From assembly GCF_000243335.1 (NCBI RefSeq), contig NZ_JH597773.1:1915550-1979549 (forward strand): a stretch of 64,000 nt of DNA, given 5' to 3'. The notes under the pieces were generated by a model that worked only from the letters and a program-made list of their open reading frames with translations, was not told where the DNA came from and searched no databases. This DNA comes from Leptonema illini DSM 21528 (GTDB taxonomy: Bacteria; Spirochaetota; Leptospiria; Leptospirales; Leptonemataceae). Below, piece after piece: positions 1-64,000 of the stretch. Position numbers and translations under genes: made by a program. Each line of letters opens with the position of its first letter. The stretch's first letter is position 1.

Positions 1-1209
<1,209 letters not shown>

Positions 1210-1260
1210 CGGAGGCACGGAGGAAGAAAAAGTGGGCCTACAGCGGCGAATTAACGGGAT
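1210..1260 (-). repeat. Split copy of a palindromic intergenic repeat (intron 5' exon)
   Basis: Directly before the intron, the minus strand reads TTAATTCGCCGCTG, a short spacer, then CTTCCTCCGTGCCTCCG. These are the two ends of the element seen intact at 1849-1974, which starts TTAATCGCGG and ends CTCCGTGCCGCCGTGGTTAA on the same strand. The intron sits where GTGGTTAA would continue. Between 1261 and 1406 I see no gene or clear signal. Confidence 0.55.
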
Positions 1261-1406
1261 CATTGATACCGATCTCGTTCCTCGTAACTCGGCCTGAAGA
1301 GATTTACCTCACGGCCGGCCCAGGAGAGAAATGCCTGCTGAGATGAATTTTAGTAGAGGCCAGGTTTACCAGTTTTCTGTCCCTCAGAAATTAGACTGAC
1401 GTAGTA

Positions 1407-1775
1407 CTATCTTGGTTTTTTTTCTTCACTCTGACGAACGATTAGCTTCCCGGTTTTTATCGCTTCGTCAAGATCAATAAGGCGAAGTGGTGGCGGTTGC
1501 GTTGGCCTTCTTCCCCTCAATTTATCCACCACCCAGGAAGCCAGTTCGCTAATAACAATACCTTCGTTGCTGACGTAGGCATTCCAATCAACAGAAGAAA
1601 TATCAACGCCGAATCGTCGGGAGTAGGCAAGAATAAATTCATCGAAATCATCACCGCTCAGACCTAAATCATAAACGACATCCATATCACCCCGTAGATC
1701 TGATTCCGGAACCTTGGTAATCTCGGAAACTAAACTTGCGAATGCAGAGGAGATCATCGTCATCATTAATACCAT
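1407..1775 (-). CDS. DUF1493-like, acyl-carrier-protein-like protein
   Basis: 122 residues. The segment DVVYDLGLSGDDFDEFILAY followed by SRRFGVDIS resembles DUF1493, a family with an acyl-carrier-protein-like fold. The LGLSGDD turn takes the place of the carrier-protein DSL motif, and no phosphopantetheine serine is obvious at the usual spot. The role of DUF1493 proteins is not established. The gene stands alone between the group II intron and the repeat near clpB, and looks less GC-rich than its neighbours, which suggests acquisition. Starts at 1775 or one of the nearby methionines (residues 4, 5, 7) are all possible. Confidence 0.6.
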   Translation of the reverse strand: MVLMMTMISSAFASLVSEITKVPESDLRGDMDVVYDLGLSGDDFDEFILAYSRRFGVDISSVDWNAYVSNEGIVISELASWVVDKLRGRRPTQPPPLRLIDLDEAIKTGKLIVRQSEEKKPR

Positions 1776-1848
1776 CCTGTATCGACTTTCGTGCCTTTTC
1801 GTGCTTTTCGTGGACCATCAAATGCGTTCACAAAAAACCTGAAGAAGA

Positions 1849-1974
1849 TTAACCACGGCGGCACGGAGGAGGAGAAGAGAACAGAGGAAATCCGGGGGCT
1901 TTCGCTAATTTCTCGATCAAAGAGCCCCCTCATGCCCCTCTGTTCTCCGCGCCCTCAGCGCCCTCCGCGATTAA
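1849..1974. repeat. Palindromic intergenic repeat, about 126 bp
   Basis: Two imperfect arms face each other. The left arm starts TTAACCACGGCGGCACGGAGG and runs through GAGAACAGAGG to GGGGGCTTT; the right arm starts AAAGAGCCCCCTC and runs through CCTCTGTTCTC to CCGCGATTAA. Folded, it gives a long hairpin with a loop of about 25 nt near 1905-1930. Directly upstream (1787-1815) is a TTTTCGTG-type short repeat that often accompanies such elements. The ACCACGGAGGCACGGAGG style of repeat occurs between genes in many bacteria. It lies between clpB and the DUF1493-like gene and could end transcription from both sides. Confidence 0.7.
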
Positions 1975-2003
1975 CCCATTCCTCTTCTCCCGTGGACAAC
2001 CGC

Positions 2004-4571
2004 CTATACCAGCTTCAACGCCTCGCCCTCGGCCTTCAAGACATAGTCTCTTTCGGTATCGAAGTTGCCGGCCAGGATAAACCGTGCAAGCAGGTTGCCC
2101 GCCTCGCGCTGGATCAGGCGCTTGAGCGGACGGGCGCCGAACTGCGGATCGTAGCCCCGCTTCGCCAGCCAGTCAAGCACGGGCTTCTCGATCTTAACTT
2201 TAAGCCCCTGCTCTGCGGCTCGATCGACAAGCTGCTTCAGCTGGATCTTCACGATATGCAGAAGCGACTCTTCTGATATCGGATTAAAGAAGATGACGTC
2301 GTCGAGACGGTTCAGGAACTCAGGCCTGAAGAAGCGATGCAGATCGTCCTGGATCAGTCGCTCGCGCTCCTCGGCCGTACGGCTGAGATCCATCAGGTGG
2401 TGCGAGCCTATATTTGAGGTCATGATGACGATCGTATTCTTGAAGTCCACGGTGCGGCCCTTCGAATCGGTCAGGCGTCCGTCGTCAAAGAGCTGCAAAA
2501 AGATATTGAATACTTCGGGATGCGCCTTCTCCACCTCGTCAAACAGGATGACCTGATACGGACGGCGACGCACGGCCTCGGTTAACTGTCCGCCCTCGTC
2601 ATAGCCTACATAGCCAGGAGGCGCACCGATCAGACGGGCGACGGCATGCTTCTCCATATACTCCGACATGTCGATGCGCAGGAGGGCATGCTCGTCGTCG
2701 AAGAGAAATCGAGCGAGCGCTTTGGCCGTTTCGGTTTTGCCGACGCCGGTGGGGCCCAGAAAGAGGAATACACCGACCGGCCGATTCGGATCAGAGAGCC
2801 CCGAACGGTTGCGTAGAATGGCCTCGCTGACCGATTCGATGGCCGGGTCCTGGCCGACGACCTGCTTGCGCAGTTCTTCTTCGATATGCAGCAGCTTTTC
2901 TTTCTCGCCCTGCATCATCTTTGATACGGGAATGCCCGTCCAGCGACTGACGATAAGGGCGATGTCTTCGTCGGTTACCTCTTCTTTAAGATACTGCTTC
3001 TGGCTTTCTTCGATGTTCTTCTCGATCTGCTTCAGCTCGTTTTCAAGGGCGGTAAGCTTTCCGTAGCGGATCTCGGCCACCTTATTCAGATCACCGACAC
3101 GCTCGAATTCCTTCTCTTTAATACGCCATTGCTCGATATCTTCGCGGATGGCCTTCGCCTTCTCAACGTCCTGACGCTCCGTATCCCAGACGCCTTTCTT
3201 TTGCTGGAATTCCTCTTCGAGATCGGCCAGCTCCTGTTCGAGGATTTCAAGGCGATGCTTCGAGGCCTGATCCTTCTCGCGCTTCAGGGCCTCGCGCTCA
3301 ATCTTCAGCGACTGCAATCGCTTCGAGATCTTATCGAGTTCTTCGGGAAGCGAATCGAGCTCGATGCGCATCTTGCTCATCGCCTCATCAATCAGGTCGA
3401 CGGCCTTGTCGGGCAAGAAGCGGTCGGTGATATAGCGATCCGAGAGTTTTGCGGCGGCAACGATCGCGCCATCAGTGAGGCGGATGCCGTGATGCAACTC
3501 ATAGCGGTCTTTCAATCCGCGCAGGATCGTAACGGTCTCTTCAAGGCTCGGTTCTTTCACATAGACGGGCTGAAAACGGCGCTCCAGCGCCTGATCCTTC
3601 TCAATGTGCTTCTGATATTCTTTCAGGGTCGTGGCGCCGATACAGCGCAGCTCGCCCCTCGCAAGAGCAGGCTTGATCATATTCGCAGCATCAAGCGAGC
3701 CTTCGGCGGCGCCGGCTCCCACAATCGTATGAATCTCATCTATAAAGAGGATGACCCTTCCCTCAGAGCGGGTGACTTCATCGAGCAGCGCTTTCAGGCG
3801 ATCCTCGAATTCGCCGCGATACTTCGCACCGGCGACCATACTGCCGAGATCAAGGGCCCAGATCTCTTTGTCTTTCAGCCCATCCGGAACCTCGCCGGCG
3901 ACAATCTTTCCCGCCATGCCTTCGACGATGGCGGTCTTACCGGTACCCGGTTCCCCTATTAATAGAGGATTGTTTTTCGTGCGTCGCGTGAGCACCTGCA
4001 TCATGCGACGGATCTCTTCGTCGCGGCCGATGACGGGATCAAGCTTGCCCTTTCGCGCAGATTCGTTCAGATTGCGCGCATACTTTTCAAGCGCCTCCAT
4101 AGTATCTTCGGGGTTCTCGGACGTTATCGGTCGATCTCCGCGAAGATCTTTGAGTACTTCTTTAACCGCCTCCGGAGTAAGACCCGTTCTCAACAGTTCT
4201 TGAGAATGTTTCTGTGTGCGGTCTTCAAGATAGGCGATGAGCACATGTTCGTTAGAAAGATACTGATCTGAGCGTTGTTCTGCGATCTTTTCGGCCTTCT
4301 GCCACAGCGATACGAACGTTGATGATGGCCTCACGTCCTCCTGCCCTTCCACGCGTGGAAGTCTTTCAAGAGCGGCTTGCAACGGAGCGATCACAGAATC
4401 ACCCGATAGACCGAGTCGATCAAGAAGCATCGGTCCGATACCGTTCTTCTGACGTAATATTTCATACAGAAGATGTTCCGGTGTAAGTTCGGCATGATGT
4501 CTATCGCGAGCGAGCTGCTGTGCCGATGTTACGGCCTGCGACGCCATTGTTGTGATCTTATCGAGTCTCAT
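2004..4571 (-). CDS. clpB: ClpB disaggregase (Hsp100 AAA+ chaperone)
   Basis: 855 residues, the usual ClpB length. Order: N-terminal Clp domain (1-145), first AAA+ module with Walker A GEPGTGKT (about 206-213) and Walker [10 protein letters not shown], a long coiled-coil middle domain rich in E, K and R (about 400-520), which separates ClpB from ClpA and ClpC, then the second AAA+ module with GPTGVGKT and [13 protein letters not shown]. With DnaK it pulls proteins out of aggregates in the cytoplasm. The ATG at 4571 is preferred over the TTG at 4577 because GGTGGAG (4587-4581) lies nine bases upstream. No CIRCE operator is seen. Confidence 0.97.
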
Positions 4572-4580
4572 AATCAACTA

Positions 4581-4606
4581 CTCCACCCCGGTAGGGTATA
4601 ACCGGG
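4581..4606 (-). promoter_or_regulatory. Hairpin abutting the clpB ribosome-binding site
   Basis: On the minus strand CCCGGT (4606-4601) pairs with ACCGGG (4592-4587) across an 8-nt loop. The 3' arm ends at the first base of the GGTGGAG ribosome-binding site (4587-4581). A hairpin here could limit ribosome access to a heat-shock mRNA, but the stem is only six pairs, so regulation is speculative. Confidence 0.35.
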
Positions 4607-4925
4607 TTTCTTCTTATTTTAATACTTCAGAGAATTCAATAGAACCATTCCACATCAGTACACATCCTTCTCATCGACAGAACAGAAAGCAAAAAACATG
4701 CCCGCAAATATGCTCCGAAAGTCCTTCTTCTCTGCCCGCGGCAGACGGTGTTGCTGCCAGAAAGACAGCGACCTGTCAGTGCTGTCAGAGTGATGATAAA
4801 CTTTCTAAACGAATCCGGCTTAAAAAGTCCGATTCTATTGACACGATGGACTTCTTCAGAAATTTGTGTATCGGGCGAAGTCTACCTAAATCCCCAAATA
4901 CACGGAAGAAAAAGGTTCAGGCCAG
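4607..4925. other. Divergent intergenic region between clpB and the act operon
   Basis: About 320 bp without a credible gene; short open frames here lack ribosome-binding sites and family features. It must hold promoters for clpB (leftward) and actA (rightward). A TTGACA at 4838-4843 is the best -35 candidate for the act operon, with AATTTG (4861-4866) at 17-bp spacing as a poor -10. No clear operator was found. Confidence 0.4.
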
Positions 4926-5489
4926 ATGGCACCACTAACACGTATTCTCCAGAAACACGGTTTGAAATTCCTGCTGTTGTTCCTCCTTCTTGGCGGAATC
5001 TACTATCTTTACGGCTACCCTACGAAATATCAGGGGTATGCACCCGATCAACCGATCCCATTCAGCCACAAGATCCATGCGGGCGAAGTGGGTGTCGATT
5101 GCCAGTTCTGTCATACTTCGGTTGATAAATCGGAACATGCCGGAATTCCCGATACGGCAACCTGTATGAAGTGCCACTCTCAGATCGCATCTGACAGTCC
5201 GGACATCCAGTACCTGCGTAGTTCTTTCGCGCAGGGCGTACCCATGCGATGGAATAAGGTTCACGACCTTCCCGACCACGCGCATTTCAGCCATAAGGCA
5301 CACGTCGCCCGCGGCTTCGACTGCGTTCAGTGTCACGGCTCCGTCGAGAAGATGGACAAAGTTGAAGTCGTCGCCGAGTTCAACATGGGATGGTGTGTGA
5401 ACTGCCACCGTATGTATACGGAGCAGGAGCATCCGGCCGGCAACAACACGATGGTGGGCATTACCAGCTGCGGTACCTGCCACTACTGA
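4926..5489 (+). CDS. actA: Alternative Complex III subunit ActA, pentahaem cytochrome c
   Basis: 187 residues. A single N-terminal membrane segment (about 13-31) is followed by a periplasmic domain with five CXXCH haem sites, at Cys 59, 80, 133, 157 and 182. Five haems plus one anchor is the ActA layout. In Alternative Complex III, which replaces cytochrome bc1, ActA takes part in passing electrons from menaquinol towards the ActE haem. It is the first gene of a ten-gene operon; actB begins 34 bp downstream. Confidence 0.93.
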   Translation: MAPLTRILQKHGLKFLLLFLLLGGIYYLYGYPTKYQGYAPDQPIPFSHKIHAGEVGVDCQFCHTSVDKSEHAGIPDTATCMKCHSQIASDSPDIQYLRSSFAQGVPMRWNKVHDLPDHAHFSHKAHVARGFDCVQCHGSVEKMDKVEVVAEFNMGWCVNCHRMYTEQEHPAGNNTMVGITSCGTCHY

Positions 5490-5522
5490 TACTGACGAAA
5501 GAACATAGAAAAGGACAGATTC

Positions 5523-8500
5523 ATGAGCCCGATAAAACAAGCTGTTGAATCCAGACGAAAGTACTGGCAGTCACTTGAAGAAAGAGTTCTGCCCGAAGCC
5601 GACGCCTGGAGATCTCCCGAATTCGAACAGTCCCGCAATGAAATGGCCGACGAGGCCGAGAAACAGAAATTCTCACGTAAGGATTTTATGAAGATTATGG
5701 GCGCCGGCGCGGTCATGCTTTCCGCTGCCTGCCGTCGTCCGACCGAGCAGATCGTTCCCGCCGTCGTGCAGGCGCCGGAATACGTTCCGGGCGAGAAGCT
5801 CTTCTACGCCTCTGCCACTCCTGAAGGCACCGGTATTCTCATTCACGCCCGCGAAGGCCGCCCCATCAAGATCGCCGGTAACGCCGACCATCCCATCACA
5901 CGGGGAGGCGTTATGGCCACTGAAGTCGCCTCGCTGATGGATCTTTATGATCCCGATCGTCTGCGTTATCCGGTAACGCTGCGTAACGGTCGCAAGCGTC
6001 GCGCTGCCCAGAACGACATCATCGCCGAAGCGCAGAGCGCCGTGAAGGCCGGGAACTACGTCATCCTGACCGGGCCGATCAACTCCCCTTCGACGAAGGC
6101 TCTTATTGCCGACTTCTTGAAGAGCAATCCGGGCGGACGTCATCTTGAAATGCGCCCCGATCCGACGCTGCGTCAGATCCTTGAAGGCCAGGCCGCTTCT
6201 TACGGCGACCGTATCGTTCCCTTCTATCGTTTTGATCGCGCTGAGCTCGTCGTTACGATCGAAGCCGACTTCATGGGCACGATGCCGGGCTCTTCGGCTT
6301 ATACGGCCGACTACATGAGAGGCCGTGATCTTCGCGCAAAAGGCAGCAAGTATAACTCTCTCATCGCCTTTGAATCGATGTTCACCGTAACCGGTTCAAA
6401 CGCCGAATCACGCGTTCCGATCCGTCCGGGCGATGCCGTTACCGTAGCTCTTTCGCTTGCCGCTCATATCAACAACGGTCTGAAGCAGGGCAAGTTTGCC
6501 GGCAACGCTCAGGTATCTGATCTGCTGAAGAACTATATGCCCGAAAAGGTCGCCTCGGCTCTCGGTATTGAAGCGCAGGCCATCTCTTCGGCCGCTGATG
6601 CGCTGTGGAAATATCGCGGACGCTCTCTTGTCGTCGGCGGATCGCCGCAGAGCGCCGTCGGTAAGGCAGCCGCTCTTGCCATCGCCGTCAACCTTCTCAA
6701 CTCCATTCTCGAAAACGACGGCGTGACCGTGGACCATGCTCATGCGCTCGGTCTTTCGGCTGGCTCGTCTGAGAAAGAGATCCTTGAGCTCGTCGAAGAT
6801 CTGCAGAACGGTAAGGTGAAGTCGGTTATCATGGCCGGCGCCAATCCCGTGTATCACCTGCCTTCGTCGCTGAAAGTAAAAGAAGCCCTTTCGAACGCCA
6901 ACTACGTTCTTTCGATCACCGATCACATCGACGAATCGACCCTGGCGGCGAAGGCCGCTCTGCCCGTTTCGCATTACCTCGAAAGCTGGGGCGATGTTGA
7001 AATCGTGAAAGGCGTGCGCTCCGTCGTACAGCCGGCCATCCGCCCGCTGTATAACACCAGTTCGCTTGAAGACTATCTGATTCAGATCGCCGGCGGTTCG
7101 CTTGGCGGCGCCTCTTCGTTCCACGAGTATCTGAAATCTCGCTGGGCCGACGTCGCAAAAGGATCGTTCAACGATTTCTGGATCAAGACGCTGCAGGCAG
7201 GATTCCTCGCCTCCACGTCGCTGAAAGGCCAGGCAGCCAATCGCAATTTCAATACGGCCGCTCTGCAGGCGCTTCCCGTTTCTCCCGAAACGAAAGCTGG
7301 ACTGCGCGTCGGTCTCTATTACAACGTGCAGGTCCTCGATGGTACGGGCGCCAACAACGCCTACCGTCAGGAGCTTCCCGAGCCTGTAACAAAAGGCGTC
7401 TGGATGAACTATGCCGTCATCCTGCCCGAAACGGCCCGTCAGATGAAGCTGAAGCAGGGCTCCGTGATCGAAGTGAAGACGCCGTCCGGCTCGGTAAAGG
7501 TGCCCGTGCTGCTGCAGCCCGGTATTCACCCCGAGGCCATTCTGATCGCCCTTGGCTACGGCCGCACCGCAGCCGGCAAGATCGGCGACGAGCGTGGCGC
7601 CAATGCCATCGAGCTTGCTCGAGTCGGCACCGATTCGCTGATCCTATCCGGCCTTGAGCTTGCCAAAGAAGGCGGACTGGTCGCTACCGGCGATCGTATC
7701 AAGCTGCCCAATACGCAAACCGTATATCGCAGCGGACGCAACACCGAAGATCGTGCCTTCTTTGCTCCTGCAAGCACTACGGAAAAGGACAATCACGCCG
7801 AGCATGCCCCATCTGTGGGCGGAGCCCCCTATGACGGATCCGCACAATATGGTCGCCCGCTGATTCGTGAGGCCTCGCTTGAGGACTACCGTAAAGATCC
7901 GAAAAACGAAGAGATCTACAAGCCTGAAGGCGTTCACTATCCCGACAACGCCGCTATCATGACGGGCTGGAAGTACGAAGGCATCCGCTGGCACATGGTC
8001 ATCGACCTCAATGGCTGCACCGGTTGCGGTTCCTGTGTAACCTCCTGTAACATCGAGAACAACATTCCGATGGTCGGTCCCGATCAGGTCTATATGGGCC
8101 GTGAGATGCACTGGCTTCGCATCGACCGCTACTACAGCGGATCAGAGGCGAATCCGACCGTTGCGCATCAACCGATGCTCTGCCAGCACTGTGAGAATGC
8201 TCCGTGCGAGAACGTATGCCCCGTCGGCGCCACGGCCCACGACACTGAAGGCCTGAACGTCATGGCCTACAACCGTTGCGTCGGAACTCGTTACTGCGCT
8301 AACAACTGCCCTTACAAAGTGCGCCGCTTCAACTGGTTCGAGAACTGGGATTATATGGAAGGGCTGGTCCGTCATCTGCGTGACCCGCAGCAGCTCGCAC
8401 TGAACCCCGACGTAACCGTTCGTCGCCGTGGTGTGATTGAGAAATGCTCTCTCTGCATCCACCGACTGAACCGTGCCCGTCAGGACATGAAGGTTAAAGG

Positions 8501-8705
8501 ACAGAAGAAACTTGTCGACGGCTCCGTGCAGACAGCCTGCCAGGAAGTATGCCCGTCGAATGCCATCACCTTTGGTGATATCAACGATAAGGATTCCAGA
8601 GTTCATCAGCTTGCAGCCGATCATCGCGGCTACAAGGTTCTCGATTTCCTGGCGACGAATCCGTCGATCACCTATCTGGCGAAAGTCAGAAATAAAGTAA
8701 TCTAA
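5523..8705 (+). CDS. actB: Alternative Complex III subunit ActB, molybdopterin-oxidoreductase-like iron-sulfur protein
   Basis: 1060 residues, the expected length for ActB, a fusion of a molybdopterin-oxidoreductase-like part (without cofactor in known complexes) and a ferredoxin-like part. A Tat-like segment [12 protein letters not shown] with hydrophobic residues and a Cys follows residue 50. The C-terminal part has four cysteine groups: CTGCGSC-x3-C, CQHC-x4-C-x3-C, C-x5-C-x3-C and CSLC with a late CQEVC, matching three [4Fe-4S] and one [3Fe-4S] cluster. It relays electrons in the periplasmic arm of the complex. AAGGACAG precedes the ATG. Confidence 0.95.
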
Positions 8706-8719
8706 GGCGAGCGAAGAAC

Positions 8720-10120
8720 ATGGCAAATCTTACCGCAGAACAGAAAGAGTTCTTGAACCCCACCCTCGTGCAGGGTGGCAAGACCTACAAAGACGTTAAC
8801 AACGACGTCGTGAAGCCCGTCGAAACCTTCCCCTCCAAACTCTGGTGGGGAGGCTTCTTGATCGCCCTCAGCCTTCTCGGACTTCTTGGCGCCGAGATCG
8901 CCTACCTGATTTCGACAGGTATCGGTATCATCGGCATTAACACGCCGGTGAGCTGGGGCTCCTTCATTATTACGTTCGTCTTCTGGATCGGTATCGGTCA
9001 TGCCGGTACGCTGATCTCGGCGATCCTTTTCGTCTTCCGTCAGCAGTGGCGTATGGCGATCAACAGATCGGCCGAGGCCATGACGATCTTTGCCGTGGCC
9101 TGCGCCGGTATCTTCCCGCTCATCCACGTCGGTCGTCCCTGGCTGGTGATGATCTGGTTCCTTCCGCTGCCGAACGAGCGTGGAACGCTGTGGCCGAACT
9201 TCCGCTCCCCTCTTCTGTGGGACATGTTCGCCATCTCGACCTACCTCATCACCTCGCTGGTGTTCTGGTATATCGGTCTGATTCCCGACTTCGCTTCGAT
9301 CCGTGACCGTGTTAAAGAAAGCAACTGGTGGCAGAAAACTCGCAAGGCCGTTTACTCCGTCCTTTCATTCGGATGGGTCGGATCAACAAGAGCCTGGTCG
9401 CACTATGAAGCGACGGCGATGATCCTTGCCGGTCTTTCCATGCCTCTCGTTTTCTCGGTTCACACCATCGTTTCGTTCGACTTCGCCACCTCGGTGATTC
9501 CCGGCTGGCATACGACGATCTTCCCTCCTTACTTCGTAGCCGGCGCCGTTTTCTCGGGCTTCGGTATGGTTCTTACGCTGCTCATCGTTATGCGTGAGGT
9601 TTTCAACTTCAAAGAATACATCACGATCAAGCACCTCGAGAACATGGCGAAGGTCGTTACGCTTACGGGTTCGATGGTCGGTCTGGCCTACAGTACGGAA
9701 TTCTTCATCGCCTGGTATTCGGGATCGATGTTTGAAGGTTTCGCCTTCCTGAACCGTGCCTTCGGACCCTACTGGTGGTCTTACTGGATCATGGTCAGCT
9801 GTAACGTGATCTCTCCGCAGCTGTTCTGGTTCAAGAAGCTGCGCACCAATCCCGTATTCCTCTGGATCGTATCGATCTTCGTAAACATCGGCATGTGGTT
9901 CGAGCGCTATGTGATCGTCGTCACCTCGCTGCACCGCGACTACCTGCCCTCCAGCTGGGATCTTTACATCATGACTCCGCATGAATTCGGCATCCTGCTC
10001 GGTTCGTTCGGTCTGTTTTTCACGCTCTTCCTGCTCTATGCCCGGTTCTTCCCGGCAATCGCCATGGCAGAGGTGAAAACCATTATCAAATCACCAGGAG
10101 CAAAGGGCTTCGGTCATTAA
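8720..10120 (+). CDS. actC: Alternative Complex III subunit ActC, quinol-binding NrfD-like membrane protein
   Basis: 466 residues, almost entirely hydrophobic, with about ten transmembrane helices. NrfD/PsrC family features include [17 protein letters not shown] and repeated helix pairs in two bundles. ActC contains the quinol site next to the ActB iron-sulfur clusters in solved complexes. The N-terminal 45 residues are a cytoplasmic arm. It sits 14 bp behind actB and 28 bp ahead of actD, in the normal act order. Confidence 0.94.
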
Positions 10121-10148
10121 GCCGTAGCCTGGAGAAGAGAGGAATCCA

Positions 10149-10844
10149 ATGGAATTCATCAATAAGAAACTCGAACCCGCTCTTGAGAAGCTTGAAGGAG
10201 CGCTGGATCGCTTCTTCGGAAAGCAGATTGAGATGGTCGAAGGTCTGATCGAAAAGACCTTCGAATACACCTACCGCGAAACGACAAACGGCGTATTCGG
10301 TCTGTTCAGCACTCCCGAGCAGATCTCGCATGCGGCAAAAGAGACGGTGAAGAAAGGTTTTACCAACTTCGACTGCCTCACTCCGTTTCCCGTGCACGGC
10401 TTGGAATACGACATGGGCCTGAAGCGCTCGAAAATCCCGTATGTTACGTTTGTGATGGGACTTGTCGGTCTGGCAACGGCCATATTCTTACAGCTGAACG
10501 TGCATGAGATGGTCATTCCGGTAACGATCACACATGCCATCGATGCGATGCCGAACCTGAACTCGTATCCGATTAACTACGGCGGCAAGCCGACCTACTC
10601 CTGGCCGGCCATGCTGCCCATCGCCTTCGAGCTTACGGTTCTTTTCGCCGGAGCCATCGGCACGGTCGGCGCTCTGATGGCGCTGGCACGACTGCCGATG
10701 CCGGGTCGTAAGATCCTGCATCCTTCGATTACGGACGACAAATTCTGTCTCTGGATTCCCTCGGATTCCGCGAACTTCAGCGAAGAAGGCGTGAAAAGCT
10801 TTCTGAGCGAGCTCGGAGCAGAAGAAATCACGGTGGTGAAGTGA
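10149..10844 (+). CDS. actD: Alternative Complex III subunit ActD (DUF3341)
   Basis: 231 residues. The core contains the DUF3341 pattern: a soluble N-terminal part with the FDCLTPFPVHGLEYDMGLKRS segment shortened here to FPVHGLEYDMGL, two transmembrane helices (about 98-117 and 160-180) and a C-terminal soluble tail. The first 70 residues form a charged extension with amphipathic character. ActD pairs with the ActC side of the complex and has no cofactor. AGAGAGGAA lies just upstream of the ATG. Its stop codon overlaps the GTG that could start actE. Confidence 0.9.
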   Translation: MEFINKKLEPALEKLEGALDRFFGKQIEMVEGLIEKTFEYTYRETTNGVFGLFSTPEQISHAAKETVKKGFTNFDCLTPFPVHGLEYDMGLKRSKIPYVTFVMGLVGLATAIFLQLNVHEMVIPVTITHAIDAMPNLNSYPINYGGKPTYSWPAMLPIAFELTVLFAGAIGTVGALMALARLPMPGRKILHPSITDDKFCLWIPSDSANFSEEGVKSFLSELGAEEITVVK

Positions 10845-11446
10845 ATATGAAACGTTATACAGTACTGGCCTTTTCGGCCGCCCTGCTGGCCTCGTGCAAC
10901 TACTCGGGCAATAAGTCAGGCGCTCATTATTTCCTCGACATGCATGATAACATGGCTGTCGAGGCGCAGGAAGAGGACCTTTCGACTCTGAATCGTAGCT
11001 TCGACGGCACCTATGCAAAAGGCGCTGATAACATCGAAGTCTGGTCAGGGCCTGGCGCCGGTCTTCGTGTTCCACCTCAGGGCACGGTTCCGCGCAACTA
11101 TCAGCCCTACCTTTATGATAGCGGCGACTTCGAAACGCCGGCCCGTGAGCTGAAGAATCCTCTGATGGCGACGGCTGAAGTTCTGAAGAACGGACAGAAG
11201 CAGTATAACATCTACTGCGGCGTCTGTCATGGACAGCTCGGTCATGGCGACGGCCCCGTTACGCCTCGTTTTGCCGACATCCCTGCTCTTGCAGGAGGCA
11301 AGTCGCAGGTGCTCGACTGGGAAGACGGCAAGTTCTTCCATATCATAACCGTCGGCCGCGCACGGATGAAGCCGTATGCCGCTCAGATCTCTCCCGAGAA
11401 CCGCTGGGCGATCATTCACTACATCCGCCTGCTTCAGAAACAATAA
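10841..11446 (+). CDS. actE: Alternative Complex III subunit ActE, monohaem cytochrome c lipoprotein
   Basis: 201 residues from a GTG that overlaps the actD stop; the ATG at 10847 is an equally good start. A signal peptide ends in the lipobox LLASC, so the mature protein is lipid-anchored. One haem site, CGVCH (Cys 126 from the GTG), is followed by a late Met-containing segment RMKPYAAQI, a candidate axial Met. ActE is the electron exit of Alternative Complex III and would hand electrons to the cytochromes encoded downstream. Confidence 0.92.
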   Translation: MNMKRYTVLAFSAALLASCNYSGNKSGAHYFLDMHDNMAVEAQEEDLSTLNRSFDGTYAKGADNIEVWSGPGAGLRVPPQGTVPRNYQPYLYDSGDFETPARELKNPLMATAEVLKNGQKQYNIYCGVCHGQLGHGDGPVTPRFADIPALAGGKSQVLDWEDGKFFHIITVGRARMKPYAAQISPENRWAIIHYIRLLQKQ

Positions 11447-11458
11447 GGAGTTATTGCA

Positions 11459-12718
11459 ATGCATCTTCCCGGTAATGATAAACTGGAGTTCCGCATCTCT
11501 CCGATGTTCCGGAACGTCGCTCTGGGCCTGATGGGCCTGGGCCTACTTCTGATCGCGTATCAGATCATCGCTCCCTGGCATGGCTCAGTTCCGCATGAGG
11601 AAGGCCATGGTTACAGCAATCCGCGTCTTTTCATGTCGATGAACCTGGCGCTTCTTGTCGGTATTCCCGTCGCCCTGGGCGGTATCTTCTTCACCGCGCT
11701 GCACCACCTTTCGGGTGCGGCATGGAGCACGACCGTCCGTCGCCTGTCCGAGTCCTTCTTCTGGTCTCTTCCGGTGCTTCTTGTCTTCCTGGCCGTCGTT
11801 CTCTTCGGCATGAAAGATGTGTTCCACCACTGGGCGACCTACGTTCCCGGTAGCGAACCGAAGGACGCGCTTCTCGAAGTGAAGGCAGCTTACCTGAACC
11901 AGACGTCCTTTATAATCAGGAACATCGTTATCTTCCTGATCTGGATCGGCTTCGGCTTCCTTTTCTGGAAGACCTCTGTAAAACAGGATGCTGACGGTGA
12001 GTTCAAGCATACGTCGCTTCTTGTGAAGCTCTCTGCCGGCTTCATGGTCGTCTTCGGACTGACGCTGTCGGTTTCGTCCTGGGACCTTGGCATGTCGGTG
12101 GAACCGCACTGGTTCTCGACGATGTGGGCGGTTTACTTCTTCACCGGCCTTGGACTGAGCGTCTTCGCCGCCATGATCCTGTGGATCTGGTATCTGAAGC
12201 GTGCCGGCTATGTTGCCGAATCCGTGAACACCGAGCATATCCATGACCTCGGCAAATGGCTGTGGGGCTTTACGGCCGGCTGGGCTTACATCGCCCTCGG
12301 TTCGCAGTTCCTTCTCATCTGGTATGCGCACATTCCCGAAGAGACGATCTTCTACCACACTCGTATGTATAACGACGATATGACCTACAACGCATGGGGT
12401 TTCATGTCGCTCGTCATCGTCATGCTGCGCTGGATTCTTCCTTTCTTCCTGCTGATCAAGCGGGAATGGAAGCGTAACCTGAACTGGCTGGCCATCAACG
12501 CCATCGTCGTTCTTGTCGGTCAGGTGCTCGATATGTACTGGGTGCTTTATCCGACGCTGGACGGCGGCCACTTCATCTGGCCTTCGATTCAGGAACTCGG
12601 ACCTCTGCTTCTGCTGGTCGGCGCCTTCATGCTGTCCACGGCATGGGGACTGAGCCGTGCGAAGCTGATCCCGGTTAAGGATCCGCGACTTGAAGAGTGC
12701 CTGCACTCCCATCATTGA
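11459..12718 (+). CDS. actF: Alternative Complex III subunit ActF, integral membrane protein
   Basis: 419 residues with about ten transmembrane helices and the ActC/ActF-type pattern, including the WDLGMSVEPHWFSTMWAVYFF segment here seen as SVEPHWFSTMWAVYFFTG. ActF is the second large membrane subunit of Alternative Complex III, homologous to ActC; it has no cofactor. It follows actE by 12 bp, with a ribosome-binding site AAGGAG before its ATG. Confidence 0.92.
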   Translation: MHLPGNDKLEFRISPMFRNVALGLMGLGLLLIAYQIIAPWHGSVPHEEGHGYSNPRLFMSMNLALLVGIPVALGGIFFTALHHLSGAAWSTTVRRLSESFFWSLPVLLVFLAVVLFGMKDVFHHWATYVPGSEPKDALLEVKAAYLNQTSFIIRNIVIFLIWIGFGFLFWKTSVKQDADGEFKHTSLLVKLSAGFMVVFGLTLSVSSWDLGMSVEPHWFSTMWAVYFFTGLGLSVFAAMILWIWYLKRAGYVAESVNTEHIHDLGKWLWGFTAGWAYIALGSQFLLIWYAHIPEETIFYHTRMYNDDMTYNAWGFMSLVIVMLRWILPFFLLIKREWKRNLNWLAINAIVVLVGQVLDMYWVLYPTLDGGHFIWPSIQELGPLLLLVGAFMLSTAWGLSRAKLIPVKDPRLEECLHSHH

Positions 12719-12735
12719 TCGAAGAAGAGGAACTC

Positions 12736-13668
12736 ATGAACTACAGGAATACGATCATCGGCAGCATGGCAACGATCGCCCTGCTTGCCTCGTGCAAGAA
12801 AGAGACTCCGATCTATGAAGCGACCGCAGAGGCACTTCACAACGGTTCTCTCTATTACAACGTTTCTGAGGCGAACTGTAAGTCCTGCCACGGAACGGAT
12901 TGGAACGGCAACGGGCCCGAGGCCCGTTCTCTGAAAGAACAGGGACTGGCCGTTCCCGATTTCACAGCCGCTCTGTCTCCCGACAAAACGGTGCTGGATT
13001 ATTTCAAGGCGATCACGATCGGCACCGAGAAAACGAAATCTCTGCCGTCGGCTCATGCCTACCAGAGCCATACGGACCGCTCTCGCTGGGCGATGGCGAA
13101 CTTCCTCTATTCGCTTGGCAAGCCGTCCTCTGACGAAGCTCGTCGCAAGACGGCAAGCGAAGCGGCTATGAAAGAGATTCAGGCCGCCTATTCGAATAGC
13201 CGTCGCTGGTATATGGGCGATAACAAGCCTTCAGCAGAAAGAGAAAAAGCGCCTGCTCTTGAGGCCCTTCTTTCGAAGGCCGGATTCACGCCGAGCAGCG
13301 AGATCTCCGTCGTTCCCGTTTCGGATTCGCGTCGCGAAGGCGCCTTTCATGCACAGGACAGCCAGGCAGAGGGATATGCTCTCTATAAAAGCAACTGCCA
13401 GTCCTGCCACGGCGTATTCGGCGAAGGCTCTCAGGGAGCCGTTCATCTCGGCGCCCTGCCCGGTGAAGGCGAAGGCAAAGGCGGCATTCCGCGCCTGAAG
13501 CCCGTTCATGCCTCCATCCGTGACCTGGCCGAGGTCGGCGCCCTTTCAGCCGGAGCTCTGAGCTCCGCACACAACGATAAGGATGCGTTCGGACAGAAGT
13601 CGCATGCTCTGACTGAAGAGCAGTGGGAGCTTCTGGCCGATTACATTAAATCCATCACCGGAAAGTAA
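12736..13668 (+). CDS. Diheme cytochrome c lipoprotein of the act operon
   Basis: 310 residues from the ATG at 12736, chosen because GAAGAGGAA lies just upstream and a lipoprotein signal peptide (lipobox LLASC, Cys 20) follows. Two cytochrome c domains are visible: CKSCH (Cys 48) and CQSCH (Cys 221), joined by a charged linker. A likely role is electron transfer in the periplasm between ActE and the next carriers. It lies 17 bp behind actF and 2 bp ahead of the CcoN-like gene, so it is certainly co-transcribed. I know no fixed name for it. Confidence 0.85.
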   Translation: MNYRNTIIGSMATIALLASCKKETPIYEATAEALHNGSLYYNVSEANCKSCHGTDWNGNGPEARSLKEQGLAVPDFTAALSPDKTVLDYFKAITIGTEKTKSLPSAHAYQSHTDRSRWAMANFLYSLGKPSSDEARRKTASEAAMKEIQAAYSNSRRWYMGDNKPSAEREKAPALEALLSKAGFTPSSEISVVPVSDSRREGAFHAQDSQAEGYALYKSNCQSCHGVFGEGSQGAVHLGALPGEGEGKGGIPRLKPVHASIRDLAEVGALSAGALSSAHNDKDAFGQKSHALTEEQWELLADYIKSITGK

Positions 13669-13670
13669 CC

Positions 13671-15077
13671 ATGATACAGACAGATCGTTATTCCAAATCC
13701 ATCGTGTATTTCAAGAACGCCGGTATCGTGTGGACCTTTCTCGGTCTTACAGCCGGACTGCTCAATGAAATGCAGATGATGTTCTCCGTTCCGGGCAGCG
13801 ATTCTCCGCTCTCATACGGCCTTCTCAAGGCCATCGCTGCCAATATGACCATCTTCGGCGGTTTTCTGTCGTTCTTCCTGGCCTATGCTCTGCGCATTCT
13901 GAATGCAGAAGGCGGCAAGCAGAAGATTGATATGATCGCCCGTGTGTCGTTCTTCCTTCTTCAGATCGGTCTGGGCATCGGTCTTGTGTTCATCGCCGCC
14001 GGTTATGCCGACGGTCGTGAATACGGCGAGATGAACTTCCACACCGACAACATGATCCTGCTTTCAATCGCCATCGTGCTGGGCCTTTCGATCTTCAATC
14101 TGAACGGACAGAAGCTCTCTGCTGCCGCTCAATTCCAGCTTGTGACGCTTTCGGGCATGGTCGTCTCGTTCTTTCTCGGCAACTTCGGATTCCCGAATTC
14201 GCTGATTACGGCCGTCGCTCCGACGTCGGGCATCCAGGACGCCGTCGTGCAGGAATACTACCGCATGGCCGTGCTGATGTTCTTCGTCTATCTGCCGCTT
14301 CTCACCATCCTGTATCAGGCTGTGCCCGAGAAGTTCGGCGTTGAGATTCAGAGCCAGCCTGCCGTGCGCTTCCAGCTGCTTGTGTCGATTCTCTTTATTC
14401 CGCTTGCCGGCGCCGGAGCGCTTCTCTACTCCGTTGCTCCGCAAACGCTGCAGATCCTCGGCGCCTACACGTCGGCAGCCCTTGCCGTCTCTGTCGCTGC
14501 CGGAACGGTGAATCTTCATCAGAGTTTCAAGGCCGCTGCAGGCACAGCCTCTGACGGCGTTGTGGCAGCGATCCGACTGGGCGGTACGTTCCTGACGCTG
14601 ATCACGGTGCTGCAGTTCGTTACCCGACTGCCCTTTGCAAAACACTATCTGCAGTATACGGCATGGAACGACGCCGATCCGTTCTTCACCGCCACGACGG
14701 CCGGTCTGATCGTGCTCTTTGTAGCGGCGGCGATGATCTCGTCGAACGGCAAAAACGGTCCTTCGGGCTGGGTGCTGGCCGTGCTCTCGACGGGCGTGCT
14801 TCTGATTCTTCCGGTTACGCTGATCCAGGGCCTGCTTGAAGGCATGGCCGCTCTTGGTATGACCGAAGACGGAGCCGCTCTGAAGAATCCGTCCTGGGCA
14901 GCCGTTTCGACGGTCAGCTCCTTTGTAAAAGGCGGAACCGCTCTTCAATACGTCGCCTCGCTGAACGGAGTGATCCTGCTTGCGAAGCTTCTGATCTTTG
15001 TCGCCTTCTTCCCCATTATGGGATCGTTCTTTGAAGAAGGCGATGCCGCTCTCACAGCTGAGAGCAAGGCAGCTTGA
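13671..15077 (+). CDS. CcoN-like cbb3 oxidase subunit I homologue lacking all haem and copper ligands
   Basis: 468 residues, about twelve transmembrane helices. Its neighbours (ccoO, ccoP-like) and local alignments place it with cbb3 subunit I: LLKAIAANMTIF matches the RPLHTNAVIF helix, QEYYRMAV the QWWWGHNAV helix, LAGAGALLYSVAP the AGPHHLLYTALP helix, and YTAWNDADPFF the YTDWTIGHVH helix. Every ligand is replaced: low-spin haem His by Ala56 and Phe338, CuB His by Arg198, Gly249 and Ala250, haem b3 His by Asp336; the cross-linked Tyr is Ile243. The protein has only three histidines (124, 283, 325). It cannot reduce oxygen. A structural scaffold for the adjacent cytochromes is my inference. 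Confidence 0.85.
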   Translation: MIQTDRYSKSIVYFKNAGIVWTFLGLTAGLLNEMQMMFSVPGSDSPLSYGLLKAIAANMTIFGGFLSFFLAYALRILNAEGGKQKIDMIARVSFFLLQIGLGIGLVFIAAGYADGREYGEMNFHTDNMILLSIAIVLGLSIFNLNGQKLSAAAQFQLVTLSGMVVSFFLGNFGFPNSLITAVAPTSGIQDAVVQEYYRMAVLMFFVYLPLLTILYQAVPEKFGVEIQSQPAVRFQLLVSILFIPLAGAGALLYSVAPQTLQILGAYTSAALAVSVAAGTVNLHQSFKAAAGTASDGVVAAIRLGGTFLTLITVLQFVTRLPFAKHYLQYTAWNDADPFFTATTAGLIVLFVAAAMISSNGKNGPSGWVLAVLSTGVLLILPVTLIQGLLEGMAALGMTEDGAALKNPSWAAVSTVSSFVKGGTALQYVASLNGVILLAKLLIFVAFFPIMGSFFEEGDAALTAESKAA

Positions 15078-15088
15078 GGGAGAAACAC

Positions 15089-15733
15089 ATGAAATCGATC
15101 TTTGAAAATCCCATCAAACTGGTCGGTGCGACGATCGTTCTCTCTGTCGCATCGTTTGCAGCCGTCGCTGTGCTGCCCTTCTGCGGACTCGATCTGCACG
15201 GAGCGCATGCACATACGCAGGCGCCCGAAGATCCGCTTGTTCTGAAAGGACATGAGGTTTACTACGAAGCCGGATGCCAGAGCTGCCATACGCAGAACAT
15301 CCGCCCGTTCAAGGCTGAGGTCGTGCGTTTCACAAACGTCGAGAAATACGCGAATACCTACAGCGCCGATGCGAAAGAACTCGTATTCTTCACGCCTTCG
15401 GTGATGGGCAGCCGCCGCATCGGACCGGACCTTTCTGCCGCCGCATCAAAATACACGAAGGAAGGCCTGACCGAGCTGCTACAGAGCAAAGAAGGCCTTC
15501 ATAGCTTCACGCATCTCTTTGCCGGCGAAGAGGCCGGTGGAAGCATGCAGCCTCTGCGTATGTCGTGGAAGATCCGCTGGATGATGAATGCCGGTATTCC
15601 CTTCTCTGATCCGTATCAGCGCGGCGTATTCGACCGACTTGACGAGTCCACCCGCGGCGACGCCCTTGTAGCCTATCTGCTCTTCCTCGGAAAGCGGAAC
15701 CTGTCCTACGAGTCGCAGTTCTACAAACAATAA
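15089..15733 (+). CDS. ccoO: CcoO-type membrane-anchored monohaem cytochrome c
   Basis: 214 residues from the ATG at 15089, preferred over a TTG at 15074 because GAGGGAGA lies before it. One N-terminal membrane helix (about 10-31) precedes a cytochrome domain with the CcoO signature GCQSCHTQNIRPFKAEV (Cys 63) and VMGSRRIGPDLS, and Met-containing GGSMQPLRMSW where CcoO has its axial Met. In cbb3 oxidases CcoO feeds electrons to CcoN. Here the partner CcoN-like protein has no cofactors, so electrons must pass elsewhere. It begins 11 bp after that gene. Confidence 0.88.
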   Translation: MKSIFENPIKLVGATIVLSVASFAAVAVLPFCGLDLHGAHAHTQAPEDPLVLKGHEVYYEAGCQSCHTQNIRPFKAEVVRFTNVEKYANTYSADAKELVFFTPSVMGSRRIGPDLSAAASKYTKEGLTELLQSKEGLHSFTHLFAGEEAGGSMQPLRMSWKIRWMMNAGIPFSDPYQRGVFDRLDESTRGDALVAYLLFLGKRNLSYESQFYKQ

Positions 15734-15745
15734 GAGGAAGCGAAT

Positions 15746-16252
15746 ATGTCTGAGCATAACAACAATCCTGAAACTAAGTCGACTCCGGGCTGGGTCGCTT
15801 ACCTCTTCTCTCTCGTTCTGGTCATCGGTATCGGTGCGACCATCTATCAGGTGGGATTCCGCGCACAGAGCCGCCAGAGCATGATTCGCGAAGAGATGGG
15901 AACGGAAACGATCAAACCGACGATTGAGATCATTCCCGTGCGTGACGCGAAGGCGATCGCAAACGGGGAGGCCACTTACAAGCGTGCCTGCTTCGCCTGC
16001 CACGGAATGGATCTTGAGGGCGGCGTCGGCCCGAACCTGAAAGACACGGAATGGTATCATCCGCCGTCCAAAGAGACGAACCTCTACAAGCTCGTTTCTA
16101 CGGGCATCTCGGGTGCACAGGCCGTTAAGGGCGTACCGATGCCTCCGAAGGGCGGCGCTGCAATTTCGGGCATCGAGGTCTGGGAGGTTATCTACTATCT
16201 TTCCAGCCGTAACCCCTCGATTGAAAAAGACGCCGTTTCAAACGTGAAGTAA
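15746..16252 (+). CDS. CcoP-like membrane-anchored cytochrome c with one haem
   Basis: 168 residues. Residues 14-36 (PGWVAYLFSLVLVIGIGATIY) form one membrane helix preceded by a short hydrophilic N-terminus, as in CcoP. A single cytochrome domain follows, with CFACH (Cys 82) and a late GVPMPPKGG with the axial Met. CcoP of true cbb3 oxidases has two haems, so this is a half-length version. It is the last gene of the operon, with a terminator 25 bp downstream. Likely a periplasmic-facing electron carrier. Confidence 0.8.
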   Translation: MSEHNNNPETKSTPGWVAYLFSLVLVIGIGATIYQVGFRAQSRQSMIREEMGTETIKPTIEIIPVRDAKAIANGEATYKRACFACHGMDLEGGVGPNLKDTEWYHPPSKETNLYKLVSTGISGAQAVKGVPMPPKGGAAISGIEVWEVIYYLSSRNPSIEKDAVSNVK

Positions 16253-16276
16253 GCGACGTTCGACCTTTTTATCTGG

Positions 16277-16307
16277 AAAAAGCCGGGTGATAAGCCCGGC
16301 TTTTTTT
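16277..16307 (+). terminator. Intrinsic terminator of the act-cco operon
   Basis: AAAAAGCCGGG (16277-16287), a 7-nt loop, then CCCGGCT running into seven T residues (16301-16307). A stem of seven strong pairs plus the T-run is a standard Rho-independent terminator and defines the 3' end of the ten-gene operon. The A-run on the other side would let it act weakly in the opposite direction as well. Confidence 0.93.
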
Positions 16308-16377
16308 ACTTTGAGGGGTTAGGACGGCTCGGTATCAAATTGTTTTTAAATTCCCGCCAGCGAACGTGAAAAGCCGA

Positions 16378-17496
16378 TCACATCTCAAACGGAATAAACT
16401 CGTGGGGGCCGTAGACCTCGGCTCGCAGATCATCCAGCATACCGTACATCTCCCAGGCGTCCTGAGCGCGCTGCATGGGGCTTTCTTTTAAGAAGAATCT
16501 GATGAAGCGCTGTATGCGTTCATCGACTTCGGCCGGCATCTCAGCCGTCTCGGGATTCCCGCCCAGAGCATAGACCATACAGCGAGCGGCCGAGAACAGA
16601 TCAGAGGAAGGTAGAGGCGGCTTCTTTTCAGCAACCTCGGGAGCGCTGTATTTCTCGTTCAGGATGCGAAACCCCTGCCCGGTCGATGCAGGCTTGTAGA
16701 TCGAGCACGTCCAGTCGATCAACCATACGTTATGATCTGAGGGCCGTATCATAATATGAGCGGGATCGACGTTGCCGTGCAGAATGCCCTGACTGTGCGC
16801 ATAGCCGAGCACCGATAGCAAACGCCGGAACAGCCAGATGATATGCCGCGGTGGGATGCCCTTCACGTATTTCTCGCGCACGGAATGCAGGTCATAGCCG
16901 TCGATGCGGCGCATCACAAGGCCGATGCGGCCGTCGTCGGTCCGGAAATCATCCATGAGCACGGGCAGATGCTTCGTCTGCACCCCTTCGCCGGCATGAA
17001 GCAGCTTGATGATACGCGCTTCGTTTTGCATGAGATCGTTATCCGCCGGATCTTCGACCAGCTTGATGACGATCTTTGCCGCCTCGCCCTCGCCTTCTTC
17101 GCATACTCCCTCGAATACCGTAGCAAGATCACCCTGTGCCAGCGCCTTCTCGATACGATAGTGCCGTCGCGTCGTCGCAATTGAAGCGGCGGAATTCGCC
17201 TCGGCGCCTCGCTGCGGAGCCCTGCCGTATTCGCCCGACTGAACCTTGCTCAGGGCCTGCTCATAGAATGCTTGCAGTAAGGCATGCGCCTCTGTTGCCA
17301 GCTCCTTTGCATCGGCATCACCGGGATACAGATCGGGATCGGTCAGCTGACTCAGGCGCAGGAAGGTCTTTTTAATCGTCGCTCGCAACTCGTCGCTCGA
17401 CGTTCCGGCAGCCGGGATTCCAAAGACATCTTCTGTGCGCACCGCATCCTTGAGCGATGCAAGCACCTGATTTAATTCTGCAATTACGGAAGGCAT
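16378..17496 (-). CDS. Protein kinase-like pseudokinase with helical N-terminal domain
   Basis: 372 residues. Residues 35-85 are helical and weakly recall a J-domain (helix, then TDPDLYPGD where HPD would be). Residues 112-345 are a kinase fold: VIK with Lys145, Glu159 in the C-helix, and MRRIDGYDL at the hinge. The catalytic loop reads HGNVDPAHIMI instead of HRDxKxxN, so the catalytic Asp is Asn242, and DFG is DWT (Asp261). Loss of the HRD Asp suggests no ordinary phosphotransfer; ATP or client binding remains possible. No transmembrane segment. It faces the act operon tail to tail. Confidence 0.78.
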   Translation of the reverse strand: MPSVIAELNQVLASLKDAVRTEDVFGIPAAGTSSDELRATIKKTFLRLSQLTDPDLYPGDADAKELATEAHALLQAFYEQALSKVQSGEYGRAPQRGAEANSAASIATTRRHYRIEKALAQGDLATVFEGVCEEGEGEAAKIVIKLVEDPADNDLMQNEARIIKLLHAGEGVQTKHLPVLMDDFRTDDGRIGLVMRRIDGYDLHSVREKYVKGIPPRHIIWLFRRLLSVLGYAHSQGILHGNVDPAHIMIRPSDHNVWLIDWTCSIYKPASTGQGFRILNEKYSAPEVAEKKPPLPSSDLFSAARCMVYALGGNPETAEMPAEVDERIQRFIRFFLKESPMQRAQDAWEMYGMLDDLRAEVYGPHEFIPFEM

Positions 17497-17569
17497 CCCA
17501 TAGGCTGTGATGCCGGCCAGAGGCTGTCAATCGGGAATTGGAGAGGGCGGCGGCGGAAAAAGCTGCAGA

Positions 17570-17977
17570 CTACTCTTTCAGAAGAATGCAGGCTCCAACA
17601 TGACGCTGCTCCCAGGTATCACCATTTTTTTGCGTCCATACACTCGTACCCTGAGATGTTCTGATATGCATGAACATTCCCTGTGTCATCATTGTGAATG
17701 AAAAAGGCTGAGCCTTCTTCAAGACGGGAAAGGCCACCCATGGGCCATCGACCACCGTTAGATAGAGAAGATTCCCCTGCACCCTTGCCTCTGCCAGGGT
17801 ATTACAGGCATCGTACGAATACGAATGAGCAGTTCCGGGAGAATATCGGTACCCGTGAGATCGTGAGTAGTAATAGTGGTAATCGTACGATGTATGTCGA
17901 AAGTTAGGAGAGCTACACCCAACAAGAATTAGACTGACGCTCAACAACAGGAAGACTATCCGTCGCAATACTGGCAT
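17570..17977 (-). CDS. Small lipoprotein, unknown function
   Basis: 135 residues. A signal peptide ends in the lipobox LVGC (Cys 21), followed by a Tyr/Ser/His-rich stretch (about 28-57) and a compact C-terminal part with GPWVAFPVL and WEQRHVGAC. AGGAGA lies before the ATG. I do not recognise a family. It is the last of three minus-strand genes for envelope proteins (17570-19260). Confidence 0.7.
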   Translation of the reverse strand: MPVLRRIVFLLLSVSLILVGCSSPNFRHTSYDYHYYYSRSHGYRYSPGTAHSYSYDACNTLAEARVQGNLLYLTVVDGPWVAFPVLKKAQPFSFTMMTQGMFMHIRTSQGTSVWTQKNGDTWEQRHVGACILLKE

Positions 17978-18009
17978 TTCTTTCTCCTGATATGATTTGA
18001 AATTGCAAC

Positions 18010-18053
18010 CCCCTTCTAAGAAGGGGTGACCGACCCCGCGCTCGTACGGGTCA
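18010..18053. repeat. Two consecutive intergenic hairpins
   Basis: CCCCTTCT-A-AGAAGGGG (18010-18026) is a perfect 8-bp inverted repeat. Next to it GTGACC and GGTCAC (18026-18053) pair around a GC-rich loop. They lie between two minus-strand genes, the second hairpin including the stop of the 198-residue gene. Neither has a T-run on the minus strand, so if they end transcription it is not by the simple intrinsic route. Confidence 0.45.
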
Positions 18054-18647
18054 CTTCTTCTTTCTAATCTCGCTCACGTCATCCATCATCCGGAAGAATC
18101 TCTTATAGAAGTCCGCAGCCGTATAGCCTATGAAGAGGTACAGCGCCACGATCGGAATAATGATCAATACCATCAGCCATCCGAAACGGCCGGCAAACGA
18201 GCCGATGTAGGGCATGGCCTGAAGAGCGGCGGAACCGATAGGGCTTTTGATCACGATAAGACTGAGTATGCCGGCAATCGCACCGAAGCCAAGCAAGCTC
18301 ATAGCCGTCACCTCAACGATTACGATCCATACCGAGTAGAAAATGGAATAGAATACTCCGCCTTTGTTCACATCGAGCTGCAGAATATCAGAGGATCGAA
18401 TCCAGAGAATAGACGCACTGAGCACAAAGATCAGGAAAAGTCCGATTGCGCCCACGACGACGACAAGAAAGGCAATAGCAGGCGCCTCGCCAGTCAATTT
18501 CGATAGAGCGGCTATCGGTACAACAAACGCTATGATCAACCAGAACGCCGCGACCACTCGCAGGCCCCATCCAAATAGCTGTTTCCAGTACTGTCCCTTT
18601 TCAAGGTCATGCAACACCGGCTTCAAGAACAAAAGTCTTTCGAACAT
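18051..18647 (-). CDS. Four-helix inner-membrane protein, unknown function
   Basis: 198 residues with four clear hydrophobic helices (about 27-50, 57-82, 100-130, 155-180) and a charged cytoplasmic tail ending RKKK. An amphipathic N-terminus with KPVLHDLEKGQYWKQLF precedes helix one. I do not recognise a family. It is 25 bp downstream of the lipoprotein at 18673-19260 and may be co-transcribed with it. Confidence 0.7.
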   Translation of the reverse strand: MFERLLFLKPVLHDLEKGQYWKQLFGWGLRVVAAFWLIIAFVVPIAALSKLTGEAPAIAFLVVVVGAIGLFLIFVLSASILWIRSSDILQLDVNKGGVFYSIFYSVWIVIVEVTAMSLLGFGAIAGILSLIVIKSPIGSAALQAMPYIGSFAGRFGWLMVLIIIPIVALYLFIGYTAADFYKRFFRMMDDVSEIRKKK

Positions 18648-18672
18648 ATCAACCCTCTCTATTTTTCAATCT

Positions 18673-19260
18673 TCATTTTTTTATCGATCTCAGGTAAGCT
18701 CGCTCGCTGTCGATGTCTCGCAGATGATCGAATAACGTCTCGTATTCATCAAGCTGCTCGTCAGAGAGAACCTTCTCTCTGACGGACTCGCGGAAGTCTT
18801 TATCCTTCCCCAGTTCATCAACATGATTCTTGTATTCGATATAGTCGACGTCGGTACGCGGATAGCGAAACCTGCCAATAAAACGCATATACGTACCGGC
18901 CTGGTACCCTCTGATCACCGCCGGCATCGAATAAGAACTCACGGCGGCCAGAGTAAACGGCTGAACATCGCCTCCCGGATCGGCCCGGACAAGCTGCTCG
19001 GCCATGGCTTTCAGCTCATCAATGGCAACAACAAGCATGGCGGCTTCGCGCGGGCTGAGGTCGCCCGGCTCCTTGCTGCCGATCATCTTCATGTACACAA
19101 CTTCGTCTGCGGGCATCTTACCAAGAAGCGCCAGGACACGCTTTGCCAGTTCGGCCTCGGGTGGTCGTTCGCTACAGCCCAGCGCGGCCAATGAGAAGAG
19201 GAAGGCAACGGATCCGCATCTCAGCAATGAATTCGTTGCAAAAACTTTTTCTATAAACAT
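18673..19260 (-). CDS. Lipoprotein, unknown function, behind a regulatory palindrome
   Basis: 195 residues. A signal peptide ends in the lipobox AALGC (Cys 29). The mature part is mostly helical and charged, with MPADEVVYMKMIGSKEPGDL and a C-terminal acidic-basic helix. No family recognised. The palindrome at 19298-19317 lies 37 bp upstream of the ATG. The likely -10 falls about 10 bp before the start codon, so either the leader is very short or a later start is used. It is the first gene of the 17570-19260 group. Confidence 0.7.
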   Translation of the reverse strand: MFIEKVFATNSLLRCGSVAFLFSLAALGCSERPPEAELAKRVLALLGKMPADEVVYMKMIGSKEPGDLSPREAAMLVVAIDELKAMAEQLVRADPGGDVQPFTLAAVSSYSMPAVIRGYQAGTYMRFIGRFRYPRTDVDYIEYKNHVDELGKDKDFRESVREKVLSDEQLDEYETLFDHLRDIDSERAYLRSIKK

Positions 19261-19297
19261 CGCAGATTGTTGGATATCATAGATTTTTCTGAATGCA

Positions 19298-19317
19298 AAT
19301 ACTCAAAATGGAGTATT
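19298..19317 (-). promoter_or_regulatory. 20-bp palindromic operator, site A
   Basis: AATACTC-AAAATG-GAGTATT, an inverted repeat with 7-bp arms and a 6-bp centre. On the minus strand a TTGCAT (-35-like) starts within its last bases, followed by TATCCA at 16-bp spacing. The same arms recur at 21018, 24304 and 25134. Confidence 0.7.
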
Positions 19318-19339
19318 TTTCGCTTTCCGGCAGATGCAA

Positions 19340-20863
19340 TCAAGGTCTGAATCTGACAATAATCGCATTGTCATCATTGCTACTGCCGGCAACCTCAACA
19401 CCGGCTCCATAGGAATATGGACGGTCATCAAATTGATGGCCTACGGCGATAATATCACCGTTCGAGGCAGCTGCCACGCCATAAAAGATAGAGCGCCAGT
19501 TGCTGAATGTCGGCACGGAAGTCCTCGTCCATTGCAGGGATCCTGCGCTGCTGCTCTTACGAAGCATATACTGACAGGGCACCCCGACGTTAGAACACTC
19601 CACAGAACCTGCCGTAATTATACTGTCGCTCTCATCTACAGAGATTGCTCTGAAACGTGCGTCATACTGCTCTGAGCTCGCACCAAGGGCAAGGTCTGCT
19701 GTGCCGTCGCTGCTGTAACGAACAAGCAATGCACCGATATTATTGCTGTAGGATGTGCTATTCGCCACGCCGACGCTGCCGGCTGCATCATAGGTATATC
19801 GACCTGATCCTGTCTGATAACCGGCCGCATAGATTCGGCCATGAGAATCCACGGAAACATTGTCAAAAGAGGATTCATCTGTGCCCGAGAAGACGCTTCT
19901 CGCCCATTGTGCAGTTCCGGCGTTACTATAGCTGATTAGAAGCGCATTCCTGCGGTTGGATACGGCACCGGTAGCATTCACGGCGCCATACTGGAATACG
20001 GAGTTCCCATATTGATAACCCACAACAACGACATCTGAACCCGACATTGCCACGGCATGGAATGCGGCGGAGGCGTTCGGGCCGGCAGTGGTTGACCTTC
20101 CCCAGATAGCATCTCCAGAGGGATCAAATTTGACCAGAACAGGCGCGTTCGTCAAACTGCCTGGATCCACGCTAACTCCATTCCCATAGTCAAGGCTGCT
20201 CTGCCCCTGATAGCCTGCCGCGTACACATTTCCATCGCCGTCAATAGCCAGCCCGTAAAAAGCAGACCTTGCTCCGGAACCTGTCGGGCTTTTCGCCCAT
20301 ATTGCCTCACCATCCGGGCTGTATTTGACGATGAGCGCATTCTCGTAGGTACTGCTCCCGGTTGCAGACACTCCGGCACCGTATTGAAAAGTTCCCGTAC
20401 CCGTTTGCTGTCCGGCAACGTAAATATTGCCGGCTCCATCGATAGCGATGGCATTGAATTCTGATTGCCGGGTTCCCACGACGCTACTGCGCGCCCACTG
20501 CGCAACTCCGTCGCCATTGAATTTGATTAACAGGCCGTTCTCATATACCGAGGCCCCTTGAACGCTCACAGCATCACTGTACGAATATGTTCCAGATCCT
20601 TCCTGATATCCTACAGCGTACAGAGATCCGTCCGCCGTAAGCGTGACCGCGCGGAATTCCGAAGCTTCGGCGCCCTCCACTACCGATCGTGCCCAGATGG
20701 CCGTTGGTTCACCGCCTGCTGCACCACCCAGCAGAGCAAGAAAGCTCATATCGGTACTCTCGCTCTTAGAACAGGAAGAGAATACAGTAACCACGAAGCC
20801 AAAGATAACGAGCTGTGCACGCCGGTGCCATTTGCGCTGTATCGAATTTTTATGTGTAAGCAT
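19340..20863 (-). CDS. Lipoprotein with seven SBBP-like repeats, predicted seven-bladed beta-propeller
   Basis: 507 residues from the ATG at 20863, behind GGGGGACAGG. A longer open frame to 21019 runs through the promoter and is rejected. The signal peptide ends in the lipobox FSSC. After SFLALLGG come seven repeats of about 60 residues, each with a pattern like FxAxAxDxxGNIYxAGxQ, then YGAGVSxxGS, then NALIVKYSxDGxAxWA. This is the SBBP/beta-propeller type, and seven repeats fit one closed propeller. It is probably surface or periplasmic and may bind ligands or partners. Its leader and promoter are nearly identical to those of 22107-24149, but the bodies are unrelated in sequence. Confidence 0.85.
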   Translation of the reverse strand: MLTHKNSIQRKWHRRAQLVIFGFVVTVFSSCSKSESTDMSFLALLGGAAGGEPTAIWARSVVEGAEASEFRAVTLTADGSLYAVGYQEGSGTYSYSDAVSVQGASVYENGLLIKFNGDGVAQWARSSVVGTRQSEFNAIAIDGAGNIYVAGQQTGTGTFQYGAGVSATGSSTYENALIVKYSPDGEAIWAKSPTGSGARSAFYGLAIDGDGNVYAAGYQGQSSLDYGNGVSVDPGSLTNAPVLVKFDPSGDAIWGRSTTAGPNASAAFHAVAMSGSDVVVVGYQYGNSVFQYGAVNATGAVSNRRNALLISYSNAGTAQWARSVFSGTDESSFDNVSVDSHGRIYAAGYQTGSGRYTYDAAGSVGVANSTSYSNNIGALLVRYSSDGTADLALGASSEQYDARFRAISVDESDSIITAGSVECSNVGVPCQYMLRKSSSAGSLQWTRTSVPTFSNWRSIFYGVAAASNGDIIAVGHQFDDRPYSYGAGVEVAGSSNDDNAIIVRFRP

Positions 20864-21127
20864 CCTGTCCCCCCGGGCTTCGATCTGATCATGTACTCTC
20901 TCATCTATGCCCTGATAGCCGATCGCGTTAACCCCGTAAGGATGCGCCGTCAGGTAGAGTCTTGCCATCAAACAATCGAAACCGGTGAGATTATATGGGT
21001 ATACTCTCGCAGATTGCAATACTCAATATAGAGTATTTTTCGACAATATGATAGAATCTGGCATCCGACACTGAGACTTACAGGCCCCCGTTGTTACAGG
21101 AGGCCAAGTTCTTTCGCTTTGATGGCC
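20722..21127 (-). repeat. Duplicated promoter-leader block, copy 1
   Basis: About 406 bp nearly identical to 24008-24413 at a constant offset of 3286 bp, with only a few base changes (for example G to C and T to C near 21092 and 21117). It contains the lipoprotein signal-peptide coding part, its 5' leader, the promoter with palindrome B, and the last dozen codons of a response regulator gene (about 21093-21127) whose remainder is missing here. Past about 21130 the copies diverge. Confidence 0.92.
20990..21037 (-). promoter_or_regulatory. Promoter with palindromic operator, site B
   Basis: On the minus strand: palindrome AATACTC-N6-GAGTATT at 21018-21037, a -35 TTGCAA at 21019-21014 overlapping its end, an 18-bp spacer, and a perfect -10 TATAAT at 20995-20990. 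A start near 20983 gives a leader of about 120 nt before the ATG at 20863. An operator overlapping the -35 fits a class II activator, or a repressor. Confidence 0.82.
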
Positions 21128-21163
21128 ACTCCATGTCATTCAGAAAGCGGACATAATTTATAA

Positions 21164-21210
21164 TTGACAAAGCTTGAATATGACCATATATAGTCTCATG
21201 GAGACTATAT
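21164..21210 (+). promoter_or_regulatory. vapBC promoter with operator spanning the start codon
   Basis: TTGACA (21164-21169), 17 bp, TATATA (21187-21192). A perfect inverted repeat ATATAGTCTC-ATG-GAGACTATAT (21188-21210) covers the -10 and has the antitoxin start codon as its centre. The transcript would begin at about the A of that ATG, so the mRNA is probably leaderless. Binding of the antitoxin to this palindrome is the usual autoregulation of such pairs. Confidence 0.82.
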
Positions 21211-21452
21211 CCATTTCCAAACTGAAGGCCCATCTCAGCGATGCGCTAAAAAAAGTTGGAAAGGGGACTGAATATGTGGTGATGGACAGGAGCCATCCCG
21301 TTGCAAGACTGATCCCTTTTTCGGGCAATCTCAGAATTACGATTCAGGAGCCACAGAACCCCGGGAAAATCGTCCAACGAAGGTTCGCCGGAAACCTCGA
21401 CCTGGATCCTGTAGATATTCTCTTACAAGATCGGAGCGGAGAATATCGTTGA
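21198..21452 (+). CDS. vapB: Phd/YefM-type antitoxin of a VapBC pair
   Basis: 84 residues from the ATG at 21198. METISISKLKAHLSDALKKV is the Phd/YefM DNA-binding start, followed by VVMDRSHPVARLIPF. The C-terminal part, rich in Pro, Arg and Asp, would wrap the toxin. An upstream ATG at 21180 lies inside the promoter and is rejected. The toxin start overlaps its stop codon (TTGA). It sits exactly where the duplicated block of copy 1 ends. Confidence 0.88.
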   Translation: METISISKLKAHLSDALKKVGKGTEYVVMDRSHPVARLIPFSGNLRITIQEPQNPGKIVQRRFAGNLDLDPVDILLQDRSGEYR

Positions 21453-21880
21453 TTGTATACCTTGATACTTCTGTTCTCCTTCGGTGGCTGTTGAATCATA
21501 ATAATGCCTATTCCGATTTTTTTTCCTGGGACCGATGCTATGTGAGCGAGCTTCTATGGATTGAAAGCAATCGCACTCTAAATCGGCTGCGTCTTGAAAG
21601 TCGGATAACGGATCAAGACTACTCCGATCTTCGCCTGAATCTATCGGAGGTCTATTCGACCTTTCAAATAATTGAAATCGGCGATGCAGTTAAGAAAAGA
21701 GCTGGCGAACCGTTTCCTACCGTCATCGGAACGCTGGACGCCATTCATCTCTCATCTGCCCTTTTTCTCTCAGAAGAATTACGGGATGCTTCATTGGTGC
21801 TCCTGACACACGACGTTCAACTGGCCCTGGCTGCCGTTGCCTGTGGACTCTCCGTTGCCGGAATGGGCAACCGAGCATAA
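21449..21880 (+). CDS. vapC: PIN-domain ribonuclease toxin (VapC-type)
   Basis: 143 residues from a TTG that overlaps the antitoxin stop. The PIN acidic residues are present: Asp6 (VYLDTSVL), Glu39 (WIES), Asp97 (TLDAIHLSSAL) and Asp122 (LLTHDVQLA). VapC toxins cut tRNA or rRNA with Mg2+ when the antitoxin is degraded. All four residues are intact, so it looks functional. Confidence 0.9.
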   Translation: MIVYLDTSVLLRWLLNHNNAYSDFFSWDRCYVSELLWIESNRTLNRLRLESRITDQDYSDLRLNLSEVYSTFQIIEIGDAVKKRAGEPFPTVIGTLDAIHLSSALFLSEELRDASLVLLTHDVQLALAAVACGLSVAGMGNRA

Positions 21881-22106
21881 ATAGTTCCTGCTGAAAAACG
21901 GGTTCAGGAGCATCTGTCCCACAGAATTCGATCTGATCCATCCAAATCGGTCAATGTCATCACTTGCGACTCTGTAAGGCCCCGGCCTCTCTGCCCCAGA
22001 CAGCCCGTGTGGTTTGACTTAAATTTGCCGTCGCGCTATTCTGCGAAATTCATGCTCTTTCAAACAACGCGATCCCCGTTCTTCCACGAGCCCACTGAAA
22101 AAAATA
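21881..22106. other. Intergenic region between vapC and a convergent lipoprotein gene
   Basis: About 225 bp between the stops of two convergent genes. No gene, clear hairpin with T-run or known repeat was recognised. Confidence 0.4.
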
Positions 22107-24149
22107 TCAGCCCCTCGACTCAACCGAAACCCACGCGTATACCTGGTGACGATCCTTTTCGCTCGAATTCAAACCGAACCAGTGCAATGAATCCCTACCC
22201 ATAGAGGGTGGCCGAAACCAACCTTCCTTAGAAAGGGTTAGCCACATCCGATTCACGCAGGATCTGCAATCCGTCTTATCCCTTGCTTCAGCGGTCGGCG
22301 TGGAGGCATTCATAAGCGAACTGCGAGAAGTGGATCGCATGGCAACGCTATTGCCGAAAAAGCTGCTCGCCTCGCCCGTGATGATCGCTGATGCCGAGGC
22401 GGCGCTCGTGATCGTCACACCGCTGCTGCCCGAAGAATGAAAAGCATAGGCCCGGCCGGTGTTGCTGCTGTAACCGAATGCCCCCGCGACAATGTCGGCA
22501 TAGCCATCACCATTCATATCGCCCGTGGCAGCGCTACTGCCGAGCCGACTGCTCGCCTCGCCCGTGATGATGGTAGATGCCGAGGCAGCACTCGTGATCG
22601 TGACACCGCTGCTGCCGGAAGAATGAAACGCATACGTTCGGCCAGTCCAAGTACTGAATTGATTGGCACCGACGACAACATCCCCATAGCCGTCGCCGTT
22701 CACGTCCCCTGTAGCAACGGTAACGCCGAAGTTGCTGGCGGTTGCCTCACCAGTGATGATGGCAGATGCATCGGTAGCGGCTGTGATCGTCACACCGCCG
22801 CTACCCGTGGAATGAAACACATACACCCGGCCGGTAGCAGTGCCATGACTGTATGCCCCTACGACAATGTCCGCAAAACCATCGCCGTCCACGTCTCCGA
22901 TAGCAGCGCTATTGCCAAAAAAAGCATTGGTCATGAACTCACCCGTAATTGTGGATGACGCATCGGCAGCCGCTGTGATCGTCACACCGCCGCTACCCGT
23001 GGAATGAAACACATACACCCGGCCGTACCGGGCGATAACCCCGCCATTGTCATAATTTTTTGCCCCGACAACAACGTCGGCAAAACCGTCGCCGTTTACA
23101 TCGCCTGTAGCGACGCTGACGCCAAACTGATGGCCACTCCCCTCACCAGTTATCATGCGCGATGCCGAGGCGGCGCTTGCGATGGTCACACCACCGCTAC
23201 CCGAAGAATGAAAAACGTACGTTTTGCTGCAACCATGTGCACCCGCGAGAACATCAGAATAACCATCACCGTTGATATCACCTGTGGCAATGCTATAGCC
23301 GAATTGATTGGCAGCTCCTTCACCGGTGATGATGGCAGATGCCGAGGTGACACTCGTGATAGTCACTCCGCCGCTACCCGCAGAATGAAATACATAGGCC
23401 CGGCCGGTGTCGCTGCTGTAACCATTGGCCCCTACAACAACGTCGGCAAAGCCGTCGCCATTCACATCACCGGTGGCAACGCTGACGCCTAATTTGCTGC
23501 TCGCCTCGCCCGTGATGGTCGTTGAAGCCGAACCCGCTGTCGTGATCGTCACACCGCCGCTGCCCGTGGAATGAAAAACGTAGGCACGACCGGTGTTGCT
23601 GCTGTATTGAGGTGCCCCCACGACAACGTCGGCATAACCGTCGCCGTTGATATCCTTGTTGATTCCCTTGCGAACCGTGATGGTTGTCACGCTGGAATAA
23701 TTGCCGGCGCTGTCTTTGCTTCGTACGGCAATCGTATGCTGGCTATGATCACGCCACGTCGAACTGCCTGTCGGCATCTTATAAGACCATGATGTGGTTC
23801 CCGTCGCCGTGGCATAGGCCCCCCCATCCAGGGATACTTCCACTGCGGCAACACCTGTCTCATTCGCAGCTGTACCGATCAGGAATCCGGTTTCGACGAT
23901 ACCTTTATCGCGCAGATTCTGGATCAAGACCGTCGGCGGTGTGTTGTCGCCTCCAGGAGAGCCTGCTCCTGGACCAGAAGGATCCGTCGGCGCTGCTCCC
24001 CCTCCTCCACCACCCAGCAGAGCAAGAAAGCTCATATCGGTACTCTCGCTCTTAGAACAGGAAGAGAATACAGTAACCACGAAGCCAAAGATAACGAGCT
24101 GTGCACGCCGGTGCCATTTGCGCTGTATCGAATTTTTATGTGTAAGCAT
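22107..24149 (-). CDS. Lipoprotein with seven FG-GAP repeats (integrin-alpha-like propeller)
   Basis: 680 residues from the ATG at 24149, behind GGGGGACAGG; the longer frame to 24305 runs through the promoter. The signal peptide is the same as in 19340-20863 (lipobox FSSC). A Gly/Pro-rich linker and an Ig-like domain (ending AVRSKDSAGNYSSVTTITV) lead into seven FG-GAP repeats of about 62 residues, each beginning DxNGDGxxDVVVGA (calcium-loop type) and containing GRxYxFHSxGSxGVTIT. Such repeats form seven-bladed propellers in integrin alpha chains. The seventh repeat breaks off after GNSVA, and a tail of about 80 unrelated residues follows, which suggests a rearranged 3' end. Confidence 0.88.
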   Translation of the reverse strand: MLTHKNSIQRKWHRRAQLVIFGFVVTVFSSCSKSESTDMSFLALLGGGGGGAAPTDPSGPGAGSPGGDNTPPTVLIQNLRDKGIVETGFLIGTAANETGVAAVEVSLDGGAYATATGTTSWSYKMPTGSSTWRDHSQHTIAVRSKDSAGNYSSVTTITVRKGINKDINGDGYADVVVGAPQYSSNTGRAYVFHSTGSGGVTITTAGSASTTITGEASSKLGVSVATGDVNGDGFADVVVGANGYSSDTGRAYVFHSAGSGGVTITSVTSASAIITGEGAANQFGYSIATGDINGDGYSDVLAGAHGCSKTYVFHSSGSGGVTIASAASASRMITGEGSGHQFGVSVATGDVNGDGFADVVVGAKNYDNGGVIARYGRVYVFHSTGSGGVTITAAADASSTITGEFMTNAFFGNSAAIGDVDGDGFADIVVGAYSHGTATGRVYVFHSTGSGGVTITAATDASAIITGEATASNFGVTVATGDVNGDGYGDVVVGANQFSTWTGRTYAFHSSGSSGVTITSAASASTIITGEASSRLGSSAATGDMNGDGYADIVAGAFGYSSNTGRAYAFHSSGSSGVTITSAASASAIITGEASSFFGNSVAMRSTSRSSLMNASTPTAEARDKTDCRSCVNRMWLTLSKEGWFRPPSMGRDSLHWFGLNSSEKDRHQVYAWVSVESRG
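22330..23660 (-). repeat. Tandem coding repeats of about 186 bp
   Basis: Seven in-frame repeats encode the FG-GAP units. Segments such as GTGATCGTCACACCGCCGCT recur almost unchanged at intervals of about 170-200 bp. High DNA identity between units suggests recent expansion or gene conversion and makes copy-number change likely. Confidence 0.85.
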
Positions 24150-24413
24150 CCTGTCCCCCCGGGTTTCGATCTGATCATGTACTCTCTCATCTATGCCCTG
24201 ATAGCCGATCGCGTTAACCCCGTAAGGATGCGCCGTCAGGTAGAGTCTTGCCATCAAACAATCGAAACCGGTGAGATTATATGGGTATACTCTCGCAGAT
24301 TGCAATACTCAATATAGAGTATTTTTCGACAATATGATAGAATCTGGCATCCGACACTGAGACTTACAGGCCCCCGTTCTTACAGGAGGCCAAGTTCTTT
24401 CGCCTTGATGGCC
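24008..24413 (-). repeat. Duplicated promoter-leader block, copy 2
   Basis: Partner of 20722-21127. Here the block is in its complete setting: the intact response regulator gene ends inside it (24380), followed by promoter C and the lipoprotein leader. This copy is therefore more likely the parent. Confidence 0.92.
24276..24323 (-). promoter_or_regulatory. Promoter with palindromic operator, site C
   Basis: Same arrangement as site B: palindrome AATACTC-N6-GAGTATT at 24304-24323, -35 TTGCAA at 24305-24300, 18-bp spacer, -10 TATAAT at 24281-24276. It drives the FG-GAP lipoprotein and lies just downstream of the response regulator gene. Confidence 0.82.
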
Positions 24414-25033
24414 AGTCCCATGCGAGAGTTCACTTCGAGTTTGCAGTAGATATTGCGGATATGCTTTCGCATCGTATGCGGAGAGATGCCCATAATACGA
24501 GCGACGTCATCCGTACTTAAATCCGAGACGAGCAACTCCAGGACCTGGTGTTCTCTTGTTGAAAGCGGTCTGGCCACCTGACGATCAGAGACCACATGAT
24601 TGATGAGCACCTGAGCGATACGGGATGTCACAACGGCGCCATCAGAGACGGCCATTCCGATCAGATCCCTGAGCTGATGGAGTTCCTTCTTTAAAATATA
24701 ACCGACAGCGCCGCGTCGAAAGGCCTTCAGGATCTCAAGATCATCCTCAACGCCGGTCAGAACGATTGGTCTGGGTTTATTCCTGCGCTTTTCAAGCATG
24801 CTGAGCAGGCTCAACCCATCGGTCCCTGGCAGCTGCAGATCAAGAAAGAGCAGATCATACATACGGCGCGCCGAGGTACGCCAGAAATCCTCTGCATGAT
24901 TGTATTCGTCGACAGCGTAGACCGCACGGGAGCGGCGTAACTTTGACGAAAATCCTGCACAAAATGCCCGATCACCATCCACAAGTGCAATCCTGACACT
25001 TCCTGAAATGTCAGAAGATCGATTCACCTGCAA
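24380..25033 (-). CDS. NarL/LuxR-family response regulator (orphan)
   Basis: 217 residues. Receiver domain at about 14-130: acidic residues in VDGD (Asp19, Asp21), phospho-acceptor Asp65 in LFLDLQLPG, Thr93 in VLTGVED and Lys115 in YILKKE. The C-terminal LuxR helix-turn-helix (about 155-217) reads LSTREHQVLELLVSD and ISPHTMRKHIRNIYCKL. NarL-type regulators bind short inverted repeats. A degenerate copy of the local palindrome lies before this gene (25134-25153), so it probably controls itself and the lipoprotein genes. No histidine kinase is nearby. Confidence 0.92.
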   Translation of the reverse strand: MQVNRSSDISGSVRIALVDGDRAFCAGFSSKLRRSRAVYAVDEYNHAEDFWRTSARRMYDLLFLDLQLPGTDGLSLLSMLEKRRNKPRPIVLTGVEDDLEILKAFRRGAVGYILKKELHQLRDLIGMAVSDGAVVTSRIAQVLINHVVSDRQVARPLSTREHQVLELLVSDLSTDDVARIMGISPHTMRKHIRNIYCKLEVNSRMGLAIKAKELGLL

Positions 25034-25133
25034 TAACCACCATCACAATATCCAGAACATCAATTATTCTCCGCAAGGGACCATTATTGAATCAACCCGT
25101 GGATAGTAATTAAATCCTTTTGACTATAAAATC

Positions 25134-25153
25134 AATACTCAAAATAGGGTATT
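25134..25153 (-). promoter_or_regulatory. 20-bp palindromic operator, site D, upstream of the response regulator
   Basis: AATACTC-AAAATA-GGGTATT, one mismatch from the perfect palindrome. On the minus strand TTGATT overlaps its end as a -35, with TAATTA 17 bp further on as -10. The gene starts about 100 bp downstream. The 25154-25291 stretch shows no gene. Confidence 0.65.
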
Positions 25154-25291
25154 TTTTAATATCGATCAACAGTATGCAGAATAAACAGGTCGTCCTGAAT
25201 ATCTTCTCGACCAATCTACTGGGAATACAGAAGGATTACCAATGCGGCAAAACAGGCAGCTGCTCTATCAGGCGAAAATGCTGCCAGCGTT

Positions 25292-25663
25292 TCATGCATC
25301 TTCACTGTTGTGAATTCGAACATGGCTTTCATCCACTATCCAGAGGCTTTCATGGATAGATTCCGATCCGAACAACGGCAGAATGGAGTTCACGCACCGC
25401 AAAACACTGTGCTTCGACTGAGTCCTCAACTTCAAAATAATGATTCCGGCATACTCTTTCGGTGGGTACATCTTGATATTGGCAAAATCCAGATCAAGTG
25501 TGATGAGAATTCTCTTTTCTTTTCGACAGACCTCAATGAGTACTGCATCGTGTACACCCTGCATCCTCTGTTCAAGGACAGTCACTGCATCATATCCTGC
25601 CTGCTTCAGTAAAAGGGCCGTCTCGGACGGTAAGTTTTCATCAACCTTAAAACGCATCATCAT
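25292..25663 (-). CDS. DUF5615 PIN-like toxin
   Basis: 123 residues. FKVDENLPSETALLLKQAGYD and then ILITLDLDFANI are the features of DUF5615, a PIN-like (Mut7-C-type) nuclease family. The acidic pair in VDEN and the Asp residues of TLDLDF are the likely metal site. Its start overlaps the end of the DUF433 gene by 4 bp (three consecutive ATG codons at 25663-25655 leave the exact start open). The pair is probably a toxin-antitoxin module. Confidence 0.85.
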   Translation of the reverse strand: MMMRFKVDENLPSETALLLKQAGYDAVTVLEQRMQGVHDAVLIEVCRKEKRILITLDLDFANIKMYPPKEYAGIIILKLRTQSKHSVLRCVNSILPLFGSESIHESLWIVDESHVRIHNSEDA

Positions 25664-25887
25664 GCCGAGATCGAAATAATCCGCTCCCTGGAGAGTTCTG
25701 CTGCGTAGCCGAGAGCAGCTTTGATATCCTCTGACGTCAGAGTGGGATAGCTTCTCAAAACCTCCGCCTCAGTAACTCCCTCTGAAAGATTATCAAGAAT
25801 AACAGCCACCGGTACACGAGTACCTTTTATACAAACCTGACCATGACAGATCAGTGGATCAGCGAAAACCCTTTCTTTCCAATTCAT
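25660..25887 (-). CDS. DUF433 antitoxin
   Basis: 75 residues from the ATG at 25887 (a longer frame starts at 25905). It shows the DUF433 pattern: DPLICHGQVCIKGTRVPVAV, then LSEGVTEAEVLRSYPTLT and IKAALGYAAE. This is a winged-helix antitoxin usually paired with DUF5615, exactly as here. GAAAGG-like and AGGTGAGGGT sequences lie upstream. Confidence 0.88.
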   Translation of the reverse strand: MNWKERVFADPLICHGQVCIKGTRVPVAVILDNLSEGVTEAEVLRSYPTLTSEDIKAALGYAAELSRERIISISA

Positions 25888-26008
25888 TGTACCCTCACCT
25901 TGCACAGCCTACGATAGAATTTTGCGGACGTCAACCGGTAATTATACCATCCAGATCAAGGGTCGCCTCACTGGTGCTTGCCGAGCACGCCTGGCGCTCA
26001 CTCGCCTC

Positions 26009-26575
26009 CTATTGCTCTCGATTGAGCAGGCCATGCAGCTCGTCGATCTGTTCCTCTGTGGCCTCGGGATCGGCGGCCTTTACGATTTCAAGGGCGTCTT
26101 TACCGCTTAACGTCGGCTGACGATCGAGCAGGTATTCGGCCAGCGCATGCAGCATCTTCCAGGAGCGGGCGACGTTCAGCTCCGTCTCGGTTTGCTTCCA
26201 GAGTTCGGTGGTGAGCGCCATCGCCGCCTCGGGCGTGCGTTCAAGGACGGGCAGGATCGATTCGATGATGGCCAGGTCGCCGGCCGCCCCGTTTATATTC
26301 CGCTTTCCGGTGAACAGATATTCGGCCGTCAGTCCGCCCATGGCCGTCTGGATCTGACCGAGCAGACGCCTGCGCACGGAGTCGAGGCCCTGAACGGCCT
26401 CTTCGCCGAGTTTACCCGAATAGAGCAGATGGCCGAGGCTGCCTTCGCGTTCATCGGCGACGATGGAGACGCGAACGATGCGGATGCTCTTCAAGTAGGC
26501 CATGACGGTATGACCGGCCTCATGATAGGCCGTCGCTTCAAGCTCTGTATAGACGCTGCGTCTCTGCACGTGCAA
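26009..26575 (-). CDS. Free-standing M41 (FtsH-type) peptidase domain
   Basis: 188 residues. AYHEAGHTVMAYL carries the zinc motif HEAGH (His18, Glu19, His22), and the third FtsH zinc ligand is matched by Asp100 in NGAAGDLAII. MGGLTAEYLFTG matches the FtsH GGRAAEELIFG helix. There is no AAA+ ATPase domain and no membrane helix, unlike FtsH. It may act on unfolded or small substrates or need a separate ATPase. The start is uncertain: no ATG is in frame, only TTG at 26575 or GTG at 26569. Confidence 0.82.
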   Translation of the reverse strand: MHVQRRSVYTELEATAYHEAGHTVMAYLKSIRIVRVSIVADEREGSLGHLLYSGKLGEEAVQGLDSVRRRLLGQIQTAMGGLTAEYLFTGKRNINGAAGDLAIIESILPVLERTPEAAMALTTELWKQTETELNVARSWKMLHALAEYLLDRQPTLSGKDALEIVKAADPEATEEQIDELHGLLNREQ

Positions 26576-26646
26576 TAATTCGCGCAGCGGCGTCCATACA
26601 CAACATTTTTGCGGACGTTCGCTCCCTGATTTCTTTATCTTATGTC

Positions 26647-27504
26647 ATGAACGAGAATGAAGTGAAGCGGCATGTGCTGGGCATCCATCCGGGGATGCCC
26701 ACAAGCGACGGAGCGGGCGTACAGCTGAGGCGTTTCATCGGAACGCCGGAGCTTTCCATCTATGATCCGTTTCTTCTTCTCGACGTCTTTCACAGCGACG
26801 ATCCGGGAGCGTATATCGCCGGCTTTCCTCCGCATCCGCACCGCGGGTTTGAAACCGTCACCTATCTGATCGCCGGACGCATGCGTCATCGCGATTCGCG
26901 CGGGAACGAAGGCCTGCTCGGTCCGGGCTCCGTTCAGTGGATGACGGCCGGTCGCGGCATCATTCACAGCGAGATGCCCGAACAGGAACACGGCCTGCTT
27001 CGCGGAACGCAGCTCTGGGTGAATCTGCCCGGCCGTCTGAAGATGGTTGACCCGGCGTATCAGGATATTCCGGCCGATCGTTTTCCTGATGTCGCGCTCG
27101 GCCAGAGCGACGATGCCGACGGAACGCTCAAGGTCATTGCAGGGACGTACGGCGAAACGACGGGTCCGACGCAGACGCATATTCCCATTCAGTACTTCGA
27201 CGTCGAGCTTGCAGCGAACCGCAGCTTCCATCACTCGGTGCCCGAAACGTGGAACGTCTTTGTTCTTGTGCTGGAAGGCGATCTTACGATCGGCAACCGC
27301 CGTGTTCCGACGACAAGCACGGCCTTTCTCAGTCGAGGACCTGAGATCGAGATCTCAGCCGGCGACGAAGGCAGTCGGTTTCTGTTGATCGGCGGCGAGC
27401 CGATCGGTGAACCGGTCGCTCGTGGAGGCCCTTTTGTTATGAACACAAAAGAAGAGGTACTTCAGGCGTTTTATGACTATGAGGCAGGTCGGCTCGACGC
27501 CTGA
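26647..27504 (+). CDS. Pirin family protein
   Basis: 285 residues. The N-terminal cupin carries the pirin signature: FPPHPHRGFETVTYLIAG with the metal-binding His residues, HRDSRGNEGLLGPG, then MTAGRGIIHSEMP with further His and Glu ligands. The C-terminal cupin (about 175-285) lacks ligands, as is usual. Bacterial pirins include quercetinases and regulators of central metabolism; the substrate cannot be told from the sequence. It stands alone, divergent from the M41-like gene. Confidence 0.93.
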   Translation: MNENEVKRHVLGIHPGMPTSDGAGVQLRRFIGTPELSIYDPFLLLDVFHSDDPGAYIAGFPPHPHRGFETVTYLIAGRMRHRDSRGNEGLLGPGSVQWMTAGRGIIHSEMPEQEHGLLRGTQLWVNLPGRLKMVDPAYQDIPADRFPDVALGQSDDADGTLKVIAGTYGETTGPTQTHIPIQYFDVELAANRSFHHSVPETWNVFVLVLEGDLTIGNRRVPTTSTAFLSRGPEIEISAGDEGSRFLLIGGEPIGEPVARGGPFVMNTKEEVLQAFYDYEAGRLDA

Positions 27505-27555
27505 GCGATGCAGATTCGCCTGATCGATCCACCGCCTTTCGTGACGGTTTGGCGA

Positions 27556-29073
27556 TCAGTCGATCTTGAGATTCTCAGCAGCCAGAGGTAGAACCCAGTC
27601 CGCCACGGTCTCGCCGCGGGCCGCTCTTTCGAAATGCACGGCCATCTTTTTCATGATGAGATCGCTGTTCAGGAAGGGAAGGCCCAGCCAGTTCCACAGG
27701 CGGATGTTACGGCCTTCTTCAAAGGTATGCAGGGTAGTCGAGAACATATCCTGCGTGCCGTTTATATGATCCTCAAGATCGTTCGCCCAGTAGGATTCGG
27801 CCGGCTCGGTCGTCTTTTGCCGCTCTTCGTCTAACTCGACGAAGTCTAAATCCTCAAAGCCGATGCCGTAACGAATGGATTGAAAATCTTCGGCCGTTCC
27901 GTATTTGATCTCGATGACGTAGGTATGGCCCTTCGCCTCGCGTATGATCTTTTTCAGCGGTTCTTCGAGATCGGCGGCCAGAGCGGGCCTGTAGCGGCCG
28001 TTTAAGAGATCGAGCATCACCGTCCTCTGCTGTTGCACGTTGCGTCGCTCGTTACGAAGGGGGCGGTGGATCTGTTTTCTATTAAGAATAAGCTCGGAGT
28101 CATACGAAACCGAATGATGCAGCACCTTTTCAAGATAGGGCAACCGTCCTTCTTTGATGATTCTGCCCGATTCGATTTCAGCAAAGAAGCCGGGTTTATG
28201 CGGCAGGATGGTTAACTTCTTGCCCGTTCGAGCGGCGGCCTTTTTCTCCTGTCCGACGACTTCGGCCAGTGGAAACGGAGCGGACAGCCTGAGCGCTCGT
28301 TCTTCCAGCTCAGGCGGAAGGATCATGCCCTGCCCGATCAAAACGCGCACCATGCCCGGAAGCGACCAGATCTCGGGAACGCCGGAATCTACGAATTTCT
28401 CGAAGTCGTTCTGGATCTCTTCGTCGCGGCGACGTCGGTACTGCTGCATCGCGCGACGACGCATCGCCTTATCGCGTCCATCGTAAGAAAGAAACAGCGC
28501 TTCAAGCTCGTTGCGAACGGCGACGTAGAGCCGGTTCTGGAATTTCTTAGCGGCGGCGAGTTTATAAAGCCCCTCCCACGCCTCTTCGGTATCGGGAACG
28601 GCCGTATCTCCCTCAAAAAAGGCGAATTCGTCGCTTCCTGAGATCGCAAGACACATGACGTCGTCTTCGTTTGTATGATAGCCATTTATAAAGTTCAAGC
28701 CCTGAAGCGTCACTCCGCGAAAGCGTACCTTCTCGCCCTCATGCAGGATCAGAATCTCGGGATCGTTCAGATACTCTCGAAGAAGTGGCCTGAGATAGGC
28801 CGTCGTTTCTGGAAGTAGCAACACCGGACGCTGCTTCTTATACAGGGGAACGAGCGTATAGGGATCAAAGTGATCACAATGCGGATGCGAAATAAAAAGG
28901 CCGTCGATATCGGGAAGACTGTGCGCCACGTTCTCGGGTAGGATGGGATTGCGAGTGAGGAAATCGCCGAAGGCATGAGACGAAAGCCACACATCGTTCA
29001 TGATGCGTACATCGCCCTGATCACCGCGCAATTGCACGATGAATTCTGAGTGACCGAGGTAATCGATTTTCAT
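27556..29073 (-). CDS. MBL-fold metallohydrolase with C-terminal extension
   Basis: 505 residues. The N-terminal metallo-beta-lactamase fold has HPHCDH (His63, His65, Asp67, His68), a later FINGYHTN and FFEGDTAVPD for the other ligands. About 300 residues follow that are rich in charged residues and not recognised. The N-terminus is nearest to UlaG/CMP-Neu5Ac-hydroxylase-like MBL proteins, but the extension sets it apart. Cytoplasmic. Function unknown. Confidence 0.82.
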   Translation of the reverse strand: MKIDYLGHSEFIVQLRGDQGDVRIMNDVWLSSHAFGDFLTRNPILPENVAHSLPDIDGLFISHPHCDHFDPYTLVPLYKKQRPVLLLPETTAYLRPLLREYLNDPEILILHEGEKVRFRGVTLQGLNFINGYHTNEDDVMCLAISGSDEFAFFEGDTAVPDTEEAWEGLYKLAAAKKFQNRLYVAVRNELEALFLSYDGRDKAMRRRAMQQYRRRRDEEIQNDFEKFVDSGVPEIWSLPGMVRVLIGQGMILPPELEERALRLSAPFPLAEVVGQEKKAAARTGKKLTILPHKPGFFAEIESGRIIKEGRLPYLEKVLHHSVSYDSELILNRKQIHRPLRNERRNVQQQRTVMLDLLNGRYRPALAADLEEPLKKIIREAKGHTYVIEIKYGTAEDFQSIRYGIGFEDLDFVELDEERQKTTEPAESYWANDLEDHINGTQDMFSTTLHTFEEGRNIRLWNWLGLPFLNSDLIMKKMAVHFERAARGETVADWVLPLAAENLKID

Positions 29074-29108
29074 ATTTCGTTATTCGCTCGAAGGGCGTTG
29101 TGGTCTTT

Positions 29109-30263
29109 TCAGATACGCACGAATATCTGATGCCGTGTGCGCTCGATGTCGTATTCGGTCAGCACGCGATCCTCGGCGAAGCGCCCCATCCTTTTGCGCA
29201 GCTCGGCATCACGACTGAGATCGATGATGCTCCGTGCGAGGCTTTCATAGTCGTCGGCTCTGTGCAGAATGCCCGTAATCTGATGCCTGATGATCTCGTC
29301 GACTCCGGCTCCCATTCCCGAAACGGTGGGCAGCGATGTATAACCTGCTTCAAGAAGCGAGGCGCTGTAGCCGCTGGCCTGATTGCGCGGTTGCCCGCCG
29401 GGATGAAAATAGAGATCACTGAAATAATAAAGAGCGCCGACTTCGAGGTCTTCAAGAAATCCGACAAGGAAAACCGTATTCTCGAGCCCGTGCAGACCGA
29501 TCAGTTCTTTCAGGTAACCGTATTCCGGTCCCGAACCGCCGATGATCCACGCATAGGATTTGCGATCGATTCCCATGCGGTCCAGATGTTCAATGACGCG
29601 AAAGATGCGGTCCAGGTTCTTATCACGCGTCAGCGGTCCCATCGAGAGAATGCGAAACCTCGATTCCACGTCTTTCAATCGATCCATAATCTGCGATTTC
29701 GCCCGCTTGATCAAACGGCGATCCCAGCGAGCATGCAATCCAAAGGGGACGCTGACGATGTTGTCGCCGCGCAGGCCTTTCATGACGGCGAGTTCGTGAA
29801 AGTAATTTGAGAATACGAAGATGTTCTGCGCCTTCTTCAAGAAACGATGCAGGTTCAGATGCAGGAGCGATAGCTGATCAAGGTCAAGAGGCTGCAGGAT
29901 CACCGAGTACGGGATTCCCGATCTGTATATCTGCGGCACAAGTCCGGCCGTTCGCCCGTAGAGATTGCCAAGAAGAATATGATCAGGCCGCTCCTTTTCC
30001 AGTAGCTGCTGAAAGCGAGCGGCATACTCCCGATTGCGAGCCGGAGCGGGAACAAGGAAGTTCGGTATGGGCACCGAGATACGGTGGATCGGCATGTTCA
30101 GGGCATGATCGAAAGACTGCCGCTTCCCTTCATCTGAAAGCATCGGAGATGCGGTCACCAGAACTACGGCGTCTTCTTGAGAATGGACGAGGCCCGTATT
30201 GAAATTCTCCATGCCGCCGGGGTCAGGCCCAAAAAAATCTGTAATAAACAGGATTTTTTTCAT
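29109..30263 (-). CDS. Glycosyltransferase, family 4 (GT-B fold)
   Basis: 384 residues from the ATG at 30263 (a TTG at 30278 is the other choice). The Rossmann-like start KKILFITDFFGPDPGGMENF is typical of GT4 enzymes, with FGPDPGGM facing the acceptor. The C-terminal donor domain has RILSMGPLTRDKNLDRIFRV, AWIIGGSGPEYGYLKELI and the E-x7-E region around ASLLEAGYTSLPTV. It probably adds a sugar to a surface polysaccharide or lipid. It is divergent from the lipoprotein gene at 30306. Confidence 0.92.
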   Translation of the reverse strand: MKKILFITDFFGPDPGGMENFNTGLVHSQEDAVVLVTASPMLSDEGKRQSFDHALNMPIHRISVPIPNFLVPAPARNREYAARFQQLLEKERPDHILLGNLYGRTAGLVPQIYRSGIPYSVILQPLDLDQLSLLHLNLHRFLKKAQNIFVFSNYFHELAVMKGLRGDNIVSVPFGLHARWDRRLIKRAKSQIMDRLKDVESRFRILSMGPLTRDKNLDRIFRVIEHLDRMGIDRKSYAWIIGGSGPEYGYLKELIGLHGLENTVFLVGFLEDLEVGALYYFSDLYFHPGGQPRNQASGYSASLLEAGYTSLPTVSGMGAGVDEIIRHQITGILHRADDYESLARSIIDLSRDAELRKRMGRFAEDRVLTEYDIERTRHQIFVRI

Positions 30264-30305
30264 ACTCGATGCATCCAATCGCCCGGTTTGCCACCATGCG
30301 AAAGT

Positions 30306-32393
30306 ATGACAGCAGCTTTTTTTCGCGTTCCGCGATTGTCCACTACAACGCCGATCCGGCCTCTGATTCTTCTACTGCTATGGCTATGCGCCTGCAAGCC
30401 GACCGTCGATCCTGCCTTGCTCGGCCTTCAGGAAGAGCCTTCGAAGCTGATAGTATCGTTCGGCACGGAGCAAAACGTCATTACAGGATCGATCTATGTG
30501 CGATCACGGCCGGAGTTCGACGGATGTCTTCATGGTCGACCTGCTTTCTATCGTGCGCTTGAACAGGGACTTAACGTCAGCTATTGTTCCTCCTCTCTTG
30601 ACGCTTCTTTTCAGGCCTTCGTCGATGCCTCTTTCGAACAGGGTAAAACAGCGTATGACAGGCTGGAACGCGATGACATCGCCGCCTACATTCTCTCGGC
30701 CGCTGCACTCAGAGATACAATCGGATCAATCCGCCTCCTTTACTGCGAGCCCGACTGCAATGACGGCCTGCGGCTACTTGAAAGCGAGATAACGATCGTC
30801 TCCAGAGCCTTTCATACGCCAGATGAACGCGTACTACCGCGCCGATTCTATGATAGCGATATGTCGATCGCAATCACGGACCGCATCTGGCTATTATACA
30901 GACTGCATGATTCGCGCATCCTTGCGATTCGCATCGGCGACGCCGCACAGGCAGAGCAGCTGTACCAATTCCTGACCGTCACCGCGCCGCGGACTGTGAC
31001 GCATATCTTTCAGGATGCCGCCGGGGCGTCATCTGTAACCGGAGCGTATTCCGGCGAAACGGGCGGCGCCGGTAACGAACGACTGATCCTGTCATCTCAA
31101 TCGACTCCCGTAAAGCAGAGCGTCGTCGTCAAGGGCACCACGTTTACATTACTGCTTTTCGCTAATTCATCCGTCGTGCTTCGCCGCGACGATCCGCCAG
31201 GCTTTCGATTTCAGTCCATTCCCGAAATCAAACTCGCAGAGAACGGAGCGATCGTTAACCTGAATCCCGAACAGTATACGCCCGAACTCGCCGTCCCGGG
31301 GCGTGTTGCACTCCGGCTTCCCGACGTATCCTCTTTTAGCAAAAGCGGCATCTGCTTATGGTCGTCACCCTGCTCTCCTGAAGATATTCCGATCAGCATC
31401 GCAGAGCAAATAGATTCGCAGAGAATGGTAAACGACAACATACCGGTTTGCGGCGTCGACGATCTGACCGTTACAGAAATCAACCCCTTCGGAGTCATGA
31501 CTTCATCCGAAACGTCGATTCAGATCGGGGGTAAGTTTATCGAAATCAGTGTCAGTCGTAACTGCGCCAATCGATCGCTCCATTTTCGGCAAACCGACTG
31601 GACGGCCGGATTCCCCGATTCTCTGGACGCAGGTATATTGATCCTCGCCGCCGACCGAACGCTTTTCGATATTTCGGTCGCAGAGAGAACGATACTGCGA
31701 CGTCTTAAAGCGGCACCGCTCGTCGTTGCAGACGCTGCGCGAGAAAAGACGATAGCCGTCGATGATAAGGCCGTCTGGATCTACGGGTCGGCCGATGCCG
31801 TCGGTATCAGGCGAGTTCATTCGCTACGCGTTGCGCCGTCGGGAATCGTATACCACGGTATGAACTGTTCAGGATTGCGACCTGATCTCTGTCCCTCTCA
31901 TGCGATGACTCCTGGAACCGATACAGCGCAACCTGCTTCATGGCCGACGGCTCGAATATCCGAAATCCTTCCCTTTCTTGACGGACGCTTCATCGAACTC
32001 TACTGCCAGGATTGCACAGGAGAAAGCGGCCGACTGGATCTTTTCATCCATCGACTTTCGGATAATCGCGAAGAGCGCTATGTGCTGCCTCAATCCGACA
32101 TGAGAATCATCACGCTCACGCCGACGTCTACTTGCGGCACCCGGAGCAATCGCGTCGCCGATCTGTATATTCCTGCATCGGCGGCGATCTACAGGCTCGG
32201 CCTGATCGACAGTGACGGCGTTTTTCAACAGTTCGATCAGTTGGAAATCGATACTGCGACGTATAACCTTTTGCGGCGAGAGAAGAGCAGCCTGTCGGTT
32301 ACGGACGACGGAGTCGTATTGACCGACAGGGCTCTATCAGGATGCGAGATTCGAGCCACGCCGGGTATCGTTGCGTTCGGAGGCGCTCTATGA
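30306..32393 (+). CDS. Large lipoprotein with two possible lamin-tail-like modules
   Basis: 695 residues from the ATG at 30306, chosen because it gives a lipoprotein signal peptide (lipobox LCAC, Cys 31). Two segments resemble the start of lamin-tail domains: LTVTEINPFGV...GGKFIEI (about 385-415) and ISEILPFLDGRFIELY (about 555-570), the FIEI/FIELY strand being typical. Cys-rich patches suggest disulfides. No enzyme motif is seen. Its stop overlaps the start of the next gene (ATGA), so the two are coupled. Outer-membrane or surface location is likely. Confidence 0.7.
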   Translation: MTAAFFRVPRLSTTTPIRPLILLLLWLCACKPTVDPALLGLQEEPSKLIVSFGTEQNVITGSIYVRSRPEFDGCLHGRPAFYRALEQGLNVSYCSSSLDASFQAFVDASFEQGKTAYDRLERDDIAAYILSAAALRDTIGSIRLLYCEPDCNDGLRLLESEITIVSRAFHTPDERVLPRRFYDSDMSIAITDRIWLLYRLHDSRILAIRIGDAAQAEQLYQFLTVTAPRTVTHIFQDAAGASSVTGAYSGETGGAGNERLILSSQSTPVKQSVVVKGTTFTLLLFANSSVVLRRDDPPGFRFQSIPEIKLAENGAIVNLNPEQYTPELAVPGRVALRLPDVSSFSKSGICLWSSPCSPEDIPISIAEQIDSQRMVNDNIPVCGVDDLTVTEINPFGVMTSSETSIQIGGKFIEISVSRNCANRSLHFRQTDWTAGFPDSLDAGILILAADRTLFDISVAERTILRRLKAAPLVVADAAREKTIAVDDKAVWIYGSADAVGIRRVHSLRVAPSGIVYHGMNCSGLRPDLCPSHAMTPGTDTAQPASWPTARISEILPFLDGRFIELYCQDCTGESGRLDLFIHRLSDNREERYVLPQSDMRIITLTPTSTCGTRSNRVADLYIPASAAIYRLGLIDSDGVFQQFDQLEIDTATYNLLRREKSSLSVTDDGVVLTDRALSGCEIRATPGIVAFGGAL

Positions 32394-33808
32394 AACGGAT
32401 CTATTCATCGATGCTTGTTTTCGTAACTGTCGTTCTGTATGTCAGCCAACCGCTTTACGCCTCTCCCGTTTCTGTTACGATGGTGATGGCGGGAGCGACG
32501 GAGCGGAACGAAAAAGAGACGACGTCCATCGCACAGAGACAGCAAGCCGTCGATATCGGCCTGAAGGCGTCCATGCCCCATACATCCGATGATGCCGGCT
32601 TCGCGTTCGTCTACGGCTCCGACGCCGTGTTGCGCTTTTTTCTTTCGCAGTACCCGGCTGAGGATCGCCAGCAGGTGCAATTTCTGGCGACGGGGCCCGC
32701 TTTTACAGGCATTCGCATCGCTCCGTTCTCTTATATGCTTCTGGGATATGCTCCCATGGATCTCTGGTCGAATATCGGGTCGACTCAGGGAAGAGATGCC
32801 GCTCTGAGGCGTAGCAGTTATCCAGGGCTGCATCTTCATTTTCAACATGGCGATTTCGGCAGTCTTCGTATCACTCCTCTTGCCTTTATCGATCCGCCGG
32901 GCCGATTCGCCGATTCTCCCTTTTTTCTCTCTACCATTCAGCAGAGCCTATCGAAGCGTCAGACAGAAGGCCGGCATGACGACTCCCATGCGTCGGACCG
33001 TATCAATCATCAGATACGGTATGATCTTACGGTGGATTGGTTCTTTATGGGCCTGCACTACCAAACGGCGAACTTCACGAAAACCGGACCGTCCGATCGA
33101 TCGTCGCTTTCCGTCGACCATACCGGACTTGATCTCGGAGTAATTACCGACTCTATCGACATTCTCATCGGCGCCGTGCGGTCCTCCGGATCGTTAACCA
33201 TGGCGGGTGCGGCCGCAGTTCCCGTAATGGGAATGCAATATCGCCTGAGCGCGAAGGCCCGGCTTTTCGAGCGCTATGGCGTCTCGATTTTCGCCATGCG
33301 CTCGGAGGCCGATCGACCGGCCGATGCCTACACAGATCGCCGTGTCGGCTTTGTTGATTACGGCGCTCCGTCCACCGATCTGCCTCTGCTGGCCGACGCC
33401 CAGTTAAACGGATTGCCCTGCGTCCCCGTTCCTGAGGATCGCTGTGACGGATTGATCGTGCAGAACACTCCGCCCTTTCGTTATCCGGGAGACTACGGAG
33501 ATCTTACCCTGCACTATCAGGGAGATCAATGGGGCATCGCGCTGCGGGCGGGCATCATCGTGCCCTTTCGCTACGAGCAGACCACGGACGGAGCGGAACG
33601 AGAACGAGAGATCTACAACGACCATGCCGGATGGGCGGCGGAGCTTCAGCTATCGCCCGATTTCATGAAAGGATCCGTCGCTCTTACTTACTCCGCTCTC
33701 TATGATCGAGACGAGGAACGCAAAAGGCGTCTGCAGGCTCAATCCATCTCAGTCTGGTTCCGTCTGCCCGTTCCCATCGAACATGGATCGCCGTCGAATA
33801 CGAGATAG
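32390..33808 (+). CDS. Exported protein, predicted outer-membrane beta-barrel
   Basis: 472 residues from the ATG at 32390, which overlaps the preceding stop. Signal peptide (1-25, ending YVSQPLYA) followed by alternating polar and aromatic strands such as LHLHFQHGDFGSLRITPLAF and WGIALRAGIIVPF, and ending in a short tail after SISVWFRLPV. The strand pattern and lack of membrane helices fit a barrel of 10-16 strands. No family recognised. Coupled to the large lipoprotein, it may be its outer-membrane partner. Confidence 0.65.
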   Translation: MKRIYSSMLVFVTVVLYVSQPLYASPVSVTMVMAGATERNEKETTSIAQRQQAVDIGLKASMPHTSDDAGFAFVYGSDAVLRFFLSQYPAEDRQQVQFLATGPAFTGIRIAPFSYMLLGYAPMDLWSNIGSTQGRDAALRRSSYPGLHLHFQHGDFGSLRITPLAFIDPPGRFADSPFFLSTIQQSLSKRQTEGRHDDSHASDRINHQIRYDLTVDWFFMGLHYQTANFTKTGPSDRSSLSVDHTGLDLGVITDSIDILIGAVRSSGSLTMAGAAAVPVMGMQYRLSAKARLFERYGVSIFAMRSEADRPADAYTDRRVGFVDYGAPSTDLPLLADAQLNGLPCVPVPEDRCDGLIVQNTPPFRYPGDYGDLTLHYQGDQWGIALRAGIIVPFRYEQTTDGAEREREIYNDHAGWAAELQLSPDFMKGSVALTYSALYDRDEERKRRLQAQSISVWFRLPVPIEHGSPSNTR

Positions 33809-33876
33809 CTCAGACGCTATGGGGCTCGATTCTTCTGTAGCGAAATCCATACAAAAATCCGTTTCAAGGAGGAACT

Positions 33877-35610
33877 ATGAAACGCCTGCTATTTTGCTCT
33901 CTGATGCTGGCCGTTGCGTGCAGCAAGAGAACCGATGATGCGCTTGCCTTTCTTCTGGAAAGTCCGACGCCTGTTTACCTTTTCACGATGCCCGAGGCCT
34001 CCGACGTTGAGCGGTTCCGGCTTCGATCTGAAATCGTTCGCCGCGTCGATGCGGCCCGAAATGAGATCGTATTCTGGTTCTACGGGCTTGATGATCCGCA
34101 AATCATGGATGCTCTAAAACGGGCCGCCGATCGCGGCATTCAGTTAACTCTTACCGGATCATCGGATCAGAATTATGAGGGTCTTGAAAAACGAGAACTG
34201 CCCTACAGGCTTCGCGCAAAAACGGGGCTGCAACACGCCAAGCTTATGCTGATCGATAGAACGATACTCATTTCTGGAACAGGAAACTTCACACGCAGCG
34301 GGATGATGTATAACAACAATCTCTTCTTTATCTCGCGCATACCAGAGGCAGTTGCGACGACGATACTGAATTCTCTGGAGTTTGAAGAACAGGGCGATAT
34401 GCCGATCTCGTGGCAGGATAACGGCGCCCTATTCCGTATGATGATCGCTCCTCTTCACGGGCGCACGATTCAATCCGAACTGGTACAGAGTGTTCTGCGC
34501 GGGCGCTCCGTACGCGTGATGATTTTCAGCTTCACCGACGCAGTAATGGCCACGGCCATGCTGGTGGCCGCTCGCAACGGCACGCATGTTGCCGCCGTCA
34601 TCGAATCCAGCGGAAGGGACGGGATGTCACCGAAAGATATGCTGCATGAGGTTTACGGAGCGGCGGGTTCTTCTCCTTTCTTTTTATATGCAGATGGAAA
34701 CGAACGCGTATATTATGCTGAAGACGGAGCAAAGCATGGAGGAAAGCAACATCATAAGACGATGATCGTGGACGATCGCATCCTCACCGGATCGTTCAAC
34801 TACTCATTGAGCGCGCGCGATTCGAATCTGGAAACCTTTTTTGAGATCAGGGATCCGCAGGCGTTGCCTCTCTTTCACGCAGAGTTTGAACGATTGCAGG
34901 CGCTCTCACAGCCCGTTGCGCGCCCGCCGTATAACTCCGCGCCGTTTACGGAAGGCCTGACGTACGAGAACGGTCGCCTTTGCATGCCGGAACGGCAGGT
35001 GCAGCTTATGCGAGGACACGGCGCTTTCTTTCGCGGACTGCTCTTTCGAGACGCGAACTGCGCTCCCTCCTCCGCATCGGCGGGCTTCCAGAGCTCCGCT
35101 GAGTTTGATCCCGGGGCGACCGGCGTTCTGTCGTCGGGCCGGGCCCTGGTCGATTATCGAGAGGCTGAGGTTTCAGAGTCCCTTCCCGAGCCTATGACGG
35201 ATGGCCTGCTCCCTCTCCCATTTTATTGCGATAGCCCGCACTGCGATCCATGTTCGGCTGGACTGTGTCGCAGTGTGACGCTCGATCGGGTTTCTTTGAG
35301 CGGGGGCTGGCTACGACGCTCGATAGAGAGTCCAGTAAGACGGCTGCTTCTTCTGCATCGTAGCGGTCTGGAAGAGGCCGAGATCATCGAACAAAATGGC
35401 AGCTTCCTGCGTTTCAAAGCACAGGCGACTTCAAGTGCACTGCTCTTCTTCTATACGGAGGATCAGCAAGGCAACGGGCAAATCGAAATCGCCTGTGCGG
35501 CCAGGACGCCGCCGGCCGCTCTGAAACGCATCCTGTTGGCCCTATTATGGTTCTATCCGTCCCGGTTTCCGGCGCCCGTTCCCTGCACGACGCCTGACGA
35601 ATCCCTCTGA
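33877..35610 (+). CDS. Phospholipase-D-like lipoprotein with two HKD motifs
   Basis: 577 residues after an excellent ribosome-binding site (AGGAGG at -6). Lipobox AVAC (Cys 15). Two PLD motifs are complete: QHAKLMLIDRTILISGTGNF (first half) and HHKTMIVDDRILTGSFNYS (second half), so a phosphodiesterase of the PLD superfamily (nuclease or phospholipase) is expected. The last about 200 residues are Cys-rich and unrecognised. Being lipid-anchored and exported, it would act on extracellular or periplasmic DNA or lipid. Confidence 0.88.
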   Translation: MKRLLFCSLMLAVACSKRTDDALAFLLESPTPVYLFTMPEASDVERFRLRSEIVRRVDAARNEIVFWFYGLDDPQIMDALKRAADRGIQLTLTGSSDQNYEGLEKRELPYRLRAKTGLQHAKLMLIDRTILISGTGNFTRSGMMYNNNLFFISRIPEAVATTILNSLEFEEQGDMPISWQDNGALFRMMIAPLHGRTIQSELVQSVLRGRSVRVMIFSFTDAVMATAMLVAARNGTHVAAVIESSGRDGMSPKDMLHEVYGAAGSSPFFLYADGNERVYYAEDGAKHGGKQHHKTMIVDDRILTGSFNYSLSARDSNLETFFEIRDPQALPLFHAEFERLQALSQPVARPPYNSAPFTEGLTYENGRLCMPERQVQLMRGHGAFFRGLLFRDANCAPSSASAGFQSSAEFDPGATGVLSSGRALVDYREAEVSESLPEPMTDGLLPLPFYCDSPHCDPCSAGLCRSVTLDRVSLSGGWLRRSIESPVRRLLLLHRSGLEEAEIIEQNGSFLRFKAQATSSALLFFYTEDQQGNGQIEIACAARTPPAALKRILLALLWFYPSRFPAPVPCTTPDESL

Positions 35611-35638
35611 ATACCTGATTTGCCCGAAGTCAAATGCC

Positions 35639-36496
35639 GTGAAGGGACCGATCGCTACTGCCGATAGTCATGAAGTGAGATCCCGGCTGGTTCAAATTCT
35701 GTTGCTTTGCTCTGGATGCCTTCTATCTGCCCAACTGCTTGCAGACAGGCCTGAAGACCAATACGTTCAAATCTTCTATAGAACGGATCTGAACGGAGAG
35801 ATTGACAACGATGAAGAAGGCGTACGCGGTCTGCAGCCTTACGGTCGCTATCAATCCAGAGGTCGCCACCTCTGCTTGAACTCCGACTGCATCGTATCGA
35901 TCCATCATGGTCGCCTTGATCGCGCCAATCCGGCCGATCGTCCCGAATCTGAGAAAGACAGCGGCGATCGACTCGGGCGCATTAAAGAGTCGAATCTTTT
36001 TGATCTTTTCGTTCCGCTTCCCGGCACAGCATCCACGACTCCGATCCAGGACGATTACTTCAGTGCGAGAACGCTGCGACCGGGAGAACATCGTCGGCAG
36101 CGGCTTGGAAGTCTGCATCTGCTCTTTTATTCGTTACCCGATTGTTCGCATGAGTCGACGGCTCTGCTGAATCAGGTCTACAGGTCGCAGGCTGATGCCG
36201 ACCTCTTTGTCGTCTTCCTGCCCGATTCAGTAGCCGGCACATGCCTTCAATTCGAGTCGCCTGAAAATCCGTATCACTCCCTGTATGATCCTCCCGAGAA
36301 GCAGACGGCTCGCACACTTTTCCTCTCCAGAAGCGATCGCTTTCGCTATTACAGAGACCGGCGCGGTAGCTACCGATGTTCCGTTTCTGCTCCCCATCTT
36401 GCCCGCATCCGATTGCATTTTCGCGGACGACAGCTGCTCGGCGTAGAGGCCGCAGAAGAACGATTCAGAGAATCCGAGCGAATGTATCCTCTTTAA
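35639..36496 (+). CDS. Exported protein, weakly metallophosphatase-like
   Basis: 285 residues from a GTG. An N-terminal hydrophobic segment (about 17-35, ending LSAQLLADRP) is probably a signal peptide. VQIFYRTDLNGEID recalls the first strand of 5'-nucleotidase-type metallophosphatases (TNDLNG), but the following metal-binding motifs are not seen, so it would be a degenerate member if related at all. It follows the PLD-like gene by 28 bp and is the last gene of the exported-protein group. Confidence 0.6.
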   Translation: MKGPIATADSHEVRSRLVQILLLCSGCLLSAQLLADRPEDQYVQIFYRTDLNGEIDNDEEGVRGLQPYGRYQSRGRHLCLNSDCIVSIHHGRLDRANPADRPESEKDSGDRLGRIKESNLFDLFVPLPGTASTTPIQDDYFSARTLRPGEHRRQRLGSLHLLFYSLPDCSHESTALLNQVYRSQADADLFVVFLPDSVAGTCLQFESPENPYHSLYDPPEKQTARTLFLSRSDRFRYYRDRRGSYRCSVSAPHLARIRLHFRGRQLLGVEAAEERFRESERMYPL

Positions 36497-36606
36497 AAGC
36501 AGCCGCTATTCTGACGGCCTGAGTCCCAGCCGTAGAGAAGTCCTGCCGCGAATACTGGCAGAAAAAAAATACTTGTACCGAATCGCGAACCGATTAGCGT
36601 GGGCGT

Positions 36607-37200
36607 ATGAGCGGGCAGATCCGTCTGGTCGGACTGACCGGGACGATAGCGGCGGGCAAATCGACGGCGGCCGAGATTCTGGCCGAGGCCGGTTTTCGCG
36701 TCGTCGATGCCGATGAGATTGCCAGAGGGCTGCTTCTCGAACCGTCTGTGCGAGAGCGAGTGATCGCTCTGCTCGGTGCGGAATGCTATGACGATCAGGG
36801 CATGCCCGATCGCAAGCGCATTGCCGGGATCATCTTTGCCGATGCCGCGAAACGTGCACAGCTTGAGGCTCTTATCCATCCCCTTGTAAGGGAAAGGGTA
36901 AAAGAGCTTGCGGCACAGTACAGCCCGCTCATATACGACGTTCCGCTTCTCTTTGAGAGTGGAGCGCATAAAGATACAGATCTGACCGTCATGATCGACG
37001 CTCCGCTGGAGCTTCGCATGGAAAGGGCAGGCAGAAGGAATGGATGGAGCCGCGACGAGTTTCTGGCCAGAGAGAAAAGCCAGATGCCGCCGGAGCAGAA
37101 GCGCAGCATGGCCGATATGGTGATCGACAACGATGCCGATCCTGAATCGTTCCGCAGACGCCTGCATAAACTGATCGAAATTCTGGAAGCTTCGCGCTGA
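36607..37200 (+). CDS. coaE: Dephospho-CoA kinase
   Basis: 197 residues. P-loop GTIAAGKS (12-19) and VVDADEIAR, followed by LIHPLVRERV and DVPLLFESG, are the CoaE features; length is normal. It phosphorylates the ribose 3'-OH of dephospho-CoA, the last step of coenzyme A synthesis, in the cytoplasm. The SPOR-domain gene follows after 9 bp and is probably co-transcribed. Confidence 0.96.
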   Translation: MSGQIRLVGLTGTIAAGKSTAAEILAEAGFRVVDADEIARGLLLEPSVRERVIALLGAECYDDQGMPDRKRIAGIIFADAAKRAQLEALIHPLVRERVKELAAQYSPLIYDVPLLFESGAHKDTDLTVMIDAPLELRMERAGRRNGWSRDEFLAREKSQMPPEQKRSMADMVIDNDADPESFRRRLHKLIEILEASR

Positions 37201-37209
37201 GAGGTCTGT

Positions 37210-38001
37210 ATGAGTCGACGAGTATTTTACATTGTTCATCTTGATAAAGGACGCATCGCCGCCCTGTCGTTCTTCGGGGCCGGCCTGCTTCTGACGGCCT
37301 TCGCCACCGGCTACCGCTTTGCTCCTCAGGCATCGCAGGCATCACCGGAATCGGCCGACATTAGCCTTCTTGATTCCAGTTCGCCTGATTCTCCAGATGC
37401 AGCAAGAGATGAAGGCGATGTTCCGGCCATTTCGCTTAACGATGAGAGACGCGACGTCGCATCGAATCATGACGACGAATCGCCCGCAGAGAATCGCGAT
37501 AGCGATGACCGCAGAGAACCGAAGCGCGAAAGAGTCAATCTGCTTGATTCAGCCATGCCTGCCGAATCATCCACTCGACCGGAACGCAAAGAAAGCCCCG
37601 ATAACAGATCAGAAAAGCGGCGCGAGGAAAAGAAGCCTGTTAAGAAAGAGAAGCGCATAAAGGAGAACGTAAAAAAAGAAACGGTAAAAAAAGAGAAGAA
37701 GCAGGATAAACCCGCTACGAAGATTATAGAAAAGAAAAATACCGAGAAGGAAGCTGAAAAAGTCGTCGAGAAGCAGAGCGTCTATGTTCTTCAGATGGGC
37801 GCCTATCAATCGCGAGAGGCTGCTCTGCGGCTATCGGAACAGATCCGTAAACATGGAATCAGCACATACGTGCGCAAAACCGGAAAGATTCATACGGTCC
37901 GTACGGATGGAACAACGAACCGCGAAGAACTCTTCCGCCTCGAAAAAAAATTGAAATCCCTGAACTTCTCTCCCGTCACTGTGCGGATTCAGGACAGGTA
38001 A
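37210..38001 (+). CDS. SPOR-domain protein, FtsN-like layout
   Basis: 263 residues. A single membrane helix (about 18-36) is followed by a long low-complexity linker rich in Asp, Ser, Arg, then Lys and Glu (about 45-190), and a C-terminal SPOR domain (about 191-263, starting VYVLQMGAYQSREAALRLSE). SPOR domains bind denuded septal peptidoglycan. The layout matches FtsN-type division proteins, though the sequence alone does not prove orthology. A terminator follows directly. Confidence 0.88.
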   Translation: MSRRVFYIVHLDKGRIAALSFFGAGLLLTAFATGYRFAPQASQASPESADISLLDSSSPDSPDAARDEGDVPAISLNDERRDVASNHDDESPAENRDSDDRREPKRERVNLLDSAMPAESSTRPERKESPDNRSEKRREEKKPVKKEKRIKENVKKETVKKEKKQDKPATKIIEKKNTEKEAEKVVEKQSVYVLQMGAYQSREAALRLSEQIRKHGISTYVRKTGKIHTVRTDGTTNREELFRLEKKLKSLNFSPVTVRIQDR

Positions 38002-38007
38002 CGCAGA

Positions 38008-38046
38008 AGACGGATCGATTCGCAGACCAATCGATCCGTCTTTTTT
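38008..38046 (+). terminator. Intrinsic terminator after coaE-SPOR
   Basis: AGACGGATCGATT (38008-38020) pairs with AATCGATCCGTCT (38029-38041) over an 8-nt loop, followed by T6. A perfect 13-bp stem. Confidence 0.95.
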
Positions 38047-38085
38047 CGCTTGCCAGCCAGAGAGAATAGAGCGGTGTAAGCCAGA

Positions 38086-38736
38086 GTGGTTTCGGAAGAT
38101 TCAGTGGAAACGATCCGTCAGGTCGTCGTTCATCGCATGATCGAACGACTGCAATCCGACTACGGCGATTTCATCGAAGGCGTGAAGGGATTCTCAACCA
38201 TCCCCGAGTTCTTTCGTGATTATCTCTATTCCCCTCCGAATAAAGAAAAGCGCGACGCTACGCTTGAACAGCTTTACGGCAAACTGAAATCGATCACCGG
38301 TCCGGAGATGACCGAGAACATACACAAGCTCATTCTTCTGATTCAAATTTCGGACGATCTGGACCGATCAACGGCAAAGGCGCTTCTCGATGGCCCTCTT
38401 AAAAACGATCCCTCCTCTCATGCAACGATCAGCGACGACGAGATGGAAGAAGCGATCTTTCGCGCCGGCGGTTATGAAAACCGTATCAAGCAGATCGAAT
38501 TAATATGCGAAACCCTGAGCTTCTTTTTTGCTCTTTCCAAGTTGCCCTTTATCAAGCTCGTAATGGCCCCCATCAAGGTGGCGGCCAGCCTCGTCGGAGC
38601 CGAAGACCTTGTCGGCACGATGGAGAAGGGCTATGAAATCTCGCGAGAGATCAAGGATATGAAGCCTTTTGTCCAGGCATTCCGGGAACGCGAAACGGCC
38701 TACGTCGAACGCCTCTGGGCCCGGTCGGCGCGTTAG
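38086..38736 (+). CDS. Helical cytoplasmic protein, unknown function
   Basis: 216 residues from a GTG. Mostly helical and acidic-basic, with no signal peptide; one moderately hydrophobic segment LSFFFALSKLPFIKLVMAPI (about 143-162) could touch the membrane. No family recognised. It lies between a terminator and ppk1, with about 90 bp before ppk1. Confidence 0.6.
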   Translation: MVSEDSVETIRQVVVHRMIERLQSDYGDFIEGVKGFSTIPEFFRDYLYSPPNKEKRDATLEQLYGKLKSITGPEMTENIHKLILLIQISDDLDRSTAKALLDGPLKNDPSSHATISDDEMEEAIFRAGGYENRIKQIELICETLSFFFALSKLPFIKLVMAPIKVAASLVGAEDLVGTMEKGYEISREIKDMKPFVQAFRERETAYVERLWARSAR

Positions 38737-38823
38737 AGACACTGCTCTCTTGCGATATCGTCTGGCGATATCAACTTGCGGTTTTCAAATCCTGTTTGAC
38801 AGCGGTCAGGCCCCGTCCCCTAT

Positions 38824-41079
38824 ATGGGCAACGTCATTATGCATCAGGAAATCACATCATCAGGGGCGGAGCCCGAACGTACGCGACGGCGCCGACATCC
38901 GCAGATCAACCGCAGCAATACCGATCTTTTTTTTAATCGCGAGCTGTCCTGGATGCAGTTCAATTTCAGAGTTCTTGAAGAGGCGGCGCGCAAGGATAAC
39001 CCTCTTCTCGAACGACTGAAGTTCATCGCCATCTATGAATCGAACATGCACGAGTTCTTCATGGTTCGCGTCGCCGGCCTGAAGCAGATCATCGCCTCGT
39101 CTTACGACGATCTGCAGCTTGACGGCAGAACGGCCGAGGCGACGCTCAAAGAGATCCATAGAATCGCCCATCAGGGAACGCATCAGAAATATCGCATTCT
39201 TGACGAAATCCTCACGTCACTATCGCATCATGGCATCGTTATCATTCGCGAGCCGCGCATACTGGAAGCCCATGAGCGTAAGTTTCTGAAAGAGTACTTC
39301 GATCGCGAGCTCTTTCGTATTCTCACGCCGCTTGCCATCGATCCGTCGCATCCCTTTCCGCGCATTCTGAACGGACGCCTCAACCTGGCCTTCACGCTGA
39401 AACGTAAAACGGCTCTTTCGCCAAAAGGAGAATCCTACGCCATCGTCGAGGTTCCCTCGGTACTGCCGCGCTTCGTCGAGCTGCCGCATCGAAGCCGATC
39501 GTCGCGCAACATCCGGCGCTTTATTACGCTCGAAGATATTATCAAAATCCACGCCGCCGATCTATTCTCGGGCACGACGATCAAGACGATGCATGGATTT
39601 GTGATCAATAGAAACTCCGATCTTTCGGTCGAAGACGTTTCCTCTGAGAATCTGCTCTCTACGATTGAAGAAGAACTGAAGAACCGTAAATGGGGCGAAG
39701 CGGTGCGCCTGAACTACAGACAGGGCATGCCGGCACCTCTGCTTGAATATCTGCGCGAGAAGCTCGACCTCGAACCCGAAGAGCTTTATGAGCGACCGTT
39801 CTTTCTCAATCTCGATACGCTGATGGAGATCTATCAGGCAACGTCCGACCGGGTCGATCTACGCGACCGCCCATTTTTTCCACGCAATGCCGTGCCTCTG
39901 GAAAAGCCCGAGAAGATCTTCTCGCGTATTCGAAAGTCCGACATTCTGCTGCACCATCCTTACGATTCCTTTCAAACGGTCGTCGATCTCTTGCAGGTGG
40001 CCGCCCATGATCCGAAGGTGCTCGGCATCAAACAGACGCTGTACCGTACGTCGGGCGACAGTCCGATCGTTCGTTCGCTCATCGCAGCGGCCGAGGCGGG
40101 CAAGCAGGTTACCGCCCTTGTTGAATTAAAGGCGCGCTTCGACGAAGAGCGCAATATCGTCTGGGCCCGCGAGATGGAACGCCATGGCATCCATGTCGTC
40201 TATGGCCTTGTCGGCCTTAAAATACACGCGAAGATGCTTCAGATTATACGCCGCGAGCCCGACGGCGTGCGCTCCTACTGTCACCTCGCCACGGGTAACT
40301 ACAATCCGACGACCGCTCGCGTGTACACGGACCTTGCTCTGATTACGGCAGATCCCGTAATCAACGACGACGTGACGAATCTTTTTCATACGCTCACGGG
40401 TTATTCGACGGTGCCGCGTCTTTCAAAGATATCGGTGGCGCCGATCAATATGCGTGAGACGATCAGCAAGCTGATCAACCGCGAGATCCATAACGCCGAA
40501 TCAAGGAAGCCGGCCTTCATTCGCATGAAACTTAACTCGCTCGTCGATCCCGATATGATCCTGCTGCTTTACAGAGCGTCGACGGCGGGCGTGAAGATCG
40601 AATTAAGCGTGCGCGGCATCTGCTGCCTGAAACCGGGGTTACCCGGAATCAGCGACAACATACGAGTCGAATCCATCGTCGGTCGCTTTCTCGAGCACAG
40701 TCGCATCTATTACTTTGAAAACGCCGGCGATGCTAAGATATTCCTGTCATCGGCCGATCTTATGCCGCGCAATCTGAACCGTCGCGTCGAGGTTTTCTTT
40801 CCGGTCGAATCATCGGAGCTCAAGCAGAAGCTGATCGCTATTCTGGACGCCGTCTTTCGCGATAATCATAACGCCCGACGGCTGCAGTCCGACGGAACAT
40901 ACACTCGCCTGCAACCCGAGAAAAGCGAGATGCGTTTCTCGTCGCAGCGACATTTTCGCGAAGAGGTCATCAAAGAATTCGACCAGAAAGAGAAAGAGCG
41001 CGCGGCAAAACGCAAGTCTATCTTTCAGCCGTTAACAAACCCCGGTCAGGATGAACAACCTCAGAATCAAGAAGGCTGA
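38824..41079 (+). CDS. ppk1: Polyphosphate kinase 1
   Basis: 751 residues. N domain start FFNRELSWMQFNFRVLEEA, head domain, then the two PLD-like catalytic domains. GIKQTLYRTSGDSPIV binds ATP, YGLVGLKIHAKMLQI carries the phosphorylated His, and GTGNYNP-type HLATGNYNPTTARVYTDL follows. It makes polyphosphate from ATP reversibly. A short Arg-rich N-terminal extension of about 30 residues is unusual. ATG codons at 38824 and 38839 are both possible. Confidence 0.96.
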   Translation: MGNVIMHQEITSSGAEPERTRRRRHPQINRSNTDLFFNRELSWMQFNFRVLEEAARKDNPLLERLKFIAIYESNMHEFFMVRVAGLKQIIASSYDDLQLDGRTAEATLKEIHRIAHQGTHQKYRILDEILTSLSHHGIVIIREPRILEAHERKFLKEYFDRELFRILTPLAIDPSHPFPRILNGRLNLAFTLKRKTALSPKGESYAIVEVPSVLPRFVELPHRSRSSRNIRRFITLEDIIKIHAADLFSGTTIKTMHGFVINRNSDLSVEDVSSENLLSTIEEELKNRKWGEAVRLNYRQGMPAPLLEYLREKLDLEPEELYERPFFLNLDTLMEIYQATSDRVDLRDRPFFPRNAVPLEKPEKIFSRIRKSDILLHHPYDSFQTVVDLLQVAAHDPKVLGIKQTLYRTSGDSPIVRSLIAAAEAGKQVTALVELKARFDEERNIVWAREMERHGIHVVYGLVGLKIHAKMLQIIRREPDGVRSYCHLATGNYNPTTARVYTDLALITADPVINDDVTNLFHTLTGYSTVPRLSKISVAPINMRETISKLINREIHNAESRKPAFIRMKLNSLVDPDMILLLYRASTAGVKIELSVRGICCLKPGLPGISDNIRVESIVGRFLEHSRIYYFENAGDAKIFLSSADLMPRNLNRRVEVFFPVESSELKQKLIAILDAVFRDNHNARRLQSDGTYTRLQPEKSEMRFSSQRHFREEVIKEFDQKEKERAAKRKSIFQPLTNPGQDEQPQNQEG

Positions 41080-41185
41080 TCGTCGAGCAGCATACTCTGA
41101 TCGAATTCTATGAAATGCTCGCATTGGAACCGCCCGAATGCGATCGATTCCGTTTTCTTGAAGAGAGAGTCCATGCGGGCAGGAT

Positions 41186-42370
41186 TCAAAGCGTCATGTC
41201 GATTTTGACGGTCGTTTTCTCGCGCTTCGGCTCGGGAAAGATCGAAACCCTGTAGGGAATATTCTCTTTCCGGCAGATTTCTTCGAGATAGGAGTTATAC
41301 AGCAATCCAAGACCGGCCCCAAGTTTATCGCTGTCGGAATCGGAATAAAAACTGGCCAGCGAAATACCCTCGACGTCGCTTTTCATTTTACGCGAAAGCC
41401 GTTGCGCCGTCGTTTCATCGATCAATCCGTAGTTCGAGATCTGAATCTGAATGCGCGAGAGACTGTGCGTGGCGATCCGGTCGGGGTTCATATTCCACGA
41501 GAGGTCAAGCAGCTCGTTATTGCGCACGGCGATGGCCGTGAGTTTTTCGCGATTCTCGCGACTGCGAATAAAGCGGTCGGCTTCGGCACGGCCCGAGAGA
41601 TTACCACGAAAGGCAAGGCGTTCGAGATGCGCCTTTTCGGCATTCTGAACGAACTCCATCAGAAGATTGCTGAGATGCGTGGCGATGCGCGTATGATCGA
41701 GATAGGCGGCCAGCATGTTCACAAATACGTTCGTAATCGGAAGCCTGAAATCCGTGTTGTAGATGATATAAAAAACGAACCAGATGCGAGGATCGACCCA
41801 TTCGATGAATTTCGGCAGGCTGCGCACGCGAGCCTGAATATCTTCATCGGTCAGATTCAGGCTGGAGAGGATGCGCTCCGTTACCAGCTCGCGAATATCA
41901 CGTTTGATCGCAGCAAGCTGCGGCCCGAATTTCTGCTGCATCATCTCGACCTTCTGCTGCGACACATGCTTCAGGTCGACGATAGAGTATTTCGGATTCT
42001 TGCGGTTGAAATCTTTAACGACGCGAGACTCAAACAACGCCTTCGCAAGCGCCGGCGAGAGCTTCCGATATAATATGGCATAGACGATGAGATTATTCGT
42101 GCTGATGACGGAACTTCGCAGGCTGAGCAGCTCGGGCCGGCTGACAAAAATCTCCTCGATCATGGACTTCATGATCAATTTCTGCACCGTCTGGGCGTTG
42201 AAAGACGGAGACATGAGCCCCTCTTTCGGCGATCCTTCGCGATTGAGCACCTTTTGAATCGCCGGATTCGCCCCGAGAAACTTCATGCCCGCCGAGGTGA
42301 GAATAATGGACGAGGGAAGATGGATGAACGGATCCTTGCGCGGCGGAAGCTGATCGGGCAATGCTTGCAT
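41186..42370 (-). CDS. Divergent GHKL-ATPase-fold protein
   Basis: 394 residues, soluble. The C-terminal part has histidine-kinase-like ATP-site features: LLMEFVQNAEKAH (N box), IQISNYGLI (degenerate G1) and KLGAGLGLLYNSYLEEI (G2). No H-box His with a clear dimerisation helix is seen, and there is no receiver or membrane segment. It could be an anti-sigma-like kinase or a sensor whose input is the N-terminal 230 residues. Function unknown; the fold assignment is by motif only. Confidence 0.65.
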   Translation of the reverse strand: MQALPDQLPPRKDPFIHLPSSIILTSAGMKFLGANPAIQKVLNREGSPKEGLMSPSFNAQTVQKLIMKSMIEEIFVSRPELLSLRSSVISTNNLIVYAILYRKLSPALAKALFESRVVKDFNRKNPKYSIVDLKHVSQQKVEMMQQKFGPQLAAIKRDIRELVTERILSSLNLTDEDIQARVRSLPKFIEWVDPRIWFVFYIIYNTDFRLPITNVFVNMLAAYLDHTRIATHLSNLLMEFVQNAEKAHLERLAFRGNLSGRAEADRFIRSRENREKLTAIAVRNNELLDLSWNMNPDRIATHSLSRIQIQISNYGLIDETTAQRLSRKMKSDVEGISLASFYSDSDSDKLGAGLGLLYNSYLEEICRKENIPYRVSIFPEPKREKTTVKIDMTL

Positions 42371-42497
42371 CTTTTTCTCGCCAACTCAAAATGGGCCTGG
42401 CCTTACTATTATCGTAGATAATAAGGGCAGATATTACCACTTACAAACCGGCACGTGGGCGGATTTGTGAGGCCAATTGTAAACCCCGGGTTCTTTT

Positions 42498-44342
42498 ATG
42501 AAAAGGATTTTTTACCTCATTCCGCCGATGTCCGTCTGGTTCTTTGCATTTTTTCCGTACGGTAAGCCGATCGCAGCCGAACCGAATGCGCAACCCGATC
42601 GGTCTCAGGAAAGCTCATCTGAGCGCTCCACACAGCAGTCTGTCGAAGAATCGGCGAGGCTTGAGCGCGAGTATCTCAAAAAAGGAGAAGATCATTTCTT
42701 CGCGCGAAGATTCGGAGCCGCTCTGCAATGGTTCCGTCGCGCCATCGACATCAATCCCGACAACGCCCTGGCTCACGCCTACACCGGCGACATCCTGCTC
42801 TCACTCGGCGAGCCCGACCAGGCCTTAAAACACTTTCGCGTAGCGGCAGAGCTGAAATCCGACCCTGCTCCCGAGTACTTTCGCATCGGCCAGATCTACT
42901 ACTTGAAAAAGGAACGGGAACAATCCGAGCAGTATTTTAAGAGAGCGCTGAAAAGCGATCCAACGCTTGTCGAGGCGCATTTCTATCTCGGGCTGCTCAG
43001 CTATCGCATGGGTCGCAATCGCGAAGAGACGCTCACCCACCTGAAGGCCTTTCGCGCGGCTCGACCTGACTTCACCGATAAAGAGGCTCTGAACCGGGCC
43101 ATCGCTCTGCTTGAAGATCCGGCGACGAAGCTCGATCAAAGCCGCGATCTGATCGATATCGATCCGCTGCGCCTGTTCTATCGTAAAGAGAACGAGCAGA
43201 AAGATACGGCGCGAACTGAGACGGAGTCAAAGGACGCTGAAGATAAGCCTGTCGCCGACGAATCCACCGAAAAGAATGAGAATATAGCGCAAACTGAGAA
43301 AGCAGAAGATCAGGCACAGACGGAGAAAGCAGAAAAACAGACCGAAGATAAAGACGGCTTCCTGACTGTCGCAGCAGGGCCAGGATCGCTCTTCAACCAG
43401 GCCCTTGTATTCCGCGATGAGAATCCCACACGGGCTTTGCAGATACTCGATCGCGCCATCAAAGAGGATGCCCGTGACGCCAGGCTTCATTCGCTGCGCT
43501 GCGAGATCCTCTTTCGCAGCAAAGCAGATACCGCCGGAGCGCTGAAGGCCTGCGCTAAGGCAACCGAACTGGCACCCGATTATCGCAATCTGCAGAACCT
43601 GGGTCGCGTACAGGAGGCGGCAGAGAAACGCGCCGACGCCTACGCCTCCTACGTCGAAGCCCTGAATCGCAAGATGGAGCCCGATCTGGCGATGCATGCG
43701 ATCAAGCTCGGCGAGACGCTTCCCGGCAAAGAACAGGAAACCCGTCGCCTGCTGGAACGCATGCTGGCCCGACGCCCCGATCACCGCGAAGGACTGTTAA
43801 CGCTCATGCGACGACAGAAAGAAGATAAGAACCGCGTCGGCATCCGCACGACGATGGAGCGGCTGCAGTCCCTCTACTCCGACGACGTCGAGGTGCTGGA
43901 ACGCATGGCGATGATTCTGCTTTCTGACCCCGATACCGAGACCGAGGCCGTCGAGCTGCTCAAGCGATACTACGACCGCACCGGCGATCTTCGCGCAGGG
44001 CTGAGTCTTTCAGGACTGTATCTGAAACGCGAGAACGAGAAAGAGGCCCTTGTGCTTCTCGCAGAGCTGTATGAGAAGCATCCCGAGAACCATGATGTCG
44101 TCCGTACCATTCTGATACTCTTTGTGCGTCGTAATCAGAACCTCGACTCGGCCGAACGCATCGCACGCTCGTTTCTTGCCACCAACCCGCCGGCAGAACA
44201 ACGGGCTGCCATTCTGGGTCTCTTGCCCAATGAGCTGCGCAACCGCATTGATCCGCCTGTGGAAAAGCAGGTAGAGAAGGACGGGCCGGCAAGAGAACCA
44301 TCCAGACAGCCGGTCAGGCCGAATACGCCTGTACAGCCCTGA
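42498..44342 (+). CDS. Exported TPR-repeat protein
   Basis: 614 residues. Signal peptide (1-27, ending PIAAEP). TPR units at about 55-190 (ALQWFRRAIDINPDNALAHAY is the clearest) and again from about 290 to the end (ALQILDRAIKEDARDARLHS and similar), separated by a highly charged Glu/Lys/Thr/Gln linker (about 230-290). TPR proteins hold multi-protein assemblies; a periplasmic scaffold is likely. The C-terminus is Pro-rich. Confidence 0.85.
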   Translation: MKRIFYLIPPMSVWFFAFFPYGKPIAAEPNAQPDRSQESSSERSTQQSVEESARLEREYLKKGEDHFFARRFGAALQWFRRAIDINPDNALAHAYTGDILLSLGEPDQALKHFRVAAELKSDPAPEYFRIGQIYYLKKEREQSEQYFKRALKSDPTLVEAHFYLGLLSYRMGRNREETLTHLKAFRAARPDFTDKEALNRAIALLEDPATKLDQSRDLIDIDPLRLFYRKENEQKDTARTETESKDAEDKPVADESTEKNENIAQTEKAEDQAQTEKAEKQTEDKDGFLTVAAGPGSLFNQALVFRDENPTRALQILDRAIKEDARDARLHSLRCEILFRSKADTAGALKACAKATELAPDYRNLQNLGRVQEAAEKRADAYASYVEALNRKMEPDLAMHAIKLGETLPGKEQETRRLLERMLARRPDHREGLLTLMRRQKEDKNRVGIRTTMERLQSLYSDDVEVLERMAMILLSDPDTETEAVELLKRYYDRTGDLRAGLSLSGLYLKRENEKEALVLLAELYEKHPENHDVVRTILILFVRRNQNLDSAERIARSFLATNPPAEQRAAILGLLPNELRNRIDPPVEKQVEKDGPAREPSRQPVRPNTPVQP

Positions 44343-44386
44343 AACGTGCTTTCCCTGATACGGCGCAGCCGGATTCTGGCCGCACT

Positions 44387-45700
44387 ATGAAACTGAGCGT
44401 TGTTGGAACAGGCTATGTCGGTCTCGTTGCCGGAGCATGCTTTGCCGAATACGGGAACACGGTCTACTGCGTCGATATTGACCAGAAAAAGATTGAGAAT
44501 CTCAAGAAAGGAATCTTGCCGATCTATGAGCCCGGCCTCGAAGAGCTCGTCCTGCGCAATTTCGAACGCGGCCGCCTGCTTTTCACTACGTCTCTTGAAG
44601 AGGCCGTAAAGGACTCACATATCATCTTCATCGCCGTGGGCACGCCCGACGGCGGCGACGGTCGCCCGAATCTTACAGGCGTCCTGAAAGTGGCCGAAGA
44701 CGTCGGGCGCCTCGCTCCAGGATATCGCATCCTCGTCGACAAATCAACGGTTCCGGTGGGAACGGCCCGCCGCGTCCATGCAGCCGCTGCGTCACAAACG
44801 CAACATCCCATCGATGTCGTCAGCAATCCTGAGTTCTTGCGCGAAGGCCGCGCCATCGAAGACTTCATGAAACCGGAGCGCGTCGTCATCGGCTCGGATT
44901 CGGAGCGCGCCGCCTCGCTCATGAAAGAGCTGTATATGCCCTTTGTTCAGGATTCGGCCGACATCATTCAGACGACGATTGAATCGGCCGAGCTGACAAA
45001 GTACGCCTGTAACGCCTTCCTTGCCCTCAAGATCTCGTTTGTGAATGAAATCGCCAATCTCTGCGATAAGGTCGGAGCGAACTATCTCGACGTAAAAAAA
45101 GGAATGGGAACCGATTCGCGCATCGGCAAGAAGTTTCTGAATGCCGGCATCGGCTACGGCGGCTCCTGCTTTCCAAAAGATGTGCGCGCCCTCGGCATGA
45201 TCGCCCGCGATGCAGGCATCGTTCTTCCGCTTGTCGAACAGGTCGAGCGTACTAACGATGATCAGAAAGAGGTCCTCGTTCATAAAGTAAAAGAGTATTT
45301 CAAGGGAAAAGGCAAGGATCTGAAAGATGTGAAGCTTGCCGTCTGGGGACTGGCCTTTAAGGCCGGAACGGACGATATGCGCGAAGCTCCATCGATCACG
45401 ATCATCAACGAGCTTCTGAAAGAAGGCGTAAAGATCCATGCCTCTGATCCGGTCGCCTTTGAAACCTCAAGGCCCATCTTCGGCGACTCCATCGCCTATG
45501 AAGAGATGTATAAGGTTCTTGAAGGGGCCGATGCTCTGCTTGTGCTAACGGAGTGGCCGGTGTACAGCGAGCCCGATTTCGACCGCATGAAATCGCTGCT
45601 GAAAGAACCGGTTATCTTCGACGGGCGCAATCTCTACCGCGACACGCAGATGAAGGCAAACGGCTTCAAACAATTCGGTATCGGAGTCACTCATTCCTGA
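44387..45700 (+). CDS. ugd: UDP-glucose 6-dehydrogenase
   Basis: 437 residues. NAD-binding GTGYVG (7-12), FIAVGTPDGG, DKSTVPVGTA, and the catalytic Cys261 in GYGGSCFPKD, then the C-terminal NDDQKE and WGLAFKAGTDDMREAPS. It oxidises UDP-glucose to UDP-glucuronate for surface polysaccharides or LPS. It starts 44 bp after the TPR gene. Complete. Confidence 0.96.
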   Translation: MKLSVVGTGYVGLVAGACFAEYGNTVYCVDIDQKKIENLKKGILPIYEPGLEELVLRNFERGRLLFTTSLEEAVKDSHIIFIAVGTPDGGDGRPNLTGVLKVAEDVGRLAPGYRILVDKSTVPVGTARRVHAAAASQTQHPIDVVSNPEFLREGRAIEDFMKPERVVIGSDSERAASLMKELYMPFVQDSADIIQTTIESAELTKYACNAFLALKISFVNEIANLCDKVGANYLDVKKGMGTDSRIGKKFLNAGIGYGGSCFPKDVRALGMIARDAGIVLPLVEQVERTNDDQKEVLVHKVKEYFKGKGKDLKDVKLAVWGLAFKAGTDDMREAPSITIINELLKEGVKIHASDPVAFETSRPIFGDSIAYEEMYKVLEGADALLVLTEWPVYSEPDFDRMKSLLKEPVIFDGRNLYRDTQMKANGFKQFGIGVTHS

Positions 45701-45713
45701 TAGAAGCTCTCAT

Positions 45714-45742
45714 CATGTTGCTGTCAGCCCGACGGCAACATG
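45714..45742. repeat. Hairpin between ugd and a carboxypeptidase gene
   Basis: CATGTTGC (45714-45721) pairs with GCAACATG (45735-45742), and after one mismatch GTC pairs with GAC around AGCCC. No T-run follows. It may stabilise or separate the ugd transcript. Confidence 0.5.
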
Positions 45743-45770
45743 AGTACTTTGAGGCTACGTAGAGGTTATC

Positions 45771-46460
45771 ATGTCGATAGTAAAGCTTCCCGAATCAGGC
45801 CAATCGATCGTTGTCGGCCAATCACATGAAGGCCGGCCAATCGAACTCTATCGCTTCGGCACGGGCGCCTTCCCTTCGCTTTTAATCGGCGGAGTACATG
45901 GCGACGAGAGCGAGGGCCATCTATTCGCCGAACGCCTGCTTGCGCAGCTGCAATCGGGCGAGTACGCGCCCGGTTCCGAGCTCAGCCTGTATATATGCCC
46001 GCGACTGAACCCTGACGGATGCGCCGCCGATCGACGCACAAACCACAGAAACGTCGATCTGAATCGTAACCTGCCCACAAAGGACTGGACGGGATCGTTT
46101 ACGAATCCGCGGTATTATCCAGGAGCGGCGGCCGGTTCAGAGCCCGAAAGCGCGGCGACGCTGAAAATACTCGAGCTGGTACAGCCGAGATTCATCTGCT
46201 CTCTACACTCGTGGGAAAACGCCATGATCAACTATAACGGCGACATCCTTGACGTCGCCGAGGCCATGTCGGCAAAGAACGGACTGCCTCCTAAAGGCGA
46301 TATTGGTTATCCGACGCCGGGCTCGCTTGGAACCTACGCCGGGCTTGAACGCGCGATCCCGACGATCACGATGGAGTTCTTGCGCGGAGAGGCGCCCGAA
46401 ACGATCTGGCAGAGGCACCGCGAGGCCATTCTCATCGGTCTGCACTTCTACGCTCGTTAG
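45771..46460 (+). CDS. M14-family zinc carboxypeptidase (MpaA-like)
   Basis: 229 residues, no signal peptide. Zinc ligands His43 and Glu46 in GGVHGDESEG and a later His in CSLHSWE, the NVDLNRNLPTKDW segment, and the catalytic Glu in TMEFLRGE. Small cytoplasmic M14 enzymes of this type include murein tripeptide amidase MpaA, which recycles peptidoglycan peptides; dapD for diaminopimelate synthesis is nearby. Exact substrate not proven. AGAGGT before the ATG. Confidence 0.88.
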   Translation: MSIVKLPESGQSIVVGQSHEGRPIELYRFGTGAFPSLLIGGVHGDESEGHLFAERLLAQLQSGEYAPGSELSLYICPRLNPDGCAADRRTNHRNVDLNRNLPTKDWTGSFTNPRYYPGAAAGSEPESAATLKILELVQPRFICSLHSWENAMINYNGDILDVAEAMSAKNGLPPKGDIGYPTPGSLGTYAGLERAIPTITMEFLRGEAPETIWQRHREAILIGLHFYAR

Positions 46461-46532
46461 CAGAGCCCCTTCAGAACGCTTTTTGTTCTTATAACCGGGC
46501 CCCGCAACCCTCCTGAAAACCGGGATGGCTCC

Positions 46533-47168
46533 TTACTCTCCAGGGATAGGAACGGGCGGGCCATAGAACTTCGGCTCTGTGCCGAGGACATAAACGTCAA
46601 GCATCGCCGCCATACGCGCAAGGATCTCGCGCAGCTTCGTCCTCATGCCGTTCCAGCGATCGACATCACGGGCCGTATAACCGATGGCGTCGATACCAAG
46701 ACGCCTTGCGATAAAGACGGCGCGCTCCACATGAAACTGCTGCGAGATAACCGTGAACGAATCCTGCCCGAAGACGGCCTTCGCCCGCACCATCGAATCA
46801 AGGGTGCGAAACCCCGCGTAGTCGAGGTGGATGCGATCGGCCGGTATGCCGCGTTTTAAGAGCTCGTCACGAATCGTTTCGGGCTCATTATACGAACGAT
46901 GCGCGTTGTCGCCGCTTACAAGGATATGCCGAATACGACCCGCCTGATAAAGATCGACGGCGGCGCGAATACGGTATTCCAGAAAAAGATTCAGACGGCC
47001 GTCGCGCAGATATTTCGAGGTACCGAGCAGAACGCCCACATTGCGCGGCGGCAGCGCATCGACACTCGTATAAAGAGATCGAGACGCTACGATCGTCACA
47101 TGCAACCAGATGGCGCGCAAGGTGGGCAGTACCGAGAGGCAGGCAAGAAGAAGTAACAGAAGCTGCAT
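46533..47168 (-). CDS. sanA: SanA/YdcF-like DUF218 membrane protein
   Basis: 211 residues from the ATG at 47168, preceded by GGTGA. The open frame runs 62 codons further, to just 2 bp from dapD, and is not credible. One N-terminal membrane helix, then the DUF218 domain: VGVLLGTSKYLRDGRLN, RHILVSGDN, ILVSGDNAHRSYNEPETIRD and ISQQFHVERAVFIARRLG. SanA of E. coli affects envelope permeability and vancomycin resistance. Divergent from dapD. Confidence 0.85.
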   Translation of the reverse strand: MQLLLLLLACLSVLPTLRAIWLHVTIVASRSLYTSVDALPPRNVGVLLGTSKYLRDGRLNLFLEYRIRAAVDLYQAGRIRHILVSGDNAHRSYNEPETIRDELLKRGIPADRIHLDYAGFRTLDSMVRAKAVFGQDSFTVISQQFHVERAVFIARRLGIDAIGYTARDVDRWNGMRTKLREILARMAAMLDVYVLGTEPKFYGPPVPIPGE

Positions 47169-47355
47169 CCGGTTCACCGGGAATTTTATGCGCGCCACGG
47201 CACCAGCCTGCCCGTCCTGCTCAGTGCGTAAACGTTTTTCCGCTCCAGGATAAACGATGCCAGAGGTCGTGATCGCTAAGGGCCTTCGCTTCCTTCGTGC
47301 TTGACTCAGAGCGTCGGTCTGGGACTCCGTAGGAAACCATCCACTGGAGCACACG

Positions 47356-48174
47356 ATGCACGAACTGCAACCGCTGATCGAAGCTGCCTTTGCAAACCGC
47401 GATCTGCTTAAAGAAAAGAATTATCGGGAAGCCGTCCTTGAGGCCCTGGAGCTTCTCAGCAACGGAAGCATCCGCGTCGCCGAGCAGAAGGCCGTCGGCG
47501 ACTGGACGGTGAACTCCTGGGTGAAGATGGCCATCCTGCTCTATTTCGGCATTACCGAGATGAATGTGATGTCTTCGGGCGATCTGTCTTACTACGATAA
47601 AATCCCCGTGCGCAACGATCATGCGAAGCGCGGCGTTCGCGTCGTTCCGCCCGCCGTCTGCCGCTACGGAGCCTTCGTCGAAAAAGGAGCCATCCTCATG
47701 CCTTCTTACGTCAATATCGGCGCCTATGTTTCTACGGGTACGATGGTCGATACATGGGCGACGGTCGGCAGCTGCGCGCAGATCGGCAAGAACGTGCATC
47801 TTTCAGGCGGCGTCGGTATCGGCGGCGTCCTGGAACCGCCTCAGGGCCGTCCTGTGATTATCGAAGACGGCGCCTTTCTCGGTTCGCGTGCCATCGTCGT
47901 CGAAGGCGTTATCGTTGAAGAGCGAGCGGTACTCGGCGCCAACGTCGTGCTCACCGGCTCGACTCCGATCATCGACGTCACCGGACCGACGGAGGTCGTG
48001 AGCAAAGGACGCGTACCTGCCGGATCGGTCGTCATTCCCGGAACGCGCATCAAGAAATACCCCGCCGGCGAATACGGAACGCCCTGCGCCCTGATCATCG
48101 GAAAACGCAAAGAGAGCACCGACGAAAAGACGTCGCTGAACGACGCCCTTCGCGAGTTCGAGGTTCCAGTTTAG
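47356..48174 (+). CDS. dapD: Tetrahydrodipicolinate N-succinyltransferase
   Basis: 272 residues. N-terminal helical part (LQPLIEAAFANRD) then a left-handed beta-helix of hexapeptide repeats: GAFVEKGAILMPSYVNIGAY, CAQIGKNVHLSGGVGIGGVL and FLGSRAIVVEGVIVEE. It adds succinyl to tetrahydrodipicolinate in lysine and diaminopimelate synthesis. Complete and normal in length. GGAGCACACG before the ATG. Confidence 0.96.
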   Translation: MHELQPLIEAAFANRDLLKEKNYREAVLEALELLSNGSIRVAEQKAVGDWTVNSWVKMAILLYFGITEMNVMSSGDLSYYDKIPVRNDHAKRGVRVVPPAVCRYGAFVEKGAILMPSYVNIGAYVSTGTMVDTWATVGSCAQIGKNVHLSGGVGIGGVLEPPQGRPVIIEDGAFLGSRAIVVEGVIVEERAVLGANVVLTGSTPIIDVTGPTEVVSKGRVPAGSVVIPGTRIKKYPAGEYGTPCALIIGKRKESTDEKTSLNDALREFEVPV

Positions 48175-48178
48175 AGCC

Positions 48179-48703
48179 TTAGATCCAGCTGCCGGTAACG
48201 AGACGACGGATCTGCCACTTCATGAAGAAGTTCAGGCCCGTCGTGAAGCTGTTTATCTTCCCGTCTCTGTCGACGACGACGACGGTCGGATAACCTCTGA
48301 TCCCGTAGGCGTCGGCGGCCTCGGAGCGATCGTCGATGACGACGGGATAGTTCATCTCGTGTTCCTGAACAAACGACATGACCTGCTCCGCCGATTCCTG
48401 CGTCAGGCCGAGAATGACCAGGCCGTCGTTTTCAAGCTCGGAATGCAGCGATTTCAGGATGGGAATCTCGACCTTGCAGGGAAGGCACCAGGTGGCCCAG
48501 AAATTGACGACGACGACCTTTCCTCGCAGTTCAGATAGCCGGTAGGTGCGGCCGTCAAGGGCGCTGAGCGTGAAATCGGGGGCTTCCCGGCCTTCCATCT
48601 TGCTCGAAGCCTGATACATGGGAATGCGCTGATAGAGAAGCCAGCCAAGAAGTAAAGAGAAGATGATGACGGTGGAAAGATTGTCTTTCAAATACTGTAA
48701 CAT
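48179..48703 (-). CDS. TlpA/ResA-like thioredoxin-fold protein, membrane-anchored
   Basis: 174 residues. An N-terminal membrane helix (about 9-26) anchors a periplasmic thioredoxin fold. The active site is WATWCLPCK (Cys73, Cys76), followed by the cis-Pro in GYPTVVVVD. Members of this family keep cysteines of apocytochromes or other exported proteins reduced. Several c-type cytochromes in this window would need such a factor, but the link is only an inference. Convergent with dapD, divergent from the ClpS-like gene; the ATG codons of both lie on a shared CATG. Confidence 0.9.
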   Translation of the reverse strand: MLQYLKDNLSTVIIFSLLLGWLLYQRIPMYQASSKMEGREAPDFTLSALDGRTYRLSELRGKVVVVNFWATWCLPCKVEIPILKSLHSELENDGLVILGLTQESAEQVMSFVQEHEMNYPVVIDDRSEAADAYGIRGYPTVVVVDRDGKINSFTTGLNFFMKWQIRRLVTGSWI

Positions 48704-48737
48704 GGAATTTTTGCTCGCTCCTGTTCCTGTGCAGAGA

Positions 48738-49163
48738 ATGCCGGATCAGATGCCGGATTGCCTTCCTCTTACAAAAGAATCCGATACACCTACCCCGTAT
48801 TCTATTTTTCTGCCGTCGTGGAAAAAGGTTACAGGCCGGCGAAGAATTCACGCCAGTGTGCAATTACCGCAGCCTGTGGCGCGACAGAATCCATTTCTGC
48901 GCAATCCGCAGGCCTCGCCCCCTGCTTCCAATGAGCGGCTGTATGTCGTCATCATAGACAACGACACGAATACCTATGAGCAGGTCATCCGCATCTGCAT
49001 GAAGGCGCTTCAGATATCAGAGCAGGAGGCCTTTCAGATCGCCCTCGCCGTCGATCATAACGGCGAGGCCATCGTTTTCGAAGGGATGCGAGCCGAGGCG
49101 CAGGCCGTTGCCGATATCATTCGCACAATCGGCATCGAGGTGCAGCTGCGCCCGGTCGTATAA
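48738..49163 (+). CDS. ClpS-like adaptor protein with N-terminal extension
   Basis: 141 residues from the ATG at 48738; other starts at 48702 or 48750 are possible. The C-terminal 75 residues match ClpS: LYVVIIDNDTNTYEQVIRIC, then LQISEQEAFQIALAVDHNGEA and a final strand VQLRPV. The family acts as N-degron adaptor for ClpA or ClpC. DNDTNTYE replaces the usual HNDDYTPME, so the hydrophobic pocket residues may differ. The extension of about 60 residues is Pro-rich. ClpB (2004-4571) is not its partner; no clpA or clpC gene is in the window. Confidence 0.7.
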   Translation: MPDQMPDCLPLTKESDTPTPYSIFLPSWKKVTGRRRIHASVQLPQPVARQNPFLRNPQASPPASNERLYVVIIDNDTNTYEQVIRICMKALQISEQEAFQIALAVDHNGEAIVFEGMRAEAQAVADIIRTIGIEVQLRPVV

Positions 49164-49174
49164 GAACTCACCGA

Positions 49175-50401
49175 TTACAGATCGAGCATGTGGCCGAGGC
49201 GATCCTTTTTGGTGCGCAGATACGCGGCATTGTCGCTGACGGCCTCAATCTGTACGGGAATGCGTCCCGTCACCTGAAGGCCATAGGCGTCCAGACCGAC
49301 GATCTTGCGCGGATTGTTCGTCATCAGCTGCAGGGTCGTCAGGCCGAGATCTCGCAGGATCTGAGCGCCAACGCCGTAGTCTCGCAGGTCTGCCTTGAAT
49401 CCAAGCTTCTCGTTCGCCTCCACCGTATCAAGGCCCTCATCCTGTAAACGATAGGCGCGCAGCTTGTTAATAAGACCGATGCCGCGGCCTTCCTGACGCA
49501 TGTAAAGAACGACGCCGTATCCATGCTCGGCAACGTAACGCATGGCAAAGTCAAGCTGGGCGCCGCAATCACATCTTCGCGAATGAAAGATATCGCCCGT
49601 CAGGCATTCGCTGTGTACGCGCACCGGTACGTCTTCTTTGCCGGCGACATCGCCTTTCACAAGAGCGACGTGTGTTTTGTCGTCGATCGTCGTCGTATAA
49701 GCGATCATACGAAACTCCCCGTACTCAGTGGGCAGTCGCGTCTCGACTTCACGGCGGATCAGAGAATCGCTGCGATTCCGGTAGCGGATCAGATCTTCGA
49801 TCGTATAGACGTTAAGGTTATGTTTTTCGGCGAACTTCAGAAGCTGTGGAAGGCGAGCCATCGTTCCATCGTCGTTCATGATCTCGCAGATCACCGCGGC
49901 GGGGCGCAATCCGGCAAGGCGGGCCAGATCGACCGACGCCTCCGTATGCCCGGCACGGCGCAACACGCCACCACGTACAGCCTGCAGCGGAAAGATGTGT
50001 CCCGGACGGACCAGATCCTCCGGACGCGACGACGGGTCAGAGAGGATCTGGATCGTTCGGGCACGATCGGCTGCAGAGATGCCGGTGGAGATGCCATGCG
50101 CCGCATCGACCGATACGGTGAAGGCCGTTTTTAACGACTCTTTATTCTCGCGCACCATCTGTTCGAGCTCAAGGGCATGGATGCGCGACGCCTCCATCGG
50201 CACGCAGACGAGTCCGCGACCGTATGTGGCCATGAAATTGATCGCCTCCTGTGTGGCGAACTGAGCGGCGAAGACCAGATCGCCTTCGTTCTCGCGATCC
50301 TCTGAGTCCACCAGGATGATCATCTTTCCCTGTCGGATCTCTTCGATCGCCTCTTCTATGGGCCGGATCTCTCTTGCTGCCGAAGTCTCATTTTCAAGCA
50401 T
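49175..50401 (-). CDS. ribBA: Bifunctional DHBP synthase / GTP cyclohydrolase II
   Basis: 408 residues from the ATG at 50401; 32 extra codons upstream (to 50497) are not credible. RibB part: [20 protein letters not shown] (acidic metal loop), [15 protein letters not shown]. RibA part (from about 205): [20 protein letters not shown] with the zinc Cys residues, [18 protein letters not shown] and [13 protein letters not shown]. Both active sites are complete. They start the two branches of riboflavin synthesis. No FMN riboswitch is seen upstream. Confidence 0.96.
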
Positions 50402-50509
50402 GGTCGACCTCCTATCAGGCAATGCTGATTCAGGTTTTTTTGACCCGTTTCGCCTACAATAGAAAAAGAAAGGGATGATTTCCTGAGCGCATAGCAATCC
50501 TTAACACCA

Positions 50510-51847
50510 ATGCCTTCTTTAGAACGTCCGCCCGGACCGTCGCGACTCCAGGCACTGCGGCTTGTACCGATGATTCGCCGCAACCCCATCCACTTTTTTC
50601 AGCATATGCTACAGGCCTACGGGCCGATCAGCCACTTCCACATCCTGAGAGAACACGTGTATCTCGTTCAGGAGCCCGAGTGGATCGAGCAGATCCTCGT
50701 CGCCAGGGCAAAGTCTTATCATAAAAGTCCGCTCTATCGGGAGCTACAGAGGGTGATCGGCAACGGATTGCTCACGGCCGAAGACGAGCAGTGGAAGAAA
50801 GAGCGCCGGCTGCTGCAGCCTGCCTTTCACGCGAAGCGACTGCAGCTTTACGGCGATATCATGCGCGAAGAGGCCGAAGTCGTATGCCGGCGATGGTTCG
50901 ATCGTCTGGCGCGCGACGAATACTTCGAAACCGATCTGCTCGCCGAGATGATGGAGCTGACCTTTGCCATCGTCGGTCGCTGTCTTTTTCAGGCCGATCT
51001 TTCGCGTTATACAGAGCGGGTGAAGCACAGCCTTGATACGGCTCTTGTCGAGATTACCGAACGCATCACACAGTTGATCCCGCCGCCGATCTGGCTGCCT
51101 CTGCCCGGTCACAGACGACTTCTTCGTTCGCTTGCGACTCTCGATGCCATCGTGCAGGATCTGATTAAAGAACGCATGCAGAATCCGACCGATGACATGC
51201 TCTCGCTGATGCTGCAGAGCGTCGACGAACAGGGAAACGCCATGAGCGCGAAACAGATACGCGATGAAACGCTGACGCTGATCCTTGCCGGCCATGAGAC
51301 GACGGCAAACGCCCTTACGTGGACCTTTTATCTTCTTGATAAGAATCGCGACAGCCTGTTACAGGCGGCCCGGGAAGCATCAAAGGTTCAGACTGGTGCG
51401 GATTTTCGTGAGGCGAACTTCTTACGGGCTGTGTTCGACGAATCGTTACGGCTCTTTCCTCCAGCATGGGAGATAGAGAGACGCGCCACTGTTACACATA
51501 CGATTCAAACGTCATCAGGTGAAGTACTGATTCCCGAGAATACGAATATCGCCATGTGTATTTATATGATGCATAGAGATGAACGGTTCTGGCCGGAGCC
51601 GCATCGCTTTCTGCCCGAGCGATTTCTTGAAGACAGACGACATGGCTTTGCTTATCTTCCGTTCGGTGGCGGACCGCGCATCTGCATCGGAAATCAATTC
51701 GCCATCAACGAGGCGATGATCATTCTGAGCGCTCTGCTTGCCCGTTTCGATGTTCAGACGCTTGTCGATCCTGATCCGGCGCCTCTTGTTACGCTCCGTC
51801 CGCGAAAGGGCATGCCCGTGCGCATAAGAAAAAGGAAAAGCATTTGA
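50510..51847 (+). CDS. Cytochrome P450
   Basis: 445 residues, no membrane anchor. I helix LILAGHETTANALTW (Glu-Thr pair), K helix ESLRLFPPAW with E-x-x-R (FDESLRL), and the haem ligand Cys392 in FGGGPRICIGNQFA. Layout resembles fatty-acid hydroxylase-type bacterial P450s, but the substrate is unknown. No ferredoxin or reductase gene is next to it. Divergent from ribBA by about 108 bp. Confidence 0.93.
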   Translation: MPSLERPPGPSRLQALRLVPMIRRNPIHFFQHMLQAYGPISHFHILREHVYLVQEPEWIEQILVARAKSYHKSPLYRELQRVIGNGLLTAEDEQWKKERRLLQPAFHAKRLQLYGDIMREEAEVVCRRWFDRLARDEYFETDLLAEMMELTFAIVGRCLFQADLSRYTERVKHSLDTALVEITERITQLIPPPIWLPLPGHRRLLRSLATLDAIVQDLIKERMQNPTDDMLSLMLQSVDEQGNAMSAKQIRDETLTLILAGHETTANALTWTFYLLDKNRDSLLQAAREASKVQTGADFREANFLRAVFDESLRLFPPAWEIERRATVTHTIQTSSGEVLIPENTNIAMCIYMMHRDERFWPEPHRFLPERFLEDRRHGFAYLPFGGGPRICIGNQFAINEAMIILSALLARFDVQTLVDPDPAPLVTLRPRKGMPVRIRKRKSI

Positions 51848-51888
51848 CCTCAAACGCGGGTTGTTTTTGAATCAGTGAACGGCTTGCT

Positions 51889-53835
51889 ATGGATTTTTCT
51901 CTCTCTACAGCTCTTCTTGGTTCTCTTCTGAGCAGTCTTGTTCTTACCGGCGCCATGATGTATCTGGCCTCGCGTCCCGACGCTACGGCCTCTCTGCGAT
52001 GGTGGACGGCCGGTTTTGCCCTGCTCTTTCTGCGATATGCGCTCATACTGCTCAAGCCGTATATCGGCGAAACGGCGTCTGACTTTCTGGCCGAATCGTC
52101 GCATGCTCTATCGGCGTTGATCATCTTCGTCGGCACGGCGCGCATGATGGGTCGACGTCTGCCGTTCTGGCCGATTACGCTCAGCGGCGCCGCAGCGGTG
52201 GTCTGGACGGCCATTGCCGTTTACTGGATCCGGGATTTCTTCTGGCTTGCTCTTCCGTTGTATTTTTTCGCCGGCACCGTGCTCTGCGCCACCGGCGTGG
52301 TGATGTTCAGACAGCATCGGCGAGAACGAGGTCAGGGCTACGGACTCGCTGCCATCGGCTTCTTTCTGTGGGGACTGCATAAATTCGACTATCCGTTTCT
52401 GCGTCCGCTTGAGTGGTTTGCTCCGATCGGATTCATGATGTCGCAGCTGGCGACGATGCATCTGTCGGTCGTTCTCATACTTATCGCGCTCAATCGTCAG
52501 AGCCGGCGTGCGGCGCGACAGAGCGATCGCGTGCGCTATTTCAGCGAACACGATCTGTTAACCGGATTGCCCAGCCGTAGAACGCTTACGACGATTCTCG
52601 ATCGCGCGATGAAAAACTCCGAGGCGCCGCTGCTTGTCGTCTTTCTCGACATCCGCAAGTTTCACGAGATCAATGAAGGCCTCGGCCAGAAGATCGGCGA
52701 TCAGGTGCTGCGCACCGTAGCGCGACGGCTATACGATACGGGACAGGGACATGATATCATCGCCCGCGTCGGTGGAGACGAATTCGCCATCGTCGTTCAC
52801 TCCTCTCCTGAAGAAGAGGCGCTCGGCGCATTGCTGCGTCGTATAACGGTCGATCTCGAATCGCCGATACCGATCGGCGAACAGGAGATTCGCGTCGACG
52901 CCACTATCGGCGTCGCCTATTATCCGCGCGACGGGCGCACGGCCGAAGAGGTGATGAAAAACGCAGGCACCGCTCTCAGTGACGCACGCCGCAGCGGGGT
53001 ACGTTTTCGCGATTTCGGCGAACTCAGATCGGGCGAAATGCTTGAGCGCATGAATCTGCGTCGCGACCTGTTCGGAGCTCTAAAGCGAGAAGAATTCTTT
53101 CTTGTATATCAGCCTCAAATCGATCTCGCCACGGGGCAGATTTGCGGGCTTGAGGCGCTGATGCGCTGGAAACATCCTCAGCGCGGCGATATACCGCCGA
53201 CGGTTTTCGTTCCTCTCGCCGAAAGCACGGAGTTCATTCTTCTGCTCGGTGAATGGGTACTCGACCAGGCCTTAAAAGATCTGGCCCGGCTTGAAAAGGC
53301 CGGCTTTTCGTTACGTCTTGCCGTGAATCTTTCTGCCGTGCAGTTCAAACACGAAGAGCTGACGAATGCCATCCTGCGCTTTCTCGATTCGGCGGGCGTC
53401 TCACCGGATCGTCTCGAACTCGAGATCACCGAAAGCACGGTTATCCATGACGAGCGATTTGTGGAACGGGTCATGGATCATCTGCATCGCATCGGCCTTC
53501 AATTCGCCATCGATGATTTCGGGACTGGCTATTCCTCGCTAAGCGTACTGCGCCGACTGCCTTTCGATCGCCTGAAGATCGATCGCTCGTTTATCCAGGA
53601 TGTGGCCACCGATGCCGGTGTGAAAAACATCGTGGAGGCCATCATCTGGATGGCGCATAGCCTGAATTTAAAAGTGCTGGCCGAGGGCGTTGAAACGGAC
53701 GAGCAGCTTACCGCTCTGAAGATGCTCGGCTGTGACGAAGCGCAGGGTTATCTGCTTGGCCGCCCCGTTTCTCTCAATCTGCTCATCGACAGACTGTCGC
53801 GCGAAGCGGGTCGACACAGCACAGAGTCGATTTGA
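51889..53835 (+). CDS. GGDEF-EAL cyclic-di-GMP protein with seven-helix membrane domain
   Basis: 648 residues. About seven N-terminal membrane helices (1-202) are followed by a GGDEF domain (from about 218, motif GGDEF at 295-299, intact) and an EAL domain (motif EALMRW at 422) with IAIDDFGTGYSSL-type AIDDFGTGYSSL and LKIDRSFI intact. Both motifs are conserved, so both synthesis and breakdown of c-di-GMP are possible. No I-site RxxD directly before GGDEF is obvious. Located 41 bp after the P450. Confidence 0.93.
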   Translation: MDFSLSTALLGSLLSSLVLTGAMMYLASRPDATASLRWWTAGFALLFLRYALILLKPYIGETASDFLAESSHALSALIIFVGTARMMGRRLPFWPITLSGAAAVVWTAIAVYWIRDFFWLALPLYFFAGTVLCATGVVMFRQHRRERGQGYGLAAIGFFLWGLHKFDYPFLRPLEWFAPIGFMMSQLATMHLSVVLILIALNRQSRRAARQSDRVRYFSEHDLLTGLPSRRTLTTILDRAMKNSEAPLLVVFLDIRKFHEINEGLGQKIGDQVLRTVARRLYDTGQGHDIIARVGGDEFAIVVHSSPEEEALGALLRRITVDLESPIPIGEQEIRVDATIGVAYYPRDGRTAEEVMKNAGTALSDARRSGVRFRDFGELRSGEMLERMNLRRDLFGALKREEFFLVYQPQIDLATGQICGLEALMRWKHPQRGDIPPTVFVPLAESTEFILLLGEWVLDQALKDLARLEKAGFSLRLAVNLSAVQFKHEELTNAILRFLDSAGVSPDRLELEITESTVIHDERFVERVMDHLHRIGLQFAIDDFGTGYSSLSVLRRLPFDRLKIDRSFIQDVATDAGVKNIVEAIIWMAHSLNLKVLAEGVETDEQLTALKMLGCDEAQGYLLGRPVSLNLLIDRLSREAGRHSTESI

Positions 53836-53895
53836 CAGGAGGGGCCGAGCACAGATCGTCGGCATCGCACTCGAACGAATATCAGGACGGATTAC

Positions 53896-54873
53896 ATGGA
53901 GAAGCGCAAGGTTTTTGAATCGGCTGTGAGGATCTGCCACGATATGCAGGATCGTATCACGACGGCGCTTGAAGAGCTGGAGATGAACAACGCCTCTTCG
54001 GGAAGGGCTTCCATCTTCAAGGAAGATCTGTGGGATCACGGCGATACCACATCGACGATTCTCACCGGCGGCGGCGGACGCAGTCGGGCCATCGAGAACG
54101 GGCGCATATTCGAGAAAGGCGGCGTCAACGTATCGGATGTAAGCGGACGCTTCTCTGAAGAGATGGCGCGTGCGCAACCGGGCGAATCCAGTCGCTTTCG
54201 CGCAACGGGCATCTCGCTTGTGCTGCATCCGAAGAACCCGCATGCGCCGACCGTTCATGCAAACTTTCGCGTGATCAAGCGCATCACCGAGCAGGGCGAC
54301 ATCGACCGTATGTGGTTCGGCGGCGGAGCCGATCTCACTCCCCATCTTTTCTACGAAGAGGATGCGCGGCATTTCCATAAGGCCTGGAGCGACCTGTGTC
54401 TTCGTCACCGCGAGATCGCCGATTACGGCAAGATGAAGCAGGATTGCGATGCCTATTTCTTTCTACCACATCGCGCAGAGGCTCGCGGAATCGGCGGTAT
54501 ATTCTATGACTATCAAGAGGAAAATGCCGATCAGTGGCTTGCTTTCATGAAAGAGGCCGGCGAGGCCTTTCTCGAATCCTATGTGCCGATCATAAAGCGG
54601 CGCTCAGATATGCCATTCACCGAGGCGGAGCGCGAATTCCAGCTCTACCGCCGCGGCCGTTACGTCGAATTTAACCTGATTCACGATAGGGGCACGCTTT
54701 TCGGTCTGCGCACCGGCGGACGCATCGAATCCATCCTCATGAGCCTTCCGTCTCCCGTTCACTGGAGATATAACTATCATCCAGAAAACGATCTTTCACT
54801 TCCTGAAGCGCTGCGCCGTCAGATAGCCGAACTCTACTCGGCGCTCAAAGAGCCGCGCAACTGGATACCCTGA
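53896..54873 (+). CDS. hemF: Oxygen-dependent coproporphyrinogen III oxidase
   Basis: 325 residues. HemF features: FKEDLWDHGDTTSTILTGG here in shortened read FKEDLWDHGD, GISLVLHPKNPHAPTVHANF, MWFGGGADLTPHLFYEEDA, RGIGGIFYDY and YVEFNLIHDRGT. Complete. It decarboxylates coproporphyrinogen III in haem synthesis and needs O2, which fits an aerobic organism. Confidence 0.96.
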   Translation: MEKRKVFESAVRICHDMQDRITTALEELEMNNASSGRASIFKEDLWDHGDTTSTILTGGGGRSRAIENGRIFEKGGVNVSDVSGRFSEEMARAQPGESSRFRATGISLVLHPKNPHAPTVHANFRVIKRITEQGDIDRMWFGGGADLTPHLFYEEDARHFHKAWSDLCLRHREIADYGKMKQDCDAYFFLPHRAEARGIGGIFYDYQEENADQWLAFMKEAGEAFLESYVPIIKRRSDMPFTEAEREFQLYRRGRYVEFNLIHDRGTLFGLRTGGRIESILMSLPSPVHWRYNYHPENDLSLPEALRRQIAELYSALKEPRNWIP

Positions 54874-54975
54874 GAACCGCTGTTTGCCTCACAGCGCGAA
54901 AAAAATGTTATCTTTCTCGCCAGAAGGTCGTTTATTGAAAGAGACAACTTTATAGAGGTTAAACCCGGATCAGAA

Positions 54976-55686
54976 ATGTTCTCTTTTTTACGAAATAAAA
55001 AGCCGCGAACGATCTTTATCGGCGATGTGCATGGTTGCATTGATGAACTGCAGGCCATGTGCAAGCGCCTGCGCCTGTCGCAGGAGGATCGCATCGTCAT
55101 GCTTGGCGATCTGATCAATCGCGGTCCCGATCCTGCTGCCGTCGTCGCCTTTGTCGCCGAAAAGAAATTCGACTGTCTGATGGGCAACCATGAAGACGAA
55201 TACTTGAAAGAATACAAACACGAAGAGAAGTATGCCGCTCTTCGCGAAGAGCTTGGACTTGATCTGCATCTCTGGATCGAAGAGAGGCCGCTATGGATCG
55301 ATCATCCGTCCTTTTTATGCGTTCACGCCGGATTGAAGCCGGGCGCGCTTCCCGCATCGAATGACAGGCGTTATTTACTGAACATCCGCACGTGGGATGG
55401 CGAAGGCCGCGATATTAAAACTCCGTCGAATCCAGCATGGTACGAGTATTATACGCAGCCTCGCCCCGTTTTCTACGGACACTGGGCACAGCAGGGATTG
55501 ACGATCCGTCGCAACACCGTCGGTCTTGACTCCGGTTGCGTATATGGCCGGGCGCTTTCGGCCTGGATTCTTGAAGAGGAGCGGCTCGTGCAGCAGAAGT
55601 CGAAGCGGGTCTATTATGTACCGCCGGCGCTTCGCAAGAAGGTGGTTACAGATAATACCGAAAGCCGTAGCAGAGCTTCTCGCTGA
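54976..55686 (+). CDS. Metallophosphatase, ApaH/PrpE-like
   Basis: 236 residues. FIGDVHGCIDELQAM (GDVHG), MLGDLINRGPDPAAVV (GDLxxRG), LMGNHEDEYL (GNHE) and FYGHWAQQGL give the complete PPP-type calcineurin fold. This group includes diadenosine tetraphosphate hydrolases and Ser/Thr phosphatases; the sequence does not decide which. The last 41 bp overlap the end of the convergent cls gene. Confidence 0.85.
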   Translation: MFSFLRNKKPRTIFIGDVHGCIDELQAMCKRLRLSQEDRIVMLGDLINRGPDPAAVVAFVAEKKFDCLMGNHEDEYLKEYKHEEKYAALREELGLDLHLWIEERPLWIDHPSFLCVHAGLKPGALPASNDRRYLLNIRTWDGEGRDIKTPSNPAWYEYYTQPRPVFYGHWAQQGLTIRRNTVGLDSGCVYGRALSAWILEEERLVQQKSKRVYYVPPALRKKVVTDNTESRSRASR

Positions 55687-56935
55687 TCTTCTGCCACAGG
55701 CTGCGTCGCCTCCACTCTGACAGATGGATCTCGCGAGCCTCGTTAATATCGATTCCCCATTGTAGAATCAGGCTTTTCGCGAGATCAGGATCGGTACACT
55801 GCACCATCACCTCCTGATTGTGCAGAAAGCTACGGTAGTCGAGATTGCCCGATCCAATAACGGACACATCGTCGATCAGACTCTGTTTCGCATGAAATAC
55901 CCTGCCCTCCATCTCAAAGACACGGACTCCGGATCGTAACAGCGCATCATACGTAGCCCGACCGGCCTGTCGCGCCGACCAGACGTCGGTCGTGCCGGCG
56001 GTAAGAATGCGCACATCGACCCCACTGCGCGCCTTCATACGCAGCAGGCGCGTCAGACGATGGTTGGCCACAAAATATGGGGAGCTCAGGAACATCTGCT
56101 TCTTTGCCGATCGCAGCAGCCTGAAATAGTTTCTTCTATAAGAAGCACGGTCACGGCGAAACAGCGTCGTATAGAGATTGGGCTCGGTCAGTATCGAACG
56201 ACGATGCCACTGCTTCAAGCGAACACGAAGAGCGGCAATGGACCTGATAGACTTTGCTCTTACTCTGAGCATATTCGACAACGACAGCGGGTACACTCCG
56301 TAACGCACGGATTGAAAGAGCAGAAGCATACCCGCGAAGAGAAACCGGAAGAAGGAGCGATTACGATCGTTCTTCTCGATACGCATCATCGTATCGCGCC
56401 AGCGCGAAGGGCCGGACAACCGATGACTGTTCTCATCCTTGATATTCATGCCGCCGACGTAGCAGATCCTGCGATCGATGAGTACGATCTTACGGTGATT
56501 ACGTCTGTGCATGCCCGACCGAAAGATTGAGAAAAGGCTTACAGGTTTATACACAGCCAGCTCGACTCCGGTTCCTGCCAGAAACGCATAAATAGCCGGC
56601 AGGGCCGAACGACTGCCGATGCCGTCAAGCATCAGCCGCACATGCACGTCGTGATTGACCGACAGATCTTTCAATACCGAAAGAAGATGCGTGCCCGAAT
56701 GATCGTAGTTGAAGATGTAGAACTCCATCAGCACGGACCGCTCAGCCCGTCGCAGATCGTCAATCAGCGCATCACAGAAATGGTCTCCTTCGAAAAAGAG
56801 CTGAACGGGTGTCTCGGGCCGCATATCAGAGGACAGCTTCGGAGACTGAGACAGCGAATCAATTCCTTCTTTTATCAGGCTCAGGAAGCCCGCGAAACGT
56901 AAAAAAGGTTGTAAATACGTGAAATAAAGATTCAC
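55646..56935 (-). CDS. cls: Cardiolipin synthase-type phospholipase D enzyme
   Basis: 429 residues. Two HKD motifs: HRRNHRKIVLIDRRICYVGG and HAKQSLIDDVSVIGSGNLDY. No long N-terminal membrane pair, so like ClsB/ClsC. It joins phosphatidyl groups to give cardiolipin. Its 3' end overlaps the phosphatase gene on the other strand. Confidence 0.88.
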   Translation of the reverse strand: MNLYFTYLQPFLRFAGFLSLIKEGIDSLSQSPKLSSDMRPETPVQLFFEGDHFCDALIDDLRRAERSVLMEFYIFNYDHSGTHLLSVLKDLSVNHDVHVRLMLDGIGSRSALPAIYAFLAGTGVELAVYKPVSLFSIFRSGMHRRNHRKIVLIDRRICYVGGMNIKDENSHRLSGPSRWRDTMMRIEKNDRNRSFFRFLFAGMLLLFQSVRYGVYPLSLSNMLRVRAKSIRSIAALRVRLKQWHRRSILTEPNLYTTLFRRDRASYRRNYFRLLRSAKKQMFLSSPYFVANHRLTRLLRMKARSGVDVRILTAGTTDVWSARQAGRATYDALLRSGVRVFEMEGRVFHAKQSLIDDVSVIGSGNLDYRSFLHNQEVMVQCTDPDLAKSLILQWGIDINEAREIHLSEWRRRSLWQKISEKLCYGFRYYL

Positions 56936-56947
56936 TGGTATGAAAAG

Positions 56948-57292
56948 ATGAGTCGCCGCAGTCTGACAGCTCTTCTCTGTGCCGCACAGATCGGCCTGCT
57001 TGCCTTCGTCACCGTTGACAGGGGCATGCAGACTATTGCCGTATCAAGCGCAGGGACGGATTCAGCGGTCTGTTCGAACCGAACAGGGATCGACGTTCCG
57101 GAGGCTGTGCGCTCCGGGACGCCGTCTACATCGCACTTTACTGTCGCACCCGATTCCTATTCTTTACAGCCTGTGAAGGCAGCGACGCTGTCGGTTCGTT
57201 TAATCGACGATGTCGTACGCATTCATCTTCCGCTGGTGCCGGCAGGCGGCCATCTTTTCTCGGCCTTTTCGCGCGCCCCTCCTTACGTCTGA
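56948..57292 (+). CDS. Small exported protein upstream of the copper receptor
   Basis: 114 residues. N-terminal hydrophobic segment ALLCAAQIGLLAFVTVDRG (about 8-26) is a probable signal peptide or anchor. No family is recognised; the ending AFSRAPPYV is typical of small proteins next to metal receptors (inference). The receptor starts 77 bp downstream, so they may form an operon. Confidence 0.5.
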   Translation: MSRRSLTALLCAAQIGLLAFVTVDRGMQTIAVSSAGTDSAVCSNRTGIDVPEAVRSGTPSTSHFTVAPDSYSLQPVKAATLSVRLIDDVVRIHLPLVPAGGHLFSAFSRAPPYV

Positions 57293-57368
57293 GATCGGGT
57301 CTTCCCGTTTTCAATCCAAATAAAGAAGCCTCTTCGCGAGTCTTCGGTCTGACGTACAGGAGAAAACT

Positions 57369-59843
57369 ATGTATATAAAGCAACGCGCGTTTCGCGCCGC
57401 CACCTTCATTCTATCATTTATTCCGACATTAATCATCGCACAACCGGCCGACGAGCCGCCTGCAAACAAGCCTCCCATTGCCGACGAGATCGTCGTCAAA
57501 GGAAAGAAAGAAGGATTCACCGAATCGGTTGAGATTCGAGAGATCCGTGAATCTAACGCTCGCGATGCCGGCGAGGCATTGGAAAAGGTCGAAGGCGTGA
57601 GCAAGATCCGCAAGGGCGGCATCGCCAACGACATCGACATTCGCGGCATGAAGCGCGACAATATCAACATCTTCATCGACGGGCAGCGTCTGCACGGCGC
57701 CTGCCCGAACCGCATGGACCCGGCTTCCTTTCATGTGGACTTCGCTGAAGTCGAAACCATCGAAATCATCAAAGGTCCGTACAACGTAAAGAATCCTGGC
57801 GGAATCGGCGGCGAGGTAGACATTAAGACGAAAGAGATCAAAAAAGGATTGAATAACGAAATCAATCTGAGCGGCGGCTCCTTCGATACGAAAGAAGGGT
57901 CGTTCCGTTCGTCTTATGCTACCGATGCCTTCGGTTTTCTTGTCGGTGGATCGGCGAAAACGGCCCAACCCTACATCGACGGAAACGGCAAACGCATCAC
58001 CGAGCAGTATCCCGACTTCGATGATCCCTCAGCCGCTCTTTTCAGCCCGTATGCGTCGTCCGACGTGACGGCTACCATGACTCAGATGAATGCGATGAAG
58101 ACGCTTGCTCCGGCTCAGTTCGCCGCAACGTTCCCTGATTTCCCGGCATCGGCTCCGCCCTCGGCGAACCGCTACAAATATGGCGAAAGAAAGAACAATG
58201 CCTACGAGATGCGAACGGCATGGATCAAGACCTTCTTTAAACCTACAGAAAAGCAGAAGATCGAACTCAGCTACACAAAGCAGGAAACTGAAAACGTATT
58301 CTATCCGTATCTGATGATGGATGCGAACTATGATAATGCGGCGCGCACGGCTGCCACTTACACGATCGAAGATCTGACCTCAAAGATCGAGCAGGTCAAA
58401 TTCCAGGCCTACGACAATCAGGTAAAGCATCTGATGACCGATGAATTCCGTTGCAGCTCGACAAACAGTACCAATGAATGCTATCTTCCTATGTCGCAGA
58501 GCTTCGGCATGGCAACGTATGCGACGACGCGCACGACAGGCGGCAAGATCGAGACTACGTTTAAAGTACTCGGAAAGTCGACTCTCGGAATCGATACGTA
58601 TCATCGCAATTGGAATACGACAACGACGACGCGTGTGAAGCACTTCAAAGACACTTCGATGCCGATGATGCAGAATAACTATCGCGATCAGGCCAGCATC
58701 CCCGATGTGACGACCGATAATATCGGCGCCTACTTCGAGAACGAATCGAAGTTGAGCTCGAAGCTCAAGCTGAACACAGGTCTGCGTCATGACAAAGCCA
58801 TCACAAAGGCCGGCAAAGACAGACGCATTCTCTACAACGCTTATTTTCCCGGCTTTGATCCTCTCTATCAATTCCAGTATGCAAAGGCATCCGCAAATGG
58901 AATCACCGTAGCACCGGGATATATGGTTCCCGGGATCGCCATCGACGCAGAGATCTACTTACCGTCAGCCGAGCCGACCGTCGTCGACGAGATGACGGCC
59001 GGAAACGCACGTCTCACCTACGAGGTTAACGATCGCTTCGAGGTATTTGCCGGCTTCGGGCACGGTGCCCGCCTGCCCGATCCGCAGGAACGCTTCTTTG
59101 CGCTTCAGCGTATGGGGAACGCTGCGATGCCCGATACTGTCGGCAATCCGCACCTGAAAACGACGCAGAATGACCAGGGTGATCTCGGCTTCAAATATTT
59201 CAACGGGAAGATCCTCTGGAAGATGCAGGGCTTCTACAGCAAAGTCTACAACTATGTTGTGACGCGATTCGCAAGCGATACATACATCGGCAAGATCAAC
59301 CCGTATAACGATCCGCTCGTTTACAGCACCTATACGTCCGTTGTGCAGCAATCACTTCAGCAGATCAGCGGTGTGAATCGGATTGCGAGATCTTATAAGA
59401 ACGTCGATGCGACGATGTACGGTGGGGAGAGCTCCGTGCGCATTACGCTACCGAAAGATATGTTCACCGGTGCGGGCCTTTCCTACGTGCGCGGCATCAA
59501 CGACACCGAGCGCCTCGAACTTCAGGAGATGCCTCCGCTCCGTGGTAACATCTGGTTGCGGTTTGATAACGGAAAATACTTCACCGAGGCTGAAGGTGTA
59601 TTCGCCGCCACACAAACAAGGGTTGACCGCGCCATCGGCGAGAAACAAACACCGGGCTGGGGCATCGCAAACATCAAGGCCGGCGCCGAATTCGGAGGCC
59701 TGAAGCTTGTTACCGGAGTGCGCAACATATTCGACCGATACTACTACGAACATCTCTCTTACAGCCGAGAACCTTTTGCTACAGGCATCAAGGTTCCAGA
59801 ACCCGGACGCAGCTGGTTTGTCAGCATGCAGTGGGCGTTCTGA
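57369..59843 (+). CDS. oprC: TonB-dependent copper receptor, OprC/NosA type
   Basis: 824 residues. Signal peptide (1-25), plug domain from about 35 with ADEIVVKGKKE and GQRLHGACPNRMDP, 22-strand barrel, ending in the aromatic MQWAF. The CxxxM pair (Cys112, Met116) in CPNRM and HxM (His354, Met356) in VKHLMTDEF match the copper ligands of OprC. It imports copper, or loads copper for N2O reductase in denitrifiers; no nos gene is in the window. Strong AGGAG at the start codon; terminator 54 bp after. Confidence 0.88.
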   Translation: MYIKQRAFRAATFILSFIPTLIIAQPADEPPANKPPIADEIVVKGKKEGFTESVEIREIRESNARDAGEALEKVEGVSKIRKGGIANDIDIRGMKRDNINIFIDGQRLHGACPNRMDPASFHVDFAEVETIEIIKGPYNVKNPGGIGGEVDIKTKEIKKGLNNEINLSGGSFDTKEGSFRSSYATDAFGFLVGGSAKTAQPYIDGNGKRITEQYPDFDDPSAALFSPYASSDVTATMTQMNAMKTLAPAQFAATFPDFPASAPPSANRYKYGERKNNAYEMRTAWIKTFFKPTEKQKIELSYTKQETENVFYPYLMMDANYDNAARTAATYTIEDLTSKIEQVKFQAYDNQVKHLMTDEFRCSSTNSTNECYLPMSQSFGMATYATTRTTGGKIETTFKVLGKSTLGIDTYHRNWNTTTTTRVKHFKDTSMPMMQNNYRDQASIPDVTTDNIGAYFENESKLSSKLKLNTGLRHDKAITKAGKDRRILYNAYFPGFDPLYQFQYAKASANGITVAPGYMVPGIAIDAEIYLPSAEPTVVDEMTAGNARLTYEVNDRFEVFAGFGHGARLPDPQERFFALQRMGNAAMPDTVGNPHLKTTQNDQGDLGFKYFNGKILWKMQGFYSKVYNYVVTRFASDTYIGKINPYNDPLVYSTYTSVVQQSLQQISGVNRIARSYKNVDATMYGGESSVRITLPKDMFTGAGLSYVRGINDTERLELQEMPPLRGNIWLRFDNGKYFTEAEGVFAATQTRVDRAIGEKQTPGWGIANIKAGAEFGGLKLVTGVRNIFDRYYYEHLSYSREPFATGIKVPEPGRSWFVSMQWAF

Positions 59844-59896
59844 AAGTCTTTCCAGAGAAAGGCTCAGGCTAAGACAATAACGTCCTGTCAGACTGC

Positions 59897-59922
59897 GGCG
59901 GGCTCCGGCCCGCCATTTTTTT
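59897..59922 (+). terminator. Intrinsic terminator of oprC
   Basis: GGCGGGC (59897-59903), TCCG loop, GCCCGCC (59908-59914), then A and T7. A strong GC stem. Confidence 0.94.
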
Positions 59923-59993
59923 GTCTTTGGGCGCGACGAATCAGTCCTCATCGGGCAAGTCACTGGTTCATGCGTGTCCGGGCGGGTTGGTGG

Positions 59994-60476
59994 CTATGTT
60001 TGAAAGACTCTCGTGAGTTTTCTGGCGGCAGCATCGACACAAATGGTGCAGATGACTACCGGATTCCAATGAGCCTCCACCCAAACTGGGTCAGTTCCTC
60101 CATCCTCCAGAGTGATCACCCCCATAGCGATTAGCATCAAGAAGACGAAAATGTAACAGCGAGAAAACCCAGTAGCATTCGCAATCGCCGACAAACGCCC
60201 CCAGTCCCGGTCATCCGGATAGAAATTCACACGCACCAGGTTCTGCCCCTCATCCTGATACTGCTTTTTCCACTTCCCTGTTCTCTCAAGGAAACCAAGC
60301 TTGAAATCCAGCCCGGGATCATCCATAAGACTGGCCAGATAGGCACCAAGCGCCCAGTGGCTGATTTTTATATAGGGGCTCCGCCAGAAGAATCGTTTAA
60401 AATAAACCTCTGGGATCAGCAATGTGGAGCGCGATCGGTAGTAAGGCTCCCCATCCACGCAAGTCTGTTCGTTCAT
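59994..60476 (-). CDS. DUF1564 family protein
   Basis: 160 residues from the ATG at 60476; a TTG at 60533 would add 19. Segments FFWRSPYIKISHWALGAYLA, GKWKKQYQDEGQNLVRVNF and SRCYIFVFLMLIAMGVI match the DUF1564 family, known to me only from leptospires, where it occurs in many copies. Function unknown; the compact, conserved core suggests a DNA-binding or toxin-antitoxin-like role, but this is not established. It is a useful lineage marker here. Confidence 0.85.
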   Translation of the reverse strand: MNEQTCVDGEPYYRSRSTLLIPEVYFKRFFWRSPYIKISHWALGAYLASLMDDPGLDFKLGFLERTGKWKKQYQDEGQNLVRVNFYPDDRDWGRLSAIANATGFSRCYIFVFLMLIAMGVITLEDGGTDPVWVEAHWNPVVICTICVDAAARKLTRVFQT

Positions 60477-60560
60477 GAAGAGGTAAGGTATAAGAAGAGG
60501 CAAATTGCTAAAAAATTTTCGGCGGATCTGCAATCTCGAGCAACCGCTCCGCTCATCACC

Positions 60561-61784
60561 TCAAATACTATCTTCGTTATGCAGAACAGGGAATTCGCCA
60601 AGCAGCTCGATTGTATCGAGATAGAACTGCTGGATGCGCTGTCGTGGTATCTCGGGCACGGATCGAGCAGACTTGCGTCGCTGTTCCAGCACGACCGGCA
60701 CGCCTTTCACCGTAACCGTCGCCCTCTCCCCCTCGCGGGCACGACGAAGAGCTACGTAGTCCCGACACGGTAGAACGCGAAAGACCGGTGATCCCGACGT
60801 ATGATCGATATGCACCCAGACGGGAATATAAGCCAGATCGCTGATCTTCAGGCCCTTGCCATCCGAGTTCTTCTCGACCGTGAATTCAAAGATCATGCCG
60901 CCATCCGTATGACGCTTCTGCTGGTTAGACACAAAGTTGCCGAGCGACCAGATGACGAGGCGCTCTTTGGTATCGCCATAACGATCCGTCACCGTACGCT
61001 TTTCGTAGGGCTGAAGAACGTGCGGATGTCCGCCGATGACGATATCGGCCCCTTCCTGAAATGCCAGGTCTACCGCATAACGCTGATACGGATCGGGATC
61101 ACGTCGATATTCGGTACCATAATGATAGATGACGATGACGGCATCGGCCTGTTCGCGCGCCATGGCGATCTCACGTCGGATCTGCACGTAATCGAAGCCG
61201 TTGACGAACGTTCCCGGAGGTACGGGAAGGCCGTTTGTTCCATAGCTATAGTTTAAAAAAGCGAAGCGCACGCCGCGAATCTTACGAACAAAGACACGCT
61301 CTTTTACGAACTCCTGCTCGTCGGCGTATGTACCGACGACATCAAGGCCTTTCTCGCGCACGATCTTTTTCGTTCGCAGGACGCCTTCGCGGTACTTGTC
61401 GACCGTATGGTTATTCGTAAGGGCAAGCATGTCAAAGCCGGCCCATTTTAAAGAATCAATGAGAGAATCGGGCGTTCCGAACTGCGGATAACCGCTGTAC
61501 TTCGATTTTTCGCCGGGCAGCGTCGTTTCGAGGTTACCGATCGCGTAGTCCGCCTTTTCGATGATCGGCTTCACGTCGACGAATACCTCGTCGTATTTCC
61601 AGCAATCACAGCTTGCATCGTAGGCCGAATCGATCTGCGCCTGATGACTCATAATATCGCCCACAGTCGAAAAGCGGATCTTCTCGGCGGGCAGCTCTTC
61701 CGCGCAGGCCACGCTCAGAGTAAGACAGAGAACGGGCAGCAGGCGACTCTGAATAAACGGCAATCTATTTTGCATCTTTTTCAC
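60561..61784 (-). CDS. capA: CapA-family metallophosphatase-like protein
   Basis: 407 residues. Signal peptide or lipobox region (SVACAEE). CapA/PgsA features: FSTVGDIMSHQ, IGNLETTLPG, LTNNHTVDKYREGVL, FLNYSYGTNG, VIVIYHYGTEYRRDP and IGGHPHVLQPYE. It belongs to poly-gamma-glutamate synthesis proteins, though no capB or capC gene is adjacent; many CapA proteins stand alone with unknown role. Confidence 0.9.
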   Translation of the reverse strand: MKKMQNRLPFIQSRLLPVLCLTLSVACAEELPAEKIRFSTVGDIMSHQAQIDSAYDASCDCWKYDEVFVDVKPIIEKADYAIGNLETTLPGEKSKYSGYPQFGTPDSLIDSLKWAGFDMLALTNNHTVDKYREGVLRTKKIVREKGLDVVGTYADEQEFVKERVFVRKIRGVRFAFLNYSYGTNGLPVPPGTFVNGFDYVQIRREIAMAREQADAVIVIYHYGTEYRRDPDPYQRYAVDLAFQEGADIVIGGHPHVLQPYEKRTVTDRYGDTKERLVIWSLGNFVSNQQKRHTDGGMIFEFTVEKNSDGKGLKISDLAYIPVWVHIDHTSGSPVFRVLPCRDYVALRRAREGERATVTVKGVPVVLEQRRKSARSVPEIPRQRIQQFYLDTIELLGEFPVLHNEDSI

Positions 61785-61863
61785 TTTTCCATCTGAGATC
61801 TGGCTCAGGAAATCTCTCGAAGTCTTAACTGGTTTCGGCCTACGTCACTTTCAATCTCGCGCA

Positions 61864-62997
61864 TTACGGAACGGACGGTTTTGCAGGCAAGAATCCACAT
61901 TCGTATGGATCTTGATGCAAAACCGAAAATCCCTTCTGCACATCGGTGCGTTTTTTAAGCATATCGTACACCCACAGAGGATGCGGAGCGTCCTTCATCC
62001 AGACGGCCATCTTTTTGATATTCTGCAGATTGTAATGAAACGGATGCGTCTCGACGAACTTCTCGCCTTCGGGATAACCGAATTCCTTTGCTCCGGCCGT
62101 TACCGTGCGAATGATCATTCCTTTTTCGTCAGTAAAAAGCTCCTGAATCGTCACGCGAAAGGGCTGCGGATAACGAAAATACTCTTCGGCATTCGACAGA
62201 TACACAAGTCGGATGGGCACATTCAGGCGCTTTGCCGAGGCCGAGACCTCGCGAAAGGTCGTCTCACCGTTCATGTCGCCGAGCACCGCCTGGATGCGTC
62301 CGTCGACGGCCATCTGACGGATGTACTGATAATCGGCGTCATCGTTATGAAAGCTGCGAAAATTGAAATGCGACGACATCCATTCCAGCTCTTTCAGGCG
62401 ATCGGGAACGCCTGAATATCCGCGCAGGGCGACGTCGTAGGCCTCGACGTACTTTGCATAGTCCGGAGCGTTACCCAGGCGCTGGCGAATCAGCTCGGCC
62501 GTTTCCTTGCGGCTGGCGCGATCCCACATTTTCTTGAATGCGGCGTAGTCGGGCGATTCTTTCAGAAAAAGAAAGTGCAGGCGGTTCACATAGACGATGA
62601 CGGAATCAAAGTCCATCAGATAGGCGACAGGTGAACGGGCCCACGCGATAAAGGTGAAGTTCTGATCGGTACCGACGCCGACATAGGCGCCGCCGATGCG
62701 CTCCACGTGCGGCCTGAAAAGATCGATCCGTCGTTCATTCGATGAAGGGTAATGATCGGCAAACAGCTTCGCCTTCTGCTTGATCACGTCAACGGATCGA
62801 ACCGCAAAGGCCTCGTCGAAGCGGGCCCTGTCTTTCACGCCCTTGCCGAACTCGTCTTCAAGATCAGAGACGGTCTGAACAACGGAACCGACGGATTGCC
62901 CCTGCGCCGGATCGGCCGACTGGCACTGGGAAAGATTCAGGATAAAGAAAGGAACAAGCAAAAAGGAAAGCGGGCTCTGCCCGGATAGCAATGACAT
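61864..62997 (-). CDS. Lipoprotein with methyltransferase-like core, unknown function
   Basis: 377 residues from the ATG at 62997, which gives a lipoprotein signal peptide (lipobox LSQC). GGAYVGVGTDQNFTFIAWA and YLMDFDSVIVYVNRLH resemble a Rossmann-type nucleotide-binding start, and VLGDMNGETTFREV with VYLSNAEEYFRYP form the most conserved-looking part. I recall similar proteins in unrelated bacteria without an assigned function. An exported methyltransferase fold would be unusual. Confidence 0.65.
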   Translation of the reverse strand: MSLLSGQSPLSFLLVPFFILNLSQCQSADPAQGQSVGSVVQTVSDLEDEFGKGVKDRARFDEAFAVRSVDVIKQKAKLFADHYPSSNERRIDLFRPHVERIGGAYVGVGTDQNFTFIAWARSPVAYLMDFDSVIVYVNRLHFLFLKESPDYAAFKKMWDRASRKETAELIRQRLGNAPDYAKYVEAYDVALRGYSGVPDRLKELEWMSSHFNFRSFHNDDADYQYIRQMAVDGRIQAVLGDMNGETTFREVSASAKRLNVPIRLVYLSNAEEYFRYPQPFRVTIQELFTDEKGMIIRTVTAGAKEFGYPEGEKFVETHPFHYNLQNIKKMAVWMKDAPHPLWVYDMLKKRTDVQKGFSVLHQDPYECGFLPAKPSVP

Positions 62998-63193
62998 ACG
63001 GCATATCTTCGCAGAAAGGGCAAAGGGCAAAGCATTTTTTTGCCTGAAGGCCTGTTTACAAAGCACGCGTGTTCACCGGGGATTTTTCCTTCCCGCTGAT
63101 CCCGCTCGCACCGAAATTCTCCTCTGGCCTGGTCGCTACCGCCTCGTTTCAGATGGCTTTACAGCAGCCCTTAAAGCGAAAATCTCGCCCTGT

Positions 63194-64000
63194 ATGCAAA
63201 AAACTGAGTTCGCACACGAACAGTATCGCACGTGGACGCAGCGCCTCATCCTGACCGCAAAAGGCTTCACGATGGGCGCCGCCGACATCATTCCCGGCGT
63301 TTCAGGCGGAACGATCGCCCTCATCAGCGGCATCTACGAGCATCTCATCACCGCTCTTTCCACGCCGGCACCGCGGCATATCATCGCCCTGCTTACCTTC
63401 CCCTTCTGGATTACTAACGCCGAAAAAAGAAAACGCAACGGCCAGACGCTCGCCGAGATCCCCTATCTCTTTCTCATCTTTCTGGGAACCGGTATTCTGC
63501 TCGGTATTCTGTCGATGTCGCGCATGATTCCGTTCTTCATGGATCATTATCCGTTTCAAACCTACTCGTTCTTTTTCGGCCTCATCGTGTTCTCGATCAC
63601 GATCCCCTACAAGATGATGAATCACGGCTGGAAGGAATGGTCGCTTCTCATTGCTTTCACACTCGGCACGTTCTGGCTGGTGACCATATCTCCGTTTGAG
63701 AAGATTCCCGTTCAGGTCGAATGGCAGGAGAGCGCCGATTCCATCGAAACGAAAACCGCCCTTGTTCATACCGACTCAAGCGGATCGTTCCTCGTTGAGA
63801 TGCCTGAGGCTCCCGAGCATCTGACACTGCGCCTTCCGGAACGGCAGGGCGAGATAACGGCCACACTCGTCACAACAGGCCAGGGCGATGAGATCAAGAA
63901 GGAATACAGGATCGAATCCAATACGACGGAGCTTGATCTACTGCTGCGAGAGCCAAAACCAAAAGACGACTCAATCGCCATCAAGGGTTATCTATCGGCC
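63194..64000 (+). CDS. DUF368 membrane protein, N-terminal 269 residues
   Basis: Open from the ATG at 63194 to the window edge. KGFTMGAADIIPGVSGGTIALISG is the DUF368 signature, with membrane helices at about 20-40, 93-110, 120-140 and 150-168. DUF368 (PopT) proteins recycle undecaprenyl phosphate across the membrane. After the helices comes a hydrophilic segment (about 170-269, with LVEMPEAPEHLTLRLPE) which is not part of the usual family core and may be an inserted domain. The 3' end is outside the window. Confidence 0.9.
   Translation, partial: MQKTEFAHEQYRTWTQRLILTAKGFTMGAADIIPGVSGGTIALISGIYEHLITALSTPAPRHIIALLTFPFWITNAEKRKRNGQTLAEIPYLFLIFLGTGILLGILSMSRMIPFFMDHYPFQTYSFFFGLIVFSITIPYKMMNHGWKEWSLLIAFTLGTFWLVTISPFEKIPVQVEWQESADSIETKTALVHTDSSGSFLVEMPEAPEHLTLRLPERQGEITATLVTTGQGDEIKKEYRIESNTTELDLLLREPKPKDDSIAIKGYLSA

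Follow-up and report, generated by a model that had tools for sequence, protein, structure and literature searches.

LIP, BAR and PLD, the first three of four consecutive genes in the 64,000-nucleotide stretch of Leptonema illini DNA analysed here (the window), encode a lipoprotein with lamin-tail-like modules, an outer-membrane beta-barrel and a PLD-type lipoprotein, respectively, and their order across 48 genomes of the class indicates that they form a conserved unit, or operon, with gene 4 as a more variable, family-specific partner. We put at about even the chances that this unit breaks down a phosphodiester polymer outside the cell, nucleic acid (DNA or RNA) being the likeliest, and imports the products. 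The co-conservation, the barrel and lamin-tail folds, the intact active site and the descent of gene 4 are supported by computation; we infer which substrate is used, that the proteins lie at the surface, which way transport runs and all functional links between the parts. The interpretation offered in the initial annotation, a surface system acting on extracellular DNA or lipid with the barrel as outer-membrane partner, is partly supported.

Layout and conservation of the gene group

The genome holding the window is 4.52 Mb in size and comprises three contigs. The group consists of four consecutive plus-strand ORFs (30306-36496; Table 1), each with an export signal, as had been annotated. Export signals and lipoboxes were judged by eye: LIP carries the lipobox LCAC (Cys30) and PLD the lipobox AVAC (Cys15), and the leaders of BAR and gene 4 are type-I-like. 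Both cysteines are invariant in the alignments of relatives. The annotated ATGA overlap between the first two genes is present, and the same 4-base overlap recurs in the loci of 9 relatives. An alternative start of LIP, a TTG at 30177, lies upstream of the ATG. Searches for promoters and terminators gave no excess over shuffled sequences.

Table 1. Positions of the gene group, its internal features and its neighbours in the window
Feature	Position	Strand	Basis
GT4 glycosyltransferase, upstream of LIP, divergent	29109-30278		Pfam/NCBIfam
LIP, lipoprotein	30306-32393	+	ORF, 695 aa counted from the ATG at 30306
Lamin-tail-like module 1 of LIP	31428-31805 (about aa 375-500)	+	Motif LTEINPFG...GGKFIEI
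Lamin-tail-like module 2 of LIP	31908-32300 (about aa 535-665)	+	Motif ISEILP...GRFIEL; fold comparison
ATGA overlap, LIP stop/BAR start	32390-32393	+	Sequence
BAR, predicted outer-membrane beta-barrel	32390-33808	+	ORF, model, fold comparison, family profile
PLD, lipoprotein with two HKD half-domains	33877-35610	+	ORF, 577 aa
Gene 4, putative exported degenerate 5'-nucleotidase homologue	35639-36496	+	ORF, GTG start, 285 aa
Downstream of gene 4: coaE-like ORF, SPOR-domain ORF, FFLEELY-motif protein, ppk-like ORF			Pfam/NCBIfam (SPOR, FFLEELY); presumed by us (coaE-like, ppk-like)

Forty-eight genomes of the class, the own genome included, were searched with PLD, LIP (also as a profile) and BAR, and the gene order of the matched regions was tabulated; as ORF starts were set mechanically, gap values are approximate. 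In 22 of the 48 genomes, again counting the own genome, a single contig carries LIP, BAR and PLD in that order, and in 5 further genomes the visible order is compatible and the set is cut by contig ends. Within the own family, order, strand and contig are shared in 15 of 22 genomes (the own genome among them), the visible pieces are compatible in four more that are interrupted by contig ends, one contains LIP and PLD fragments only, and two, with genomes of 0.9 and 2.2 Mb, were found without the unit. In a second family of the order the unit is intact in 7/8 genomes, and the eighth is broken within LIP by a contig end. Profile searches of the other 18 class genomes found no full LIP or BAR, only two weak BAR matches (1.1e-5 and 2.1e-4) and short matches of the LIP profile in the LTD region. 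Across the phylum, the LIP profile at E 0.001 has matches in 45 of 296 genomes; outside the two families those among the matches listed are weak and lie over the lamin-tail region.

Identity between the second family and the window proteins is only 18-23% for PLD, 15-17% for LIP and 12-15% for BAR. Because the order is kept at this divergence, far beyond chance, and because 4-base overlaps occur in many members, we regard LIP-BAR-PLD as an operon. The fourth gene is more loosely attached: a homologue turned up in 16 own-family genomes other than that of the window, immediately behind PLD in 9 of them and separated from it by a few genes in others. Joint conservation, which the initial annotation had named as a check, is thus seen for LIP, BAR and PLD in two families, with gene 4 as a looser, family-specific addition. 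The divergent GT4 gene lies beside the unit in all 16 own-family loci in which that side is visible and in none of the 7 second-family loci. In one relative, PLD and gene 4 each contain an X.

Folds, motifs and descent of the four proteins

LIP consists of an N-terminal domain of no known type followed by two related lamin-tail-like modules (module against module, hhalign 95.5%, E 1.5e-8), and its family profile matches the own genome at E 1.5e-145. The predicted model (pTM 0.42) contains a domain at about residues 546-655 whose 11 best PDB matches in VIA-align, at Z 7.8-9.2, are without exception lamin Ig domains; residues 546-649, for instance, align with 1ifr over 94 residues at Z 9.0 and rmsd 2.5. 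The first non-lamin row has a Z of 7.4, a margin that is modest but consistent. The Foldseek list for the whole model, mostly multi-domain chains at high rmsd, was left out. The window LIP has no Pfam match and does not reach the gathering score of PF00932. Pfam LTD is found at E 0.1 in 7 of the 23 aligned LIP sequences, and in 2 of 6 relatives scanned it falls in the C-terminal domain, starting at 826 of 999 in one and at 837 of 1009 in the other. The window LIP, shorter than most relatives and stopping at position 724 of the 979 in the model, ends before that domain. Judged by the model, the annotated lamin-tail assignment is right in fold for module 2, though not by way of the relatives' Pfam LTD domain, and Pfam does not return it for the window's own LIP. 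The relatives' C-terminal domain was considered as a relation of modules 1 and 2 and rejected (at most 0.4%), although Pfam calls it LTD. Likewise rejected was a dead PLD domain at the LIP N-terminus (profile against PLD halves, at most 1.2%), an idea prompted by secondary structure and by a single weak fold match overlapping this domain (5bpi, Z 6.0, rmsd 5.2).

The annotated barrel was borne out by the predicted BAR model (pTM 0.69, mean pLDDT 65.7), in which about 18-19 strands were counted by hand. In VIA-align the model matches OccK7 (4frt; Z 22.4, rmsd 3.7, 316 residues) and, tied with it, AlgE (5iyu; Z 21.9, rmsd 3.9, 345 residues), and AlgE ranks top in Foldseek (E 1.5e-11). BAR is thus predicted to be a beta-barrel of the OprD/AlgE fold and of the 18-strand type. 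The likeness to OprD/Occ porins and AlgE is one of fold, with identity of just about 7-12%; the window BAR has no Pfam match and hence no sequence-family match to OprD or AlgE. Its family profile matches the own genome at E 3.4e-95, and its net charge is -10.

In PLD, residues of about 45-180 and 190-345 make up two HKD half-domains, and residues 355-577 form a C-terminal domain with conserved cysteines and of no known type; a lamin-tail module was rejected for the latter (at most 0.2% against the LIP modules). The core matches PF13091 (PLDc_2) at E 2.4e-25 as two PLDc_2 halves, which also match each other (98.1%, E 9.5e-14). Both HKD motifs are intact, as annotated: HAKLMLID...GTGN at 120 and HHKTMIVD...GSFN at 292 are complete in the window PLD, and both HxK(x)4D...G(S/T)xN half-sites are complete in 27/27 aligned sequences, the window included. 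When the family profile was compared with all PDB sequences, MitoPLD/Zucchini (E 6.7e-20), NucT (1.3e-19) and Nuc (8.4e-18) ranked first. Next came 7e0m, an enzyme from Serratia that is called a phospholipase, at 1.3e-8; cardiolipin synthases were absent from the matches within E 0.01. We take 7e0m to be the enzyme of a published study of a Serratia phospholipase. The authors of that study themselves ask whether the enzyme is a nuclease (PMC8004604). In NCBIfam, the window PLD scores at best 47.4 bits against NucT (cut-off 297) and 60.4 bits (E 1.8e-16) against DrmC of DISARM (cut-off 133); a DISARM identity was rejected, as the DrmC score lies under the cut-off and no DISARM-like gene was recognised among the listed neighbours. 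The cardiolipin synthase model TIGR04265 is matched by 14 of 27 family members (best E 1.4e-8). The protein is predicted to be acidic (pI 5.7; core pI 5.8). The non-spirochaete relatives found are mostly short PLD proteins (mostly 340-500 aa) in which a scan returned no LTD motif. At 55646-56935 the window contains another two-half PLD gene of cardiolipin-synthase size; the name cardiolipin synthase is our own reading.

Gene 4 appears to derive from UshA-type 5'-nucleotidases (metallophosphoesterases). A profile of 12 rows matched six intact 5'-nucleotidases over 166 columns at 97.0% and E 1.3e-10 (96.6% and E 5.4e-10 with the window protein included), and reached at most 0.4% against six other profiles. 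An earlier comparison with few templates gave 0.2 to 10.5%, and the match became significant only after rows had been added on both sides, so that this assignment deserves independent repetition. Searches against PDB sequences returned nothing meaningful, and Pfam nothing relevant in 10 members. The likeness lies in the N-terminal domain of gene 4. The catalytic, metal-binding DxH and GNHE motifs of the intact enzymes have been lost in all gene 4 sequences; GNHE is kept in 0/17.

Paralogous loci and known systems

Several relatives possess a second locus at which Pfam finds PLD and LTD joined in a single chain. The fusion is present in 9 of 10 hand-picked proteins and in one further protein; as the ten were long ORFs from spirochaete loci, two of them with a prior LTD-like motif and one short, this is not a frequency. 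The lipoprotein upstream in these loci is a PLD-LTD homologue (99.8% over 474 columns) from which the HKD sites seem to have disappeared. At a locus of another family of the class (L175), a PLD-LTD gene directly follows two others, one for a TonB-dependent receptor (PF00593 at E 1.1e-32, plug at 2.2e-19) and one for a protein matching 5_nucleotid_C (E 7.8e-23). The proteins of about 600 aa upstream of the PLD-LTD paralogues were not accepted as BAR homologues (15.4%, E 0.0017), and Pfam returned nothing for the one submitted. To judge from their sequences, PLD has in the paralogous loci been paired independently with LTD, with an outer-membrane transporter and with 5'-nucleotidase parts.

Two leptospiral protein families without a stated function, NF047473 (LIC11755 family lipoprotein) and NF047476 (LA_2168_fam), are related to LIP and BAR. 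NF047473, a model of 699 positions that may also describe the short LIP form, is matched by 17 of 23 LIP sequences; its cut-off of 300 bits is reached in 0/48 class genomes (best 245.1), and the window LIP scores 17.2 bits. NF047476 is matched by 14 of 26 BAR family members, the window BAR not among them. In L. interrogans, LIC11755 is listed among vaccine candidates; it is predicted to be an outer-membrane lipoprotein, and no domain is predicted in it (PMC5406399). LA2168 is predicted to form a barrel (PMC2387172); the arrangement of the unit in the genus Leptospira itself we infer. Literature searches covering LIC11753-11757, LA_2167-2169 and lamin-tail/PLD proteins, with subscription papers mostly outside their scope, returned neither an account of the three genes as a unit nor a functional study of their products.

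The window PLD resembles NucT, Nuc and Zucchini, its closest solved sequences, in its HKD sites, and NucT also in export and membrane association. It differs from all three in its lipobox, its extra C-terminal domain, a first motif ending in GTGN and two half-sites within a single chain in place of a homodimer; NucT and Nuc carry one HKD per chain and act as dimers. The groove of NucT-type nucleases is described as positively charged, and NucT has been implicated in purine salvage and in transformation, the latter in H. pylori (PMC5714352). The combination of a lamin-tail module with a secreted phosphodiester hydrolase is shared with the LTD-bearing extracellular nucleases ExeM (PMC6085458) and Xds (PMC6746945). 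However, their catalytic domain is of the EEP type, whereas the window enzyme is a PLD, and in the window LTD and enzyme are separate lipoproteins with the barrel gene in between. The LTD is reported to be dispensable for activity and membrane association in Xds (PMC6746945) and largely dispensable in ExeM (PMC6085458).

Proposed function and alternatives

We hypothesize that LIP, as an outer-membrane lipoprotein, would use its lamin-tail modules to bind or organise substrate or partners, and that PLD, lipid-anchored and with two HKD half-sites per chain, would cleave phosphodiesters without a metal via a phospho-histidine intermediate. The resulting (oligo)nucleotides would pass into the periplasm through BAR, an unplugged barrel of OprD/AlgE type, and gene 4, as a dead 5'-nucleotidase relative, might bind nucleotides. 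A nucleic-acid substrate is preferred mainly because of the putative pairings of PLD with LTD, outer-membrane transporter and 5'-nucleotidase parts. The annotated choice of DNA or lipid can likewise be narrowed toward nucleic acid, since the nearest solved relatives of PLD are nucleases, gene 4 probably descends from 5'-nucleotidases, the genome has another PLD of cardiolipin-synthase size, and the L175 locus has the composition given above. Several observations count against this reading: the predicted acidity of PLD, as opposed to the positive groove of NucT-type enzymes; the negative charge of BAR, which does not favour the passage of anions; and the PLD scores below the curated NucT and DrmC cut-offs together with the match to 7e0m. 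The nearness of PLD to nucleases would moreover be compatible with a lipid substrate. Because PLD and BAR are acidic and LTDs are dispensable in Xds and largely so in ExeM, we place surface scavenging no higher than an even chance, and the role given to LIP is weak because the Xds LTD is needed neither for activity nor for membrane association. A dedicated surface system for foraging nucleic acids across the Leptospirales, made up of a lamin-tail scaffold, a private 18-strand channel, a nuclease with both HKD sites in one monomer and, for binding, a dead 5'-nucleotidase, is a more tentative proposal, to which we give somewhat less than even chances. If true, it would do for nucleic acids what polysaccharide-utilisation units do for polysaccharides in other bacteria, and it would provide a function for the two unnamed families of LIC11755 and LA_2168. 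Linking both families to an enzyme whose active site is intact makes a testable machine of two orphan surface proteins. Were the substrate nucleic acid, the unit would offer a route for obtaining purines or phosphorus from surrounding DNA or RNA, and bacterial lamin-tail domains, whose role is unsettled, would be placed in a context where a channel accompanies them.

An alternative is that PLD hydrolyses or remodels outer-membrane or environmental phospholipids, with BAR taking up the products or serving lipid homeostasis. The PLD superfamily includes lipases and cardiolipin synthases, the lipobox points to a membrane anchor, about half of the family members match TIGR04265, and the phospholipase 7e0m is matched too; yet nuclease-type sequences match PLD about ten orders of magnitude better than 7e0m does, the PLD gene at 55646-56935 is a candidate for the cardiolipin-synthase role, and the 5'-nucleotidase theme of gene 4 and L175 would not be expected, so that we consider a lipid substrate unlikely, if worth keeping in view. 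For the barrel, AlgE is among the closest folds and would be the model for an exporter of a phosphodiester surface polysaccharide or LPS that PLD trims or transfers. The upstream GT4 gene in the own family and LIC11753 of L. interrogans, a putative O-antigen ligase two tags from LIC11755 (PMC13111663), would suit such a polymer, but GT4 is divergently transcribed and missing from the second-family loci, importers of OprD type fit BAR equally well, and the 5'-nucleotidase and TonB-receptor links point elsewhere; we think this decidedly doubtful.

The same barrel would have to be the outer-membrane gate if PLD processed DNA for transformation, as a competence or entry nuclease. As far as is known, duplex DNA is too wide to fit a barrel of OprD type, and the contexts with a dead 5'-nucleotidase or a TonB receptor suggest nutrition instead; despite the reported link of NucT to transformation (PMC5714352), the chances of this are slim. 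Slimmer still are those of defence, in which a surface nuclease would degrade the DNA of phages, competitors or host traps. Two extracellular nucleases of V. cholerae are reported to help evade neutrophil traps (PMC3764145), and PLD does match DrmC, though under the cut-off, and the listed neighbours include no further gene that was recognised as DISARM-like. The unit is moreover present in most relatives of the family, many of them environmental MAGs, and is therefore not a host-specific device.

PLD-LTD genes in relatives

At the L175 locus, from a different family of the same class as L. illini, the fused PLD-LTD lipoprotein closes a consecutive row that is likely an energised cousin of the window's unit. 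At L100, L104 and L082, genes for PLD-LTD proteins predicted to be active lie downstream of homologues that seem to have no HKD sites, and these loci appear to hold pairs of enzyme and pseudo-enzyme, with HKD loss in the upstream partner. The very long protein following PLD in three related genomes reaches up to 1792 aa.

Features at the related loci and in the window
Locus	Position	Strand	Feature
L175	9751-16392		TonB-dependent receptor, 5'-nucleotidase C-domain protein, PLD-LTD lipoprotein
L100	1609-4494		PLD-LTD homologue, apparently without HKD sites
L104	697-3075		same
L082	11349-13778		same
L052	2086-7464		Very long protein directly 3' of PLD
L054	11930-17287		same
L055	from 14765		same
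Window	33877-35610	+	PLD; C-terminal domain aa 355-577, conserved cysteines
Window	55646-56935	-	Second PLD gene, two half-domains (PF13091, E 3.5e-24)
Window	12886-12968	-	Putative selenocysteine tRNA (ARAGORN)

Other features of the L. illini genome

Comparison of the PLD C-terminal domain with LTD and the PLD halves detected no relationship. The second PLD gene is cardiolipin-synthase-like by size, and two more PLDc_2 loci lie elsewhere in the genome. The selenocysteine tRNA call may be spurious, since it sits inside an opposite-strand ORF.
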